From Bacteroidota bacterium (lineage in GTDB: Bacteria > Bacteroidota > Bacteroidia > Bacteroidales > F082), in contig JAHIUX010000087.1 in the NCBI GenBank assembly GCA_018816765.1, forward strand, positions 62,001-126,000: 64,000 nucleotides of DNA, read 5' to 3'. This document shows, one piece after another, positions 1 to 64,000 of the stretch (positions are counted from its first letter, which is position 1; every line of letters begins with the position of its first letter). The notes below the pieces were generated by a model. That model worked only from the letters and a program-made list of their open reading frames with translations, made no database searches and was not told the origin of the DNA. The position numbers and the translations under genes are program-made.

Positions 1-2
1 TC

Positions 3-3000
3 ATTGATTTCAGTAGCTCAACGATAAGCGAAAAGGGCAGGCGCATCGTTGCAGGACGCGAAGGAGCTGAGCTGTGCCTGGATGTGACGATGCTTGATAA
101 ATATGCTGACCAAATGGGTTTTGCAATACTGAGGCTGCCCATCGACTTGCTGCATAAAGGCCAACCAAACCTGATCACTGTTTCCACACAAACCGCCAAC
201 AACAATGCCTGGTTGATGACTTATAAAACCCGGGTGGAAGAATCGGTTGACATCTATCAGCATATGGTTGTGGTGAAAGATAAGGACCGCCTGCTGCACG
301 CTGTGAGCATTGATTTTATCCATATCGGCCCGGAAACAGATGCAGAAGTGCGAATTGGTGAAATCAGCGCCCAAACAAGGCTTAAGTCCGGTTTTAATAA
401 ACTGGAAATGAATGTGCCCATGGTTAAGGAGCCAACAACTTATGAAGCACAAATCAGGGTAGGTGATAAGGAACCCATTGTACGCGGCTTCACCATGAAA
501 CCTGTCAGGGAATGGGAAATATACCTTGTTCAGCACACGCATACCGACATTGGCTACACCCGCCCTCAAACGGAGATTCTGCCCGAACACCTGCGGTATA
601 TCGACGATGCCCTAGATTTTTGCGACCTGACCGACCACTTTCCTGATGAGGCTAAATTTCGCTGGACCTGTGAAACTTCATGGTCGGTGAGGGAATACCT
701 CAGGTGCCGGCCAAAGGCCCAGACAGCGCGCTTGCTCAGGCGCATTGCCGAAGGCAGGATTGAAGTCACGGCCATGTTTCTGAATTATAGTGAAATAGTT
801 GATGAACAAGCGCTTGCTGCACAAACGGCTTATCTGGCTGAACTGGATAATTATGGGATAAAGCCTGTGACAGCCATGCAAAACGATGTGAATGGCATCG
901 GATGGTGCCTGGTCGACTATTTTAACAGCTGTGGGGTGAAATACCTCAATATGGGTCTGCATGCCCACCGCGCACAGAAACCATTCGACAAACCAACTGC
1001 TTTCTGGTGGCTTTCACCCTCAGGCAACAGGATACTGGCCTACCGCGGCGAGCACTATCAGCACGCAAACGAACTGGGTCTGACAAGCGGACAGGCCGAT
1101 GTGATCAGAACAAAGTTGTCGCGTTACCTGACTATGCTCGAGGAGAATGGATATTCTTTTAACAGGGTGGCACTGCAATATTCGGGTTACATCACCGACA
1201 ATGCGCCGCCATCGGCCAAAGCATGCGAGCTGATCAGGGACTGGAACGAAAAATATGCCTGGCCCCGCCTGCGCTCGGCTGTTGCAAGTGAGTTTCCGGA
1301 GTATCTTGAAAAAAACCATGCTAAAGCGCTCGACGAGCTTCAGGTAGCCTGGCCCGACTGGTGGTCAGATGGAGTTGCCTCTGCTGCCAACGAAACTGCC
1401 CTTGTCCGGAAAACCCAGTATGAGATCACGGCCATCAATGCCATACTGTCTATGGTTAAAATGAGTGGATTGGAAATGCCCCTAAATTATCGGAGCGATT
1501 CGGAAGAAATCTATGACAAGCTGCTGTTTTATGATGAGCATACCTACGGCTCGGCCGAAAGCGTCACTGATCCCCTGACACAAAATTCTATCGATCAGTG
1601 GTCAATGAAGTCGGCTTACGCATGGGAGGCAAGTAAACGGACGCAGGCACTTGCCGAAAAAACCATGGCATTTATTGAGCCGGGCCTGGTGAGCGGCAAC
1701 AAACCTGTTATTGCGGTATTCAACACATTAAACTGGCAACGTTCGGGAATGGTGCAGTTGTTTCTGCGTTTTGAGGCAGTGCCAGAAGGGGTGCCTTTTA
1801 CGGTTACCGATGCCAATGGCAAGGAGGTGGCCTGCGTGCGGTATGAGCGCCGGCAGGAAGGAATATACTATGGCCTTTGGGTCGACAGTATTCCGGCAAT
1901 GGGCTATAAAACGCTGATGGTGAATATTGGCAAAACGCCTGCAGAACCCTTAAGCAATGAGCAGCAATTGCTCGAAAACCAGTATTACCGCCTGACCGTG
2001 GATGTATCAAAAGGCTTAATTACCCATATTTTCGATAAAGAACTTCAGCGCGATCTTGTCGATCAGGCTGACACACTGAGCCTGGGACAACTGGTTTATG
2101 AGAGACTCAACAACCGGCATGAGCTCGAACGCCTGACCAACACCAACAGGGATACGGTTTATGTGCCCTTGAAAGGATCACGGGAAACCATGCGAAACCT
2201 GACCATCCGGCGGCTGCAGCAGGGCCTTGTCTACAGCAGCATGTTTCTGCATGGTGCGCTGCCGGCTTGCGCCGATGAAAAGGGAATCAACATTGAAATC
2301 AGGCTGTACCACAAGTCGAAGAAAATCGAACTCCTGTACAGCATGATCAAACGCGAAGTGACTGATGCGGAAGCACTTTATGTGGCTTTTCCATTTAGAC
2401 TTGATGAGGGTAAACTGGCATTCGAGGTACAGGGTGGTGTGGTGAGGCCTGGCGACAACCAGCTCGAAGGAAGCTCCTCCGACTGGAACGCCATACAGCA
2501 TTTTGCTGTTGTAAGAAACAAACAGGCACAAATCATTTTTACCAGCAATGAGGTTCCATTAGTACAATTTGGCGATATAAACACCGGTCATTATTATTAC
2601 AGGCTCAAGCCCAAATCAAACCATATTTTCTCATGGGTGCTCAACAACTACTGGGTCACTAACTTCAAGGCCAGCCAGGAAGGTGAGTTGCGGTGGACCT
2701 ACAGCCTCACTTCAGCTGCTGATTGTTCCGATGTAGCTGCAACCAGGTTTGGTTGGGGCGAGGCAATGCCCATGTTGGCGCGCATATTGATGCCAGCTTC
2801 GGGAACTGATGAGCCCCGACTTGTTGATCAGGGATTTCTGACCGTCAAGCCTGATAATTTATTGCTTGTACAGGCAATACCTGCAAGGGATGGTGATGGC
2901 GTTGTTTTGATGATCCGTGAACTTTCGGGCATCGCAACCAGCATCAAGGTGACTGAGCTGACAAAAATAAAACTGAAATCGGTGCTTGAGGTCAATATCC

Positions 3001-3080
3001 TTGAGAAAGCAATCAGCAAGCCATTAACACAGCTGGATTTCAAGCCATTTGAAACAAAAAGTATCAAACTTACGCTTTGA
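3..3080 (+). CDS. GH38 family alpha-mannosidase, 5'-truncated
   Basis: Hydrolyses alpha-mannosidic bonds in glycans (known role of GH38). The frame is open to the left edge, so the real start lies outside the window; the first in-window start codon is a GTG at 84, but residues before it continue the fold. The GH38 N-terminal signature HTHTDIGYTRP lies around 535-565, and the likely nucleophile Asp is in NDVNGIGW near 885-905. A long beta-sandwich C-terminal half follows, as expected for GH38; the visible part exceeds 1000 residues. No signal peptide can be assessed because the N terminus is missing. The next gene is convergent on the other strand. The family is confident; whether the substrate is a host or a dietary glycan cannot be told. 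Confidence 0.9.
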   Translation: MDFSSSTISEKGRRIVAGREGAELCLDVTMLDKYADQMGFAILRLPIDLLHKGQPNLITVSTQTANNNAWLMTYKTRVEESVDIYQHMVVVKDKDRLLHAVSIDFIHIGPETDAEVRIGEISAQTRLKSGFNKLEMNVPMVKEPTTYEAQIRVGDKEPIVRGFTMKPVREWEIYLVQHTHTDIGYTRPQTEILPEHLRYIDDALDFCDLTDHFPDEAKFRWTCETSWSVREYLRCRPKAQTARLLRRIAEGRIEVTAMFLNYSEIVDEQALAAQTAYLAELDNYGIKPVTAMQNDVNGIGWCLVDYFNSCGVKYLNMGLHAHRAQKPFDKPTAFWWLSPSGNRILAYRGEHYQHANELGLTSGQADVIRTKLSRYLTMLEENGYSFNRVALQYSGYITDNAPPSAKACELIRDWNEKYAWPRLRSAVASEFPEYLEKNHAKALDELQVAWPDWWSDGVASAANETALVRKTQYEITAINAILSMVKMSGLEMPLNYRSDSEEIYDKLLFYDEHTYGSAESVTDPLTQNSIDQWSMKSAYAWEASKRTQALAEKTMAFIEPGLVSGNKPVIAVFNTLNWQRSGMVQLFLRFEAVPEGVPFTVTDANGKEVACVRYERRQEGIYYGLWVDSIPAMGYKTLMVNIGKTPAEPLSNEQQLLENQYYRLTVDVSKGLITHIFDKELQRDLVDQADTLSLGQLVYERLNNRHELERLTNTNRDTVYVPLKGSRETMRNLTIRRLQQGLVYSSMFLHGALPACADEKGINIEIRLYHKSKKIELLYSMIKREVTDAEALYVAFPFRLDEGKLAFEVQGGVVRPGDNQLEGSSSDWNAIQHFAVVRNKQAQIIFTSNEVPLVQFGDINTGHYYYRLKPKSNHIFSWVLNNYWVTNFKASQEGELRWTYSLTSAADCSDVAATRFGWGEAMPMLARILMPASGTDEPRLVDQGFLTVKPDNLLLVQAIPARDGDGVVLMIRELSGIATSIKVTELTKIKLKSVLEVNILEKAISKPLTQLDFKPFETKSIKLTL

Positions 3081-3109
3081 AAATTATTCTGCTAAACGCT
3101 GTTTGAACG

Positions 3110-4336
3110 CTACTTAATGATCAGTTTGCTGCTAAGGGTTTTTTGTTGACTTACCATATTCACCAGGTAAAAGCCTGGCTGAAGTCCGCTGACATCAATG
3201 CTGTAACGCTGCTGCCCGTTTAGGTGTTCGTTATGAACGCATCTTCCACCGGCATCAATGATGCTGAGGTGCAGAGGGCCATCTTCAGCGGAATAAAGGC
3301 TAAGCCAAAAAGCATTGTGTGCAGGATTTGGATAGATGCTCAGTGATTGATCTGCGGCAGTCTTTGCCGTTCCTGTGATATAGGTGTTTTGTGCAAAGCG
3401 GGCATTGTCGCAAACTATTTCTGAAACATTGTCGGGCACAAAGCCGGTAACAAATGAATTTGTCCGGGTGCTGAAGACAATCATTTGCTGAATGAAAGCA
3501 GTATCGAAAGCCACTACCATCATATTGCCGGTATTTTGATCATAGGACGATGAGCCGGCAAGGTAATAGGGAAAGCCTGCAAGCAAGCCCCTGTTGCTGA
3601 CCTCGCCGCTGAGTCCGTCGATATCAACGATATAATTGCCTGTGTAGTTGCCCATCTCATCGAAAGTGGCATTCATGGCAAAAATAGTATTGCTCACATT
3701 GTCGTATTGCACACTGGTGATGTTGCCGAAGGGAGAAGGAAGGTTCAGGATGGTTTTCTCAAATAAGAACACTTCGCTTCTGACCGCGATGGCAAACAGG
3801 CAATAATTACTGTTACCGTCGGGCCCGACATAATACAACACACCATCGTTTGAATTAAAGCCGATGGCGTCGACGACCAAACCCATAAGTCCTGGCTCTG
3901 AAATGGCGCCAATAATGGTATCGGTTCCAGCTTCAATATTAAACTCCTCAACGTAGATAAATCCTTCAGTATCAGAAGTGAGCGTGTAAATTAGTCCTGT
4001 GCTCATGTCGATTTCACTGATGTTTGAGAAGGCCGAAAAGGCATTGTAAGAAAGTGTATTTGTCTGGCTGTCAAACCCAAGCAAGGTATTCGACTGATCA
4101 ATGATGCCGTTGAGGTAATAATGGCTGTTGTAGGCATTAAAGGCAGAAGTGGTTAACAAATAGCCATCCAGCGCAGTAGGGAAGACCTCAATGCTTCCGG
4201 GTTCCAGTGCCTGCCATTTCACCAGGTCAATTTTGCCTGATTCCTGGTTTACGGCTGCACCTATAAGGTTTATTTGTGCCCGGCCTGTATTCATGCATAA
4301 AGCAGCTGCGAGCAGGAACAATAATTTCATTTTCAT
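3110..4336 (-). CDS. T9SS-sorted secreted protein of unknown function
   Basis: Predicted exported protein of about 408 aa. I chose the ATG at 4336 (MKMKLLFLL...) rather than the one eight codons upstream, because it gives a compact signal peptide ending near GRAQ. The middle is repetitive beta-strand sequence reminiscent of a beta-propeller, with no catalytic motif I recognise. The last 75 or so residues are a type IX secretion C-terminal domain, opening with the classic SIYPNPAHNAF motif and closing with SSKLIIK. The role is probably cell-surface or extracellular, but the substrate is unknown. A TAnnTTTG element lies upstream at 4417-4424. The gene is monocistronic by orientation. Confidence 0.8.
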   Translation of the reverse strand: MKMKLLFLLAAALCMNTGRAQINLIGAAVNQESGKIDLVKWQALEPGSIEVFPTALDGYLLTTSAFNAYNSHYYLNGIIDQSNTLLGFDSQTNTLSYNAFSAFSNISEIDMSTGLIYTLTSDTEGFIYVEEFNIEAGTDTIIGAISEPGLMGLVVDAIGFNSNDGVLYYVGPDGNSNYCLFAIAVRSEVFLFEKTILNLPSPFGNITSVQYDNVSNTIFAMNATFDEMGNYTGNYIVDIDGLSGEVSNRGLLAGFPYYLAGSSSYDQNTGNMMVVAFDTAFIQQMIVFSTRTNSFVTGFVPDNVSEIVCDNARFAQNTYITGTAKTAADQSLSIYPNPAHNAFWLSLYSAEDGPLHLSIIDAGGRCVHNEHLNGQQRYSIDVSGLQPGFYLVNMVSQQKTLSSKLIIK

Positions 4337-4416
4337 AGTTCGGCTTTTTTCCTGAAACAACTATATGCCGTCATTTGTTCTGTTAAATTGAATTTTATCC
4401 AGATTCATTCCTGTTT

Positions 4417-4424
4417 CAAAGGTA
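4417..4424 (-). promoter_or_regulatory. Bacteroidota minus-7 element for the T9SS protein
   Basis: TACCTTTG on the minus strand fits TAnnTTTG. It would give a leader of about 75 nt to the chosen ATG at 4336. Confidence 0.5.
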
Positions 4425-4656
4425 CCGGTTTTAAAGCTTTCTAAGCTGAAAAAGGCTTCCAAAAAGCAAGCGAATTTTTAATCGGATATGGTCTTAGCAT
4501 CCTGCATGACAGAAAAACAGTATCAGGATGCCCACTGTGCTCCTTGCAAAGGGCTAAATGAATAACTTTACGCTGTGTTTGCAATCGCCGTAAATATCTG
4601 TTTGCCCTGATTAGCAGACTAAAAGGGTCATTATTAAAGTCGATAATTTATACAAG

Positions 4657-5610
4657 ATGTCATTTAAAGCAGTTTTTAAAGAGTCAAAAGTGATCCTCAC
4701 AGAGGGTGCTTTCGTTGAGCGTATAAAGGCTGAATTTGGTATTAAGACAGATCCGCACGTGAACCATGCCGGATTGATTTACAGCCATCCGCAGGTGCTC
4801 GAATTGCTTTATCGCCAATACCTGGACATCGGAAAAAAATACATGCTGCCAATACTTGTCATGACACCAACACGCAAGGTAAATGCAGTTTCAGTGGGGA
4901 AATCAGCCTATAGTGACAAGGATATTTCGGCAGATACTGTAGCCTCGCTCAACAAAATAAAGCAAAGCTATGGAGACTATGCAGAACAGATTTTTCTGGG
5001 TGGTCTGATGGGATGCAGGGGAGATGCCTATAGTGGTCAAAAGGTAATGGATGTTGAAGAAGCCTATCGGTTTCACCGCAAGCAGGCCTTGGCCTTGTCA
5101 ATGCACAACATCGATTTCCTGTTTGCCGGCATCATGCCCGAAATCAACGAAGCCACAGGCATGGCCATGGCGATGGCAGAGACGGATTTGCCCTACATCG
5201 TCAGCTTTATGGTGAGGAAGTCAGGAAACCTGCTCGACGGGACTTCAATTGCTGATGCCATCGAAAGGATTGACGCGAAAGCTAACCCAAAACCTGTTTG
5301 CTATATGGCGAATTGCATCCACCCGTCAAACCTGCTACAGGCACTGCTGAGCGATCAGAATACAGGCCGGGCAGCCATGGGACGGTTAAGGGGAATTCAG
5401 TCGAACGCCTCAATGCTAAGTCCCGAAGAACTCAACAATTGTCCGGTGCTCCACCAGGATGACTTCAGCCATATCATTGATGAGATGATGGTATTGCACG
5501 ATCAGCATGCGTTTAATGTATTTGGCGGCTGTTGCGGGACAAATGACCTCTTTCTCGAAAGCCTTGCACAAAAGCTGATGAAAACCAGCATTATGGAGAT
5601 AAACAAGTGA
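4657..5610 (+). CDS. Homocysteine S-methyltransferase family protein
   Basis: A 317-aa single-domain TIM-barrel enzyme of the homocysteine S-methyltransferase (MmuM/BhmT-like) family, which moves a methyl group to a thiol using a zinc-activated thiolate. Zinc ligands are visible as a Cys in MANCIHPSN (about residue 220) and the pair in FGGCCGTND (about residues 294-299). The N terminus is somewhat divergent from canonical MmuM, and the methyl donor (S-methylmethionine, betaine or other) cannot be read from sequence. The following lipoprotein gene starts 8 bp after the stop, suggesting co-transcription. I saw no SAM or cobalamin riboswitch in the 296 bp upstream. Confidence 0.8.
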   Translation: MSFKAVFKESKVILTEGAFVERIKAEFGIKTDPHVNHAGLIYSHPQVLELLYRQYLDIGKKYMLPILVMTPTRKVNAVSVGKSAYSDKDISADTVASLNKIKQSYGDYAEQIFLGGLMGCRGDAYSGQKVMDVEEAYRFHRKQALALSMHNIDFLFAGIMPEINEATGMAMAMAETDLPYIVSFMVRKSGNLLDGTSIADAIERIDAKANPKPVCYMANCIHPSNLLQALLSDQNTGRAAMGRLRGIQSNASMLSPEELNNCPVLHQDDFSHIIDEMMVLHDQHAFNVFGGCCGTNDLFLESLAQKLMKTSIMEINK

Positions 5611-5618
5611 TATAAAGT

Positions 5619-6491
5619 ATGATGCGATCAAAATGTTCTGAAGGACTGATAAAACTCAAAGCAGTTTTCTTACTGGTGACATTCCTGTTAACAGCCTGCA
5701 ACAAAGAGGATATTGATTATACACGCAGCAGAACTTCCTATTTTAAAAACCTGCATGAGCAATCATTTAGCGACACAACCATTACTTGCGTCACCTTTAA
5801 CATACAGCTTGGCTTCAAGGCCGCCCAGGACCCATGGAACAAAGAAATCGTTGGGGCCGACACAGCCCAGGTGAAAGAGATTGCGCGCCTGTTGAAAAAA
5901 GCGCAGCCTGACATCATTGCCTTGCAGGAAGTCCCGCGCAACCGGTACAATGCCGTTGTGAAGTTATTTATAGAGCTTCTTGCAACGGAGATGGATATGA
6001 ACTACGCCTATGGAACCCATAGCTACAATGACCCATACGGGATATATCCCGTACATGGAGAATGGGGAAATGCCATATTGACCAAATATAAAATATTGGA
6101 AATTAATAACAAAGAGGTTGAATTTATCAGTAAATGGGAAAAACGAAGTATCCTTGATGCCAGCCTTGAGTTGCAGCCTGGCAAGGTTTTGCATGCCATC
6201 TCATTGCACTACATACCATCAGATCAGGCTGTCTCGAACACGGTGAAATATTTAGGGCAACTGAGCGACCCTGTCATTATGATGGGTGATTTTAACATTA
6301 CCGGAGAAATTCATGCCTTTGATAGCCTGGGTTTCAGGGATGCTGATGCGAATTACACAAATAACTGGATCGACAGGATTTATTATTCAGGGAACGACTT
6401 CAGCTGCAATTCCTTTGGAACAATCGCAGATTCGGTTACCTGGATCTCGGACCATTTGGCCAACTATGGTGTGCTGAAACTGAACGATTGA
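5619..6491 (+). CDS. Endonuclease/exonuclease/phosphatase-fold lipoprotein
   Basis: A 290-aa lipoprotein with a lipobox ending at Cys27 (FLLTAC), followed by an EEP (DNase I-like) domain. Motifs in order are VTFNIQLG, IIALQEVPR (metal-binding Glu), WGNAILTKY, VIMMGDFNI (Asp/Asn) and a terminal ISDH with the catalytic His. All key positions of the fold are present, so it should be active, either on nucleic acids or on phosphodiesters such as inositol or lipid phosphates in the periplasm. It lies 8 bp downstream of the homocysteine methyltransferase. The two activities have no obvious functional link. Confidence 0.8.
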   Translation: MMRSKCSEGLIKLKAVFLLVTFLLTACNKEDIDYTRSRTSYFKNLHEQSFSDTTITCVTFNIQLGFKAAQDPWNKEIVGADTAQVKEIARLLKKAQPDIIALQEVPRNRYNAVVKLFIELLATEMDMNYAYGTHSYNDPYGIYPVHGEWGNAILTKYKILEINNKEVEFISKWEKRSILDASLELQPGKVLHAISLHYIPSDQAVSNTVKYLGQLSDPVIMMGDFNITGEIHAFDSLGFRDADANYTNNWIDRIYYSGNDFSCNSFGTIADSVTWISDHLANYGVLKLND

Positions 6492-6634
6492 CCCTGTTTC
6501 CTAATGGAGCCCTTCAGGCTTCCGGATCAGGAAAAAAGCACAAAGTGATCATTACGGGTGAAACATGGAGGCTGGTAGCAATCGTTTAACACAAATATTT
6601 TTTTTCCTTGCAGCCTATACTCAACTGACTTATT

Positions 6635-6642
6635 TAACTTTG
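6635..6642 (+). promoter_or_regulatory. Minus-7 element deciding the DUF5808 start
   Basis: TAACTTTG fits TAnnTTTG and lies 18 bp before the ATG at 6661. It sits inside the longer open frame that starts at 6565, so it supports the shorter protein. Confidence 0.5.
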
Positions 6643-6660
6643 TGGGTAATAACAAACCTG

Positions 6661-6879
6661 ATGAAAAGCAATACTGAGAAAGAAATCGAAGGCTTACACC
6701 AAAAGAAACCTGACAATTGGAAAGCCGGTGTATTTTACAGCAACCCGGATGACGCCAGAATCATTGTCCCCAAAAGGAACCCCGCCCTGGGCTGGACATT
6801 GAATTTCACCGACAGGAGAACAATCTGGGCGTTGTTGGCGATTGTGGTCATTGTTGTTGCCTATTCGCTCCTCTTTTAG
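6661..6879 (+). CDS. Small DUF5808-like membrane protein
   Basis: A 72-aa protein from the ATG at 6661, chosen because a TAnnTTTG element lies just upstream and the extra residues of the longer frame (from 6565) are not needed. The core KAGVFYSNPDDARIIVPKR followed by GWTLNF matches what I know of DUF5808, a short domain found in bacterial membrane proteins. One C-terminal transmembrane helix (IWALLAIVVIVVAYSLLF) ends the chain. Function is unknown. The PrsW-like protease gene follows after about 60 bp in the same direction. Confidence 0.65.
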   Translation: MKSNTEKEIEGLHQKKPDNWKAGVFYSNPDDARIIVPKRNPALGWTLNFTDRRTIWALLAIVVIVVAYSLLF

Positions 6880-6938
6880 CCATTATTTTATGACTTTGAG
6901 CATTCGCACGGGCATTTCCATTCCTTACATCATGAGTG

Positions 6939-8024
6939 ATGACATCTGATCAGACAATGATCATTGGTTTTGCCGCCCTTATTGGTGTGCTTTACCTGAT
7001 GAAAATCAGGAGCTACGACATGTACGAAAAAGAACCTTTGCTGACCTTGCTTGCTGTAGCCATCTTTGGTGGCATCACCGCCATAGCCATCTCCCTGTTT
7101 CTGTATGATTTTGTCGAAGTAAGGCACAACTTCCTTGATGCCGTGTTTAAAATTGGCCTTATCGAAGAGGCTTCAAAGCTGTTGGCATTGATGTTTGTGT
7201 ATCTTTTCATCCGAAAGGATTTTAATGAAATCGTCGATGGAATCATTTATATTACAGCAATATCCCTTGGATTTGCGGTGATCGAAAATGTGTTTTATGC
7301 CCTGAAGGACGACCAGGCCATACTGACCATTGTCATGCGCTCCCTGACAGCCGTTATTGGTCATATTGCTTTTTCAGGCTATATGGGGGCAGCCTTTATC
7401 ATTCATGTGAAAATCCATCGAAATTACTCCGGATTATTGCTGGCACTCGCCCTATCGGCTTTGGCTCATGGACTTTATGACGGAGTGCTTTTTCACGAAA
7501 GGCTCAACTTCCTGTTCATATTTGTTTTCATTGTGCTTGTGATGGGGCAATTGTGGATGCTGAAAATCTTGCTTGGATTTTCCGCCTTCAGGGAAGAGCT
7601 TACCGATGCAAGCTTTACTGAAACCGGCGAAACCGTTTCGCTGCACTGTCCGCACTGTGCATTAAGTGAAAAACCTAAGGCTGTACAGTTTTGGAATATC
7701 AGGGCTGCCATCTGCGACTTTTGTGGGCATTTGCTTGTCCATAATCAGAATATCAGGCACTTGACTACCTACTTCAGGCCTGCCCTCAATGCACGCAGTT
7801 TCACCAAACAGCTGACCAGAAAAAACCGTTCGGAATTCCTTGATTCAAATCAGAAAATCCTGTTTGATGCCAAAAGTATGACCTTATGTGCAAAGCCCGC
7901 TGAACTTGGGACTTGGCTGGCAGGCACAAATATTGCAGACCGTGAACGCATCCTGGGCCTTCCTTTGGTCGGATTCATACTGAAACACCTGGGCATGCGG
8001 TATCTGATGCCCTTAAGGGTATAG
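6939..8024 (+). CDS. PrsW-family glutamic intramembrane protease with zinc ribbon
   Basis: A 361-aa polytopic membrane protein. Family motifs are intact: GLIEEASK with the EExxK glutamates near residues 76-80, a second conserved Glu near 116 (AVIEN), His near 142 (VIGHIAF) and His near 177 (LAHGLYDG). PrsW-type proteases cut membrane-bound anti-sigma factors in other bacteria (established for PrsW of Bacillus); the substrate here is unknown. A cytosolic tail after the membrane domain carries two CxxC pairs (HCPHC, CDFCGH), a likely zinc ribbon. Either the ATG at 6939 or the GTG just before it can start the gene. No anti-sigma gene is adjacent. Confidence 0.85.
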   Translation: MTSDQTMIIGFAALIGVLYLMKIRSYDMYEKEPLLTLLAVAIFGGITAIAISLFLYDFVEVRHNFLDAVFKIGLIEEASKLLALMFVYLFIRKDFNEIVDGIIYITAISLGFAVIENVFYALKDDQAILTIVMRSLTAVIGHIAFSGYMGAAFIIHVKIHRNYSGLLLALALSALAHGLYDGVLFHERLNFLFIFVFIVLVMGQLWMLKILLGFSAFREELTDASFTETGETVSLHCPHCALSEKPKAVQFWNIRAAICDFCGHLLVHNQNIRHLTTYFRPALNARSFTKQLTRKNRSEFLDSNQKILFDAKSMTLCAKPAELGTWLAGTNIADRERILGLPLVGFILKHLGMRYLMPLRV

Positions 8025-8107
8025 TATTGAACAATTCGCCTGGACCTTACTGAGCTCAGGAATCGCTTTATGAACTTTTTCGCCATTAACTGTTAAAATC
8101 AATAAAA

Positions 8108-8689
8108 ATGAAACAATCGGTAATTGTAGCATGTATGCTTGCTTTCTGCGTATTAATCCTGGCCCCGGGCTGTAATAAAAAGACAGAAACCAATAATGAA
8201 ACATTTGGTTATGAATACTATAAGGGAGCCATTCCAAATTCGTATTATATCTATAACTTCATGGAGGAACGAGCCTTAAAGGTGAGTGGGAAACCATTTA
8301 TGGTAGTGAAATACGACAAAATAACCCACAACATCCTCGACTTTGAGTTCGGACTAAGTGAGGTCACGCAAACGGCAGTCCCTGGAGCTTCCTTCGGTGT
8401 GGCGCCTGAGCCAACACTCGATGCCTCATCAATCGACTATCAGGAAAAACTCGGGTTGGTAAGTCCGGTCGATTTGCTCATCAACTGGCCTGTTACTGCA
8501 TGGGGTTATCAGATCACCAACGAATCACTCAATGGTGGAGGGCTAAGCTTTAGCTTTTCCGGTTATGGTTCGAAATGGACATTTTCCTACCTGCCTGCAG
8601 GCTCGATGACAGGAGGGGCCGTTATCCTCGATTACACCACCGGACGCGAAACGGATGCGGCAAATTCAATCAATATGCTGCGCTTGTAG
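8108..8689 (+). CDS. Lipoprotein of unknown function
   Basis: A 193-aa protein with a signal peptide and lipobox ending at Cys22 (LILAPGC). The mature part is rich in aromatic and small residues and predicted beta strands (for example GLSFSFSGYGSKWTFSY), with no recognisable catalytic motif. It could be a periplasmic or surface lipoprotein. It ends 28 bp before a strong hairpin shared with the convergent oxidoreductase gene. Confidence 0.65.
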   Translation: MKQSVIVACMLAFCVLILAPGCNKKTETNNETFGYEYYKGAIPNSYYIYNFMEERALKVSGKPFMVVKYDKITHNILDFEFGLSEVTQTAVPGASFGVAPEPTLDASSIDYQEKLGLVSPVDLLINWPVTAWGYQITNESLNGGGLSFSFSGYGSKWTFSYLPAGSMTGGAVILDYTTGRETDAANSINMLRL

Positions 8690-8717
8690 GCATTTGCCTG
8701 GGATAGGTAATTCATTC

Positions 8718-8746
8718 CTTTGCCAGATCCGTTGGGTCTGGCAAAG
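8718..8746. terminator. Hairpin between convergent genes
   Basis: A 13-bp stem (CTTTGCCAGATCC pairing with its complement, one G-T pair) with a 3-nt loop lies between the stops of the convergent lipoprotein and oxidoreductase genes. It has no long T run on either side, so it may act as a bidirectional 3'-end or stability element rather than a classical terminator. Confidence 0.6.
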
Positions 8747-8774
8747 TGATTTCAGGGAGCACCGCTTTACCAGC

Positions 8775-10046
8775 CTATGGGAGCATGGTTACAAGCGCAT
8801 TCCAGTCGGCCTTTCCGGCGAGTTTGCTCTGACTCAGCATTTGCAACATGGCCTCTGCCGGGAAGAGTTTTTGGTGAATTGCCAGGTACAATAGACTGAA
8901 AATGGCTGCATTCTTGTTTCCTGCCAGCTTTCTGAAACCAAGCCGGATCACCGGAACTGTTGTGTTGGGAACCGGGAGCGACTCATCAAGGAAAATGAAG
9001 CCCTCCTGCATATTCTTTATTGTCGATAAAGAATGGTCAAGCCCGTCCTGTGAAGTAATGATCATATAATCAGGACTGGGTGAACCAGTGTATAAGATAT
9101 GCTCAGGCGAAAGGATGATATCCGAAGATGAAAAGCCAATGCCGACGGTCACCGGATAGCTGCCTTTTTTAGTGACGTTCAGTCCTGAAGCGATGGCAGC
9201 CCTGGCGAAGAACTCGGCCGCTGCCTGCACTCCTTCGCCTGCTGAGCCGGAGATCATGATGCGCGCAGGGCTTTTCAGTGCTGAAGTGAAATCACATGAA
9301 ATTACTTTTTCTTTGTCGATCAGTGAGGGAGTTTCTGTTTTGACCTCTGTTTCGTAACCGGTATAATCGCGGTCGGCATACACGCGGATGCCAAGGCCAG
9401 CTTCTTCAACAACCTGACGCAGTTTCATGCCGGGGTTTGATTTTACGGCATAACTCGGGCATAATTCCATCACCTCGACAAGCGAAAATCCTTTTTTACC
9501 CAGGGCAACAGCAAGCTGGTCGGCAATATTGCCGATACCCATGAGCCTGCAAACATAGGAAGCACCGGCAGCAGCCACAACTTCACACATATCGAATCCC
9601 TTTTGTGTGCTTCCTTCAGGCAGGGTAGGTGTTTTAAAACCAAGCGGTGTCAGCTCACTGGGCTGGCCACCCGTCATGCCATAGAGCATATTGTTGTGCA
9701 GCACAACGGTCATATTGAAATTACGGTGAGCGCTGTCAATCAGGTGTTGCAGCCCGATGGTGGCTCCGCCGTCGCCAATAAACACAATGATTTTTTTATC
9801 AGGGTTGTTCAGGCTGAGCGAAATACCCGATGCAAGGGCAACTGAGCGCCCATGCAGGCCATGCACTGTATGTGTTTTAAAACTCTTGTCGATGATGCCA
9901 TGGCAGCCGATGTCAGTCACCAGAATGACATCCAGTGGATCAAGGTTTAGTGTTTGTAAGGCTTTGTCGACGTTTTCAGCGATCAGTGTATGGCCGCAAC
10001 CCAAACAAAACGGTAGGTCTCCTTCGTGTAAATATACTCTATTCAT
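8775..10046 (-). CDS. 2-oxoacid:ferredoxin oxidoreductase, fused beta-gamma subunit
   Basis: A 423-aa protein. Residues 1-250 are the thiamine-diphosphate beta subunit: Cys14, Cys17, Cys48 and Cys196 fit the single [4Fe-4S] cluster, and the TPP motif runs from GDG (91-93) to NN (118-119). Residues from about 260 to the end are the gamma domain (MISGSAGEGVQ opening). The complex oxidatively decarboxylates a 2-oxoacid to an acyl-CoA and reduces ferredoxin. Beta and gamma are usually separate or gamma is fused to alpha, so a beta-gamma fusion is less usual. It overlaps the alpha gene by 8 bp. No ferredoxin-type delta subunit is nearby. The substrate cannot be read directly; context points to 2-oxoadipate or 2-oxoglutarate. 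Confidence 0.88.
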   Translation of the reverse strand: MNRVYLHEGDLPFCLGCGHTLIAENVDKALQTLNLDPLDVILVTDIGCHGIIDKSFKTHTVHGLHGRSVALASGISLSLNNPDKKIIVFIGDGGATIGLQHLIDSAHRNFNMTVVLHNNMLYGMTGGQPSELTPLGFKTPTLPEGSTQKGFDMCEVVAAAGASYVCRLMGIGNIADQLAVALGKKGFSLVEVMELCPSYAVKSNPGMKLRQVVEEAGLGIRVYADRDYTGYETEVKTETPSLIDKEKVISCDFTSALKSPARIMISGSAGEGVQAAAEFFARAAIASGLNVTKKGSYPVTVGIGFSSSDIILSPEHILYTGSPSPDYMIITSQDGLDHSLSTIKNMQEGFIFLDESLPVPNTTVPVIRLGFRKLAGNKNAAIFSLLYLAIHQKLFPAEAMLQMLSQSKLAGKADWNALVTMLP

Positions 10047-11157
10047 GGGATAAAACTGCTTTAATAATGGTTGCCGGACTGATCATTTTTCCAAATTCAT
10101 TGATTCCATGGATGTGCGCTGGTGGCATCGAACCAAACAGGAGTTGCCTGTATTGTCCGGTGAGGTTTTCCTCAGCGATAAACAGCTGTTTGTACCGGCT
10201 GCAGATGTCGTAATAGGCGGTTGGAACGGGGAGCAGGGTCTTGGCAATCAGCAGGGAAACTTTTTTACCCTGACAGCGAAGGTTTTCAACGGCCTCGCGT
10301 GCAGCCTGGGAAGTGATGCCAAATGACAAAAGCAGTGAGGTGGCCCCTTCTTCCTTATCGTATTCAAAATAAGTGAAATCGCTAAGGTTTTCGGTGATCT
10401 TGTAATGCAGCCGCTTTGAGTTGTCGATGGCTTCTTTGGCAGTATTCTGGATGATGCCCTGGGTGTCGTGTGTTGACGCAGTGAACCGCACCTGATGTTT
10501 GTTGCTAGACACCGGAAGGAAAGCTGAGACAAGCTTCTCATCAGCCTTGTATGGCACATAGGTTTCGTCTCCGGAGTAAAATTTCCGCTCAACCCTGTGC
10601 ACCGGGGCCAGCCCGGTTTTGTCGATGCTGAACATGGTCATCACTTCTTCTTTCGAAGTGAAAATGACCACCGGTGTGCGGTATTTGCTGGCTACTTCAA
10701 CGGCTTTGGCCGAAAGTTCCCAACAGTCGTGGGGGTTACTTATGCTGAACGACGGAATAGCCATGCCGCCTGATATCGTTCCGCTAAGCAGGGCAATGTC
10801 TCCCTGGGCACCCCTTGTGGCCGTACCGGTAGCGGGTCCCAAACGCTGAACAAGCACAATCACCATGGGCAATTCCATCATATAGGCCATATTGATGCTT
10901 TCAATCATCAGGGCATAACCGGGAAAAGAGGTAGCTGTTACAGGAATATGACCTGCAGCAGCAAAACCGCTCATCCACTGCAATGCCGTGATTTCATCAG
11001 GGGCTGCCATAAATTGCGGAAAACGCTGCGATGCGTAATGATAAATCAGGTTGGCGGGCGTGATGGGGTAGCCGATAAACACATCGGCACCGGCCTGAGC
11101 CAGTGATTCTGTCAACAGCCTTGAACTGTCGGTGAAGATGATATTGTTCTTATTCAA
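10039..11157 (-). CDS. 2-oxoacid:ferredoxin oxidoreductase, alpha subunit
   Basis: A 372-aa alpha subunit of the KorA/VorA type without a gamma extension. The signature YPITPANLIYHY lies near the N terminus, followed by the pyrimidine-binding region (TSFPGYALMIESINMA) and GPATGTATRGAQGD, which is typical of 2-oxoglutarate and branched-chain oxidoreductases. It works with the overlapping beta-gamma gene as the catalytic heterodimer. It is the first gene of the minus-strand operon and faces a TetR regulator across about 130 bp. Electrons would go to a ferredoxin encoded elsewhere. Confidence 0.88.
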   Translation of the reverse strand: MNKNNIIFTDSSRLLTESLAQAGADVFIGYPITPANLIYHYASQRFPQFMAAPDEITALQWMSGFAAAGHIPVTATSFPGYALMIESINMAYMMELPMVIVLVQRLGPATGTATRGAQGDIALLSGTISGGMAIPSFSISNPHDCWELSAKAVEVASKYRTPVVIFTSKEEVMTMFSIDKTGLAPVHRVERKFYSGDETYVPYKADEKLVSAFLPVSSNKHQVRFTASTHDTQGIIQNTAKEAIDNSKRLHYKITENLSDFTYFEYDKEEGATSLLLSFGITSQAAREAVENLRCQGKKVSLLIAKTLLPVPTAYYDICSRYKQLFIAEENLTGQYRQLLFGSMPPAHIHGINEFGKMISPATIIKAVLSHE

Positions 11158-11227
11158 TTTGTTATGGAATTAATTGTACTGCCTGGTATCATTGATTCGC
11201 CGGCAAAAATAGTAAAATTAAATCCTG

Positions 11228-11244
11228 TAATAGTAAAACTATTA
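11228..11244. promoter_or_regulatory. Palindromic operator candidate (TAATAGT-N3-ACTATTA)
   Basis: A perfect 7-bp inverted repeat with a 3-bp spacer lies in the gap between the divergent oxidoreductase and tetR genes. A related half (ATAGTAAAATTA at 11209-11220) repeats 21 bp earlier. It lies 17 bp upstream of the TAATTTTG element, where a bound repressor would block the tetR/gcdH promoter. TetR regulators typically bind such palindromes beside their own gene; the assignment is inference. Confidence 0.55.
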
Positions 11245-11261
11245 TTTAATCAAAAAAGAAC

Positions 11262-11269
11262 TAATTTTG
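11262..11269 (+). promoter_or_regulatory. Minus-7 element for tetR-gcdH
   Basis: TAATTTTG fits TAnnTTTG. It lies 21 bp before the ATG at 11291 and rules out the TTG at 11279 as a likely start. Confidence 0.5.
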
Positions 11270-11290
11270 TCGGGCTAATTGCACCGTCCC

Positions 11291-11965
11291 ATGGAGTTTT
11301 ATTTTCAGATTGACATGAACGAAAAGCTGTATGTCAGGAATCCTGAAGATACCGACCTGGGACGTAAAATCATTCAGTTCAGCATTCAGATGATCTTCGA
11401 AACAGGAATCGAAGGCTTTACCTTCAGAAAGCTTGCCGAAGCTGTTGGAACCACAGAAGCCAGTATTTACAGGTATTTTGAAAACAAGCACCGGCTTTTG
11501 TTGTACATTGTGGCCTGGTACTGGAGCTGGCTGGAATACCTTGTTTCGGTTCACACGCAAAACATGAGTGATCCGGCAATGAAGTTAAAAAAAATCATCA
11601 GTTTTCTTGTCGAAGGCGACGAAAGCAATATGGCCTTTAAACACATCGACAAGGCGCTGTTGCACCAGATTGTCATTGCTGAAGGATCAAAGGCCTACCT
11701 CACAAAGCATGTAACCAAGGACAATAAGGATAAGCTGTTTAAACCCTATAAAGACCTTTGTGCCAGTATTGCCCGGGTTATTTTGGAGGTGAAGCCCGAC
11801 TATCCATACAGCAGAACCATGGCCAGTACTATCGTGGAAATGGCACATTTGCAGGCTTTTTTCCTGACCAACCTGCCTTCGCTGACCGATTTTTGCAACG
11901 CGAAGGACAAGTGGAAGATTTGCCTTTTTCTCGAAAACACTGTTTTTGCTTCACTGAACACTTAA
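11291..11965 (+). CDS. TetR/AcrR family transcriptional regulator
   Basis: A 224-aa regulator from the ATG at 11291 (another ATG at 11315 is possible). The N-terminal helix-turn-helix is clear: GFTFRKLAEAVGTTEASIYR followed by YFENKHRLL, about residues 42-70. The helical C-terminal ligand pocket has no close family I recognise. Gene order (divergent from the 2-oxoacid oxidoreductase and 26 bp upstream of an acyl-CoA dehydrogenase) suggests it senses an acyl-CoA or dicarboxylic intermediate and controls both sides, probably through the palindrome at 11228-11244. That function is inference; the family is certain. Confidence 0.9.
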   Translation: MEFYFQIDMNEKLYVRNPEDTDLGRKIIQFSIQMIFETGIEGFTFRKLAEAVGTTEASIYRYFENKHRLLLYIVAWYWSWLEYLVSVHTQNMSDPAMKLKKIISFLVEGDESNMAFKHIDKALLHQIVIAEGSKAYLTKHVTKDNKDKLFKPYKDLCASIARVILEVKPDYPYSRTMASTIVEMAHLQAFFLTNLPSLTDFCNAKDKWKICLFLENTVFASLNT

Positions 11966-11991
11966 GTTAATCACTATAATATCATTTATTT

Positions 11992-13173
11992 ATGTCAGCA
12001 TCAGCAGCCTACATCGCACCCGATCATTTTCTGGTGGATGAGCTATTTAGCGAAGAGCAAAAAATTGTACGCGGTTCAATCCGCGATTGGGTTACCCGCA
12101 AAGTAAAGCCCGTTATCGAAGACCATTACGAAAGGGCAAAATTTCCTGATTACCTGATCAGGGAGATGGGCGAACTGGGCATTTTTGGGCCGTTCATTCC
12201 TGTCGAATATGGCGGTTCTGGTCTTGACTATATTTCGTATGGCTTGATTATGCAGGAGTTGGAAAGGGGTGATTCAGGAGTGCGTTCCATGGCATCTGTG
12301 CAAACTTCACTCGTAATGTATCCCATTCATGCCTTTGGTTCGGAGGAACAGCGCAGGAAGTATTTGCCCAAACTCGCAACCGGCGAAATGATCGGATGCT
12401 TTGGCCTTACCGAGCCAAACCACGGATCTGATCCGGGCAGCATGGTTACCCGTTTCAAGGATATGGGCGACCATTACCTGCTCAATGGTGCCAAGATGTG
12501 GATCACCAATTCAACGGTTGCCGATGTGGCCGTTGTGTGGGCAAAAGACGAGCAGAATGTGGTCCGCGGCCTTATTGTTGAAAAAGGCATGCCGGGATTT
12601 ACGGCTCCTGAAACCCATGGTAAATGGTCTTTGAGGGCTTCTGTGACCGGAGAACTTGTATTTGACAATGTGAAGGTGCCCAAAGAAAATATGCTGCCAA
12701 ATGTAAAAGGCCTGAAAGGTCCATTGAGCTGCCTCAATTCGGCCCGTTATGGCATCGCCTGGGGCGTGATCGGCGCAGCAATGGATTGCTATGATTCAGC
12801 CTTGCGCTATGCCCTCGAAAGGCAACAATTCGGAAAACCAATCGCAGCCTTCCAGCTGCAACAGAAAAAACTGGCTGAGGCCCTGACCGAAATCACCAAA
12901 GCACAACTGCTGGCCTGGCGTCTGGGCGTGCTGAAAAATGAAGGAAAGGTTACCGCTGCGCAGATTTCGATGGCCAAGCGCAACAATGTTGAAATTGCGC
13001 TGGATATCGCACGCAATATGCGCCAGGTGCTTGGTGCCATGGGCATCACCAACGATTTTCCGATGATGCGACATATGATGAACCTGGAGTCGGTGATCAC
13101 CTACGAAGGCACACATGATGTGCATCTGCTCATTACCGGCAATGAACTTACAGGAATTCCTGCATTTAAATAG
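11992..13173 (+). CDS. gcdH: Acyl-CoA dehydrogenase, glutaryl-CoA dehydrogenase type
   Basis: A 393-aa flavoenzyme. The family motifs are present: GCFGLTEPNHGSDPGSM, MWITNS, and ERQQFGKPIAAFQLQQKKLA. The C-terminal TYEGTHDVH carries the catalytic base Glu372. The overall match (RHMMNLESVITYEGTH, ending GIPAFK) resembles glutaryl-CoA dehydrogenases, which oxidise and decarboxylate glutaryl-CoA to crotonyl-CoA with ETF as electron acceptor. A non-decarboxylating variant cannot be excluded by eye. It is co-directional with tetR, 26 bp downstream. The divergent oxidoreductase could supply glutaryl-CoA from 2-oxoadipate, as in lysine or tryptophan breakdown. Confidence 0.85.
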   Translation: MSASAAYIAPDHFLVDELFSEEQKIVRGSIRDWVTRKVKPVIEDHYERAKFPDYLIREMGELGIFGPFIPVEYGGSGLDYISYGLIMQELERGDSGVRSMASVQTSLVMYPIHAFGSEEQRRKYLPKLATGEMIGCFGLTEPNHGSDPGSMVTRFKDMGDHYLLNGAKMWITNSTVADVAVVWAKDEQNVVRGLIVEKGMPGFTAPETHGKWSLRASVTGELVFDNVKVPKENMLPNVKGLKGPLSCLNSARYGIAWGVIGAAMDCYDSALRYALERQQFGKPIAAFQLQQKKLAEALTEITKAQLLAWRLGVLKNEGKVTAAQISMAKRNNVEIALDIARNMRQVLGAMGITNDFPMMRHMMNLESVITYEGTHDVHLLITGNELTGIPAFK

Positions 13174-13251
13174 CCATAACAGGCATTGCAGTTGCGTGTA
13201 TTGCGGTGGTAAAATTCTGCTATAACCTTCTGTATACTGCCTTAAACGCCT

Positions 13252-13259
13252 TATCTTTG
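13252..13259 (+). promoter_or_regulatory. Minus-7 element for the 13313 lipoprotein
   Basis: TATCTTTG fits TAnnTTTG. Transcription would begin at or just inside the hairpin that follows. Confidence 0.45.
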
Positions 13260-13260
13260 C

Positions 13261-13301
13261 ACGAAGCCCTTCCCCTTGGTGGAGGAGCTTCGTGTATTTT
13301 T
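13261..13301 (+). terminator. Hairpin plus T run: gcdH terminator or leader attenuator
   Basis: ACGAAGC (13261-13267) pairs with GCTTCGT (13287-13293), with further inner pairing after one mismatch, and is followed by TATTTTTAA. It could end the gcdH transcript or, if the TATCTTTG element is used, form the leader of the lipoprotein mRNA. Confidence 0.55.
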
Positions 13302-13312
13302 AATGAATACCT

Positions 13313-13780
13313 ATGAAAAAACCCAGGATAAGTTTCATCGTGGCAATGATCATTCTGGTCGTTGCTGCCTGTAAAACCCAAAACACAAGCACCGTGAACA
13401 ATGAGTCGAAATTGCCCGAAACGAACAGTTGCCTGCCTTTGCAGCTTGCTGATAAGGCCTATGGCGAAATCGCGAGCGATCCTTTTCAACTCGAACAGCT
13501 TACGATCGACAAAACTTGCCTCAGGGCCATCGTTTCCTATGGCGGAGGGTGCAGGACGGTTCGCTGGGAGGCCTATTTCAATCAGTTGGTCAGGCACTCA
13601 TTTCCGCCCCAGATCGACCTGAAGCTCGTGCTTCACAACGGCGATCCTTGCCGGGCCATAGTGACTGATACTGTGATGGTAAACCTGGATGAACTGGAAG
13701 CCATGGCGAGGTCGGGAGGTGTTGTGATTGGTCTTTCAGGTCACAAGACTACGGTGCTGTATGCTTTACCATTAAACTGA
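13313..13780 (+). CDS. Small lipoprotein of unknown function
   Basis: A 155-aa protein with a lipobox ending at Cys20 (LVVAAC). The mature part holds three further cysteines (in NSCLP, KTCLR and GGCRT) and one in DPCRA, possibly disulfide-paired in the periplasm. It has no recognisable domain. A leader hairpin lies just upstream and a terminator just downstream, so it appears to be a single-gene transcript. Confidence 0.65.
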   Translation: MKKPRISFIVAMIILVVAACKTQNTSTVNNESKLPETNSCLPLQLADKAYGEIASDPFQLEQLTIDKTCLRAIVSYGGGCRTVRWEAYFNQLVRHSFPPQIDLKLVLHNGDPCRAIVTDTVMVNLDELEAMARSGGVVIGLSGHKTTVLYALPLN

Positions 13781-13802
13781 TAATCTGAAATTAACAATAA
13801 TT

Positions 13803-13829
13803 AACGGCAAAAAACAAGGCCGTTTTTTT
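13803..13829 (+). terminator. Rho-independent terminator
   Basis: AACGGC pairs with GCCGTT across a 10-nt loop, followed by a T run. It ends the 13313 lipoprotein transcript just before lepB. Confidence 0.7.
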
Positions 13830-13836
13830 AATTTAG
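13829..13836 (+). promoter_or_regulatory. Variant minus-7 element (TAATTTAG) for lepB
   Basis: One base off TAnnTTTG, 21 bp before the lepB ATG and directly after the terminator. The same octamer precedes the response regulator at 41430. Confidence 0.35.
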
Positions 13837-13857
13837 CCGCAAATTAATTCCTGCATT

Positions 13858-15372
13858 ATGCTCGAACTTATCATTCTCATTCCGGTACTTTTTACCATCC
13901 CGACGATTTTCGCATGGCAATTGTTTGAGCGGGCTGGAAGCAAGGGTTATTTCACCCTGATTCCGTTCTACAACCTGTATATTTTCTTGAAAATCATTCG
14001 TAAACCATTGTGGTGGTATGCCTTTCTGGTGATCCCGTTCATCAATGTGTTTGTGTATATGCTGATGCTGGTCGAACTGGTAAAATGCTTTGGACGCCTG
14101 CGTTTGTGGGAACAGTTTCTGGCTGTCATCGTGCCTTTTTTCTACCTGCCTTACCTAAGTGCCCGGAAAAAACCGGCCTATTCTGATCCTTTGATTTATC
14201 CCCGAGAGAAAAAAGGCCCGGCCCGCGAATGGCTTGATGCAGTTGTGTTTGCCGTTGTTGCAGCTACCATCATTCGCACATTTCTTGTCGAAGCCTACAC
14301 CATCCCCACCTCATCAATGGAAAAATCGCTGCTCGTTGGCGATTTCCTGTTTGTAAGTAAAATCAGTTACGGACCTAAAATTCCCAACACACCCATCGCT
14401 TTCCCGTTTGTACACCATACACTTCCCTGGAGCCAGACTGCAAAATCCTATGTGGAATGGCTTAGCCTGCCCTATTACCGTTTTGCCGGTCTTGACAAGG
14501 TTAGCCGCTACGATGCCGTTGTTTTCAACTATCCCGCCGGCGATACCCTGAGCGACCGTTTTCAAAGCAATGTGAGCTATTATTCCCTCATCAGGGAATA
14601 TGGCCGTTCGCGCGTGTGGAGCGATACCCGCAACTTTGGCAACATCATCTCGAGGCCGGTCGATAAGCGCGAAAATTATATCAAGCGCTGTGTCGGGCTT
14701 CCGGGCGATACCATTCAGGTCATCAATGCCAATTTGCATATCAATGGTAAGCCCAGTGTTGTTCCCGGAACACTGCAGTTTAAATACATGGTGAAAACCG
14801 ATGGAACAGGAATCAATCAGCGGATAATTGACAAGTTGAATATCACCGAAGGAAAACGCAGCAACAACCCTGACGAGTATTATTTCTGGGTAAGCCAGGA
14901 TGTGGCTGATGAGCTCAAACAGCTGTCCAACGTAAAAGAGGTCACAAAGGTGATTGAAGACGCCGGTGTCTGGAGTCCCGAGGTGTTTCCGAACAGCGAA
15001 AACTTCCCCTGGAATGTGGATAATTTTGGCCCACTGCCCATTCCAAAAGCTGGTCAGGTAATTCAGCTCAATTTGACAAACCTGCCAATCTACGAACGCA
15101 TCATCCATGCGTATGAAGGCAATGAGCTGATGGTGAAGGAGAATAAAATTTATATTAACGGCACCGAAACAAATACTTATACCATCAAAATGGATTATTA
15201 CTGGATGATGGGCGACAACAGGCACAATTCGGCCGACTCACGGATCTGGGGTTTTGTTCCCAACGACCATATTGTGGGCAAAGCCGTGTTTGTGTGGTTA
15301 TCGCTCGATCCGAACAAAAGCCTTTTTGGTGGCAAAATCAGGTTTAATAAATCAATGCGACTCGTTAAATAA
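13858..15372 (+). CDS. lepB: Signal peptidase I
   Basis: A 504-aa membrane peptidase that removes signal peptides from exported proteins. An N-terminal block of membrane helices (about residues 1-110, with DUF5684-like hydrophobic pattern) precedes the S26 domain. Catalytic Ser153 is in IPTSSMEKS and Lys276 in [11 protein letters not shown]. The C-terminal box [13 protein letters not shown] is intact. It is longer than E. coli LepB because of the extra N-terminal helices and an insertion of about 130 residues between the Lys box and the GDNR box, as seen in many Bacteroidota. The cyclophilin gene follows 7 bp downstream. Confidence 0.95.
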
Positions 15373-15379
15373 CAGCAAT

Positions 15380-15817
15380 ATGAAGAAAGCAACTTTTGAA
15401 ACAGAAAAAGGCACCATGGTGCTCGAACTTTATGAAGATGATGCCCCGGGCACAGTGGCCAATTTCGTAAAATTGTCGAATAACGGTTTTTATAACGGAC
15501 TCACCTTTCACCGTGTGATCCCCAATTTTGTGATCCAGGGCGGATGTCCGAAAGGTGATGGCACCGGCGGACCGGGCTATAACATTAAATGTGAGCTAAA
15601 AGGCGAAAAACAATACCATGACCGTGGCGTGATCTCGATGGCGCATGCTGGCAGGGATACAGGAGGATCGCAGTTTTTTATCTGCCATAGCCGTCAGAAT
15701 ACCGCCCATCTTGACCGCAACCACACCGTTTTTGGCAAGGTCATCGAAAATGTGGAAGTGGTGGATAAAATCAGGCAAGGCGACAAAATCATCTCAATTA
15801 CCATATCGGAAGATTAA
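15380..15817 (+). CDS. Cyclophilin-type peptidyl-prolyl isomerase
   Basis: A 145-aa cytosolic PPIase from the ATG at 15380; the longer open frame (from 15254) overlaps the end of lepB and is not used. Cyclophilin motifs are [32 protein letters not shown] and [11 protein letters not shown], with the catalytic Arg in the first. The length is typical of the short PpiB class. It has no signal peptide. It is co-transcribed with lepB by spacing (7 bp) and followed by a strong terminator. Confidence 0.95.
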
Positions 15818-15852
15818 TCAGGTTTTTCTGGTTGAAACATGCTGTACTGTAT

Positions 15853-15879
15853 AAAAGCTCCGTCAGGGGCTTTTTTTTT
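15853..15879 (+). terminator. Rho-independent terminator after the cyclophilin gene
   Basis: A 9-bp stem (AAAAGCTCC with GGGGCTTTT), a GTCA loop and a run of nine T. Confidence 0.85.
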
Positions 15880-16018
15880 GCTGTTTAATGCCATTGCGAA
15901 AAATTTAAGTTCCCCCCAATTTTCACATGCTGATGTGTGTAACCTAAATTCTTCAAGCGCTAGTCAGTTTGAATAACTAGCCTTTCAACAGGATATCGAC
16001 TTACTTTTTGTATGGCCA

Positions 16019-16049
16019 TTGAATGGCAGGTGATAATTTGTTACTTTTG
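16019..16049 (+). promoter_or_regulatory. ftsK promoter, minus-33 TTG and minus-7 TACTTTTG
   Basis: TTG at 16019-16021, a 20-bp spacer, then TACTTTTG at 16042-16049. It places the transcript start after the ATG at 16023 and so supports the ATG at 16074 as the ftsK start. Confidence 0.6.
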
Positions 16050-16073
16050 CACCATATACAAGCTTTACAGCGC

Positions 16074-18569
16074 ATGTCGAATGCCGGAAATAAGTTGAAA
16101 ACCAATACGTTTAAGCCTGAGGAACAAAAGCCCGCTGAACCTGTTTCCACCAAAGCGAAACCGGTAAAAAAGCCTGCTTCCCGCACGCCCTGGTACCGCG
16201 ATGAGCGAGCAGCCAAGCTGCTGGGCATCAGTTTGGTGTTTTTAGCCATCTACCTGTTGTTTGCATTCAGTTCCTTCTTTTATCATTGGTTCAGGGCCAT
16301 CACCGACGACATTTTCACCCAGGCCACTGTAGGCAGGGTGTTCACCGATACTGAGATGCAGGTGAGCAACCATACCGGAAACCTGGGGGCATACCTGGCG
16401 CAATTACTTGTGAAGGAAGGATTTGGCCTAGGTGCATACTTCATCGCTGTTGTGTTGCTCCTGTGGGGCCTAAAGCTGCTTACAGGCATTAAGACCCTCG
16501 GTGGCTGGCGGCTGTGGCGACTTTCGCTTTTTGCCCTCGTCTGGCTCCCTTTGCTGCTTTCGTTTATTTTCCCCGGCGACCCCCTGAATGTACTTGGTGG
16601 GGTAGTGGGGCTGTTCCTGTCAGGATATTTGCAAAGTGTGCTTGGCGGAGTTGGTGTGATTATCTTGCTGTCATTCACATTTCTGGCTTATCTGATCGTT
16701 GCCTTTAATATTTCCTTTGCGTTACCTGCACGCCCCGAAAAGGCCATGGCTGATGCAGGCGCTTCAAAGGATCCGCTGAATATTCCTGTGGATAAATATA
16801 ACACGGTTGAATACGCTGTTCCTGATGAGCCATTGGAAGTGGAGCCCTTGCCGAAGCCCAGGATGGGGAAGGGAAATACGCCAATGGTTACTGTGGACCC
16901 GGGAATCGACCTGACAGAAAAAACGCCGGTTGATACAACTCCTGTTGAAGAAAAACCGGCGGCTGATGAAGTTGAACTCAGCGTTGAGCCTGTATTGGCC
17001 GAAAACGTGAAAAGCAAAGGGGTCATTGGTCGCCAGGGATTGGATACTGAGTTTGACCCGACGCTTGACCTTCCTGATTATAAGTTTCCTCCGCTTGATT
17101 TGCTGAATACTTACGGTGATGGAACCATCAATGTTGACCGCACGGAGCTCGAAGCCAACAAAAAACGCATTGTAGAAACCCTTGGAAATTATGCCATCGG
17201 GATAGAAAAAATCAAGGCAACCATTGGACCCACCGTTACCCTGTATGAGATCATTCCTGCTCCGGGCGTGCGCATCTCGCGCATCAAAGGCCTTGAAGAT
17301 GACATCGCACTGAGCCTTTCTGCCATGGGCATTCGCATCATCGCCCCAATTCCGGGAAAAGGAACAGTAGGTATCGAAGTGCCAAACCAAAAGCCGGAAA
17401 TGGTGTCGATGCGCACCATCATTGGTTCTGATAAGTTTACAGATAACCAATACGAATTGCCTTTTGGACTCGGTAAAACCATTGCCAACGAAAGCTTTGT
17501 TGCTGACCTGACGAAAATGCCACACATCCTGATGGCCGGTGCCACCGGACAGGGAAAATCAGTGGGCCTGAATGCGGTGATCACCTCCTTGCTGTATTGC
17601 AAACACCCGGCCGAACTTAAATTTGTGATGGTCGACCCGAAAAAGGTCGAGCTAAGCCTGTTTAGCCGCATCGAGAGGCATTACCTGGCCAAACTCCCTG
17701 ACTCGGAAGAAGCCATCATCACCGACACGCGCAAGGTGGTGCGTACACTGAATTCGCTGACCATCGAGATGAACAACAGGTATGAGTTGCTCAAGGATGC
17801 CCAGGTCAGAAACATCAAGGAATACAACATCAAATTCAAGTCGCGCCGGCTGAACCCGAACGAAGGTCACCGCTTCCTCCCGTACATCGTGCTTGTGGTG
17901 GATGAATTTGCCGACCTGATCATGACTGCCGGAAAAGAAATTGAAGGTCCCATCACACGGCTTGCCCAGCTGGCAAGGGCCGTTGGTATCCACCTGATCA
18001 TCGCCACACAGCGCCCTTCGGTAAATATCATCACCGGAACAATCAAGGCCAATTTCCCGGCACGCATCGCTTTTCGCGTGATCTCACGCATCGACTCCAG
18101 GACAATCCTTGATACCGGCGGTGCCGACCAGCTCGTCGGCCGGGGCGATATGCTGCTGTCGACCGGAAATGACCTGATCCGCTTGCAGTGTGCATTTATC
18201 GACACGCCTGAAATCGAAAGGCTTACCGACTACATCGGGTCGCAAAGGGGATATCCTGATGCGTTTCACCTGCCCGAATATGCCGATGAGCAGGATGTGG
18301 TTGATGAACAGTATGATCCTTCTGACAGGGATGAACTGTTTGAAGATGCTGCACGCATCATCGTGCAAAACCAGCAGGGGTCAACATCGCTGCTGCAGCG
18401 AAAACTAAAGCTGGGTTACAACAGGGCCGGCCGCATCATCGACCAGCTGGAAGCAGCCGGAATCGTCGGGCCCTTCGAAGGAAGCAAGGCCCGCGATGTG
18501 AGGGTGGCCAATGAAATAGCTTTGGAACAGTTTTTGAAAGATATTGATGCAAAACACAACGACTACTAA
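16074..18569 (+). CDS. ftsK: DNA translocase FtsK
   Basis: An 831-aa protein from the ATG at 16074, chosen because the promoter lies between this codon and the upstream ATG. Four or so N-terminal membrane helices (about residues 45-220) anchor it at the septum. A Pro/Glu-rich linker follows, then the alpha-beta motor with Walker A GATGQGKS near residue 488 and Walker B VLVVDEFADL near 605. The C terminus is the gamma winged-helix domain (STSLLQRKLKLGYNRAGRII) that reads polar DNA sequences. It moves chromosome ends to dif during division. lolA follows after 1 bp, a gene order also seen in E. coli. Confidence 0.96.
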   Translation: MSNAGNKLKTNTFKPEEQKPAEPVSTKAKPVKKPASRTPWYRDERAAKLLGISLVFLAIYLLFAFSSFFYHWFRAITDDIFTQATVGRVFTDTEMQVSNHTGNLGAYLAQLLVKEGFGLGAYFIAVVLLLWGLKLLTGIKTLGGWRLWRLSLFALVWLPLLLSFIFPGDPLNVLGGVVGLFLSGYLQSVLGGVGVIILLSFTFLAYLIVAFNISFALPARPEKAMADAGASKDPLNIPVDKYNTVEYAVPDEPLEVEPLPKPRMGKGNTPMVTVDPGIDLTEKTPVDTTPVEEKPAADEVELSVEPVLAENVKSKGVIGRQGLDTEFDPTLDLPDYKFPPLDLLNTYGDGTINVDRTELEANKKRIVETLGNYAIGIEKIKATIGPTVTLYEIIPAPGVRISRIKGLEDDIALSLSAMGIRIIAPIPGKGTVGIEVPNQKPEMVSMRTIIGSDKFTDNQYELPFGLGKTIANESFVADLTKMPHILMAGATGQGKSVGLNAVITSLLYCKHPAELKFVMVDPKKVELSLFSRIERHYLAKLPDSEEAIITDTRKVVRTLNSLTIEMNNRYELLKDAQVRNIKEYNIKFKSRRLNPNEGHRFLPYIVLVVDEFADLIMTAGKEIEGPITRLAQLARAVGIHLIIATQRPSVNIITGTIKANFPARIAFRVISRIDSRTILDTGGADQLVGRGDMLLSTGNDLIRLQCAFIDTPEIERLTDYIGSQRGYPDAFHLPEYADEQDVVDEQYDPSDRDELFEDAARIIVQNQQGSTSLLQRKLKLGYNRAGRIIDQLEAAGIVGPFEGSKARDVRVANEIALEQFLKDIDAKHNDY

Positions 18570-18570
18570 A

Positions 18571-19209
18571 ATGAAATTGACTACAACACTTTTTACACTT
18601 TGTTTTTTGATGCTTACTTCGCTTAATCTTGTTGCTCAAAAAAAGGCGGATGAATTGCTGAAAGAGGTCATTGATAAGACGAACGCCTATAAAACCATTG
18701 AAGTCTTCTTCAGCTACCGGATGGTGAACGAAAGCGCCGGCATCGACGAAGTGAAAGAAGGCAAGGTGATGATTAAAGGCGATGCATACAAACTGATGAT
18801 TGCCGGACAAACCGTCATCAGCGACGGCAAAACCGTCTGGACTTACCTCTTAGAAAGTGATGAGGTGATGGTGAGTGATGCAGATCACGGAGAGGAAGCC
18901 ATCACGCCAAGCAAAATCCTTACTTCGTATTACAACGACTACAAGGCTTCTTTTGTGAACGATAAGGCCAATGCTGCCCTCGGACTCAAGACCATCGAGC
19001 TTAAGCCATCGAAGGGAAAGAAATTCACCAAGATCCAGATTGGTATTGACGAACGTAAACACCAAATTGCTAATTTTACCCTCTTTGAAAGCAACAATAC
19101 CTTCATCTATAGCATCAGCAAAATGAATCCGGATGTGAAGATGGATGTAAAGCTGTTTGCATACAATAAAGATGACTACCCGACCGCTGAAGTCATCGAC
19201 ATGCGCTAA
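18571..19209 (+). CDS. lolA: Outer membrane lipoprotein carrier protein LolA
   Basis: A 212-aa periplasmic chaperone from the ATG at 18571, one base after the ftsK stop. A signal peptide ends near LNLVAQ. The mature part shows the LolA pattern: an early helix (ADELLKEVIDKTNAYKTIEV), then a beta sandwich with GKVMIKGDAYKLMI, SDGKTVWTY and a C-terminal KMNPDVKMD strand. It ferries lipoproteins from the inner to the outer membrane, which fits the many lipoproteins in this window. Confidence 0.88.
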   Translation: MKLTTTLFTLCFLMLTSLNLVAQKKADELLKEVIDKTNAYKTIEVFFSYRMVNESAGIDEVKEGKVMIKGDAYKLMIAGQTVISDGKTVWTYLLESDEVMVSDADHGEEAITPSKILTSYYNDYKASFVNDKANAALGLKTIELKPSKGKKFTKIQIGIDERKHQIANFTLFESNNTFIYSISKMNPDVKMDVKLFAYNKDDYPTAEVIDMR

Positions 19210-19301
19210 GGCTAGCACCGCTGACTGTCAGTAAAGCGAAATGTGTGTTTTATGAAAGCCGGAACACCTGAAATCACGACCGAGCATTAACGAAAAAACA
19301 T

Positions 19302-19904
19302 ATGGCAGGCAATCGAAAACAAGCAGCTCCCCGTTCAAAAGGAGGGAAAAAGAAAGGCGGTTTAAGCCTCTGGCTCCGCCTGCTCATTTTTGTTGTTATC
19401 CTGGCCATCCTGGCGATTGGCATCAGCTACCTCGTGATCAGATCGGGCCGCAAGCAATCGCCCGGGCTTAATGAGATCAAAGTAAATAAAGAGCTTCCAT
19501 TGAAAACGCCTGAGAAAGTAGCGAAAAAAGAAGCAAAACCTCAGGGTGTCAAAGAATCCGCCTCTACCGAAAAGCAAAAGAAACCGGCAACAAAAGAATC
19601 GCCCGCATCAGCCAGCATCATTGGCACATGGGTGAGTACCGAAAACGGCTCCATGCTCACGGTTAAAAAGAACACCTACAGCATTGATTTTCCTTCGGTT
19701 GAATACCGGAAACCCATGCAAGGTGCCATTTCAATTTCGACCAATGCATTTACCGTTATCAACGAGAGCGATGACAAGGAATGCGGCATCGAACCCGGGA
19801 CTTACAGCTTCAAATTTGTGGATGACAACCTCATCATCAGTCGGAAGAAGGACCCGTGTAAAAAACGGACATCAAGCCTCGAAGCTTCCTGGTTCAGGCT
19901 TTGA
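19302..19904 (+). CDS. Membrane-anchored protein of unknown function
   Basis: A 200-aa protein with a basic N terminus, one transmembrane helix (about residues 27-47, LLIFVVILAILAIGISYLVI), a Lys/Pro/Glu-rich linker (about 55-100) and a C-terminal globular part of about 90 residues beginning SIIGTWVSTENGSM. That part looks like a lipocalin-type beta sheet, similar to short GTW... domains seen in other bacterial proteins, but I cannot name it. It lies 92 bp after lolA and is convergent with the M23 peptidase gene. Confidence 0.65.
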   Translation: MAGNRKQAAPRSKGGKKKGGLSLWLRLLIFVVILAILAIGISYLVIRSGRKQSPGLNEIKVNKELPLKTPEKVAKKEAKPQGVKESASTEKQKKPATKESPASASIIGTWVSTENGSMLTVKKNTYSIDFPSVEYRKPMQGAISISTNAFTVINESDDKECGIEPGTYSFKFVDDNLIISRKKDPCKKRTSSLEASWFRL

Positions 19905-19913
19905 CCTGGTAGG

Positions 19914-21650
19914 TTATCGCCTCAGTTCGGTCCTGAATTCGCTCACATTACCACACTTATCCGTTACGGTCAGCACAAAGGTGTTTCTGCCTTTGAGCAG
20001 GCGTTCGTCTACCTGATACGTGAGCAGGTTGTTTTTTGCATCATATTCCATCAACAACCAATGGCCGTTGAGCATGGGCTTGTAGCTGTCGATACCCGAC
20101 AAATTATCGTTGATGGTCACCTTCAGGCTTGTCAATGCGCTTACCTGGCTGTTTGGCTTGAAATTAACCGCTTTGATGACGGGTTTTACGGTGTCAGCAA
20201 CAAGGGCAAAATCACCCAATGTCCTGATATTGGCCACCACATATCCATCCATCAACTTACCACCCATGCTCCCGGCAACTTTCCCTGATTCGATGCGGGC
20301 AATCAGTAGTTTGGCCGGGTTTATGCTGCCTGGCTCCGGCTTTATGCCAAATACGATGGCCTTGTGTACAGGAATGCTGTTGTCGCCAAATTTCACCAGT
20401 GCCGAAAGAAAGCGCTTGTCGGGGCTTTCAGCAACTTCCAGCACCTGGTCGCGGTAAAAGGCATCGGCGGGAATACTGGCATAAAATGCTGTTTTTTTCA
20501 GGTTCGTTGCTTCACCCGCAGTGACCTTGCATCCGTTTTGCTTTACATGGTTTTTAACGGGGGTATCTTTTTCAATGCGACTGCCTTTGATGTTAAAACA
20601 AAGGCTTGAGGTGTTTCCGAAGTGATCTGTGACACGGTAACAGGCCTTATGCACCAGCGTGTCGTCCACGGTGAAGATCCCGGAAAGTCCTGATTCGCGC
20701 ATGCTTAATCGGTTGAGCTTATCATGTTCACTGCGGATGAGCCTGCTTTTGTGTTTCGCCAGGTAGCCGTAATCAATCAGGCTGTTGATGTAACGCGATT
20801 CATCAAAGGAGAATTTGTCAGCAGTGAATCCAAACACCTTTACTGAATCGACAAACAGTTCAACAGCATGCACGCCGTTCTTATTGGGGCAGTCGTTATG
20901 CATATCGAAGGTGCTGATGCCGAAGGCAATCTTGCCATAAGCCAGCACCGTGGCCTTATCCTTTAAAAAATGTTGCTCGCCCCAGCCCTGCACCTCATAC
21001 ACCTGTTGTTTCCGGTGCCCGTTGATGCGGGCAAGGCTGTCGGCCGGATACACCATCAGCTTGGTAATGGCGGGCCGGATAAAGTCCTTTACCTTAATGC
21101 CGTATTTGGCCGGATTCAATGGCCATTGCGTGCGTGTGTCCCTGATTTCGAAATGAAGGTGAGGGCCGCCCGATGATCCTGAGTTGCCCGAATAGCCAAT
21201 TACTTCGCCTTTCCTGACCTTAAATAGTCCGGCTTCGGGCTCGAGGTTCACCTGGAATTGCTCAGCTTTGTACTGGGCTTCTTTCACATAGGCATCGATG
21301 ACTTTGTTAAAGTGCTGTAAATGAGCATAAACTGATGTTTGCCCGGTTGATGGATGATCGATGTAGATGGCTTTGCCGAAACCTCCCGGCGCAATGCCGA
21401 TACGACTCACATAGCCATCAGCAATGGCCACTACCTTATGTCCTTCGACGCCTTGTGTGCGGAAATCAAAGCCCGAATGGAAATGGTCGGTGCGCAGTTC
21501 GCCGAAAGTTCCTGACGGCAACATGGGAATATCCATGGGTTGCCGGTAGTTTCCGTCGGTCTGACTTTGCTGGCCGAAACTTCCGTGTGATAACAATAAA
21601 ATAAGCGACAGAATGCGTATTGAGGTGGTAATTTGCTGTTTACGGATCAT
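19914..21650 (-). CDS. M23 family metallopeptidase (LytM domain)
   Basis: A 578-aa exported peptidase with a signal peptide ending near GSFGQ. The M23 domain is near the N terminus. Zinc ligands His58 and Asp62 lie in HFHSGFDFR, and His164 and His166 in GGPHLHFEIR, so it should be active on peptidoglycan cross-bridges or similar peptides. The remaining 400 residues are beta-rich repeats with a DNLSGIDSYKP segment. The gene overlaps the upstream HAD phosphatase gene by 4 bp, so the two are co-transcribed. Confidence 0.9.
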   Translation of the reverse strand: MIRKQQITTSIRILSLILLLSHGSFGQQSQTDGNYRQPMDIPMLPSGTFGELRTDHFHSGFDFRTQGVEGHKVVAIADGYVSRIGIAPGGFGKAIYIDHPSTGQTSVYAHLQHFNKVIDAYVKEAQYKAEQFQVNLEPEAGLFKVRKGEVIGYSGNSGSSGGPHLHFEIRDTRTQWPLNPAKYGIKVKDFIRPAITKLMVYPADSLARINGHRKQQVYEVQGWGEQHFLKDKATVLAYGKIAFGISTFDMHNDCPNKNGVHAVELFVDSVKVFGFTADKFSFDESRYINSLIDYGYLAKHKSRLIRSEHDKLNRLSMRESGLSGIFTVDDTLVHKACYRVTDHFGNTSSLCFNIKGSRIEKDTPVKNHVKQNGCKVTAGEATNLKKTAFYASIPADAFYRDQVLEVAESPDKRFLSALVKFGDNSIPVHKAIVFGIKPEPGSINPAKLLIARIESGKVAGSMGGKLMDGYVVANIRTLGDFALVADTVKPVIKAVNFKPNSQVSALTSLKVTINDNLSGIDSYKPMLNGHWLLMEYDAKNNLLTYQVDERLLKGRNTFVLTVTDKCGNVSEFRTELRR

Positions 21651-22129
21651 GGGAATAGGGTGATTAATTGATGCATAGAACCAATAACATGGTCAGCATC
21701 AGGAAAATATTGGGTGCTGTTGTTGTTCTCATCGAACAAAACAGCCGTCATGCCTGCTTTTTTTGCTCCAACGATGTCTTTGTCGTAGAGGTTGCCAATC
21801 ATGGCACTTTCGTGAGGTTGAAAACCTGAAAGCCGCACCACTTCGGTAAAGAACCTCACATCGGGTTTTTTGTATCCGAGTTCCTTTTGGGCAAAAAACA
21901 ACTGAAAGTAGCGGTCGGCACCAACCCTGGCAAGGGCAAGTTTCATTTCGTTCACATCAGAGTGGCCGGCACTGGTGGCGATGACGCAGAAATAGCGTTG
22001 GGCAAGGTGCTTTAATGCGGCTTCGGCCCCGGGTATCCAGGCCACTTCGGGCCATTGCGACATGGGCCCCGGAAGGGAATAATCGCGCATAATGGTGTCG
22101 CCCCAGTCGAAAACAAGTAATCGGATCAT
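21647..22129 (-). CDS. HAD-superfamily hydrolase
   Basis: A 160-aa phosphatase-like protein from the ATG at 22129. The GTG at 22147 is rejected because a TACCTTTG element ends just upstream of it. HAD motifs are LLVFDWGDT (motif I; the second acidic residue is displaced by Gly-Asp), ATSAGH (motif II), KKPD (motif III Lys) and MIGNLYDKDIVGAKKAG (motif IV). It resembles the YjjG/phosphoglycolate phosphatase group. The substrate is unknown. It overlaps the M23 peptidase gene by 4 bp. Confidence 0.85.
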   Translation of the reverse strand: MIRLLVFDWGDTIMRDYSLPGPMSQWPEVAWIPGAEAALKHLAQRYFCVIATSAGHSDVNEMKLALARVGADRYFQLFFAQKELGYKKPDVRFFTEVVRLSGFQPHESAMIGNLYDKDIVGAKKAGMTAVLFDENNNSTQYFPDADHVIGSMHQLITLFP

Positions 22130-22148
22130 GCAATCTGGCAATTTCACA

Positions 22149-22156
22149 CAAAGGTA
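22149..22156 (-). promoter_or_regulatory. Minus-7 element for the HAD-M23 operon
   Basis: TACCTTTG on the minus strand, 19 bp before the ATG at 22129. Confidence 0.5.
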
Positions 22157-22243
22157 CCAAAACAGCCGTCATGGGCCGGATAATCCGGGATTATTTCCAT
22201 CATTGCCTTTGGAGGAAACCGCCAAACGCCTTCATGACCAGTG

Positions 22244-22261
22244 GCAGGCAGCGCTGCCTGC
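22244..22261. repeat. 18-bp perfect palindrome
   Basis: GCAGGCAGCGCTGCCTGC equals its own complement. It lies in the 290-bp gap between the HAD gene and the acquired segment. The role is unknown; it could form a cruciform or act as a binding site. Confidence 0.6.
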
Positions 22262-22327
22262 AGGCCCAGCCATGGCCTGGGATACAGCAGAAAAAATGCA
22301 TTAAACCCAACAGGTCAATGAAAAATT

Positions 22328-22360
22328 TTGTGTACCTTTCGGAGACCAAAAGGTGCACAA
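22328..22360. repeat. 12-bp stem hairpin
   Basis: TTGTGTACCTTT (22328-22339) pairs with AAAGGTGCACAA (22349-22360), with one G-T pair and a 9-nt loop. It sits about 85 bp before the A+T-rich segment begins. No T run follows. Confidence 0.6.
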
Positions 22361-22446
22361 TACATGCCATTTTTGGGCGGAGATTTGCAGCTTTGAGGGT
22401 AAGAGGTGTATGTTTAAACAAGTTGACTGAAATAGCTTAAATATTT

Positions 22447-23019
22447 ATGAATCAAGAAACAAAAAAATTTGTTTACGATCAGGACTTTGAAAAACTATTC
22501 TCAGAATTGTTTGCTACACATAAACCAATAAAAGCAAAAATTGAGAAAAAAAAACTAGTATCACTTGGACTTTTAATAACAAAGTTTCAAAGGCTAGAGC
22601 TTACAATAAAATATTTTATTGGAATACTGGCAAACATAGCAAATGATCAACAACTAATTCATGCCCTTTTATCAAAATATTCTTTCAGTAATTTTCTCTT
22701 AGTACTTGAAACTGTGGCCACTCAAAAACAGTTTCACAGAATGGATGATCTCAAATTGCTTCTCAAAAAAGCAACCAAAGCAGAAGAAATAAGAAATCAG
22801 CTAATTCATTCTACTTGGTCAGCAGGTGGAAGATTCAAAACAACTATTAAGCACGGCAAAGGAGTTGTTCACACATTCGATAAGTATTCTAGTGAAGAAC
22901 TGACGCAAATTACTGAAATGGTTAATAAAATTGATACAGCTATTAGCGCTATTGAGTTTGATTTTCTTGAAGATTGTCATAAAAAGGGCATGAATATGAA
23001 CGAGGTAAAACATATTTAG
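22447..23019 (+). CDS. HEPN-motif protein, probably acquired
   Basis: A 190-aa all-helical protein with base use clearly richer in A and T than its neighbours. The segment EEIRNQLIHSTW carries the RNxxxH pattern (Arg116, Asn117, His121) that marks HEPN-type RNases and related stress or antiviral effectors. An earlier helix (KFQRLELTIKYFIG, about 47-60) fits the first HEPN helix. It has no signal peptide or other domain. No nucleotidyltransferase partner of the usual MNT-HEPN pair is adjacent. It is followed directly by a long hairpin. HEPN assignment is by motif only. Confidence 0.55.
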   Translation: MNQETKKFVYDQDFEKLFSELFATHKPIKAKIEKKKLVSLGLLITKFQRLELTIKYFIGILANIANDQQLIHALLSKYSFSNFLLVLETVATQKQFHRMDDLKLLLKKATKAEEIRNQLIHSTWSAGGRFKTTIKHGKGVVHTFDKYSSEELTQITEMVNKIDTAISAIEFDFLEDCHKKGMNMNEVKHI

Positions 23020-23035
23020 GCTACATCAGCTATCA

Positions 23036-23100
23036 GCGTGTATGCGGTTACGCTTCGCTCCGCCCATATCGCTATCGCTATCGCGACATCGCATACACGC
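23036..23100. repeat. 65-bp inverted-repeat hairpin after the HEPN gene
   Basis: GCGTGTATGCG (23036-23046) is perfectly complementary to CGCATACACGC (23090-23100). The loop contains three overlapping CGCTAT-like units, and AAACGTTGG follows the right arm. The shape and the AACGTT edge recall a folded integron cassette site (attC), but the GTTRRRY core is not matched exactly. It has no T run, so it is a poor terminator. Confidence 0.6.
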
Positions 23101-23152
23101 AAACGTTGGTCGTAAGCAAAAGCATAGTTAAATCATGTAAAAACATAACTTA

Positions 23153-23185
23153 TTGTGATTATATTCACATAAAGTATTATCTTTG
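23153..23185 (+). promoter_or_regulatory. Promoter of the AAA ATPase with an embedded CRP-like palindrome
   Basis: TTG at 23153-23155 and TATCTTTG at 23178-23185 with a 22-bp spacer. The spacer region holds TGTGA-N6-TCACA (23154-23169), which equals the Crp/Fnr family consensus and overlaps the minus-33 site. The transcript would start about 9 bp before the ATG at 23201. Confidence 0.5.
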
Positions 23186-23200
23186 TTTAAAAAACGGAAG

Positions 23201-24331
23201 ATGTATTCAAGATATTTAAGAGAAAAAATTGAAAGAAGGTTAGGTTCGGGTAAAGCGATTGTTGTTATCGGGCCAAGACAAGTTGGAAAAACAACTTTGA
23301 TTGAATCAATACTTGAAACAAAAGATTATTTATTGCTTGATGGGGATGACCCTAAAACAAGAACATTATTAACACAACCTAATACTGAGCAAATTAGGGC
23401 AATTCTTGGTAAATACAAATATGTTTTCATTGATGAGGCACAAAGAATTGAGGGTATTGGACTTACCATGAAAATAATCACTGACAGATTTAAAGATGTT
23501 CAGTTAATTGCAAGTGGGTCTTCCTCATTTGATTTGTCCAGCAAAATAAATGAGCCGTTAACTGGCCGAAAGTGGGAATATCAACTCTTTCCGGTTTCTT
23601 GGGAAGAATATGAAGAATATCATGGCTATCTGACCGCTGAACAAAATGTAGAAAACAGGTTACTTTATGGCTTTTATCCAGACGTACTGAACAATGTTGG
23701 GGATGAAATAAATGTGTTACGAAACCTTGTAAACAGCTATTTGTATAAAGACATTCTTTCATACGCTGAAATAAGAAAACCTGAGATTCTTGAAAAATTA
23801 GTACAAGCTCTTGCCTTGCAGGTTGGAAGTGAAGTGAACTATTCCGAACTTGCACAGATAGTAAGCGTGGACAAGAATACCATTAGTAAATACATCGACA
23901 TTTTACAAAAAGGTTATATCGTTTTCAAGTTAAGCAGCTTCAGTCGAAATGATAGAAATGAAATAAAAACTAACAAGAAAATTTATTTCTACGATAATGG
24001 TGTTCGTAATATGGTTATTGGAAATTTTAATCCCCTGGATTTAAGAACAGACAAAGGTGCTTTATGGGAAAATTTTTTAATTGCTGAGAGAATGAAACAA
24101 ATCGAGTATAAGCAAAGTCTGGCTCGAACATATTTTTGGAGAACCAAACAACAGCAAGAAGTTGATTTCGTTGAAGAAAACAGCGGGAAAATAATCGGAT
24201 ATGAATTTAAATGGAATAAAAAAAAGACTGCAAGATTACCTAAGACATTTGTAGAATCCTATAATGCAGAAAGTAAGGTAATAGACAAAAGCAATTTTAG
24301 GGATTTTGTAATAGTAAACATCAGCGCCTGA
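23201..24331 (+). CDS. AAA ATPase with DUF4143 domain
   Basis: A 376-aa protein from the ATG at 23201; the promoter overlaps the upstream start codon at 23183. Walker A GPRQVGKTT is at residues 24-32, and Walker B YVFIDEAQ has Asp78 and Glu79. A winged-helix-like middle (YSELAQIVSVDKNTISKYI) precedes the DUF4143 C-terminal part, with the restriction-nuclease-like pattern EVDFVEE and EFKW. Such ATPases are widespread, often carried as single acquired genes; their substrate is not known. Base use is A+T-rich like the neighbouring HEPN-motif gene, and both lie in the same inserted segment. Confidence 0.9.
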   Translation: MYSRYLREKIERRLGSGKAIVVIGPRQVGKTTLIESILETKDYLLLDGDDPKTRTLLTQPNTEQIRAILGKYKYVFIDEAQRIEGIGLTMKIITDRFKDVQLIASGSSSFDLSSKINEPLTGRKWEYQLFPVSWEEYEEYHGYLTAEQNVENRLLYGFYPDVLNNVGDEINVLRNLVNSYLYKDILSYAEIRKPEILEKLVQALALQVGSEVNYSELAQIVSVDKNTISKYIDILQKGYIVFKLSSFSRNDRNEIKTNKKIYFYDNGVRNMVIGNFNPLDLRTDKGALWENFLIAERMKQIEYKQSLARTYFWRTKQQQEVDFVEENSGKIIGYEFKWNKKKTARLPKTFVESYNAESKVIDKSNFRDFVIVNISA

Positions 24332-24735
24332 CAAAAAATAAAAGGTATGCCTTGGTTAAGTCATTCTTTGAAAGTGAATTGTAAATATGACGTAATGATG
24401 ACAAAGTAAACTTTTTTAAACAAGCTGACGCAATCATCATATTCAAACCATCAGACTGTCTAAAGAAACTATTTTCTGTTCTGAAATAAATCAAATGATT
24501 TTCGGTAATCATTGCCAAAATATATTCAGTAATAATCCGTAAATTAAATGCGTAAACTGACATTCCGGATCATTCGGCGCCAGTATTCCGGTCAAATCAG
24601 CGCCACATGAAACGGGCATGCGTTACATTCAAGCCCGTTTAAAAGGCAGTTTGCTATGCAATATTCCGGGATTATTTCGGCCCCTAAGCGCCAAATGTCT
24701 TACTTTTGTAGCTGATTAACGAAGGTAGATTTCCA
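24332..24735. other. Non-coding right border of the A+T-rich segment
   Basis: No supported gene. The first 230 bp are A+T-rich. From 24562 the composition changes and ATTCCGG occurs three times (24562-24568, 24585-24591, 24663-24669), with a shortened copy at 24572. AAACGGGC (24610-24617) pairs with GCCCGTTT (24633-24640). The repeats resemble the multiply repeated ends of IS21-type elements, suggesting an IS remnant. A TACTTTTG element for the next operon closes the gap. Confidence 0.5.
24701..24708 (+). promoter_or_regulatory. Minus-7 element for the 24736-28850 operon
   Basis: TACTTTTG fits TAnnTTTG, 27 bp before the first ATG of the operon. Confidence 0.5.
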
Positions 24736-25083
24736 ATGAAAAACAGGATGTGTTTGCTGGCCATGGGTGTGTTCACCCTGTTCATCGTAGCCGTTTCCTG
24801 CAACAAACCGGAAGAGAAAAGCGATGTTTCCGCGCCATTTATTGTGATGCATGGCGACAGCATTGTGTGGGCTGAACTCGGTAAACCCTATGTTGATGCC
24901 GGAGCATCAGCCTATGATGTGACTGCTGAAAAAGACACCATCGACATCAGTCTGAAAATGGTCACGGATAACAAGGTCAATACCGGGCAGATCGGCAGTT
25001 ACAAAGTGACATTCTCAGTAACAGATGATGCCGGAAATAAGGCCCTTGGCAAGGTCAGGACCGTTTATGTGAACCTTTTCTGA
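24736..25083 (+). CDS. DUF5011-type lipoprotein
   Basis: A 115-aa lipoprotein with a lipobox ending at Cys22 (VAVSC). The mature part is one immunoglobulin-like DUF5011 domain: it shows LGKPYVDAGASAYD and ends SVTDDAGNKALGKVRTVYV, the standard pattern. Such domains mediate protein or glycan contacts at the cell surface. Its last base is the first base of the start codon of the LtaS-like gene, so it is translationally coupled to it. It may be a partner of that membrane enzyme, which is inference from position. Confidence 0.8.
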   Translation: MKNRMCLLAMGVFTLFIVAVSCNKPEEKSDVSAPFIVMHGDSIVWAELGKPYVDAGASAYDVTAEKDTIDISLKMVTDNKVNTGQIGSYKVTFSVTDDAGNKALGKVRTVYVNLF

Positions 25084-27023
25084 TGCGCATTCTTCTAAGT
25101 ATAACGCGCCGCGTGGGTATGCAACGACTGCTGATGATAAAGTTGTTTGCGGTATTGCTCCTCATGGGAACCACCAGGTGGGTGTTTTACCTGTTTAATA
25201 CGGACACCTTCAGCCAGTTGCACTTCTTCGAGCTGCTGAGGCTTATGTTTGTTGGCCTGCGTTTCGACCTGTCGGCTTTGGCCATCATCAACCTTCCGGT
25301 CATCCTGATGCTGACCGTTCCCTTTGTGTTTCGTTTTCATCCAATTTATCAGCGCATTACCAATATACTGTTCGTTGTGCTGAACAGCCTGGCCCTTGCC
25401 CTGAACATGATCGATGTGATCTATTTCAGGTATATATCGAAACGAACGACATCGGAACTCTTCCAGTTTTTTGGCAACAAAGACGAGAACGTATTTTTGC
25501 TCGTAGGGCGCTTTTTCATTGATTTCTGGTATATCCTGCTGATGTTTCTATTGTTGGTGTGGGCACTTGTCTTCATTTCGAAGTTCATCGTGCTTAAAAG
25601 TCCGGCTACCATCCGCCAAACGCGCTGGTATGTTGTGCAATCGCTCATTTGTGTACTTTGGCTTGGGATATCGGTGATCATGATCAGGGGTGGTTTCCAG
25701 TTGAAGCCCATCAGCCTGGTTTCTGCTGCCCGCTACACTAGCCCGCAGCATATGGCGTTGGTGCTAAACACCCCCTTTACGGTAATTAAAACATACAATA
25801 CCAAGGCGATCAAACCCGTAAGCTATTTTGAGCATGATGCCCTGGTGAAGGTATTCAATCCGGTTTATGCCGGTTTTCCGGTAACGGCCGGTGACAGCCT
25901 CGGGCAGGATAAGAAAAATGTGGTCATACTGATACTGGAAAGCTTTGGCCGTGAGCATATTGGGTTTTATCAGGCGTCAACTGAAAATTCTAACACGCCA
26001 TTCCTTGATTCACTGCTGGCAGAAAGCATCAGCTTCAGGGCCTGGGCCAACGGCAAGCGCTCCATCGAAGCCGTTCCTTCCATCCTTGCCAGCTTGCCTT
26101 CGCTGATGAATATCGACTACCTGACATCGCATTATGTGAGCAACAACATCACAGGCCTGGGTACAATTTTGCAGGAAATGGGTTATTCGACGGCTTTCTT
26201 TCACGGCGGAAGCAACGGAACCATGAGCTTTGACGCTTTTGCCCGGGTTGCCGGATTCGAGCATTATTTCGGACGCGACGAATACAGCAACGAAGCTGAC
26301 TTTGACGGACAGTGGGGCATCTTCGACGAGCCATTTCTGCAGTACACGGCAGCGCAAATTAATGCTATGCCCGAACCCTTTGGCGTTGGCTTGTTTACGC
26401 TGTCGTCGCACCATCCTTACACAGTACCACCACAATATAACCAGGCTTTTCCAAACGCACACAACAAAATACAGAAAAGCATTGCCTATACCGATCTGGC
26501 CCTCAGGCGATTCTTCGAGACAATGAAACACGAGCCCTGGTTTAATCACACGATTTTTGTGATCACTGCTGACCACACTTCGGAAGATGACAAAATTGGC
26601 GGAATGAATTCGGCTTTAGGGAATTTTGCTGTTCCGCTGGCCTTCTATCAACCCGATCAGCAGGCCGGAGCCAGGATTGATGGACTCGCTCAGCAGACCG
26701 ACATTTTACCCACCCTTCTTGCCATGCTGCATTACGATAAACCCTTCGTGGCTTTTGGTAACAACCTGATCGGAACGACGAAGCCCGCATACAGTGTAAG
26801 CTTTCTCAATGGCATTTATCAATTGCTGATGGACGGCTACCTGATTCAGTTCAATGGAAGCCAGACCATTGGTTTGTATCAGATGGAGAAAGATCCCATG
26901 CTCCTCAACAACCTGGCTGATACAGAACCCGAAGTAAAGCACAGGCTTGAGTCATTTTTAAAGGCTGTAATCCAGCAGTATAATAACAGAATGATAAATA
27001 ACGCGTTAACCTTAATTGAATAA
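25083..27023 (+). CDS. LtaS-like phosphoglycerol transferase/sulfatase-family membrane protein
   Basis: A 646-aa inner-membrane enzyme with about five N-terminal transmembrane helices (residues 10-205) and a periplasmic alkaline-phosphatase/sulfatase-fold domain. Metal-site motifs are VVILILESFGREHIG, a nucleophile region NGKRSIEAVPSILASLP, and a late ITADHTS with the metal-binding Asp-His. Gram-positive LtaS makes lipoteichoic acid, which Gram-negatives lack, so here it more likely transfers phosphoglycerol or phosphoethanolamine to a lipid, glycan or lipid A. It overlaps its neighbours by 1 bp on each side. The lipid kinase that follows fits recycling of the diacylglycerol such a transfer releases. 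Confidence 0.85.
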   Translation: MRILLSITRRVGMQRLLMIKLFAVLLLMGTTRWVFYLFNTDTFSQLHFFELLRLMFVGLRFDLSALAIINLPVILMLTVPFVFRFHPIYQRITNILFVVLNSLALALNMIDVIYFRYISKRTTSELFQFFGNKDENVFLLVGRFFIDFWYILLMFLLLVWALVFISKFIVLKSPATIRQTRWYVVQSLICVLWLGISVIMIRGGFQLKPISLVSAARYTSPQHMALVLNTPFTVIKTYNTKAIKPVSYFEHDALVKVFNPVYAGFPVTAGDSLGQDKKNVVILILESFGREHIGFYQASTENSNTPFLDSLLAESISFRAWANGKRSIEAVPSILASLPSLMNIDYLTSHYVSNNITGLGTILQEMGYSTAFFHGGSNGTMSFDAFARVAGFEHYFGRDEYSNEADFDGQWGIFDEPFLQYTAAQINAMPEPFGVGLFTLSSHHPYTVPPQYNQAFPNAHNKIQKSIAYTDLALRRFFETMKHEPWFNHTIFVITADHTSEDDKIGGMNSALGNFAVPLAFYQPDQQAGARIDGLAQQTDILPTLLAMLHYDKPFVAFGNNLIGTTKPAYSVSFLNGIYQLLMDGYLIQFNGSQTIGLYQMEKDPMLLNNLADTEPEVKHRLESFLKAVIQQYNNRMINNALTLIE

Positions 27024-27928
27024 TGGCCAGAACGACCAGAAAGCGAAAAATCCGTTTCATTGTGAATCCCATCGCGGGCAATTCACAGAAGGAGACTTTT
27101 CCGGTGCTTGTTGGTCAGGTGTTGAACAGGCAGTTGTTTAACTGGGAAGTCATCTTTACTGAACATGCGGGTCATGCGAGTGAGTTAAGCCGCGAAGCTG
27201 TTGAGCATGGTACGGATATCGTTGTGGCCGTGGGCGGCGATGGAACCATTAATGAAGTTGCCCGTTGCCTTGTTGGGACGAATACCGTGCTGGGCATCAT
27301 TCCAAGCGGCTCGGGCAATGGCCTGGCCCGCCACCTGAATATTCCGCTGAATTTCGAGGGAGCCCTGAAGCTCATCAATACAGGCGAAGTGGTGAAAATT
27401 GACACAGCCACCATCAACGACAGGGTGTTCATCAGCATTGCCGGAGTTGGTTTCGACGCGCTGGTGGCCAAGCTCTTTGCCCAGAAGCCAACGCGTGGTT
27501 TCTTCACTTACTTCAAAATTGTTGCCCAGCGGTTTCAGTCATACAGACCCAAAACGTACAAACTGATACTCGACGGGCACACCACCATCAAAAGCAAGGC
27601 CTTGTTTATCAGTCTGGCCAACTCAAACCAGTTTGGCTACAATACCACCATAGCCCCGAATGCCAAGCTGAACGACGGCCTCATAGATGTATGTATTGTG
27701 CAGAAACCCAATATCTTCGAGATGCCATTGATCATCAACCTCTTGTTTTTGAACATGATTCACCGCTCACGTTTCGTACAAATTCACCGTGCGGCTGAGG
27801 TGCAGCTCATCAGGAAAAAGAACAGGGTTGTGAACCTTGACGGCGAACCGGTAAGGCTGACGAATAACCTTACTGTTCGTGTCAACCCATTGAGTTTAAA
27901 CATCATCATACCACAAAAAAATGAGTAA
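27023..27928 (+). CDS. Diacylglycerol kinase family lipid kinase
   Basis: A 301-aa DagK/YegS-type cytosolic kinase. The N-terminal FIVNPIAGN and the nucleotide motif VVAVGGDGTINEVARCL are canonical, as is GIIPSGSGNGLARHL. The C-terminal beta domain ends with VNLDGEPV, the conserved acidic loop. It phosphorylates diacylglycerol or a related lipid. Coupled by a 1-bp overlap to the LtaS-like gene, it may return diacylglycerol to phosphatidic acid. It overlaps the SUI1 gene by 8 bp. Confidence 0.93.
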   Translation: MARTTRKRKIRFIVNPIAGNSQKETFPVLVGQVLNRQLFNWEVIFTEHAGHASELSREAVEHGTDIVVAVGGDGTINEVARCLVGTNTVLGIIPSGSGNGLARHLNIPLNFEGALKLINTGEVVKIDTATINDRVFISIAGVGFDALVAKLFAQKPTRGFFTYFKIVAQRFQSYRPKTYKLILDGHTTIKSKALFISLANSNQFGYNTTIAPNAKLNDGLIDVCIVQKPNIFEMPLIINLLFLNMIHRSRFVQIHRAAEVQLIRKKNRVVNLDGEPVRLTNNLTVRVNPLSLNIIIPQKNE

Positions 27929-28259
27929 ACCAAAGCGGGAAGGTATTGTATATTCAACAAACCCCGATTTCACCTACGATAGCGGAGAAGCGGAAGAAGC
28001 GCTAACCCTGGTGCCCGCGAAGCAACAACTGCGGGTCATGCTGGATAAAAAACAAAGGGGTGGCAAAAAAGTCACCTTGGTTACCGGCTTTGTAGGCAGC
28101 GATGCCGACCTGAACGCGCTTGGAAAGACCCTGAAAACCCTTTGCGGCAGTGGGGGCACGGTAAAGGATGGCGAAATGCTGATTCAGGGCGACTTCAGGG
28201 AAAAAGTGTTGAACTACCTGATTGCCAGGGGATACAAAGCTAAACAGGCGGGAGGCTGA
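27921..28259 (+). CDS. SUI1/eIF1-like translation factor (YciH type)
   Basis: A 112-aa protein. The SUI1 domain covers the C-terminal 75 residues: RGGKKVTLVTGFVG, LGKTLKTLCGSGGTVKDG and IQGDFREKVLNYL, all standard. YciH-like proteins influence start-codon selection or stress translation in bacteria. It lacks other domains. It is embedded in an operon of lipid enzymes, overlapping the kinase by 8 bp, with no clear functional link. Confidence 0.93.
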   Translation: MSKPKREGIVYSTNPDFTYDSGEAEEALTLVPAKQQLRVMLDKKQRGGKKVTLVTGFVGSDADLNALGKTLKTLCGSGGTVKDGEMLIQGDFREKVLNYLIARGYKAKQAGG

Positions 28260-28262
28260 GGC

Positions 28263-28850
28263 ATGCGTCTGGAGGCGGGTCAGGAATACTGGAATAGCCA
28301 GTACGCACACAGCAAAACAGGCTGGGATATCGGTTATGCTTCGCCGGCATTGGTTACCTATGCCGCTCAGCTTTACAATAAAAGCCTGAAAATGCTCATC
28401 CCGGGATCGGGTAGGGGATGGGAGGCGGGCTACCTGATGGAACAGGGCTTTACCGAAGTGTATTACCTCGATTATGTGAAACAGGCAGCGGATGATTTTC
28501 TGATTCGCTATCCCGAATTCCCTGAAAGCCATGTGCTTGTCAGCGATTTTTTTGCACTCAGCGGCCGGTTTGACCTGATCCTGGAGCAGACCTTCTTTAG
28601 TGCAATTTCGCCTGATGCGAGGAAAAGTTATGCCGAAAAATGCCACCAACTGCTGAACCCGGGAGGAAAACTCGTCGGACTTTTTTTTAACCATGAATTT
28701 ACCTTCGAGGGTCCTCCCTTTGGAGGAACCAATGAAGTCTACCGCACATTGTTTGCACCCTACTTTTATTTTGACACCTTTGAAACCGCCCATAACTCAA
28801 TCAAACCAAGGCAAGGGCGTGAGACTTTTGCCATACTTCGGAAAAAATGA
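28263..28850 (+). CDS. TPMT-like S-adenosylmethionine methyltransferase
   Basis: A 195-aa Rossmann methyltransferase of the thiopurine S-methyltransferase type. The N-terminal YWNSQYAHSKTGWDIG, the SAM motif MLIPGSGRGWEAGYL and the acidic VYYLDYV are present. EQTFFSAISP is characteristic of the TPMT group (thiol, selenium or tellurium methylation in known members). It ends an operon beginning at 24736, 3 bp after the SUI1 gene. Confidence 0.88.
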   Translation: MRLEAGQEYWNSQYAHSKTGWDIGYASPALVTYAAQLYNKSLKMLIPGSGRGWEAGYLMEQGFTEVYYLDYVKQAADDFLIRYPEFPESHVLVSDFFALSGRFDLILEQTFFSAISPDARKSYAEKCHQLLNPGGKLVGLFFNHEFTFEGPPFGGTNEVYRTLFAPYFYFDTFETAHNSIKPRQGRETFAILRKK

Positions 28851-28923
28851 TTTGCGCCGTCTGCCGATTATTGCCTAAATTCGTCCGGTAAAACAACCAA
28901 TCACTTCCTAAAACAACTGCCTT

Positions 28924-29634
28924 ATGAACAACGACACCATTACTTCCATTGGAACGATTTCCAAAAAGGAGAACCTAGCCTCTGTTGAGCATGAAACCAA
29001 TACCCATGTGCTGGTACTCGAATCGCTGTTCCCTTTTCCGGGCTACCATGGAACTACCGTACCTGACAGAACCGATCCGCGTTCGCTTTTTCTGGTGACC
29101 AATAATGTGTTCAGCGATGATAAAATCATCCGGGCCATCAAACAGATCAAGGGTAATTTCCCGATGTATTTCGACGGTGCACCCGGGGTGATACAGCTGT
29201 TCAACAAACCTGCCGGTGTGATCAGGCTTAAGTACCTGCCCTACAACCTGGTGGGTGATCTTGTTGCGGCATTTCAGGATGAGGGCATTACCTTCCTGAA
29301 AGAACGCAAGGTGCAGGAATACAACAGCATTATCAAAATAACCAAGTTTTTCACCATCCATAAATCGACCGAAGGAATTTATGTGGATGAAAACTGGAAG
29401 GAAATGGCATATCTGCAAATGCCGATTCAGATGCGCTGGAATTCGTTCGAAAAAATCACGGCCAGCATCAAGCACAATGTCGAAGACAACAACTTCGATG
29501 CCGCACTGACCTATATGTACGACAAACATGGCCTGCTTGATTTTGTGCGCATCTACGATGAACAAAGCTGCCAGGGAAAGCTGATTTTTATCCGCGAGAA
29601 ATACCTGGATGCCATCAAATACCTTACTTATTAA
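28924..29634 (+). CDS. Protein of unknown function
   Basis: A 236-aa soluble protein without signal peptide or membrane helix, predicted alpha/beta. Notable segments are LFPFPGYHGTT near residue 37 and a C-terminal region ending REKYLDAIKYLTY. I do not recognise the family. It is 15 bp upstream of the mechanosensitive channel gene and in the same direction, so it may be co-transcribed with it and could modulate it or share a stress response. The start ATG fits a compact N terminus. Confidence 0.65.
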   Translation: MNNDTITSIGTISKKENLASVEHETNTHVLVLESLFPFPGYHGTTVPDRTDPRSLFLVTNNVFSDDKIIRAIKQIKGNFPMYFDGAPGVIQLFNKPAGVIRLKYLPYNLVGDLVAAFQDEGITFLKERKVQEYNSIIKITKFFTIHKSTEGIYVDENWKEMAYLQMPIQMRWNSFEKITASIKHNVEDNNFDAALTYMYDKHGLLDFVRIYDEQSCQGKLIFIREKYLDAIKYLTY

Positions 29635-29649
29635 CCAATCGTTTTATCT

Positions 29650-30918
29650 ATGTTTGAATACATCAATGGCCTTGTCAGGTCACTGCTACAGCCCATGCAA
29701 CTTGTTGAACGTGAAGCTGCAATTTATGCTGAAGGGGCCTCTTTTCTGAGTTTGTTTATCCTGGCGGTGCTGGTTTATTATATCGCCAGGTTTGTCATCA
29801 GGCAAACAGTCTTTGTATTTATTCACCGCTCATCAACCGAATATGACGACATCCTGATCAAAAACAAGGTTTTCTCACGGGCATCCTACCTGGTTCCGTC
29901 ATACATCATTTCGACCTTTGTTCCGGCTGCCTTGCCCAGTTTCCCGAAAAGCATCATCTTCGTTCAACATGGCGTTCAGGTATATGTGATTTTTGTGGTC
30001 ATGCTGATCCTCAGTGGCTTGTTATCGAGTGTGCTTGATATTTACAACACCTTCGATGTGGCACGAAGCAAACCCATCAAGGGATTGATTCAGATCATCA
30101 AAATCATCATGTATGTGGTTGGCGGACTGATGATTGTAGCCACAGTCATCGGTCGTGACCTGGGGACATTGTTGCTCGGTTTGGGAACGCTGTCCGCTGT
30201 GCTCATCCTGGTGTTTAAAGATCCGATCCTGGGTTTTGTAGGTGGCATTCAGTTGTCGCAAAACGATATGGTACGCTTAGGCGACTGGATTACAATGAAC
30301 AAATATGGCGCCGACGGGGAAGTAAAAGAAATTACCCTGACTACGGTAAAGGTGCAGAACTGGGATAAAACCATCACCACCATACCCACCTATGCCATGG
30401 TTTCTGATTATTTTCAGAACTGGCGTGGCATGCAGGAGTCAGGTGTCAGGCGCATCAAGCGGCACCTTTCAATCGATATGGAGAGTGTGAAATTCTGCAC
30501 CCCTGAGATGTTGCAACGCTTCAGGTCCTACCAGTTGATCTCGGCATACATTGACCAAAAAGAGCATGAAATCAGCCAATACAATGCCGAAAACAACATT
30601 GATACCTCAAACCTGGTGAACGGGCGCCGGCAAACAAACCTGGGCGTTTTCAGGGCCTATATGACAGCGTTTTTCCAGCAAAGCCCGCGTATCAACAAAG
30701 AGCTCACCCTGATGGTAAGGCAGTTGCAGCCAACCGAGAAGGGCATTCCGATTGAGATTTATGTGTTTAGCAAAATTCAGGAATGGACTGCCTATGAAGC
30801 ATTGCAAAGCGATATTTTTGACCATATGCTGGCCGTGCTTCCCATGTTTGACCTAAGGGTGTTTCAGGAACCATCAAACAGCAACCTGTCAGCTTTGGTG
30901 GAGAAATTGTCGAAGTAA
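29650..30918 (+). CDS. Mechanosensitive ion channel, MscS family (YbdG-like)
   Basis: A 422-aa inner-membrane channel. Four or five helices occupy residues 25-195; the pore-lining helix is TLLLGLGTLSAVLILVF and leads into KDPILGFVGGIQLSQNDM, the MscS beta-domain junction. The cytosolic part holds GDWITMNKYGADGEVKEI and VKVQNWDKTITTIPTYAM, which fits the YbdG/miniconductance branch. It releases solutes on osmotic downshift. The upstream unknown gene is 15 bp away. Confidence 0.93.
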   Translation: MFEYINGLVRSLLQPMQLVEREAAIYAEGASFLSLFILAVLVYYIARFVIRQTVFVFIHRSSTEYDDILIKNKVFSRASYLVPSYIISTFVPAALPSFPKSIIFVQHGVQVYVIFVVMLILSGLLSSVLDIYNTFDVARSKPIKGLIQIIKIIMYVVGGLMIVATVIGRDLGTLLLGLGTLSAVLILVFKDPILGFVGGIQLSQNDMVRLGDWITMNKYGADGEVKEITLTTVKVQNWDKTITTIPTYAMVSDYFQNWRGMQESGVRRIKRHLSIDMESVKFCTPEMLQRFRSYQLISAYIDQKEHEISQYNAENNIDTSNLVNGRRQTNLGVFRAYMTAFFQQSPRINKELTLMVRQLQPTEKGIPIEIYVFSKIQEWTAYEALQSDIFDHMLAVLPMFDLRVFQEPSNSNLSALVEKLSK

Positions 30919-30951
30919 GGCCTGAAACGATTTCTGTGGCAGTTATTCCGG

Positions 30952-31431
30952 CTATTGCAGCTTGCCGGTTTTCACTGACTTTGCCCGCTGCCACTCCATC
31001 CGGTAGTACTTCCAGGGGGCGACCAAAAAGCCATAGTTGTAATGGGCATGGGGTTTATGGTGGTCATAATGCGCTGCCAGGGTGGCCCTCAGGTAACGGT
31101 TACGCAGCTTGTTCAGTATGGGTATGCGTTGATGCACCAGCACATCATGAAAAAGAAAATAGGCCAGCCCGTACAAGGCAATCCCTAATCCCAGATAGAA
31201 CCGCCAGTCGAAGCCGGCGCCGGCTCCGGTAAATACAAGCAGGAAGCTGGGCAAAGCAAATATCAAAGCGAAGACATCATTCCATTCAAACTTGCGGCCA
31301 TCGCGGATATGGTGGTCTTTGTGCAGTATCCAGAGAAAGCCATGCATCACGTATTTGTGGGTGAACCAGGCCACAAACTCCATGAACAAAAATGCTGCTA
31401 TCAGCAGAAAACCATTGAAGAATGCCCCCAT
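30952..31431 (-). CDS. crtZ: Beta-carotene hydroxylase, CrtZ type
   Basis: A 159-aa di-iron membrane hydroxylase with three or four helices. The four histidine boxes are HKYVMH, HKDHH, HDVLVH and HYDHH, the CrtZ pattern. It adds hydroxyl groups to beta-ionone rings, giving zeaxanthin from beta-carotene. It is last in the carotenoid operon, 4 bp after idi. No cyclase gene (crtY/crtYcd) lies in the window, so the ring must be formed by an enzyme encoded elsewhere. Confidence 0.92.
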   Translation of the reverse strand: MGAFFNGFLLIAAFLFMEFVAWFTHKYVMHGFLWILHKDHHIRDGRKFEWNDVFALIFALPSFLLVFTGAGAGFDWRFYLGLGIALYGLAYFLFHDVLVHQRIPILNKLRNRYLRATLAAHYDHHKPHAHYNYGFLVAPWKYYRMEWQRAKSVKTGKLQ

Positions 31432-31435
31432 TTTG

Positions 31436-31960
31436 TTATTTGTGTTGATGTAAATACTGATCCACCCGATCGAAAATAATGCGGAACCAAACTGTGTAGC
31501 TTTCAGGATGTTCGCGCATGTCCTCCCTGATGGCAGACATTGTGGCGTATTTCCAGCTGTTCACTTCTGCCGGATTAAGCTGAGGAACGTCGTCGCTGTA
31601 GCCGATCAGCACATGGTCGAGTTCATGTTCTGTCAAGCCCTGGCCAACGTCGGCTTTGTAAATAAACGAGAATACTTCCTTCATCTCAGCCTTCATTCCC
31701 ATTTCTTCCAGCAGTCGCCTGTCGGCGGCCTGATGCACACTTTCGTGCTGACGCGGATGGCTGCAGCAGGTGTTTGTCCAGAGTCCGGGGCTGTGGTATT
31801 TGCCTAAGGCACGCTGCTGCAGCAACAATTCATTGTTGCTGTTGAACAGAAAAACGGAGAAAGCCCTATGTAGTACGGCCTCCCTATGGGCCTGCATTTT
31901 TTCCATCAGGCCCTGTGCCACATCGTTGACATCGACCAGGATCACAAATTCATTTTCCAT
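31436..31960 (-). CDS. idi: Isopentenyl-diphosphate delta-isomerase, type I
   Basis: A 174-aa Nudix-fold enzyme that interconverts IPP and DMAPP, feeding carotenoid synthesis. It shows QRALGKYHSPGLWTNTCCSH with the catalytic Cys, the Nudix-like AADRRLLEEMGM and a late ELDHVLIG glutamate motif. It overlaps the upstream unknown gene by 11 bp and precedes crtZ by 4 bp. Confidence 0.95.
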   Translation of the reverse strand: MENEFVILVDVNDVAQGLMEKMQAHREAVLHRAFSVFLFNSNNELLLQQRALGKYHSPGLWTNTCCSHPRQHESVHQAADRRLLEEMGMKAEMKEVFSFIYKADVGQGLTEHELDHVLIGYSDDVPQLNPAEVNSWKYATMSAIREDMREHPESYTVWFRIIFDRVDQYLHQHK

Positions 31961-32480
31961 GGCTTAATTGATTGATGAGCGCATCAAGCTGCTGGCGTTC
32001 GATGGCCAGAGGTTGCGCAGTTTGTGCGACAAATTTAAGGAGTTTTAGCGTGAATTCAGCATCTGTCAGCAAGGTTGGGTTATTGGCCAGACCTGTCACG
32101 ATCATGGCACGGTCCTCGGTAAGCTGGCCACTATAGCCAAGAAAATGGGGTGCGTTAACTTGTACACTCAGGCGCATAAACCTGATTTCTATGTTGTTGG
32201 GTTGCGCTTTAACTGCTTGTTCTATCCATAGCCTGCCTTCCTGAAAACGGCTGTATTTTGTGTAAGGATTATAAGAGCAGGCGGCAGATGTTGCGCGCGC
32301 CATGCCTTTGTAAGCCAATAACACGGGATCATTAGCGGTATTTGCTGCATCAATGGTTTCAAACAATGCCTCCGAAAGGCATTTGTCTTCTTCGAACCTA
32401 AAAAAAAGCCGGCGCGATTCCTGAAGCAGCTCAGATGGAACTGTCAGTTGCAACAGCAGCAGTATGGATGCGATTCCCAT
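31950..32480 (-). CDS. Unknown protein inside the carotenoid operon
   Basis: A 176-aa protein with a short hydrophobic N terminus (a probable signal peptide or anchor, residues 1-15) and an otherwise helical, TPR-like pattern: VLLAYKGMARATSAA, GRLWIEQAVKAQPNNIEIRFMRL. No catalytic motif is seen. It overlaps idi by 11 bp and follows crtB by 4 bp, so it is translated as part of the carotenoid operon. It may act in assembly or location of the pathway, which is inference. Confidence 0.75.
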   Translation of the reverse strand: MGIASILLLLQLTVPSELLQESRRLFFRFEEDKCLSEALFETIDAANTANDPVLLAYKGMARATSAACSYNPYTKYSRFQEGRLWIEQAVKAQPNNIEIRFMRLSVQVNAPHFLGYSGQLTEDRAMIVTGLANNPTLLTDAEFTLKLLKFVAQTAQPLAIERQQLDALINQLSHGK

Positions 32481-32484
32481 CGGA

Positions 32485-33324
32485 TTATAAGATATTGAGG
32501 CGATAACGCAGATAGGACGTCACCAGCAAGCCGTATTTGGCTGAGTTGGGTACCCTGATGCGTTTGTTTTGTAACAACATATTGCTGTTCAGTCGCTTAA
32601 TTTTCTTAAAGAGGCTGAAGTAATACACATAGGCCGAATACACGCCATAGCGCGCACCATGCGGCAGTTTCCTGATGCCTGCAAGCCCGTCGGCGAAGTC
32701 TTTGGCAATGTCGTCCTCAATGCGTTGCTTTGTTTCGGCAGTAAAGTTGGCCATATCGATACCGGGAAAATAGGTCCGGCCCAGCTGAACATGGTCGGTG
32801 TGCATATCGCGCAGAAAATTGATCTTCTGAAATGCCGATCCCAGGCGCATGGCGGAAAACTTTAACTCGTCATATTGCTGCTGATTACCATAGGTGAACA
32901 CGTGAAGGCACATGAGGCCCACCACTTCGGCAGAACCCAGAATATAATCTTCGAACAGCATCTGGCTGTACTCAATATCAACAAGATCCATCTCCATGCT
33001 CTTCAGGAAACGGTCGATCAGTTCCCATTCAATGCCATAGGTGTGAACGGCTTCCTGAAAACTGTTCAGAATCGGATTGAGGCTGATGCGGCGCTCAATG
33101 GCATTTACTGTATCGGCGCGAAATTCAGCCATCAGCGTATTCTTGTCGTAGGCATGAAAGGTGTCTACAATTTCATCGGCCAGCCTGACAAAGCCATAGA
33201 TGGCATAAATGGGATCGTGTAACTCCTTGCTGAATAACCGAATGCCCAGCGAAAACGAGGTGCTGTAGGCACGGGTTGTCATCTTGCTGGTACGCCGCGA
33301 AATGGAATCATAAATGGATTTCAT
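32485..33324 (-). CDS. crtB: Phytoene synthase
   Basis: A 279-aa trans-isoprenyl diphosphate synthase that joins two GGPP into phytoene. The first Asp motif is VRLADEIVDTF (Asp50, Asp54) and the second NFLRDMHTDH; YSTSFSLGIRLF near residue 20 is typical of CrtB. It overlaps crtI by 4 bp. Highly likely functional. Confidence 0.95.
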   Translation of the reverse strand: MKSIYDSISRRTSKMTTRAYSTSFSLGIRLFSKELHDPIYAIYGFVRLADEIVDTFHAYDKNTLMAEFRADTVNAIERRISLNPILNSFQEAVHTYGIEWELIDRFLKSMEMDLVDIEYSQMLFEDYILGSAEVVGLMCLHVFTYGNQQQYDELKFSAMRLGSAFQKINFLRDMHTDHVQLGRTYFPGIDMANFTAETKQRIEDDIAKDFADGLAGIRKLPHGARYGVYSAYVYYFSLFKKIKRLNSNMLLQNKRIRVPNSAKYGLLVTSYLRYRLNIL

Positions 33325-34799
33325 AAGGATTGTTGGTGTTTTTTAATGATTTCTCTTGCTGCTACCTGTCCCGAGATGATGGCGGGCGGAACGCCCGGTC
33401 CGGGGATGGTTAGCTGACCGGTATACAATAAGTTGCTGAGTTTTTTATTGAACATCGATGGTTTCAGTATGGCCGTTTGACGGAGGGTGTTGGCCAAGCC
33501 GTAGGCATTTCCTTTGTAGGCATGGTAATCAGCCAAAAAATCACGGTTCGAGTATATGCGATTATACACGATATGGTCTTTAAACTGGATGCCAAGGGTT
33601 TCCTCAATCCGCGCAATGGAAAAATCGAAATATTGCTGACGTATTTCATCGGTATCATCGAGGCCGGGAGCTACCGGAATCAATATAAACAGGTTTTCCA
33701 TACCTTCAGGCGCCACACTATGGTCGGATTGTGAGGTGCAGCTCAGGTAAACCGAAGGGTTTTCGGGCCATTGCGGGTTTTCGTAAATCTGTTCAGCATG
33801 CTTTTCAAAGTCATTGTTGAAAATAAGGGTATGATGCTGAATACCGTTTAGTTTTTTGTTGACACCCAGATAATAAATCAGCGATGAAGGCGACATGGTC
33901 CGGCTGTCCCAGTATTTTTCGTCGTAGGTGCGGTATGCTTTCGGGAGAATGTGTTGTTCCACATGGTGATAGTCGGCACTGGCAACAACATAATCGGCTT
34001 CAAAACTGCCTGTGTTGGTTACAACACCTGTAATTTTCCCTTTTTCGATCTGAAAGGATTTCACCTCCTGTTTGTAATGGAACTGAACGCCCAGTGAAAC
34101 AGCCAGTTTTTCGAATCCTTCAACTACGCTATACATGCCGTTTTCGGGATACCAGGTGCCCAGTTTCATATCGCCGTAGTTCATCAGGCTGTAAAGCGCA
34201 GGCGTTTTTTGCGCGGTGGCACCCAGAAATAGGATAGGGAATTCGAGAATTCTGAGGAGCTTAGGGTTTGTGAAATATTTTCTAATATAGCCGTGAAACG
34301 ACTGGAGAATGTGCATCTTCATGGCAGATTTAACGATGTTCCAGTCAGCAAACTCCAGCAGGCTTTTCGATGGTTTAAACACAAGGTTTTTGATGCCGAT
34401 TTCATATTTAAACGCAGCCTCTTCAAGGAACTTTTTCAGCTTTGGCCCGCTTCCTTTTTCAATGGATTCAAAAAGTGCGATCAAAGCTTCCTCGTCGGCC
34501 GGGAGGTCAACCTTGTCGCCAGGCCCGAAATAAATGGTGTATGACGGGTCGAGTCGTTTCAGGGTGTAAAAGTCGGACACCTGTTTGCCAAAGCTGGCAA
34601 AAAACTGCTCAAACACATCAGGCATCCAGTACCAGCTGGGCCCCATATCGAATGTAAATCCTGCTTCACTGAACTTACGTGCCCGACCTCCGGCCATATC
34701 ATGCTTCTCAAGCACAATAACCTCGTGACCATTGTTGGCCAGTGTTGCCGCTGTTGACAAACCCGAGAACCCGGCTCCGATTACGATTACTTTTGCCAT
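33321..34799 (-). CDS. crtI: Phytoene desaturase
   Basis: A 492-aa FAD-dependent desaturase that converts phytoene to lycopene or neurosporene. The N-terminal dinucleotide fold VIGAGFSGLSTAATLANNG and the CrtI-type AGGRARKF are clear. The C-terminal signature YTGQLTIPGPGVPPAIISG is intact. It is first in the operon crtI-crtB-unknown-idi-crtZ. The ATG at 34799 fits a leader of about 62 nt from the promoter at 34868. Confidence 0.95.
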   Translation of the reverse strand: MAKVIVIGAGFSGLSTAATLANNGHEVIVLEKHDMAGGRARKFSEAGFTFDMGPSWYWMPDVFEQFFASFGKQVSDFYTLKRLDPSYTIYFGPGDKVDLPADEEALIALFESIEKGSGPKLKKFLEEAAFKYEIGIKNLVFKPSKSLLEFADWNIVKSAMKMHILQSFHGYIRKYFTNPKLLRILEFPILFLGATAQKTPALYSLMNYGDMKLGTWYPENGMYSVVEGFEKLAVSLGVQFHYKQEVKSFQIEKGKITGVVTNTGSFEADYVVASADYHHVEQHILPKAYRTYDEKYWDSRTMSPSSLIYYLGVNKKLNGIQHHTLIFNNDFEKHAEQIYENPQWPENPSVYLSCTSQSDHSVAPEGMENLFILIPVAPGLDDTDEIRQQYFDFSIARIEETLGIQFKDHIVYNRIYSNRDFLADYHAYKGNAYGLANTLRQTAILKPSMFNKKLSNLLYTGQLTIPGPGVPPAIISGQVAAREIIKKHQQSL

Positions 34800-34867
34800 G
34801 TGAAGGAAATTAACTGATTGTTTAATAAAATCTATGAAAACTTAAACAAGAAAAGGAATATATTGTT

Positions 34868-34898
34868 CAAAGGTATGAAATCAAAGGGAGCAAATCAA
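34868..34898 (-). promoter_or_regulatory. Carotenoid operon promoter
   Basis: On the minus strand TTG (34896-34898), a 20-bp spacer and TACCTTTG (34868-34875). Transcription would start near 34861, giving a leader of about 62 nt before crtI. Confidence 0.6.
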
Positions 34899-35139
34899 GA
34901 TGAAGATTTACGTAATAAGCTGTTTACACATAGTTTGGTTGATGGCACTTTGCGGTATGTTTGCTTTAACAACAGGCAAAATGAAGCCCGGCCTTATTTG
35001 CAATTATCCGGGCATTGTTGTTGTATTGCAAAACCTGTACAAGGGGTGACTAGAACTTTTATGTAGTTTTGCCGGCAAATGGCTTTGGCAAGGCTTTTTT
35101 GCAGCGAATTGGCGAAAAAAGAAAAAGAATCGCAGTAAG

Positions 35140-35171
35140 TTGTGTGAATTAAAATAAAATGCCTATTTTTG
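35140..35171 (+). promoter_or_regulatory. rpsO promoter
   Basis: TTG at 35140-35142, a 21-bp spacer and TATTTTTG at 35164-35171; the ATG of rpsO follows 28 bp later. Confidence 0.6.
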
Positions 35172-35199
35172 CAGGCTCAAAAAATGAAACGATAAGAAC

Positions 35200-35469
35200 A
35201 TGTATTTATCTGCTGAAAAGAAAACAGAAATCTTCACGGAATTTGGCCAGTCGGCAACCGATACCGGTTCAGCCGAAGGTCAGATCGCCCTATTCACCTT
35301 TAGGATCAAGCATTTGACGGATCATCTGAAGGAAAACAAAAAGGATCTAGCCACCATGCGCGCCCTGGTTCGTTTGGTTGGTAAACGCAGGAAACTGCTC
35401 GACTACCTGAAGTCAAAAGACATTGAAAGATATCGCGAGATCATTAAGAAACTCGGTATCAGAAAATAA
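35200..35469 (+). CDS. rpsO: 30S ribosomal protein S15
   Basis: An 89-aa protein of the standard length. Family features are ATDTGSAEGQIALFTFRI, HLTDHLKENKKD and GKRRKLLDYL. It binds 16S rRNA in the platform of the small subunit. It is followed by a terminator and pnp, the classic rpsO-pnp order. Confidence 0.97.
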   Translation: MYLSAEKKTEIFTEFGQSATDTGSAEGQIALFTFRIKHLTDHLKENKKDLATMRALVRLVGKRRKLLDYLKSKDIERYREIIKKLGIRK

Positions 35470-35490
35470 TCAACACCTTAATAAGGTAGG

Positions 35491-35522
35491 AAAAAGGCAA
35501 TTTGAAATGATTGCCTTTTTTT
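35491..35522 (+). terminator. Rho-independent terminator after rpsO
   Basis: AAAAAGGCAAT pairs with ATTGCCTTTTT around an 8-nt loop, with extra T at the end. Confidence 0.85.
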
Positions 35523-35567
35523 GCATTTTATCAGGTTGTATTTTAGTACATTCATTTATAACAACTT

Positions 35568-37724
35568 ATGGCTCCAAAAGGAATTATTAGAACCATCGAA
35601 CTGGCTGATGGTCGTACGATTACGATCGAAACCGGCCGTCTTGCCAAGCAAGCTGATGGTGCTGTTGTGGTAAGCATGGGAAAAACCATGTTATTGGCGA
35701 CAGTAGTGTCGGCCAAAGAGGCAAAAGAAGACGTCGATTTTATGCCTCTGTCGGTTGACTACAAAGAGAAATATGCTTCTACCGGAAAATTTCCCGGTGG
35801 ATTTTTTAAACGTGAGGGCCGGCCTTCAGACTACGAAGTGTTGATAGCCCGTCTTGTCGACAGGGCGCTCCGCCCATTGTTCCCCGACAATTACCATGCT
35901 GAAACACAGGTGCTCATCAACCTGATTTCAGGCGAAAGCGATGTTGCTCCCGACGCGCTGGCCGCCCTGGCTGCTTCATCAGCCCTTGCTGTTTCTGATA
36001 TTCCTTTCAACGGGCCAATTTCAGAAGTCCGCGTGGCTTATATCGATGGTAAATTTGTCATTAACCCTTCGATTACTGCACTTGCAGGAGCTGAGCTCGA
36101 CCTGATGGTTGCTGCTACAATCGACAACATCATGATGGTTGAGGGCGAATCAAAAGAAGTTTCGGAAGCACTTATGCTCGAAGCGCTTAAGGTGGCCCAT
36201 GACGCCATCAGGGTGCAATGCCAGGCGCAGATTGACCTTGCTGCAATGGTTGAAAAAGCCAACCCTAAACGCGTGTATTGCCACGAGGTTAACGACGAGG
36301 AATTGCGCGAAGCGGTTCTTGCCTTTGCCTACAAACCTTGCTACGAAATTGCCATGAAAGGCAACCCGAACAAACACGAACGCAGCGACGCCTTTAAGGC
36401 CGTTTGTCAGCAATACATTGACACTCTTCCTGAAGAGGAAAGTGAAGCCAAGACCAAGCTGGTGAAACGCTATTTCCACGATGCTGAAAAGAAAGCAGTA
36501 CGCGACGCCATCCTGAATGAAAGAATCAGGCTTGATGGACGCAAACTGAACGAAATCAGGCCGATCTGGAGCGAAGTCGATTACCTGCCTTCAGCACATG
36601 GTTCAGCCATTTTCACCCGCGGTGAAACACAGGCACTGGTAACCGTTACACTCGGAACCAAACTCGATGTGCAAACCATCGACGGCGCCGTTTTCGAAGG
36701 CACTTCGACCTTTATGCTGCATTATAACTTCCCGAGTTTCTCAACCGGTGAAGTGAAACCAAACCGTGGTGTCAGCCGCCGCGAAGTAGGGCATGGAAAC
36801 CTTGCTGAACGCGCATTGAAGGTCATGGTTCCCGGTGGAGAAGAAAATCCATATACAGTCAGGGTGGTATCCGATATACTCGAGTCAAATGGTTCTTCAT
36901 CAATGGCATCCGTCTGTGGTGGAACCCTCGCACTCATGGATGCCGGTGTCAAAATCAAGAAACCTGTGGCTGGTATTGCCATGGGACTGATCACCGAAGG
37001 CGGAAGCGACAAATTTGCAGTATTATCAGATATTCTGGGTGATGAAGATCACCTGGGTGATATGGACTTCAAAGTCACCGGTACTAAGGACGGCATCACT
37101 GCCTGCCAGATGGACATCAAGGTTGACGGACTTTCATATGAGGTGCTCGAACAGGCACTCGAACAGGCCAGACAAGGCCGCTTGCATATCCTTGGTGAAA
37201 TGGCTAAAACCATTACAGAGCCACGTGCTGATTACAAAGACCATGTGCCAAGAATTGAAAAGATGATGATTGACAAGGAATTTATTGGTGCCATTATCGG
37301 ACCCGGAGGAAAAATCATCCAGGAGATGCAGCGCGAAACCAATACCACCATTGTCATTGAAGAGCAAGGCAATTTTGGTGTAATCGACATTGTATCAGCA
37401 AATAAAGAATCTATCGATCTGGCAAAAGCACGTATCAGGGCAATTGTTGCCGTTCCTGAAGTGGGCGAGATTTACCTCGGAACCGTGAAGAACATCATGC
37501 CTTTCGGCGCATTTGTCGAAATTCTTCCGGGAAAAGATGGGCTGTTGCACATTTCGGAGATCGAATGGAAAAGGCTTGAAACCGTTGAAAGTGTGCTTAA
37601 AGTTGGCGATAAAATCAAGGTGAAGCTTATTGGTGTTGATGCCAAGACAGGTAAAATGAAACTTTCAAGAAAAGTACTCATTCCCCGTCCGGAAAGTGAA
37701 CAGGACCGTAACAATAAAGAATAA
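35568..37724 (+). CDS. pnp: Polyribonucleotide nucleotidyltransferase
   Basis: A 718-aa phosphorolytic 3'-5' exoribonuclease. Two RNase PH domains (about residues 10-145 and 310-530) flank a helical linker. The first carries [18 protein letters not shown] and the second [10 protein letters not shown] and the conserved [17 protein letters not shown]. The C terminus has a KH domain ([16 protein letters not shown]) and an S1 domain ([15 protein letters not shown]). It degrades mRNA and matures RNAs. It follows rpsO as in many bacteria and is separated from it by a terminator. Confidence 0.97.
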
Positions 37725-37763
37725 GTTTACGTAGAATACGAGCAACTATAAATCTGCGCATTC

Positions 37764-38627
37764 ATGAGGCAACTCAAAATTACAAAACAGGTTACCAACC
37801 GCGAAACGGCTTCGCTCGACAAATACCTCCAGGAAATTGGTAAGGTTGAGTTGATTACAGCCGAAGAAGAGGTTGAACTGGCTCAACGCATCAAACAGGG
37901 TGACAGGGCTGCCCTCGAAAAACTGACAAAAGCCAACCTTCGTTTCGTGGTGTCTGTTTCGAAACAGTACCAGAACCAAGGACTTAGCCTGCCAGATTTA
38001 ATTAACGAAGGAAACCTTGGCCTGATCAAAGCGGCTCAGCGTTTCGATGAAACAAGGGGATTTAAGTTCATTTCCTATGCTGTTTGGTGGATCAGGCAAT
38101 CGATTCTTCAGGCTTTGGCCGAACAATCGCGTATTGTCAGGTTGCCGCTCAACAAGATTGGTTCAATAAACAAAATCAACAAGGCATACGCTAAGCTCGA
38201 GCAGGAATTTGAACGTGAACCCAACGCCGAAGAAATAGCCGAGGTGCTTGAAGTGACCGAAAATGAGGTCAAAGAATCGATGAAGAATGCCGGAAGGCAT
38301 GTTTCGATGGACGCTCCGTTGATTCAGGATGAGGATAATACGATGTATGATGTGCTTCGCAGCGAAGAAGCCATTACACCGGAAACCGAATTGTTATATG
38401 AATCACTCAGAAAAGAAATCGACCGGGCCATTTCAACCCTGACACCACGTGAAGCTGATGTTGTAAGGCTTTACTTCGGACTCAACGGAAGCCACCCAAT
38501 GACACTGGAAGAAATCGGCGAGAAGTTTGACCTGACCCGCGAGCGGGTTCGCCAGATCAAAGAAAAAGCCATCCGCAGGCTGAAGCACACCAGCAGAAGC
38601 AAAATTCTGAAAAGTTATCTTGGATAA
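37764..38627 (+). CDS. rpoD: Primary RNA polymerase sigma factor (RpoD/SigA)
   Basis: A 287-aa sigma-70 factor, the short Bacteroidota type without a region 1.1. Region 1.2 is [20 protein letters not shown], regions 2.1-2.4 run from [20 protein letters not shown] to [14 protein letters not shown], and region 4.2 ends [20 protein letters not shown]. It directs transcription from the TTG/TAnnTTTG promoters found throughout this window. It is 39 bp after pnp and ends at a strong terminator. Confidence 0.96.
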
Positions 38628-38634
38628 TAATATT

Positions 38635-38663
38635 AAAAAAAGCGCCGGTCAGGCGCTTTTTTT
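38635..38663 (+). terminator. Rho-independent terminator after rpoD
   Basis: AAAAAAAGCGCC pairs with GGCGCTTTTTTT around a 5-nt loop; strong and probably bidirectional given A and T runs on both sides. Confidence 0.88.
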
Positions 38664-38719
38664 ATGCAAACAATGCAACAGTCTGCAGCAGTATCCCTTT
38701 CAGGATGCCACCGTAATGG

Positions 38720-39223
38720 CTATTTTTTTGGAGCCGTCTTTTTGATGGCTGCATTGATGATGCCTGCCCATTTATCAGTGAGTTGCAGCTCACGGGTAAG
38801 GGTGTATTTGTTGCGTTCGGTGTTGTAAAACTCAAGTACTGTTTCAGGCATTCCGGGCGTGCGGCTTACCAGGGCTAGCTCCAGCCTGTCAATTACCCGC
38901 GATTGGCTTTCTTTTGATCCGGAAGCAGAGCTGATGTTGACAATGCGGCAAGCGCGCATCTCGTTCAGGTTGACAGTCCTGGCGTCCTCGTAATCGGCCG
39001 ATTTGGTGTAGAAGAAAACCTTGTTTGTGTCGCTGGCAATGCCAATAGCAGCACTGCCCCATATGTCAGTTGCAGTGACCGTGTCGTTGCCCTGGCTGGC
39101 CAACTGATTGATTGCCTTGATGAAAAATTGCTTCTTCTTTGCGCTTGAGCGACTAATGATAATGATGGGTAAGACGCAGATAAAGGTAAGCACCAAACCC
39201 GAAATTGTAGTTCCTATGTCCAT
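38720..39223 (-). CDS. Membrane-anchored protein of unknown function
   Basis: A 167-aa protein with one N-terminal helix (residues 6-24) and a cytosolic domain of mixed alpha/beta pattern. Segments WGSAAIGIASDTNKVFFYTK and VLEFYNTERNKYTLTRELQLTDKWAGII suggest a PH-like sheet with a closing helix, but no family is recognised. It is on its own strand between two terminators or gaps. Function unknown. Confidence 0.65.
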   Translation of the reverse strand: MDIGTTISGLVLTFICVLPIIIISRSSAKKKQFFIKAINQLASQGNDTVTATDIWGSAAIGIASDTNKVFFYTKSADYEDARTVNLNEMRACRIVNISSASGSKESQSRVIDRLELALVSRTPGMPETVLEFYNTERNKYTLTRELQLTDKWAGIINAAIKKTAPKK

Positions 39224-39324
39224 TGTTCAATGTGTTATTAAGTCAATAAATAAATGAGGCAATCTTCGGAATTGCGAAGGAAGAAATGAGATTCATTTCT
39301 TGTTGGGAACCGACTTAGGGCTTG

Positions 39325-39699
39325 TCACAAAAAATAATGGAACGGAAAAATCAGGTCAGCGGCTGAGCACTGGATGTCGATTTGGCTCACATAGGCAATA
39401 TGTTTGAGCAGCTTATGCTCATTGCTCACTATGGCCTTTTTTACAATCATTGAAAAACCATTGTGCTTTTCCCGTATCCGGGTCGTAGGCGAATTGCTTG
39501 TGGCATTGCTGATGCTACCCTCATTGATGGTATGGCACAGAAGATTTGAGGATACAAAGGAAAAACTCAGTTCGTGGTTGCTGTCAGTCATGCCAGTTTC
39601 ATAACCATACATACCGAGCTTAATATGGTTTGTGCTAGCCAGGTACCCATAGAGCACCGTCAGCTGAAGCAAGGCAATAATTTTAAGCCAGTTTTTCAC
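39325..39699 (-). CDS. Small exported protein of unknown function
   Basis: A roughly 124-aa protein from the GTG at 39699, with the open frame extending to 39762. It begins with a signal-like KNWLKIIALLQLTVLYGYLA and ends ADLIFPFHYFL, an ending I associate with small conserved Bacteroidota proteins. The TACCTTTG element at 39704-39711 lies so close that the start is uncertain. It has no known function; the N terminus suggests export or membrane anchoring. Confidence 0.5.
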   Translation of the reverse strand: MKNWLKIIALLQLTVLYGYLASTNHIKLGMYGYETGMTDSNHELSFSFVSSNLLCHTINEGSISNATSNSPTTRIREKHNGFSMIVKKAIVSNEHKLLKHIAYVSQIDIQCSAADLIFPFHYFL

Positions 39700-39703
39700 G
39701 CGG

Positions 39704-39711
39704 CAAAGGTA
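39704..39711 (-). promoter_or_regulatory. Minus-7 element near the small exported protein
   Basis: TACCTTTG on the minus strand, immediately upstream of the GTG at 39699. Confidence 0.4.
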
Positions 39712-39923
39712 TTTTATTTGCATGGATGTGGTGAGTTCTCTAAAAAATATTTCAACACACATAACTGGATAAGAATTTCATATTCAGGTGGAAGGAAAGG
39801 CAGGTTTTGTACCCTGTTTCTGCCCGGACGATGAAAGTAATTCTGTGTTTTTTATGAAAGTCATGCGAGCAAGGGAAGTGTTGACCGGGAAGGAGAATTT
39901 TGTGTAATTTAACCGCAAATCCA

Positions 39924-40667
39924 GTGCAAGTGAACAGCCCGGAAAAACCTTTGCTTGAAATCATTTTTGAGACCGACCGCCTGGTGGCCATCAATAAGCC
40001 GCCCGGTTTGCTCGTGCACCGGAGTCCCATTGCCGGCAATGCCGATGAGTTTGCTTTGCAGCTGTTGCGCGACCAGCTTGGCAGGAGGGTATATCCCGTT
40101 CACCGCCTCGACCGCAAGACCTCGGGTGTGCTGTTGTTTGCCCTCAGTAAAAGCAGCCATGCCGCCATGCATCACCTCATTGCGAACCAGCAGATAGAAA
40201 AAACATACCATGCCATTGTTCGGGGCTACACGCCTGATGAAGAACGTATTGATTACCCGCTGGCAAACGAAACAGGCAAAGTGCAGGAAGCGGTTACGAA
40301 TTACAGGACATGCTGCAGGGCTGAGCTGGCCGTTCCTTTTGGGAAATTCAGCACTTCGCGCTATTCACTGCTCGAAATCGTTCCTGAAACGGGCCGTACG
40401 CATCAGATCAGGCGGCACCTTTCTCACATCAACCATCCGATTATCGGCGACAGGCCTTACGGCTGCAATAAACAAAACAAGCTTTTTCTGGAACAATGGC
40501 AGCTCAGCCAGATGATGCTTCATGCATCGCGTCTTTCCTTTGAAGAGCCTGAAAGTGGCAGGCAGTGTACGATCACGGCCTCCTTTCCGCCTGAATTTGT
40601 GCGCATACTGATACATATGGGTTGGGAAGACCAATGTAAGCGCCACAACGAAACTGGGCTTGAATAG
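39924..40667 (+). CDS. RluA-family pseudouridine synthase (TruC-like)
   Basis: About 247 aa from the GTG at 39924; no ATG is available and the TTG at 39900 is less likely, so the start is uncertain. The catalytic motif VHRLDRKTSG holds the Asp. Further signatures are INKPPGLLVHRS near the N terminus and PETGRTHQIRRHLSHINHPIIGD, which matches TruC (tRNA uridine 65) more than RluC/D. There is no S4 domain. It modifies tRNA or rRNA. rpe follows 56 bp downstream. Confidence 0.88.
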   Translation: MQVNSPEKPLLEIIFETDRLVAINKPPGLLVHRSPIAGNADEFALQLLRDQLGRRVYPVHRLDRKTSGVLLFALSKSSHAAMHHLIANQQIEKTYHAIVRGYTPDEERIDYPLANETGKVQEAVTNYRTCCRAELAVPFGKFSTSRYSLLEIVPETGRTHQIRRHLSHINHPIIGDRPYGCNKQNKLFLEQWQLSQMMLHASRLSFEEPESGRQCTITASFPPEFVRILIHMGWEDQCKRHNETGLE

Positions 40668-40704
40668 CAAAAATTTACGCGAGGTTTCGCAAAGCGGAAA
40701 TTTG

Positions 40705-40712
40705 TATTTTTG
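40705..40712 (+). promoter_or_regulatory. Minus-7 element for rpe
   Basis: TATTTTTG, 11 bp before the ATG at 40724, giving a very short leader. Confidence 0.45.
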
Positions 40713-40723
40713 TAAAAAACACC

Positions 40724-41377
40724 ATGGAACACCTGATTGCCCCATCGATGCTGTCGGCCGACTTTCTGAGGCTGGGAGAAGACATTGAGATGATAAACAA
40801 CAGCGAAGCTGATTGGTTTCACCTTGATGTGATGGATGGCGTGTTTGTTCCGAATATTTCCTTTGGCTTGCCTGTCATCAAAGCCATCAGCAGCCTGGCG
40901 GTCAAGCCCCTCGATGTCCACCTGATGATCGTGGAGCCGGAGAAGTATATTACTGCTTTCAGGGATGCAGGCGCTGATATCCTCAGCATCCATTACGAGG
41001 CCAGTGTTCACCTGCACCGCAGCCTGCAAGCCATCAGACAGGCCGGTATGAAGGCTGGCGTGGTGCTGAATCCGCACAGCCCGGTTGCTTTGCTCAGCGA
41101 TATCCTCGAGTTTGCTGACCTCGTCCTGATCATGTCAGTGAACCCCGGATTTGGCGGACAGGAATTTATTGCCAACACTTTCCGTAAAATCAAGGAGCTA
41201 AAACAGATGATTTACGAACAGGGCCTGAATGTGCAGATCGAAGTGGATGGTGGCATCAACCGCTACAACGCTGCCGATTTGGTCGAGGCAGGAGCCGATG
41301 TGCTCGTTGCCGGGAATGCGGTTTTTAAGGCACACGATCCGATGGAAGAAATCAGGGTGTTGAAAAGTTTATTGTAA
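40724..41377 (+). CDS. rpe: Ribulose-phosphate 3-epimerase
   Basis: A 217-aa TIM-barrel enzyme of the pentose phosphate pathway that interconverts ribulose 5-phosphate and xylulose 5-phosphate. Motifs are APSMLSADFLRLGED, WFHLDVMDGVFVPNISFG (metal His and Asp), DVHLMIVEPEKY, MSVNPGFGGQEFI and EVDGGINRYNA with the catalytic Asp. Length is standard. Confidence 0.96.
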   Translation: MEHLIAPSMLSADFLRLGEDIEMINNSEADWFHLDVMDGVFVPNISFGLPVIKAISSLAVKPLDVHLMIVEPEKYITAFRDAGADILSIHYEASVHLHRSLQAIRQAGMKAGVVLNPHSPVALLSDILEFADLVLIMSVNPGFGGQEFIANTFRKIKELKQMIYEQGLNVQIEVDGGINRYNAADLVEAGADVLVAGNAVFKAHDPMEEIRVLKSLL

Positions 41378-41395
41378 CTGTTCACAACAATAATT

Positions 41396-41403
41396 TAATT
41401 TAG
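41396..41403 (+). promoter_or_regulatory. Variant minus-7 element (TAATTTAG) for the response regulator
   Basis: Same octamer as before lepB, 26 bp before the ATG at 41430. Confidence 0.35.
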
Positions 41404-41429
41404 CCATTCCAATTTTTAACCAAGCTTGT

Positions 41430-41909
41430 ATGAGCGATTCATTTGAAACACCTCATCTCAACAGGTGTGATCTCCATCAAGATACATCGTTTCACCACAG
41501 CACTGAAGCATTTCCGGAATTTGATGGCGCTAATGATAACATCTGGAAGAATAAAACGGTGATGATTGTTGAGGATGTCCCGTCGAATTACCAGCTTTTA
41601 GCTGCATACCTGGCCCGTACCGGCGCCCGCATCATCCATTTCGACTTTGGCCTTCCGGCCTTTGAGTTGCTGAAATCAGACAACAACATTGACCTGGTGC
41701 TGATGGACCTGCGTTTGCCTGATCTGAATGGCATTTCGGTGACAAGGCTGATCAGGTCAATTAACCTCGATGTGCCCATCATTGCCCAGACTGCCTTTGC
41801 CATGCAAGGCGACCGCGAAAGGTGCCTCGAAGCCGGTTGCAGCGATTATATTGCCAAGCCGATCCGCAAACAGGATTTCCTCTCCATCGTGGGCAAATAC
41901 ATGAACTGA
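41430..41909 (+). CDS. Single-domain response regulator
   Basis: A 159-aa CheY-like receiver with a 40-residue N-terminal extension. VMIVEDVPSNYQLL opens the domain, Asp93 in LVLMDLRLPD is the phosphorylation site, and QTAFAM and YIAKPIRK carry the conserved Thr and Lys. It has no output domain. No histidine kinase is adjacent, so it probably works with a hybrid or distant kinase. It has its own promoter. Confidence 0.9.
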   Translation: MSDSFETPHLNRCDLHQDTSFHHSTEAFPEFDGANDNIWKNKTVMIVEDVPSNYQLLAAYLARTGARIIHFDFGLPAFELLKSDNNIDLVLMDLRLPDLNGISVTRLIRSINLDVPIIAQTAFAMQGDRERCLEAGCSDYIAKPIRKQDFLSIVGKYMN

Positions 41910-42092
41910 TCCAGCGACTGAAAGCTGCGTTTACCGTATTTTCTTTACTTAAAGGCAGCGCTGCAGAATTGCGTGTGCAATGAGTTGTGCTGCAAACACT
42001 TTGGACTTAGGTGAAGGTGAAAATTTGCTCAGCGGTGCATTGCCCTTGCAGATTTCTGCCGCCCTCATCAGGGAATAACCAACCGAAATGTG

Positions 42093-42100
42093 TAAATTTG
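42093..42100 (+). promoter_or_regulatory. Minus-7 element for pepD
   Basis: TAAATTTG fits TAnnTTTG, 19 bp before the ATG at 42120. Confidence 0.5.
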
Positions 42101-42119
42101 CTTCAATAAAACTAAACCT

Positions 42120-43577
42120 ATGAATGAAGCACTATTGGGCCTTGAACCCGCAGGCATCTGGAAATATTTCAAAGAAATCCTGATGATTCCAAGGCCGTCA
42201 AAGCATGAGGAACAGATTGTCGCATACCTGCTTTCGTTTGCCCATGCACATCAGCTCGATGTAAAACAGGATAAGGTCGGAAATGTACTGATCAGTAAAC
42301 CGGCCTCGCCGGGATTTGAGAACAGGCAGACGGTGGTCATGCAGAGCCATATTGATATGGTGTGTGAGAAAAACAGCGACAAAGTCCACGACTTCTTTAA
42401 AGATCCCATTGATGCCTTTATTGAAGACGGATGGGTGAAAGCAAAGGGGACGACCCTTGGCGCCGACGACGGCATTGGCGTGGCAGCACAGCTGGCTATC
42501 CTGGCCGACAAGACCATTCAGCACGGGCCATTGGAATGCCTGTTCACCATTGACGAAGAAACCGGCCTTTCGGGTGCGTTTGGCCTGGAGCCCGGATTTG
42601 TTAAGGGACGCATTCTGCTCAATGTTGACTCGGAGGACGAAGGCGAACTATTCATTGGCTGCGCCGGCGGAAAAGACACTGTGGTAACGCTTCCATTTCA
42701 GAAAATGGCAGTTCCTGAAGGTCATCAGGCCTTTAAGCTTGCCATCTCAGGCCTCACTGGCGGACATTCCGGTGACGATATTCACAAAGGCCGCGGTAAT
42801 GCCAATAAATTGCTTGTGAGGCTTTTGTATAAGGCAACCAATGAGTTTGGGGCGCTACTCAGCCAAATTGAGGGCGGAAACTTACGCAATGCCATCGCAC
42901 GCGAAGCCCAAGCCATCATCCTCCTTTCTGCTGAAAATGCTGCAAAAGCCAGTGCGATGTTAATCGCGATGGGCGAAAGCCTGCGCGGCGAATTCGCGAT
43001 TACAGAACCCAGGCTCGAAATCAACCTGACACCCTGGGAGGGCCGCGTCAATATGGTCGTTGAAGCGGAAGACCAACATAAGCTCATCAACAGCCTGTAT
43101 GCCTGTCCGCACGGCGTGATGGCTTATTCCCAGAGTATTCCCGGTTTCGTTGAAACTTCAACCAACCTGGCGTCTGTGCGGATGATCAACGACACTTTTG
43201 AAATTACTACCAGCCAGCGCAGTTCGGTCGAATCGGCAAAAGCCGATGTGGTTGCCATGGTGGCTGCCTGCTTCAAGCTCACCGGAGCCACGGTAAAACA
43301 CAGCAATGGCTATCCCGGCTGGGCACCAAATCCTTCGTCGGCCATCCGCGACATTACCGAAACAGCCTATGTAAAGCTGTTTGGCAACAAGCCCGAAGTC
43401 AAGGCCATCCACGCCGGTCTTGAGTGCGGCCTCATTGGTGACGTTTACAGCGGAATGGACATGATTTCCTATGGTCCAACCATCAAAGGAGCACATTCAC
43501 CCGACGAAAGACTCGAAATACAGAGCGTAACAAAGTTCTGGGATTTGACCCTTGAAATTCTCAGGCAAATTCCCTAG
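42120..43577 (+). CDS. pepD: Aminoacyl-histidine dipeptidase (M20 family)
   Basis: A 485-aa zinc dipeptidase. Metal and catalytic motifs are MQSHIDMV, KGTTLGADDGIGVAAQLAI, FTIDEETGLSGAFGL and NVDSEDEGELFIGCAGG; the dimerisation region carries GGHSGDDIHKGRGNA. The late HAGLECGLIG and GPTIKGAHSPDE complete the PepD pattern. It breaks down dipeptides in the cytosol. A strong shared hairpin separates it from the convergent glycogen operon. Confidence 0.95.
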   Translation: MNEALLGLEPAGIWKYFKEILMIPRPSKHEEQIVAYLLSFAHAHQLDVKQDKVGNVLISKPASPGFENRQTVVMQSHIDMVCEKNSDKVHDFFKDPIDAFIEDGWVKAKGTTLGADDGIGVAAQLAILADKTIQHGPLECLFTIDEETGLSGAFGLEPGFVKGRILLNVDSEDEGELFIGCAGGKDTVVTLPFQKMAVPEGHQAFKLAISGLTGGHSGDDIHKGRGNANKLLVRLLYKATNEFGALLSQIEGGNLRNAIAREAQAIILLSAENAAKASAMLIAMGESLRGEFAITEPRLEINLTPWEGRVNMVVEAEDQHKLINSLYACPHGVMAYSQSIPGFVETSTNLASVRMINDTFEITTSQRSSVESAKADVVAMVAACFKLTGATVKHSNGYPGWAPNPSSAIRDITETAYVKLFGNKPEVKAIHAGLECGLIGDVYSGMDMISYGPTIKGAHSPDERLEIQSVTKFWDLTLEILRQIP

Positions 43578-43591
43578 GGCAGCCTACACAT

Positions 43592-43630
43592 AAAAAAGGC
43601 GGTGATTGTTACAATCACCGCCTTTTTTTT
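43592..43630. terminator. Bidirectional terminator
   Basis: AAAAAAGGCGGTGATTG pairs with CAATCACCGCCTTTTTT around a 5-nt loop, with A run before and T run after. It serves pepD on the plus strand and the glycogen operon on the minus strand. Confidence 0.9.
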
Positions 43631-43653
43631 ATCGTGCTACTACGTTCTGGAAA

Positions 43654-46600
43654 CTAGATCCATTTCAGCAATGGAAAATCCATGCGGTGCGGCAACTGTT
43701 CGTTTTTAGGGAAGATCCGGAAGGTGTAATCATACACACCGGCCCTGTACAAGGGCACATCAACGCGGTAGCGGATCCAGCCTTCACCTGAGCTCACAAC
43801 ATACAGTTCTTCCTTAAACACCAGCTCATCGATGCGGTCGTGTAACTTCCGTCCGACGAGCAACTCAATACCCACATCACCAACCGATAAGCCGGGGGTG
43901 TTCAGGTTGATCTCTGCCACGAAATTCTCTCCAAACTCGAGCGGCCTTACTGTTGGATCGGGTACCTTAATGGATTTCACTTCGAGGGCATCCCAGGCTG
44001 ACCTTACCTTGTTTTTCCAGGCATTGATTTCATGGGCAAGGGCGTAATTGTTCTGCCTCATCAGGTGCGTGCGCCCAATCAGCTTGCCATAAAAGCCTTT
44101 GAAATAGTCGTCGAGCATGCGTTTCATGGTGAAATGCGGTGCTATCTCAGCAATGTTATTTTTGATGTTTTTGATCCAGGCTTCGGGAACACCGGCTTCG
44201 TTGCGCGTATAGTATAACTTAACAATCTCACCCTCGAGAAGGTTATAGATTGTTTCAGCATCCAGCTCATCCTGATATTGCTGGTTGTTGTAGGTGCGGC
44301 TTTCCTGGATGGCCCAGCCGGCATTTTTTTTGTAACCTTCGGCCCACCAGCCATCAAGCACACTGAAATTCAATACCCCGTTCATCACGGCTTTTTCGCC
44401 GCTTGTGCCCGACGCTTCAAGTGGCCGGGTTGGGGTGTTTAACCAGATGTCAACGCTGTTGGTCAACCGCTTGCCGAGCTCCATATCATAGTTTTCGATA
44501 AAGAGCACCTTGCCGATAAACTCCGGCATTTTCGATACTTCGATGATGCGCTTGATCAGGTCCTGTCCGGCTTTATCATTAGGATGGGCTTTGCCGGCAA
44601 ACAGGAAAATCACCGGACGTTCGGCCCTGTTCACAATGCGCGACAAGCGTTCCAGGTTTGTAAACAGGAGGTGTGCCCTTTTATACGTGGCAAAGCGCCT
44701 GGCAAAGCCTAGGATCAGGGCATCCGCATTCAGTGCTTCAATGGTTTTCAGGATCAGCTTTGGACTTTCCTGCCGCTCTGTCAGGTCGAGTTTCACACGG
44801 TATTTGATATAGCTGATCAGCTCGGCTTTAAGCATCTTGCGCAGCTCCCAGATTTCACTGTCAGAAACCTTGTAGATTTCGGCCCAGTGCGCTGGGTTCG
44901 ATTGGTCAGCCTCAAAGTCTGGCGTGAAGTATTTTCGGTAGAGCTGCTGCCATGATGCATCGGTCCAGGTTGGATAATGCACACCATTGGTCACAGAACC
45001 AATATGCAGTTCATTGGCGAAATAGCCGGGGTAGAGCGATTGAAACATCTCGCGCGATACACGTCCATGTATCTGACTCACACCGTTCACCTCCTGACTC
45101 AGCTTGGTTGCCAGCACACTCATTGAAAATTTCTCGCCCGGATCGTTTGGCCTGAACTTGCCAAGGTTCATAAAATCGTTCCATTCGATATTCAGCCTGG
45201 CGGCATAATGCGGCATATACATGCGGAGCAGGTGCTCTTCGAAGGCATCATGGCCTGCAGGCACTGGGGTGTGGGTGGTAAACAGGGTAGAAGCCCGCAC
45301 AATTTCGAGGGCGGTGTTGAAGTCGAAATTTTCGTGTTCGGTACAACGCCTCAGCCTTTCGAGACCGATAAAGGCGGAATGGCCTTCGTTGCTGTGGTAA
45401 ATTGTTGGCTGAATGCCAATGGTTTCCAGTAAACGAATACCACCTACGCCAAGGACCATTTCCTGTTTGAACCGCATTTCGCTGTCGCCCCCGTATAACT
45501 GGAAGGTGATGCTGCGGTCATCGGCCTGGTTTTCTTCAATGTCGGTGTCGAGCAAATAGAGGGCAATGCGTCCTACACTGACTTTCCATGCTTTTGCCAC
45601 GAGCGTGCGGCCCGGAAGCGCCAGGCTGACAGTTACCCAATCGCCCTTTTCATCGCGGACAGGTTCGAGTGGCAGGTGGGTGAATTTCTGTGGAACATAT
45701 TGTGCGAGCTGGTCGCCGAAAAGTGAGATGTCCTGGGTGAAGTAACCATAGCGGTACAAGAGTCCAATCCCGACGAGGTTTACGGCCGAGTCACTGGCTT
45801 GTTTCAGGTAATCGCCTGCCAGAATGCCCAGCCCGCCCGAATAGATTTTGAGGCTCTTATGCAGCCCATATTCCATGCTGAAATATGCGATGGTATCAGC
45901 TGAGGCAGGAGTAGCTGACATATACTGTTTAAAGTCGCTGTACACCTTGTCCAGTCGCTGCACAAATTCAGGATTGTTTTCAAGGGCTTCCATTTCCTTG
46001 AGCGAAAGGCTTTCCATCATCGAGATGGGGTTTTGCTCGTATTCGAGCCAGGCCTCCGGGCTGATGGACTCGAAGAGGGCGATAGCCTCAAAGTTCCACG
46101 ACCACCACAGGTTTTGCGACAGCTCCCAGAGTTTTTTAAGGTGGCGAGTGTAAACCGGCTGGATCAGGAATTTTTTCCAGTTTGGCTGATCCTGTTTTGA
46201 CAGGTTGAAGGTGCGCAAGGGATCGTTCAGCCTGCGTGATTCAAAGAGGTGTTCGCGCTCATGTACCTTGTTAATGGCGATTTCGTAGGCTGTATAATAA
46301 TTTGCTGCCAGCTGATCCCACAAGGCCTGATTAGCCGTGTGAATGGCTGATTTCCGGCTGTTTACCACTGTTTCTGCCTTTGCTTTGCTTTGTTGCAGCA
46401 AATGCCTGGTGATGGCTACCACCACCTCGTCAGTGTTGTCTTCGGTGCGCTCGAGCACGGTCACTGCATCAGCCGATCCGCCGATGGTGCGGGCCCAGAG
46501 TCCGAAACCTGCCAGTGAGGTTGTGATGGTTGGAATGCCATTGGCAATGCTTTCGAGTGGGGTGTATCCCCAGGGCTCATAGTATGAAGCGAAAACCGAA

Positions 46601-47883
46601 ACGTCGAATGCTGCAAGGAAGTCATAATAACCCAGGTCAAAGATGCCATCATGCCCGTTGAGGTAGGTGGGTGCAAATATGATTTTCACCTTGTCGCTCG
46701 GGTTGTTGTTCAGTTGCACTTCCCTGATCCTGTTAATCACCTGATCGTTAAAGCCATCGAACAAACGGTGGGTGCAATATGGGTCAGGCAAGCCGATGTT
46801 GGCCGCCGGATTGGCCATCTTTTCTTTAAGTTCTTTAACTGGTCCGGCGATATTGGCGGGAACGGTGATCACTGCCAGCAGGGTTTTGCTGAGTTTTCCC
46901 GATTTATTCAGCGCGCTGATGGCGTCGATAAACAGGTCGATGCCCTTGTTGCGGAATTCGTAACGTCCACTGGTGACAACCATCGTGGTGTCATCGGTAA
47001 GCGTTTGTCCGGTCAGCAGGCTGGCAACGGAAAGTATCTTTTTTCTGGCATCGCTTCTTTTGCGGGCATAAAGGGCTTCCGAAACGATCATTTCATCATC
47101 AAATCCATTGATGGTGACGACGTCTGGGTTTCGGCCGAGAAAATGGGCGCACTCCCTTGCTGTAATGTCACTCACGGTCGTAAATGCATCTGCCACATTG
47201 GCTGCTGTGCGTTCGATCGATTGTTTCGAAGTGATATTGAACCTGGTAGCTGTCAGGGCAGGCTGATAACTCAGCATATCCCTGTACAATGGCAAACCAT
47301 TGCTGGCAATGGCCCTTCCGAGGGCAGTGGCATGGGTTGTGAAGGCTGTGCCAATGTGTGGGGCGTACTTGTTGAGGTAAAGCACACCGGTGCCAGTCAT
47401 CCACTCATGAAACTGTGCCACCACCTTTTCGTAGGTGCTCAGGTGAAAGTTGCAGAAGCTCTCGATAACCAGTCCTGAAGCATAGCCAAACATGGCTGGT
47501 TCGATATAGTCCCATTGGCCCTGCAGTGAGTCGAGCTGGTAGGTTTCCCAGAAATCGGTGAAGATCTTGTCTTTTTGTGTAAACAATGGGGTGAAGTCAA
47601 TCAGTATGGCAAGTGGCTTGCTTTCGATGGCCCAGCGTCCAACACGGATCTTCAGTCCTTCGATGGCAGCACGCTTCCTCCACTCGGGGAAGAGGCTGTT
47701 GTCTTCGATAAAATAAGGATTGCCGGTTGTTTCCTTCCATACATCTGGCCCGATGGTGATGTAGTGATCTTTGTATTCGTTGACGATGGTTTTGCTCTTT
47801 GTGGCAATGACGGTGTAGATGCCACCAATCAGGTTACAAACTTCCCAGCTTGTTTCAAAAATATAATCAGGTTTTTGGGTCAT
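43654..47883 (-). CDS. Glycogen synthase/alpha-glucan phosphorylase fusion
   Basis: A 1409-aa two-enzyme protein. Residues 1 to about 545 form a GT3-type glycogen synthase (begins FETSWEVCNLIGGIYTVIATK, with YEPWGYTPLESIANGIPTI near residue 435). Residues from about 555 to 1290 form an alpha-glucan phosphorylase of the GT35 family, with the PLP lysine at Lys1164 in SGEKAVMNG. A beta-rich tail closes the chain. One half would build and the other break alpha-1,4-glucan, a combination seen in Bacteroidota. It is the last gene of the operon, 113 bp after the GH57 gene. Confidence 0.92.
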   Translation of the reverse strand: MTQKPDYIFETSWEVCNLIGGIYTVIATKSKTIVNEYKDHYITIGPDVWKETTGNPYFIEDNSLFPEWRKRAAIEGLKIRVGRWAIESKPLAILIDFTPLFTQKDKIFTDFWETYQLDSLQGQWDYIEPAMFGYASGLVIESFCNFHLSTYEKVVAQFHEWMTGTGVLYLNKYAPHIGTAFTTHATALGRAIASNGLPLYRDMLSYQPALTATRFNITSKQSIERTAANVADAFTTVSDITARECAHFLGRNPDVVTINGFDDEMIVSEALYARKRSDARKKILSVASLLTGQTLTDDTTMVVTSGRYEFRNKGIDLFIDAISALNKSGKLSKTLLAVITVPANIAGPVKELKEKMANPAANIGLPDPYCTHRLFDGFNDQVINRIREVQLNNNPSDKVKIIFAPTYLNGHDGIFDLGYYDFLAAFDVSVFASYYEPWGYTPLESIANGIPTITTSLAGFGLWARTIGGSADAVTVLERTEDNTDEVVVAITRHLLQQSKAKAETVVNSRKSAIHTANQALWDQLAANYYTAYEIAINKVHEREHLFESRRLNDPLRTFNLSKQDQPNWKKFLIQPVYTRHLKKLWELSQNLWWSWNFEAIALFESISPEAWLEYEQNPISMMESLSLKEMEALENNPEFVQRLDKVYSDFKQYMSATPASADTIAYFSMEYGLHKSLKIYSGGLGILAGDYLKQASDSAVNLVGIGLLYRYGYFTQDISLFGDQLAQYVPQKFTHLPLEPVRDEKGDWVTVSLALPGRTLVAKAWKVSVGRIALYLLDTDIEENQADDRSITFQLYGGDSEMRFKQEMVLGVGGIRLLETIGIQPTIYHSNEGHSAFIGLERLRRCTEHENFDFNTALEIVRASTLFTTHTPVPAGHDAFEEHLLRMYMPHYAARLNIEWNDFMNLGKFRPNDPGEKFSMSVLATKLSQEVNGVSQIHGRVSREMFQSLYPGYFANELHIGSVTNGVHYPTWTDASWQQLYRKYFTPDFEADQSNPAHWAEIYKVSDSEIWELRKMLKAELISYIKYRVKLDLTERQESPKLILKTIEALNADALILGFARRFATYKRAHLLFTNLERLSRIVNRAERPVIFLFAGKAHPNDKAGQDLIKRIIEVSKMPEFIGKVLFIENYDMELGKRLTNSVDIWLNTPTRPLEASGTSGEKAVMNGVLNFSVLDGWWAEGYKKNAGWAIQESRTYNNQQYQDELDAETIYNLLEGEIVKLYYTRNEAGVPEAWIKNIKNNIAEIAPHFTMKRMLDDYFKGFYGKLIGRTHLMRQNNYALAHEINAWKNKVRSAWDALEVKSIKVPDPTVRPLEFGENFVAEINLNTPGLSVGDVGIELLVGRKLHDRIDELVFKEELYVVSSGEGWIRYRVDVPLYRAGVYDYTFRIFPKNEQLPHRMDFPLLKWI

Positions 47884-47996
47884 TATTCGATTAGGATTAT
47901 TAATGTAATTGTGATCAAATCCCGACTTCCGGCCGATGATGCCGGATGTGGGCGGTTCGTTGCAGTTAGTCAGCGATGTTCAGTCTTATTTAAAGT

Positions 47997-49574
47997 CTAA
48001 AACAATGCTTTTAGTTTATCTTCTATTTGTTTACGGATTTGGGCAGCGCTCTTTTTGGTGACTTTCATCTCGTGCTGCAGGTCTTCAAACTTTTTCCTTG
48101 TAGCCCGTGAGAGGTTCGGCAGCACCTTGTTAACGAGTTCCTGCTCAGCATCTTTCAAGGCTGCAACAAGGTCTTCCGCTTCAAGGTCTTTTACCAGTTT
48201 TTTGATCTTGGCATCAGAGAGGTTTCTGATGTCGTCGAAAACAGGAATCACTTTTTCTTCGCCCTTTTTGATGGCTTGCTTGGCTTTTCCGCTGGCTTTT
48301 TCAAGCTGTTCGCCGGCCTGTGCGCCTACCATTTTAACAAACTGACTGCCTTTTTCAATCAGCTCACCCAGCATGGCTGCGGTATCGGGCTGGTGTTTTT
48401 CGACCCTGATCATGAAATCGGACAGCACATTCATATAATTGATGTAGGCTTCATAAGGAGAAGGATAGTGGTTGAAGTATTTATGGACGTCCCCGTCGGA
48501 GAACCACTTGGTGCACATATAGTAAAAATGATCCGACGACTGCAGGTAGTTCCAGTCGCGCTGAATATCAGGATCATCAATTTGTCTTACTTTTTGTCCG
48601 AGTGAATACAGCTTATCGAATGATTCATCCTGGAGGTCGTTGCCAAGCCATGCAGTAACATCGCGTTCTTCATCGGCCCAGGAGACCGGATAGGGAACTT
48701 GTATAGCCGACACTGGCTGCAGCTTTTCGGCCAGCAGGGCAGGAGTCGAAAATTTGAATTCACTGTGGCTGAATACAGCACCAGGCAAGGCCTTCATAAA
48801 ATCGAAGATACCTGTCGAAGCCCACTGGTGTTCGCCAAAAGTTTCATAATCAAGAAACAGGTTTACCACTTCTTCCTTAGGGTTGATTTTATTCAGCCAT
48901 CCAACAAATTTCTCCGCAGTGATTGGCCATTCGGGCCAGCTTTGCTGCGAAAACCTGAAGGTGATGTCGTCGCTGAGCCTGAAGTTGCGCAGAAGCACCT
49001 TGAGTTTGGGGTTGATGGCGTTGGCATACATATAGTTCGGGCTTTTCCATCCAAGGATGTGCTTGGCACCTTCGGTGAGCATGACCTTGAAACCCATATC
49101 GGCCACCTGGGCGCCAATCTTGTCCGAATAAATCAATTCCGTGTTTCTGAAGCTCACAGGTTTCACGCCAAACACTTCTTCCACTTTCCTGCTGTGGGCA
49201 GTAACCTGCCTTTCAAACTCCTCAGGGTCTTTCAGGGCGCTTAATGAGTGTGCATAGGTTTCGGCAAGGATTTCGACATTGCCAGTGGCCACAAGCCGGC
49301 GAAAGCTGTCGATGGCTTCGGGTGCGTAAAGCTCCATCTGTTCGATGGCAAGGCCGGTAATTGAAAAGCTGACCTTGAAATTGGCACCGAACTCACCGAT
49401 GTGTTTCATGAGGATGTCGTTCATGGGCAGGTAGCATTTTTCAGCCACACGCCGCATGATCATCCTGTTAAAGTATTCGTCGTAATAGTGGTGGTTTTTG
49501 CCAATATCAAAAAAACGGTAAGTCCGCAGACGGAAGGGTTGATGAACCTGAAAATAGAAACAAATTGATTTCAT
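47997..49574 (-). CDS. GH57 alpha-glucan-active enzyme with a FliG-C-like tail
   Basis: A 525-aa protein without signal peptide. Residues 1-390 form the GH57 barrel (FYFQVHQPFRLR start), with nucleophile Glu146 in RNTELIY and acid/base Asp242 in LFLDYETFGEH; GH57 enzymes hydrolyse or transfer alpha-1,4-glucans. The last 115 or so residues are Lys/Glu-rich helices. From residue 445 (VFDDIRNLSDAKI) the pattern DLVAALKDAEQEL, LPNLSR resembles the C-terminal domain of the flagellar protein FliG. It is 20 bp after the GT4 gene. Confidence 0.9.
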   Translation of the reverse strand: MKSICFYFQVHQPFRLRTYRFFDIGKNHHYYDEYFNRMIMRRVAEKCYLPMNDILMKHIGEFGANFKVSFSITGLAIEQMELYAPEAIDSFRRLVATGNVEILAETYAHSLSALKDPEEFERQVTAHSRKVEEVFGVKPVSFRNTELIYSDKIGAQVADMGFKVMLTEGAKHILGWKSPNYMYANAINPKLKVLLRNFRLSDDITFRFSQQSWPEWPITAEKFVGWLNKINPKEEVVNLFLDYETFGEHQWASTGIFDFMKALPGAVFSHSEFKFSTPALLAEKLQPVSAIQVPYPVSWADEERDVTAWLGNDLQDESFDKLYSLGQKVRQIDDPDIQRDWNYLQSSDHFYYMCTKWFSDGDVHKYFNHYPSPYEAYINYMNVLSDFMIRVEKHQPDTAAMLGELIEKGSQFVKMVGAQAGEQLEKASGKAKQAIKKGEEKVIPVFDDIRNLSDAKIKKLVKDLEAEDLVAALKDAEQELVNKVLPNLSRATRKKFEDLQHEMKVTKKSAAQIRKQIEDKLKALF

Positions 49575-49594
49575 ATCAGCCAGTTATTTATGCT

Positions 49595-50884
49595 TTATTG
49601 TTGTTTGTATACCTTGTCGTAAACCTGTTTAACCTGCATTGCAGCGTGCTCCCATTTGAGTGAGTCCACTTCGTCTTTACCAAACCTGATGAAGGTCTCA
49701 GAGAGTGCGTTGTAGTGGCAAAGACCATAGATGGCATCGGCCATGCCGTCGATGTCCCAGAAGTCGACTTTAATGGCATGTTTAAGAATTTCCGATACGC
49801 CGGATTGTTTCGATATCACCACCGGAACATTCGACCGCATGGCTTCCAGTGGCACAATGCCAAAAGGTTCCGAGATCGATGGCATGACAAAGACATCGGA
49901 CATGGCAAACATCTTGTCCACATCATCGCCTTTCAGAAAACCGGTGAAGTGGAATTTATCACCCATGCGCAGCTTAGCCACGCGGGCGACCATTTTATTG
50001 AGCATATCGCCTGTTCCTGCCATCACAAACCGTACATTGGGATCACGTTTGAGTACCTTTCGTGCGGCTTCGACGAAATACTCCGGGCCTTTCTGATAAG
50101 TAATTCTGCCCAAAAAGGTGACCACTTTTTCGTCAACAGACTTCTGGAAACCGGCAAGTTCGGGCTTGTTTGAGGGTTCAACGGCATTGTGCACCGTAAC
50201 TACTTTCTTTGGGTCGATCCCGTAGCGGTCGATGACGATTTTGCGGGTGAGGTTGCTCACGGTGATCACCCTGTCGGCCATTTCCATCCCGCGCTTCTCG
50301 ATGGCATACACATCGGTATTGATGTTTTCGCCCGAGCGATCAAATTCGGTGGCATGCATATGGACAACAAGCGGCTTTCCGGTAGTTTCCTTGGCGGCTA
50401 CGCCGGCCGAATAGGTAAGCCAGTCGTGTGCATGGATGATGTCGAAATCGTGTTTGGTAGCAATGGATGACCCGATCAGCGCATAGCGTGCGACTTCTTC
50501 CATGAGGTTGGTGCCATATTTGCCGGAAAACTCATATTTCTGCGAGAAAACCCTGCTTTTGAATGACTTGCTGGCTTTTCTGTTTTCTTCCTGAAGCCGT
50601 TCAAAGTCCTCCGGTCCTACATAGGGAATGATGTTTGAACCTACTTCCATATATTGCACCCGATCCCAGTAGGACCTCTCTTCATCCTTGTCGATGTCGA
50701 TGGTTACCTTACTGGCATTCACAAGCCTGACGGCTTCTTCTGATTCATCACCATAGGCCTTAGGGACGACAAAGATGACTTCGAGACCGTGTTTGGCCAG
50801 CCCTTTTGTCAAGCCAAAACATGCTGTGCCAAGTCCGCCGGTGATATGTGGAGGGAATTCCCATCCAAACATGAGTACCTTCAT
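49595..50884 (-). CDS. GT4-family glycosyltransferase in the glycogen operon
   Basis: A 429-aa GT-B-fold enzyme. The N-terminal FGWEFPPHITGGLGTA is the glycogen-synthase-like donor-site opening, HAHDWLTY and HMHATEFDR follow, and the C-terminal PSISEPFGIVPLEAM holds the EX7E-type motif. It probably uses ADP- or UDP-glucose to extend or start an alpha-glucan, which fits its place between debranching enzyme and GH57 genes; GT4 GlgA-like or maltose-type synthase roles are both possible. Gaps are 25 bp upstream and 20 bp downstream. Confidence 0.88.
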   Translation of the reverse strand: MKVLMFGWEFPPHITGGLGTACFGLTKGLAKHGLEVIFVVPKAYGDESEEAVRLVNASKVTIDIDKDEERSYWDRVQYMEVGSNIIPYVGPEDFERLQEENRKASKSFKSRVFSQKYEFSGKYGTNLMEEVARYALIGSSIATKHDFDIIHAHDWLTYSAGVAAKETTGKPLVVHMHATEFDRSGENINTDVYAIEKRGMEMADRVITVSNLTRKIVIDRYGIDPKKVVTVHNAVEPSNKPELAGFQKSVDEKVVTFLGRITYQKGPEYFVEAARKVLKRDPNVRFVMAGTGDMLNKMVARVAKLRMGDKFHFTGFLKGDDVDKMFAMSDVFVMPSISEPFGIVPLEAMRSNVPVVISKQSGVSEILKHAIKVDFWDIDGMADAIYGLCHYNALSETFIRFGKDEVDSLKWEHAAMQVKQVYDKVYKQQ

Positions 50885-50909
50885 TGGTTCGTATTTCTAG
50901 GTTGTTGTT

Positions 50910-52865
50910 TCAATGCCTGCTTTTGTTGCTTGCGTCGATGAGTTTTTTAAGCCGGATCAGTTCGCCAACTGCCCATGCCTGCGAGATGGCGCCGCCTGGG
51001 AGGTGAGGAGGGTCACCATCATACACTTCTGAGATATTGCCAATCCCGGCTTCAAGCAAGGTACTTTCGTAGCCTTCATAGATTTCGGTAATGTCGGGCA
51101 GTGTTGATTTGCCGTACACCTTGAGCCAGCCTTCACAATAATGACAGATCAGCCAGGTGAACACGGTTCCCTGGTGGTAAGCCAGGTCGCGTTTTTCCTG
51201 GTTTCCACCAAAAACACCTTGATAGTCAGGGTGTTTTGGTGATAGGGTACGAAGTCCCCTCTCGGTCAGCAGCTCTGACTTTACCCTATTGATAACACCC
51301 GCCTGCATCTCATCACTTAGCGGACTGTAAGGTAGCGAAACCGCAAAAAGCATATTTGGTCTTACGGCGAAATCCTTATAATCACCATCGACATAATCGG
51401 CCAGGTAATTGTATTTTGGATCCCAGAAAAGGTCAACAAAGGCAGCTTTGATCTGTTCCGGAAGGCCATTCCATTCTTCAATAAATGCTTTGTCGCAGGC
51501 TTCATGCGCAAGTTCAAGGGCGTAGTTAACCGCATTATACCACAGTGAATTCACTTCAACTGCATATCCTAGCCGTGGGGTGACCGGCTTTCCTTTGCTA
51601 ACAACGTCCATCCAGGTGAGGGCCATGCCGTTTTCACCGGAGTGAATCAGGCCGTTTTCGTTCATATAGATACCAAAATCGGTGCCCGCGCGAAAGCCTG
51701 AAAGAATTTGCTTTAACCACTTGCCATAGCGTTTCCAGGTTTCAGCCTTTGTGCCCTTCAGTGTGGTGTATTGCTGCAAGGTCCAGAAAAACCAAAGCGG
51801 TGCATCCACCGAGGCAAAGTCAGGCTGGTTGTTGCGCCCGATATTGGGAAACAGCGCGCCTTTGAGTGTGGTGATCATATTGTCGATCACCAGATTAAAG
51901 TTGTTTTCATCGCCGTTGAGCAAGGTGAGTCCGGGCAAGGCGATAAAGGTATCGCGGCCCCAGGTACCAAACCAGGGGAAGCCCGCCATGATCTCTACTT
52001 TCTGTTTGTTTCGTACGATGAACTGCTGCGCAGAATTCATCAGGCAGTGTTCGAAGTTATCGCGCGGAATGCGTTTTTTAACTTCGGCATTGTATTGACG
52101 GCTGAATGTAGCCGGTTGTTTTTCTTCGAGTCCGGCCGACACGATGATACTTTCACCTGCCTTAATGGGGATATCAAAAAATCCGGGAACATAGAGGTCT
52201 TCGTTGCCGGCATAACCGCGCTCTTTCTCCCTGATATATTCAATGTTGTAGTACCAGTCAGGCACATGGGTGTATTCTGCCTTTTTCGAAAGCTGGAAAA
52301 AGAGCCGGGAATAGCCGGTATACATCTGCCAGCTCACTCCATTGGATGTTTCTTCGTATTTGTTATTCAGGTCGATATTGGCTTTCGAAAGCTGGTGCAC
52401 ATTCCTGAAAGCCAGAAAAGGTTTCAGCCTGAGGGTTGTCTTCGAATGGGCCTCGAGGAGGGTGTATTTGATTAACACCCGTGATTCATTTTCAGCGAAA
52501 AGCATCTCTTTGCTTAACACCACGCCACCAACACGGTAAATCAGCTTTGGTATCGGCTCCGAGGTGAAGGTGCGCAGGTATTTGTGCCCTCTTGGCTCAT
52601 AAATGCCATTGGGATACATCCTTACGCCCAGGTTAAAGGCCTCATCGTGCTGGATTACGGTTTCGTCGATGGACGAAAGCAGCACATGGTTGTCATGGTC
52701 GAGCCAGGGTTGCGGCACGACTAGCAAACCGTGGTATTTCCGGGTGTTGCAACCGACGACAGTGGTGCTCGAATAACCTCCTGACCTGTTTGAACGCACC
52801 AGTTCGCGGGTTAATGAAAACTCGAGATTGATAAGCTGAGATTTTTCTAACGAAATATAGCTCAT
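50910..52865 (-). CDS. Amylo-alpha-1,6-glucosidase (glycogen debranching enzyme, GH133)
   Basis: A 651-aa enzyme that removes alpha-1,6 branches. The N-terminal domain starts SLTRELVRSNRSGGYSSTTV, typical of the bacterial glycogen debranching N-domain. The C-terminal (alpha/alpha)6 barrel shows GFPWFGTWGRDTFIALPGL and a late RPNMLFAVSLPYSPL and YHQGTVFTWLICHYCEGW. It is the first gene of the four-gene glycogen operon. Confidence 0.93.
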   Translation of the reverse strand: MSYISLEKSQLINLEFSLTRELVRSNRSGGYSSTTVVGCNTRKYHGLLVVPQPWLDHDNHVLLSSIDETVIQHDEAFNLGVRMYPNGIYEPRGHKYLRTFTSEPIPKLIYRVGGVVLSKEMLFAENESRVLIKYTLLEAHSKTTLRLKPFLAFRNVHQLSKANIDLNNKYEETSNGVSWQMYTGYSRLFFQLSKKAEYTHVPDWYYNIEYIREKERGYAGNEDLYVPGFFDIPIKAGESIIVSAGLEEKQPATFSRQYNAEVKKRIPRDNFEHCLMNSAQQFIVRNKQKVEIMAGFPWFGTWGRDTFIALPGLTLLNGDENNFNLVIDNMITTLKGALFPNIGRNNQPDFASVDAPLWFFWTLQQYTTLKGTKAETWKRYGKWLKQILSGFRAGTDFGIYMNENGLIHSGENGMALTWMDVVSKGKPVTPRLGYAVEVNSLWYNAVNYALELAHEACDKAFIEEWNGLPEQIKAAFVDLFWDPKYNYLADYVDGDYKDFAVRPNMLFAVSLPYSPLSDEMQAGVINRVKSELLTERGLRTLSPKHPDYQGVFGGNQEKRDLAYHQGTVFTWLICHYCEGWLKVYGKSTLPDITEIYEGYESTLLEAGIGNISEVYDGDPPHLPGGAISQAWAVGELIRLKKLIDASNKSRH

Positions 52866-52908
52866 TGGATTATGTTTGGGAAAATGGAGTAACTGATCAG
52901 TGTTTTTG

Positions 52909-52916
52909 CAAAAATA
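52909..52916 (-). promoter_or_regulatory. Glycogen operon minus-7 element
   Basis: TATTTTTG on the minus strand, 43 bp before the debranching-enzyme ATG. No clear TTG at the expected spacing. Confidence 0.45.
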
Positions 52917-53119
52917 GCCAATTTTATGAATTTTTACGATGTTATGCTTGCACCAGGCTATCAGATTTAATGATAATTAACACTTATACAACAACATACA
53001 ACAATTTCAGCGTTTCAGCTTTTTATGGCTGATTATCCTAAATCGGTTGCGGAACTCAGTTTAACACTCAAAACATGCGCAAAGGGGCTAAAAATCATGC
53101 AATCATGACTCCAAACAGC

Positions 53120-54532
53120 TTATTTTTCTTTCGTTAATGCAAACACATTGACGTTGTCATCTGAGTAAACCATCCGGTAACCGGCGGGCATGTCTTCGTC
53201 GTATTTCCGCAGCACAAACAGGTATTTTGCTCCCTTGTCGATGTACGCATCGATTTGTTTAGGTTGATGGATTACCTCATTGTTCACTGTCCAGCCTTTT
53301 CGGTGGATGAAGTAAATGGCCTGCGGATTCAGTCCGCCATTCACCACGATTAAGTCGCTTTTGGCTGAAACCTTATCGGCAATGGATTCTAGCCCAGTTT
53401 TGTATTTGTCTGTTGGCCTGATAAAGAAATCGTGCTGCTGGTTGGCAAGGCTTTCAATGCCAATGGCAATCAGCACAAGGCTTCCGTAGCGAACAGGCAG
53501 TTTCGACAGAAACAATGCTGCTGCCAAAGCCATGGCCGGCACAAACGGAATGATATAATAACTGTGCATTGGAAAAACAGCCCCAGTCTTGATGATAAAG
53601 GCCAGAAAGGTGATGGTAAACAGGGCAAAACCACAGATGAGCCATTTGTTTCGGCTGATGAATAGCAGGTACAATCCGGCCAGAAAGCTTGCAAAGGCCA
53701 CATAGGAAAGCAGGGCACTGAAATAGAATTTCTCAAAAAATTCGGGCATGAGTGGCATGATCTCGGAAATACCTTCGGAGAATCCTTTCGGGAAATACAG
53801 CTGAAACCGGAAGCGCTCGAGCAGCGAAGGGACCCAGTAAAAATACCAAAGGCAAACCAGTAAAAACGACAGCAGTGAGGCGGCGGCAATGCTTGCTTTT
53901 ATTTTCACATCATATTTTTTTGAAAGCAGCGGCAACACCACCAGGCTCAAAAATACAAGTGCCGGAATCTTACTAAGTGCAGCCAGCGACATCAATGCAA
54001 AAAACAACAGCAGTTCAAACAGACGCTTCCGATCGAGGTAAACCGACAGATAATACAAGGCCGCAATGGCAAACGAAGCACTGAAGGTATCGGGCATGAT
54101 TTTTCGTGAAAAGATAAACCAGATCGAGAAAAGCAGCACCAGTGTGGCATTGAAGGCAATCCGACCGTCGAAATGCCTTCGGACCACCAAAAAGAAATAA
54201 TAGAGACCGAAACTGCTCACCAATAAATTGATGAGCCTGCCCGCCCAGTGTGAAAAGCCGAAACCTTTGAAAGTGATATATATCAGATAGTTGTAAATAG
54301 GGAACTCGGCGCCGATTATCCCGCTATTGTCACCGTCCATATCGATCCTGGGATAAAGGATATTGTCGTCGACCTCCAGAAAGTTGCGGGCGATCATATT
54401 CGTAAGCGACTGTCGCCAATTATGCGCGGCTTCCAGGGGCGGGTTGCTGATCCCGATAAGGCGGACAAAAAAGAACAAAACGATCCAGAAGCGAATGTCC
54501 CTGACAAGTATTCCTGGTTTTATCTTTATCAT
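53120..54532 (-). CDS. GT-C fold glycosyltransferase (PMT/ArnT-like)
   Basis: A 470-aa integral membrane protein with about eleven helices and a periplasmic C-terminal part. The early loop EAAHNWRQSLTNMIARNF holds the acidic/arginine pattern of GT39/GT83 enzymes that use polyprenyl-phosphate sugars. It probably adds a sugar to a lipid, glycan or secreted protein in the periplasm. It is last in a same-strand run with two small unknown genes upstream (gap 68 bp). The specific acceptor is unknown. Confidence 0.8.
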   Translation of the reverse strand: MIKIKPGILVRDIRFWIVLFFFVRLIGISNPPLEAAHNWRQSLTNMIARNFLEVDDNILYPRIDMDGDNSGIIGAEFPIYNYLIYITFKGFGFSHWAGRLINLLVSSFGLYYFFLVVRRHFDGRIAFNATLVLLFSIWFIFSRKIMPDTFSASFAIAALYYLSVYLDRKRLFELLLFFALMSLAALSKIPALVFLSLVVLPLLSKKYDVKIKASIAAASLLSFLLVCLWYFYWVPSLLERFRFQLYFPKGFSEGISEIMPLMPEFFEKFYFSALLSYVAFASFLAGLYLLFISRNKWLICGFALFTITFLAFIIKTGAVFPMHSYYIIPFVPAMALAAALFLSKLPVRYGSLVLIAIGIESLANQQHDFFIRPTDKYKTGLESIADKVSAKSDLIVVNGGLNPQAIYFIHRKGWTVNNEVIHQPKQIDAYIDKGAKYLFVLRKYDEDMPAGYRMVYSDDNVNVFALTKEK

Positions 54533-54600
54533 AAGCGATTAAAATACTGGCCATCAGGCCTGTTTTGGTGAATTTTCTGCATCAGACGAACCATCATCAC

Positions 54601-55149
54601 TTAACTGTTTGCGGCGAAGAAAGCCAGCAGCGCCCGTTCCTTATTCGCATCGGCCGATGGCCTTCCTTCCACCCGCATTTGCAAATACCGTGCAATGGCT
54701 TCGCGCGACAGTGCAGCATCAGATGCAATTGACCGGTAGTGTGCCCGGCCTGAATAGATGCTGCCGTCTTCAAATGTAAGCGGCAACGATTTTTCTTTTT
54801 GCCAATGGTATGCGATAGCCGACAGCAACAGCAGGTCCGGCTGCCTGAGGCTCCGTTCAATCAATGGCTTGTGCCATCGCCTCGCCAGTTCGTCACTCGC
54901 CATGATGCTGTTGTAGGTGAGCTCACCTTCAGAATAGGTGAAATGGCTCACCTCAATGGTGACTATTCTTCCTGAATCCCGCACATATTCAGCAACAAAA
55001 ACGGGATCTCCGGCAATGTTTTTAAAATGAAAAACCCGGCCCGGGCGCTCTGTCAACGGAATTTCTCCATCGGGGATTTCATCGACACTAACCAGGGATT
55101 CGATCAGCTGGTCAAAGACTTGCTGGTCTGTTTGCTTGTTGAGTTTCAT
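54601..55149 (-). CDS. Protein of unknown function
   Basis: A 182-aa soluble protein without signal peptide. It contains a beta-rich centre (GRVFHFKNIAGDPVFVAEYV, IVTIEVSHFTYSEGEL) and a helical C terminus. I do not recognise the family. It lies between two other minus-strand genes of uncertain role. Confidence 0.6.
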   Translation of the reverse strand: MKLNKQTDQQVFDQLIESLVSVDEIPDGEIPLTERPGRVFHFKNIAGDPVFVAEYVRDSGRIVTIEVSHFTYSEGELTYNSIMASDELARRWHKPLIERSLRQPDLLLLSAIAYHWQKEKSLPLTFEDGSIYSGRAHYRSIASDAALSREAIARYLQMRVEGRPSADANKERALLAFFAANS

Positions 55150-55274
55150 GTTTATGGCTTTGACGCATGCGCAAGGGCTAAATTACCACAATTATCTGTT
55201 TTCGGTTGAAAGAAGCCATTATTTTCCGGAAAGAAAAAGGTGTAATCCAATACGGCCGGAAAAAGCATGGCTTA

Positions 55275-55745
55275 TCATGCTTCGGCCAGGCTGAAGCAGC
55301 GATTGCCGTGCAGATCAAGCAGAAATACCTTGTCGAAACCACCTTTATGGATGGGCCATTTGTTCACGTTTCTCGGTATGGTCCAAACAGCTGTACCTTG
55401 CGCGTTTTCCAAAATTACCACAAGCCACAATTGCCCAGGCTTGCGCTTTTGGTACAGCCTGATTTTTTCCTGTTTGTGTTCAATGACCTTTTGTACTGCC
55501 GACACGGTCAGTCGGTGGCGCTTTGCATGAGAGATTGCAATGATGCCCGGCTCCTCTGCAAACAAGCGTGTTAACTCAATCCCTATAACGCTTTTCTTGC
55601 CTGTTTTAATCACAAAATCAGGTGATTCAGACTGTGTGATTTTTCCTTTGGGCAAGTCAGGAAACAAGGCGCAAAAGCGATCAAAGGCGGCCTTTTCTTC
55701 GAGGTGTTTTTGTGTTTCCAACAGTGAATAATAAATAATTGCCAT
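55275..55745 (-). CDS. Possible PD-(D/E)XK-type nuclease-like protein
   Basis: A 156-aa soluble protein. The segment SPDFVIKTGKKSVIGIELT has the Asp...Glu-x-Thr spacing of a restriction-endonuclease-like core (Asp43, Glu56), followed by LWLVVILEN as a later strand. This is a weak motif-level call. No methyltransferase or other mobile-element gene is adjacent. It lies 125 bp upstream of the next unknown gene. Confidence 0.5.
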   Translation of the reverse strand: MAIIYYSLLETQKHLEEKAAFDRFCALFPDLPKGKITQSESPDFVIKTGKKSVIGIELTRLFAEEPGIIAISHAKRHRLTVSAVQKVIEHKQEKIRLYQKRKPGQLWLVVILENAQGTAVWTIPRNVNKWPIHKGGFDKVFLLDLHGNRCFSLAEA

Positions 55746-55897
55746 ACAATATTAGCTTTTTTGCCGATTCACTTCGCGTGTTCGCCTCTTTGACTTTCGC
55801 GATAACTATATTTACAAGCAGTTCAACTTGTTACTAATTGCAGCGACCAAAATATGCGCCTTTTTGTTTTGGTCAATTACCTTAAATCGCTATTGCC

Positions 55898-58800
55898 ATG
55901 AAAACAAACGGTCATCGAAATCACAGTGCAGCCATCCTGATGGCCATCTTATGTGTGCTCTCATGCAGCCTGAAAGCTCCCGGTCAAAACCAATACCGGG
56001 TTTATCGGGGCGAGCGCCCTGCCATTGATGTGCAAGGGTTAAGTCCGGATGCGTATGAGCAGGGCGTCATGAAAATAAAGCTGAAAGCGGTATTGGTGTC
56101 AGAAAATGACCAGCCTGCCATCAATATGCAGGACGGAGTTGTAATCTTTGGTATACCCTCATTGGATGCGCTAAACCGCCGGTTCGGGGTGCGGGGCTTC
56201 AGCAGGACTTTCGAATCAAAGGCCTTTTCGGCTGCTTTTAAAGAAAGGCACCGGGCATGGGGCTTTCACCAGTGGTTTACCCTGACGGTTGACGAGGTGA
56301 CCGACATCAGGGCGATGGTGAAGGCGTATGCTGCCCTCGAAGCGGTGGAATGTGCCGAACCTGTTTACAGAAAGCGCCTGATTGCCAATGTAAACGATGC
56401 TGAGCCAGTGAAAAACATGCCAAAAAACAACATGGGATGGACACCCAATGACCCCAGGTTTAACGAACAGTGGCATTACCACAATACAGGCCAGGGAAAC
56501 GGCACGCCCGATGCCGACATCGACTTGCCCGAAGCCTGGGACATCGAAAAGGGCAACAGCGACCTGATTGTGGCCGTGGTGGATCAGGGAATACAGTTTA
56601 ACCACCCCGACATTGCCGCAAATATGTGGTCCGGTGTGGGCTACAACTTCGTGAACGACAACAGCACCATAGTGCCCGGCGACCATGGCACCCATGTGGC
56701 AGGAACAATTGCAGCAGTCAACAACAATGGTATGGGGGTTGCAGGCATTGCCGGTGGCAGTGGCACGGGCAATGGTGTCAGGCTGATGTCGGCGCAGGTG
56801 TTTACAGCTTCAGGCAGCGGCGGCTTTGACCTGGCGCCTGTGTGGGCAGCCGATCAAGGTGCATCCATATCACAAAACAGCTGGGGTTATACCGAAGTTG
56901 GCGTGTATGAACAGAGTACACTCGATGCCATCGACTACTTCAATGCCAACGGAGGCGGAGATGCCCTGTTGGGAGGCGGGATCACCATCTATGCTGCCGG
57001 AAATGACGGCACCGAAGGCCAGTGGTATCCCGGCTGCTATTCAGGTTGCTTTTCTGTAGCGGCAACAAACAACCAGGATATCAAGGCATGGTATTCTAAT
57101 TTTGGTTCCTGGGTTGACATCAGCGCGCCCGGTGGCGAAACGAACACAGTGGAGTCATACGGCGTGCTGAGCACCCTGAATGGCAATACCTATGGTTATT
57201 ACCAGGGAACATCGATGGCCTGCCCGCACACCTCAGGGGTGGCCGCACTGGTCGTCAGCCTGGCCTATGGCGAACTGAGTCCGGCCGACCTGACTGCCAT
57301 CCTGCAAGGCTCAACAGATGACATCTATCCGATCAATCCCGGTTTTACCGGAAAACTTGGTTCAGGCCGGTTGAACGCCTTCAATGCCTTAACCGAAGCG
57401 CAGAACTACCTGAATGGGGTGAGGAACCCAACAGCCTTCGATGCAGAGGCTGTTGATTCACAGCAGATAAGTCTCAGCTGGGTGCCCAATAGCGACAACA
57501 ATGCTGTGATGCTGGCCTGGTCGCCTGACGGGACCTTTGGCAACCCTGTCGAGGGCAACAGCTACAACCCGGGCGATCAGCTGCCCGGTGGTGGCACAGT
57601 GCTCTACAAAGGCAATAGCACCACCTACCTGCACGGTGCACTGAACCCGGCGACAACTTATTACTACCGGGCCTGGTCCTACAATGCAGCTTACCAGTAT
57701 TCGACTGGCAAAAGCGCTGATGCGGCAACAAGTTGCGCTCCCTTCAGCCTGCCCTTTTCACAAAGTTTCGAAGGAAGCAGCTTGCCTCAATGCTGGAGCC
57801 AGCAAGCCATCAGCGGCAGCCTGAGCTGGATACCTGGTGCGGGTAATGGTGGAATTAACCCACCAAACGCACACCAGGGAAACACCGACATCTATGTAAA
57901 AACCACCGAAACTCCGCTTGATGGTTACACAACCCGGCTCATATCGCCGCAGCTGCTCCTGGCAGGTGAAGGCAATGTGCAGCTGAAATTCTGGTATGCC
58001 AACGCCCGACGCACCTACATCATCTGGACCTACCAGGATGTATTGAGCGTGTATTACAAAACTTCCGCCGGAGGCAGCTGGAACCTGCTCGAAACCTTCA
58101 GCGCCAACATCACCGACTGGACCGAAGCCACCATCAGCCTGCCAAACCTGACCAACGATTATTACCTTGCTTTTGAGAGCGTTGCCTATGGCGGGCATGG
58201 TGTTTGCCTCGACCAGGTGTCGGTCAGTGGGAGCGGTGGCGGGAACACTTATACGATTCAGGCTTCTGCAGGCACTAACGGCACGATCAGCCCATCAGGG
58301 AATGTGGTGGTGGCTGAGGGAGCCAGCCAGGCCTTTCAGGTAGATGCCACAGGCGGATACGCCATCGCTGATTTGCTTGTCGACAATGTAACCGTGGGTG
58401 CTGCCATTGGTCAGGCATCGTACACCTATACCTTCCAGAATGTTACACAAAACCACAGCATCGCAGCAAGCTTTTCACAGGGCGGATATACGGTGCAGCT
58501 GTCCGTGAATCCTTCAGGTGCAGGAACGGTGAGTGGGGCAGGGGTTTATCCTGCAGGCTCACAGGTGAGCGCCATCGCCACGGCAAACAGCGGCTATGTG
58601 TTTGACCGCTGGACACAGAACGGATCAACAATCAGTACCGACAACCCTTATGTGTTTACACTTACCGGAAACATTTCGCTGGTGGCCGAGTTTGCCGAAC
58701 AGCAGGGCGGCTACCTCATCGCAGCGGCCGTGGAGCCTGCGAACGGCGGAACGGTCACAGGAACAGGCAATTATTACTTTATGCAGTACGCAACCCTGAC

Positions 58801-59176
58801 CGCCATTCCTGCCGAAAACTTCCATTTTGTGGCATGGAAAGATAACGGCCTGACCATAACCTCTGCAAACCCCTTTAGCTTTGTCGTTGTGCAAAACAGA
58901 ACCGTAACGGCAGTTTTTGCACCCAATTCGGCCACACCCGAACATTACCGTTACCAGGTACGCGTATTCCCGAATCCGGCTGGGAGCAAAGTAATCATGG
59001 AGTTCACAACAGAAACCATGGTTCGCATAACAGCTGTCGATGGCAGGATAATGCATGCATTCATTGCAGGGCAGGGGCGGACAGAACAGGATGTTTCGGG
59101 CTTTGCACCCGGTGTTTATGTGGTAATTGCCCGGGATAAAGACAAAACGGCTTATGGCCGGTTTGTGAAGCAATGA
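55898..59176 (+). CDS. T9SS-secreted subtilisin-like serine protease (S8)
   Basis: A 1092-aa exported protease. A signal peptide (about residues 1-30) and a propeptide (to about 200) precede the S8 domain, with catalytic Asp229 (VVDQG), His263 (DHGTHVAGT) and Ser439 (GTSMACPHTSG). Then come a fibronectin III-like domain (about 505-620), a cleaved-adhesin/MAM-like domain (to about 780), three InlB B-repeat-like units (about 785-1015, each opening with a strand and a GAGTV/GTNGTI-type motif) and a T9SS sorting domain from RVFPNPAGSK. It is anchored on or released from the surface and digests proteins. Confidence 0.93.
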   Translation: MKTNGHRNHSAAILMAILCVLSCSLKAPGQNQYRVYRGERPAIDVQGLSPDAYEQGVMKIKLKAVLVSENDQPAINMQDGVVIFGIPSLDALNRRFGVRGFSRTFESKAFSAAFKERHRAWGFHQWFTLTVDEVTDIRAMVKAYAALEAVECAEPVYRKRLIANVNDAEPVKNMPKNNMGWTPNDPRFNEQWHYHNTGQGNGTPDADIDLPEAWDIEKGNSDLIVAVVDQGIQFNHPDIAANMWSGVGYNFVNDNSTIVPGDHGTHVAGTIAAVNNNGMGVAGIAGGSGTGNGVRLMSAQVFTASGSGGFDLAPVWAADQGASISQNSWGYTEVGVYEQSTLDAIDYFNANGGGDALLGGGITIYAAGNDGTEGQWYPGCYSGCFSVAATNNQDIKAWYSNFGSWVDISAPGGETNTVESYGVLSTLNGNTYGYYQGTSMACPHTSGVAALVVSLAYGELSPADLTAILQGSTDDIYPINPGFTGKLGSGRLNAFNALTEAQNYLNGVRNPTAFDAEAVDSQQISLSWVPNSDNNAVMLAWSPDGTFGNPVEGNSYNPGDQLPGGGTVLYKGNSTTYLHGALNPATTYYYRAWSYNAAYQYSTGKSADAATSCAPFSLPFSQSFEGSSLPQCWSQQAISGSLSWIPGAGNGGINPPNAHQGNTDIYVKTTETPLDGYTTRLISPQLLLAGEGNVQLKFWYANARRTYIIWTYQDVLSVYYKTSAGGSWNLLETFSANITDWTEATISLPNLTNDYYLAFESVAYGGHGVCLDQVSVSGSGGGNTYTIQASAGTNGTISPSGNVVVAEGASQAFQVDATGGYAIADLLVDNVTVGAAIGQASYTYTFQNVTQNHSIAASFSQGGYTVQLSVNPSGAGTVSGAGVYPAGSQVSAIATANSGYVFDRWTQNGSTISTDNPYVFTLTGNISLVAEFAEQQGGYLIAAAVEPANGGTVTGTGNYYFMQYATLTAIPAENFHFVAWKDNGLTITSANPFSFVVVQNRTVTAVFAPNSATPEHYRYQVRVFPNPAGSKVIMEFTTETMVRITAVDGRIMHAFIAGQGRTEQDVSGFAPGVYVVIARDKDKTAYGRFVKQ

Positions 59177-59399
59177 TGCCACATGCGTATGCATGCAACT
59201 ACAGCTTTTCGTTAGTGTTTTCCCAGGCATTTCACTGACACAGGCTAATACAGTCGATGGTTTTCTGTAAATCGGCTTGTTGGAGACCATAGTGAAAGGA
59301 CTTGAAGTGAATTTTATTGATTTATTAACAGATAGTAAATCAAACACTTAATCTTATTTTCCCAGGATTAATTAGATTCACTACAAATTATCCGGACCA

Positions 59400-59431
59400 T
59401 TGGCCGGTACAGGGCTTAATGCCTAACTTTG
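59400..59431 (+). promoter_or_regulatory. Promoter of the fused dehydratase gene
   Basis: TTG at 59400-59402, a 21-bp spacer and TAACTTTG at 59424-59431, 31 bp before the ATG. Confidence 0.6.
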
Positions 59432-59462
59432 GCAATTCTAACAGCAATTAAGTTAACCTGAC

Positions 59463-61265
59463 ATGAATATCATTGAGAAAATCATAGCCAACCACTCCAA
59501 ATACGAGGTGGCAAAACCGGGCGATATCGTCGATATCGTTATAGATGCCCGCGCCGCGCGCGATTTTGGCGGACCCAATGTGGTTAAAACACTCGAAGAC
59601 CACAGCCTGAGCATTCACGATGCGTCGAAGACCTTTTTTACCTTCGACACCAACCCGACAGGAAGCGACCAGAAATACGCTGTTAATCAACAGCTGGTGC
59701 GACTTTTTGCACGCAAGCATAACCTGAAGGTGTACGACATTGACAAAGGCATCGGAACACACCTGATGATGTCGGAAGGGCTCGCCTGGCCAGGCTCTAC
59801 CGCTGTGACTACTGATTCGCATGCCAACATCCTTGGGGCCATCGGGGCCTTCGGTCAGGGCATGGGCGACCAGGATATTGCTGCCGCCTTCCACAGGGGT
59901 GCAGTCTGGTTCAAGGTGCCGCCTTCAGTGAAAATTAATTTGCATGGTCACCGGCCGGCAAGGCTGAGTGCAAAGGACATTGTGCTGAACCTGCTGAACC
60001 GCTTTGGAGCCAACGACTTACTCGGTTATTCCGTTGAGTTTTATGGTGATGAGGTTGACAGGCTGAGCCTTGATGAACGCATTACCATCGCCTCTATGGG
60101 CACCGAGATGGGGGTGATCATCCTATTGTTTCCTCCCAACGATGAGGTGATGCAATACTGCGAAGAACGCACCGGCCGCACCCTGCCCCGCATCACCGCC
60201 GATGCTGATGCCAGATACGACAAGGTTTTCGATATCGACATCAGTACCTTCGTACCCATGGTGAGCCGTCCGGGCAAGCCACACGATGCCATTGCCATCA
60301 AAGAGGCAGGTAAGGTCAAGATTGATTCAGCATTTATCGGAAGCTGCACCAACGGCCGCATTGAGGACCTGCGTATCGCAGGAAGGATATTAAAAGGCAG
60401 GAAGGTGGCACCGGGAGTGGTACTGAAGATCGTTCCATCGACGGACGAGGTCTGGCAGCAATGCATGGACGAAGGCTTGCTGCGCATCTTCAAGGATGCC
60501 GGCGCACTGGTCTCCAATGCAGGCTGTGCGGGCTGTGCGGCCGGACAAGTCGGGCAAAACGGTCCGGGCGAAATCACCATCAGCACAGGAAACCGCAACT
60601 TCCCGGGGAAACAGGGGAAAGGTTATGTTTACCTGGCTTCGCCGGCAGTAGTGGCTGCATCGGCCCTGGCAGGCTTTATCACCACCGAAGATGAAATTCC
60701 TGCCAGTCCGGCACTGTTCGAAAAAGGCAGTGGCTATGTGCAGGATGGCCTTGCTGTCACTGAAAAGCAGGCGACAGAAAAACCAACCGTCATTGAGGGC
60801 AGGGCATGGTTTATCAGGGAAGACAATATCGATACCGACATGATCTTCCACAACCGCAACCTCGCAATCACCGACATCAAGGAAATGGGGCAGTACACCT
60901 TTGATAACCTGCAGGGTTACGAGGATTTCAGCAAGAAAGCCAAGGCCGGCGACATCGTTGTTGTGCAGAAGAATTTCGGCAGCGGCAGCTCGCGCCAGCA
61001 GGCTGTCGATTGCTTTATTTCGTTGGGGGTGCAGGCTGTGATTGCCGAGTCGTTTGGCGCCATCTACGAGCGGAATGCCATCAACGCCGCCTTTCCGATC
61101 ATGACCTACAGCAACATCGACGAACTTCAACTTATTGAAGGTGATACCATCAGGATTGATTTTGAAAAAGGACTGATTGAAAACCTGAGCAGGAAAACCA
61201 GCGTGCAGGCCAATCCGTTTGCCGATGTACAACTCGAGATTTACCAGCAGGGCGGATTGTTTTAA
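59463..61265 (+). CDS. Aconitase-family dehydratase, large and small parts fused
   Basis: A 600-aa single-chain member of the LeuC/LeuD and homoaconitase group. The large-subunit part ends with the [4Fe-4S] cysteines in FIGSCTNGRIEDLR and NAGCAGCAAG, and carries VTTDSHANILGAIGAFGQGM. The small part begins about residue 440 (GRAWFIREDNIDTDMI) and shows NFGSGSSRQQAVDCF with the catalytic Ser. The substrate could be isopropylmalate, homocitrate or a dimethylmalate type; no leu or lys genes flank it. It is a single-gene unit with a clear promoter and terminator. Confidence 0.88.
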   Translation: MNIIEKIIANHSKYEVAKPGDIVDIVIDARAARDFGGPNVVKTLEDHSLSIHDASKTFFTFDTNPTGSDQKYAVNQQLVRLFARKHNLKVYDIDKGIGTHLMMSEGLAWPGSTAVTTDSHANILGAIGAFGQGMGDQDIAAAFHRGAVWFKVPPSVKINLHGHRPARLSAKDIVLNLLNRFGANDLLGYSVEFYGDEVDRLSLDERITIASMGTEMGVIILLFPPNDEVMQYCEERTGRTLPRITADADARYDKVFDIDISTFVPMVSRPGKPHDAIAIKEAGKVKIDSAFIGSCTNGRIEDLRIAGRILKGRKVAPGVVLKIVPSTDEVWQQCMDEGLLRIFKDAGALVSNAGCAGCAAGQVGQNGPGEITISTGNRNFPGKQGKGYVYLASPAVVAASALAGFITTEDEIPASPALFEKGSGYVQDGLAVTEKQATEKPTVIEGRAWFIREDNIDTDMIFHNRNLAITDIKEMGQYTFDNLQGYEDFSKKAKAGDIVVVQKNFGSGSSRQQAVDCFISLGVQAVIAESFGAIYERNAINAAFPIMTYSNIDELQLIEGDTIRIDFEKGLIENLSRKTSVQANPFADVQLEIYQQGGLF

Positions 61266-61291
61266 ACTGGTTTACCTGAAATTTTACAGAT

Positions 61292-61327
61292 CACCTCCCC
61301 GGAAAACCGGCGGAGGTGTTTTTTTTG
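61292..61327 (+). terminator. Rho-independent terminator after the fused dehydratase
   Basis: CACCTCC pairs with GGAGGTG, and CCGG pairs with CCGG around an AAAA loop, with a one-base bulge and a T run. Confidence 0.88.
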
Positions 61328-61835
61328 TTACGCCTGTCAATACTCACAACAAACCAATAAACGGCCCACTGATGATGTCCGCCTTTAATGTTCTCCTGAC
61401 GCCAATGCCGGCCGGCCTGATTAATGTAAGAATACCTGGTGGCGTGTTTAAACATTTTGTTAATTTTACGCAAACTACAATCCAGGGCGGCCTTCAGATA
61501 TAAATCATATAGACGCAATGCGTGTACACACTCGTTGGCAACAAGTGTAAAAAGACAGAAAAACATACAGACACGACAAATGATAAAATTGAAATTAATA
61601 CAGATTAAGCCTTTTGACAGGACAGTGCAAACTTGAGGGAATTTATTTTGTTTTTTTCTCCCGCCCGCAAAAGAAGAAAGAAACCCCTCCCACATTGCAG
61701 CACATTTGCAAACCGCACAAGCCAGCCCACGACCAAAGTTTGCAAAAGAGCTGCAATTTTGCCGACACACCGGGTGCTTAGTTGAAGCTTTATCTGTATT
61801 TTTAAATTTTTTATAAAACTGAACTAAATTAATTT
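61328..61835. other. 508-bp non-coding region before the PLD-helicase
   Basis: No supported gene. The first half is ordinary, then composition becomes A+T-rich. It contains a 20-bp imperfect inverted repeat (61694-61757, separate entry) and ends in an A+T-rich stretch up to the helicase ATG at 61836. No clear TAnnTTTG was seen; TATTTTTA near 61797 is one base off. Confidence 0.5.
61694..61757. repeat. 20-bp inverted repeat, 18 of 20 matches
   Basis: The left arm (61694-61713) and the right arm (61738-61757) are complementary at 18 of 20 positions around a 24-nt centre, and each contains TTTGCAAA. It lies 79 bp before the PLD-helicase ATG. Confidence 0.65.
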
Positions 61836-64000
61836 ATGAGTATAAATCTTTCATCAATCAGGGATAACAAAAACAGAGGAACAGTAGGACAATTCCTGAT
61901 TGACAATATTAAATCAGAATCAGATTTATCAATTGTTTCGGCATATTTCACAATTTATGCATACAGCCATTTGAAAGGACAATTGGACTCGATTAACAAA
62001 TTAAAGTTTCTTTTCGGCGAGCCAACTTTTATTAAATCACTTGACCCAACAAAGACAAACAAGAGAGATTTCAAAATTGAGGACGATAAAATTGTGATTC
62101 CGATTGAAAGTCGGATGACTCAAAAAGCGGTTGCCAAAGAATGTTCAGATTGGATTCAACAAAAAGTTGAAATCAAATCAATGGTTAAACCAAACTTCCT
62201 GCATGGTAAAATGTACCACGTTACACAACAAAGTGGCATTGAGAAAGCTATTATTGGAAGTTCAAACTTCACTGTAAACGGACTTGGACTTGGAGGTAAT
62301 CCGAATATCGAATTAAACCTAATTGTCGATAATGACCGGGACAGAGCAGATTTAAAAGCGTGGTTTCAAGAATTATGGGACGATAACACCGGACTTGTTG
62401 AAGATGTAAAAGACCAGGTTCTAAAATATCTGGAACAACTTTATGTTGAGAACGAACCTGAGTTCATCTATTTCAAGACACTATTCCACATTTTTGAAAA
62501 CTACCTCGATGAGCAACAAAAAGGTGGTTTGCTAACCGGACAAACCGGATTCTTTGAAAGTGAAATCTGGAATATGCTGTATGAATTTCAAAAAGACGGT
62601 GTTAAAGGTGCAATTAATAAGATTTTAAAACATAACGGATGCATAATTGCTGACAGTGTTGGTCTTGGTAAAACATTTGAAGCGCTTGCAGTTATCCGTT
62701 ATTTCGAACTTTTAAATTACCGTGTTTTGGTTTTATGCCCTAAAAAACTTTCTGCCAACTGGACAATTTATCAATCGAGCCAGAACAATTCACTCAATCC
62801 GTTTACCAAAGACAGATTCAACTTTTCAGTACTTTATCACACTGATTTGGGAAGAGAAGCAGGGAAATCTGATGCGAATGGAATTGATTTGGAGAATTTC
62901 AATTGGGGAGCATACGATTTAATCGTAATTGATGAAAGCCATAATTTCAGGGGAAATCCAATGGATAAAACCAGACATAACGGTGATACACGGATGAACC
63001 GGGCAAAGTGGTTAATGGAAAAAATTATAAAATCAGGAGTGAAAACTAAAGTATTGATGCTTTCAGCAACTCCGGTTAATAATAACCTGCGTGATTTACG
63101 TAACCAGATTTTCCTGATTACTGAAGGAAAAAGCGACGCAATGTTTGATTCAACTCAAATCAAAGACATTGGATTGGCATTAAAAAATGCGCAAACTTTA
63201 TTTACACTTTGGGCAGACAAGAAAAACCAAAACAGAACAGTAAAGCAATTAATTGAAAGACTCGATTCGTCATTCTTTAAATTACTTGATGAATTAACCA
63301 TTGCACGAAGCCGTAAACACATAAAGAGTTTTTACAAAGCTGAAGAAGAAATTGGGAAGTTCCCGGAAAGGCTCAAACCTCATTCAATATATTCAGCAAT
63401 TGACTTAAAAGACCGGTTTTTCACCTACGACCAGTTAAATAAAATTATTCTGCAATACAAACTGTCCGTGTTCAATCCATCGGCATACATTATTGAAGAA
63501 AAGAAAGAGAAATACGAGGAACTTGCAAAAACATCAGGAGTACTTGCATTCAGGCAGAGTGACCGTGAACATTTCTTAATCGGAATGATGAAAGTAAATT
63601 TTCTGAAAAGGCTTGAAAGTTCTATTGAATCCTTTGAAATATCAATGGACAGGACAATTCAGAAAATTGAAAAACTAGAAGAAAAAATCAAGGAATTTTT
63701 AAAAACCAAACCAAAATCACAGGAAGAAAACCTTGATAATTACCAGCCTGACGAGGAAGAAATGGAAGAGAACGGCGAAGAATTGGAACAATGGCAGGTT
63801 GGTAAAAAACTTAAATTTGATTTGGCAGATTTAGACCTCGAAACGTGGTTAATTGACCTAGAGAAAGATAGAGAAGCCTTAAATAATCTTTATAACTTCT
63901 CGGTGGCAGTAACTCCAGACCGGGATGCAAAACTGCACGATTTAAAGAAACTCATCTCTGAGAAATGGAATAAATCGCTTAACGAAAGCAATAAAAAGGT
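61836..64000 (+). CDS. PLD-nuclease/SNF2-type helicase, 3'-truncated, defence-like
   Basis: An open frame from the ATG at 61836 to the window edge (721 complete codons). The first 200 residues are a phospholipase D-like domain with HGK (His123, Lys125) and GSSNFT (141-146). A superfamily 2 helicase follows: Walker A Lys279 in ADSVGLGKTFE, DESH at 366-369, and SAT at 410-412, with motifs like those of SNF2 enzymes. A charged helical insertion fills residues 590-690. The C-terminal helicase half must lie beyond the window. Such PLD-helicase proteins occur in bacterial defence and restriction-like clusters. Base use is A+T-rich, unlike the upstream gene, suggesting acquisition. Confidence 0.85.
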   Translation, partial: MSINLSSIRDNKNRGTVGQFLIDNIKSESDLSIVSAYFTIYAYSHLKGQLDSINKLKFLFGEPTFIKSLDPTKTNKRDFKIEDDKIVIPIESRMTQKAVAKECSDWIQQKVEIKSMVKPNFLHGKMYHVTQQSGIEKAIIGSSNFTVNGLGLGGNPNIELNLIVDNDRDRADLKAWFQELWDDNTGLVEDVKDQVLKYLEQLYVENEPEFIYFKTLFHIFENYLDEQQKGGLLTGQTGFFESEIWNMLYEFQKDGVKGAINKILKHNGCIIADSVGLGKTFEALAVIRYFELLNYRVLVLCPKKLSANWTIYQSSQNNSLNPFTKDRFNFSVLYHTDLGREAGKSDANGIDLENFNWGAYDLIVIDESHNFRGNPMDKTRHNGDTRMNRAKWLMEKIIKSGVKTKVLMLSATPVNNNLRDLRNQIFLITEGKSDAMFDSTQIKDIGLALKNAQTLFTLWADKKNQNRTVKQLIERLDSSFFKLLDELTIARSRKHIKSFYKAEEEIGKFPERLKPHSIYSAIDLKDRFFTYDQLNKIILQYKLSVFNPSAYIIEEKKEKYEELAKTSGVLAFRQSDREHFLIGMMKVNFLKRLESSIESFEISMDRTIQKIEKLEEKIKEFLKTKPKSQEENLDNYQPDEEEMEENGEELEQWQVGKKLKFDLADLDLETWLIDLEKDREALNNLYNFSVAVTPDRDAKLHDLKKLISEKWNKSLNESNKK

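Follow-up and report, generated by a model that had tools for sequence, protein, structure and literature searches.

Why does a GH57 enzyme of a Bacteroidales bacterium end in a domain that resembles part of the flagellar rotor? The question was raised by a gene in a 64,000 nucleotide stretch of DNA, here called the window, for which the original prediction had recognised residues 445-525 of the encoded protein by eye as FliG_C-like. The features of this gene were assigned as follows.

47997-49574, minus strand: open reading frame of 525 aa (ORF call)
48399..49574, minus strand: GH57 catalytic domain, residues 1-392 (Pfam Glyco_hydro_57, E 2.6e-71, residues 6-294)
48255..48398, minus strand: linker, residues 393-440, predicted helical at low confidence (mean pLDDT 46-67), varying among relatives
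48000..48254, minus strand: FliG_C-homologous C-terminal domain, residues 441-525, six helices (Pfam, profile against PDB, model and fold match)
47997..47999, minus strand: stop codon (ORF call)

The catalytic part matched Glyco_hydro_57 with 240.8 bits against a Pfam cut-off of 21.2, and the protein is filed as GH57 and its tail as a member of FliG_C. E146 was invariant and D242 was conserved in at least 90% of an alignment of 49 GH57 sequences; we take these residues to be the catalytic Glu and Asp of GH57. A genome search found one GH57 in the window's genome. Modelling of all 525 residues gave pLDDT values of 85-90 for residues 451-520 of the tail and lower values at both of its ends; the linker values listed above are means per ten-residue block from residue 391 to 440 of the same model.

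The identity of the tail was assessed by profile, by comparison with the PDB and by fold, and all three bore out the recognition made by eye. PF01706 (FliG_C) matched residues 441-522, starting four residues before the start first proposed, and scored 41.2 bits where 23.3 is the cut-off; the E value was 2.1e-10 on the full-length sequence and 7.5e-12 on the isolated tail. Using phmmer against PDB sequences, FliG chains ranked first for the tail (8ucs_H 1.8e-5, 1qc7_A 2.1e-5). FliG_C was matched at E<=0.01 by 49/49 aligned tails (best 6.4e-17), and a profile of these 49 tails (the window's and 48 relatives) found FliG in the PDB at 5.4e-21, followed by designed armadillo proteins (best 1.8e-5) and annexins and then by MgtE at 0.93. 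The same tail profile scored 43.3-61.7 bits on the C-domains of FliG (30 loci) and at most 8.2 bits on the FliG N and M repeats. An AlphaFold2 model of the tail had six helices with a mean pLDDT of 87 and matched FliG C-domains in Foldseek (best 2.3e-4) and in VIA-align 2, with Z scores of 10.3-14.5 against 14 FliG chains covering the C-domain. The model superposed on 1qc7_B with Z 13.7 and rmsd 1.4 A over 83 residues and on 8ucs_H with Z 12.7 and rmsd 1.4 A over 81 residues. Because Pfam, the PDB comparison, all 49 tails and the fold gave FliG_C, the tail is neither a chance match nor a generic coiled coil, and its homology to the FliG C-terminal domain is firmly supported.

MgtE_N (PF03448) also scored on this protein, with 22.9 bits for the whole sequence and 26.4 bits (E 1.1e-5) for the tail alone against a gathering score of 25.9, and it matched 34/49 aligned tails at E<=0.01 (best 2.4e-6). 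FliG and MgtE are regarded as distant homologues (PMC7355467). An origin from MgtE_N or from a generic armadillo repeat, and not from FliG, is nonetheless highly improbable, as the FliG_C score was far above that of MgtE_N, the tail profile separated FliG from MgtE by some twenty orders of magnitude in E value, and MgtE chains reached Z scores of 3.7-6.5 on the modelled tail, below those of every FliG C-domain; this origin was disfavoured on all three counts. A link to phasins was also considered, as the linker matched PHA_granule_1 at E 0.002, yet the match recurred at E<=0.01 in only 2/49 members and was taken as chance. The score for the PHA granule-associated protein model TIGR01837 was 18.2 bits, below its cut-off of 94.7.

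The full-length FliG model TIGR00207 reached 33.2 bits against an equivalog cut-off of 226.7, aligning through its C-terminal part only, and no FliG_N or FliG_M match was found in the window protein by Pfam at E<=1. The protein therefore carries a FliG C-domain yet is not a FliG. A genome-wide search found no second FliG_C match in the window's genome beside the GH57 tail.

Motor residues were compared between the 49 tails and 30 loci (L111-L140) that were taken as flagellar FliGs from their score and length. Core positions F446, D448, L469, A472, L473, K483 and N487 were mostly kept. Position 458 was K in 46/49 tails and Q in 30/30 FliGs, and by this alignment the near-invariant Lys 458 is a signature of the GH57 tails' own. 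The MF pair that precedes the domain in FliG was absent from GH57 tails. Rotor-stator contacts of FliG use R281 and D288-D289 (E. coli numbering; PMC12505986). The position of R281 (491) was basic in 30/49 tails and that of D288 (498) was acidic in 23/49, against 30/30 FliGs in each case, and position 499 (D289 by its spacing from R281) was acidic in 0/49 tails against 30/30 FliGs, being L, I, A, F or V in 47/49; the counts at 498 and 499 are subject to a possible register slip of one residue. As such a slip in the helix alignment would bring the acidic residues 497-498 into line with the pair, the stator pattern is best described as weakened, not abolished. By these counts it does not appear to be intact, and therefore a motor role for the GH57 tail appears unlikely. 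The tail might instead still bind a proton channel of the MotA/ExbB/TolQ type and so bring the enzyme to the membrane, as could be argued from the fold match to a MotAB-bound FliG (8ucs_H) and the basic residue shared at the R281 position, but with the acidic pair reduced as counted above, subject to the same register slip, we find this very doubtful.

The genes around the GH57 gene, all on the same strand, are listed here.

43654..47883, minus strand: downstream gene, glycogen synthase (GT3-like)-glycogen phosphorylase fusion, 1409 aa (Pfam Glycogen_syn, DUF3417, Phosphorylase)
49595..50884, minus strand: upstream gene, GT4-type glycosyltransferase, 429 aa (Pfam Glycos_transf_1)
50910..52865, minus strand: upstream gene, glycogen debranching enzyme, 651 aa (Pfam GDE_N and GDE_C)

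Conservation of this neighbourhood was scored at E<=1e-20 in the best 80 loci of a scan of species genomes, a set which is biased toward close relatives. Of the 80, 79 had a GT4 homologue in the same orientation and 73 had a debranching enzyme homologue, most misses of the latter falling at locus ends. The synthase-phosphorylase homologue was found in 56 and is less firmly linked, because its misses often fall away from locus ends. The FliG_C tail itself was detected with an iterated profile in 48 of these best 80 loci (49 counting an interrupted gene, L035), and gene order around GH57 was largely kept in them whichever tail type was present. Judged by sequence and gene context, the window protein is a GH57 alpha-glucan enzyme belonging to a conserved glycogen gene cluster. 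The idea that it fills the place of an absent branching enzyme, which PMC11046441 brings up as a question in archaea, was unneeded, as a GH13 candidate is encoded elsewhere in the window's genome. This 676 aa candidate matched CBM_48, Alpha-amylase and Alpha-amylase_C and scored below the TIGR01515 cut-off.

To what extent other members of the order share this architecture was assessed in 198 sampled genomes. PF01706 matched in 43/198 at E<=0.01, with 32 above the cut-off. Twenty-nine non-window FliG_C loci were fetched and 27 of these aligned to the GH57 protein at 48% identity or more; the remaining two were a diverged GH57 derivative (L107, 25%) and another protein type (L089). The tail profile matched 40/198 genomes at E<=0.001, comprising 36 with GH57 tails, one with the diverged derivative (G049) and three with the match away from the GH57 gene (G031, G044 and G136). 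A further genome, G071, had a weak PF01706 match beside GH57 with a stop inside the match and was not among the 40. The survey of other GH57 proteins thus placed a FliG_C tail on GH57 in 36/198 genomes, spread over 27 families of the order by family code. The GH57 catalytic domain was found in 175/198 genomes, and with 36/175 bearing the tail most GH57 proteins of the order are without it by this profile, which counts against a docking role for the tail. From the family of the window's genome one other genome was sampled, G101, and its GH57 frame of 380 aa had no tail. Of 295 genomes sampled across the class, some of them from the same order, the window's own was the only one that the tail profile matched. 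A phylum-wide sample gave FliG_C matches in 104/395 genomes; by frame length (about 340-410 aa, one 220) the top matches resembled ordinary FliG, and others were of a type of about 600-700 aa.

This second FliG_C family of about 600-700 aa was observed at L200:3958-8059 (in G031, of the same order), L183-L199, L201, L141 and L142, and the L200 protein was the single FliG_C match of G031. Eleven members were scanned at E<=0.1, and FliG_C was matched in 11, FliG_M in 10, FliG_N in 10 and the FliF C-terminal domain in 3. All 19 loci L183-L201 had a MotA/ExbB-type gene of the same orientation in the 9-12 kb fetched, as found with a profile built from three sequences that themselves came from three of these sites. 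At L200 a MotB-like gene (MotB_plug and OmpA) followed the MotA/ExbB-type gene. To judge from these matches, FliF and FliG appear to be fused in this family, with a dedicated stator, apart from or alongside the ordinary flagellum.

The evolution of the GH57 tail was followed in 111 unique sequences, which were the named relatives and the loci from the order-wide FliG_C and GH57 searches with identical sequences merged, and are not a random sample. Set aside were L035, L084 and L092 (incomplete), L107 (diverged) and L001 and L153 (window copies). Classed as FliG_C (profile E<=0.01), none (fewer than 35 residues past 392), basic (more than 25% K+R) or other, the tails were FliG_C in 69, Lys/Arg-rich in 25, absent in 13 and other in 4. 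On a tree of the catalytic domain the FliG_C state changed at least 12 times, 8 of these forced by starred branches, compared to a mean of 33.8 after shuffling; the tree was made by a quick method with 40/108 inner branches open and is unrooted, so that the changes are gains and losses undivided. The alternatives to a FliG_C tail were Lys-rich histone-H1-like tails or none. Histone-H1-like GH57 C-termini rich in Lys, Ala and Pro were seen at L048, L050, L053-L055, L059, L061-L063, L066, L074-L076, L163, L169, L170, L176, L178-L180 and others. A frameshift as the cause of tail loss was rejected, as a six-frame search of 42 tailless, basic or other loci found no leftover domain. The interrupted gene L035, outside this set of 42, did hold a leftover domain in the six-frame search.

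Tail and catalytic-domain distances were correlated among 49 sequences (r 0.37, with 0/999 permutations as high). A domain tree with the 30 FliGs and 19 proteins of the 600-700 aa type permitted a single origin of the GH57 tails, while the best tree needed 3 changes; with 93 columns it was poorly resolved and carried a long-branch warning. Together, the distance correlation and the permitted single origin favour one old fusion, after which the tail would have been lost or replaced many times. Candidate donors include, besides ordinary FliG, the 600-700 aa FliF-FliG-like family, part of which scored as high with the tail profile (14.0-47.7 bits) as ordinary FliG does.

The repeated change of tail counted on the tree and the strong divergence of some tails, the most diverged having 18-30% identity to the window's tail, would fit a decaying passenger, an ancient fusion that today does nothing, except perhaps to aid solubility or stability. 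We consider this quite unlikely given that the tail was retained in the 36 genomes and 27 families noted above, that the core and Lys 458 were conserved, and that dN/dS was low in both pairs that could be measured. Tail dN/dS was about 0.05 for L002/L003 and 0.10 for L010/L011, the sole two pairs within the limit on synonymous change, and by these ratios purifying selection acts on it in each pair. A hint that the tail may have value apart from GH57 catalysis came from the diverged derivative in G049 (L202:5021-6370, minus strand, the same gene as L107), a GH57-derived protein encoded beside a Mur ligase gene. This protein had no Pfam GH57 match and had D242 and E244 replaced, the E146 column lying in a gapped stretch and reading E, and it kept its FliG_C tail despite the decayed catalytic domain. 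Glycogen genes did not adjoin the gene in the stretch read, and a genome search of G049 found no GH57 match at E<=0.001.

The exchange of tail types bears on what the tail may do. Lys/Arg-rich tails occupied the same place in the 25/111 sequences counted above, among them L176 with KPAAKAKPAAK repeats; the close sisters L038 (FliG_C) and L063 (basic) differed in tail type, as did the less close pair L036 and L178, and a Lys-rich linker occurred together with FliG_C in L042, L052 and L070. Such histone-like tails at the same place in sister lineages suggest, by analogy, a tethering or localising role for the GH57 C-terminus. In Pseudomonas, tails of such composition serve to position granules of PHA and polyphosphate (PMC9239181). 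Lineages might accordingly keep either a FliG_C-derived or a histone-H1-like Lys/Ala/Pro tail as a swappable granule or nucleoid tether, positioning the enzyme and glycogen in the way that PhaF and AlgP tails act for PHA and polyphosphate granules. The Lys-rich tails could, though, be mere low-complexity linkers remaining after domain loss, and 13/111 sequences, in a set that is not a random sample, had no tail at all. We know of no FliG_C domain that binds DNA or glycogen, and on balance a swappable tether of this kind seems unlikely. We give similarly low credence to the broader proposal that Bacteroidales position or assemble their glycogen machinery via an exchangeable GH57 tether, be it a retired rotor domain or a histone-H1-like tail.

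Our best guess is that the FliG_C tail serves docking or assembly within the glycogen cluster. The domain would have been acquired once from a FliG ancestor and would have lost its motor role, and the tail may now be a helical (armadillo-type) docking or self-assembly module behind a flexible linker, bringing the enzyme to a partner or into a complex of glycogen metabolism. The tail would be useful but dispensable, because there are close relatives without a tail or with a basic one. Stacking of FliG-like ARM motifs is described for FliG and for the related FlgY (PMC11870540). As these armadillo-like pieces stack, a reused FliG domain is most simply a docking or assembly piece. Against this, the ARM pieces that stack into the FliG ring lie mainly before the rotor-stator domain matched here. 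An assembly or partner-binding role fits three observations: part of the stator pattern is lost, two pairs show purifying selection, and histone-like tails stand in for the domain in other lineages. As a whole, this reading of single FliG ancestry, a lost motor role and a present helical module for docking or self-assembly in glycogen metabolism has, in our judgement, about an even chance of being right.

Here a motor domain clearly persists away from FliG proteins, as part of a metabolic enzyme, and a FliG_C match in a Bacteroidales genome is by itself not evidence of flagella. As the tail is present, swapped or absent within one conserved gene cluster, these loci form a natural comparison set with which the cellular organisation of bacterial glycogen enzymes becomes directly testable.

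Among known systems, the MgtE N-terminal domain (PF03448) has a related helical fold and a weak sequence match, both sequence and fold being much weaker than for FliG_C. The basic tails of PhaF and AlgP (PMC9239181), compared by composition alone, are like the Lys-rich tails of other GH57 members; a tail of this kind is absent from the window protein. The FliG C-terminal domain (PF01706; 1qc7, 8ucs) shares with the GH57 tail its six-helix fold, at an rmsd of 1.4 A, and most core positions, but FliG has N and M domains, the MF pair, Q at 458 and the acidic torque-helix pair, features that the GH57 tail does not have intact; the GH57 tail is furthermore borne by an enzyme, in a genome without another FliG_C match. 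Among the titles listed by searches of the open literature, we found no report of a GH57-FliG_C architecture. FliG did not occur in the 300,000 characters covered, of 445,374, of the review PMC11046441, in which an archaeal GH57 gene lies beside GT4 and debranching-enzyme genes. GH57 enzymes of the alpha-amylase type resemble the window protein in their catalytic domain and in these GT4 and debranching-enzyme gene neighbours, and the window protein differs from them by its C-terminal FliG_C domain.
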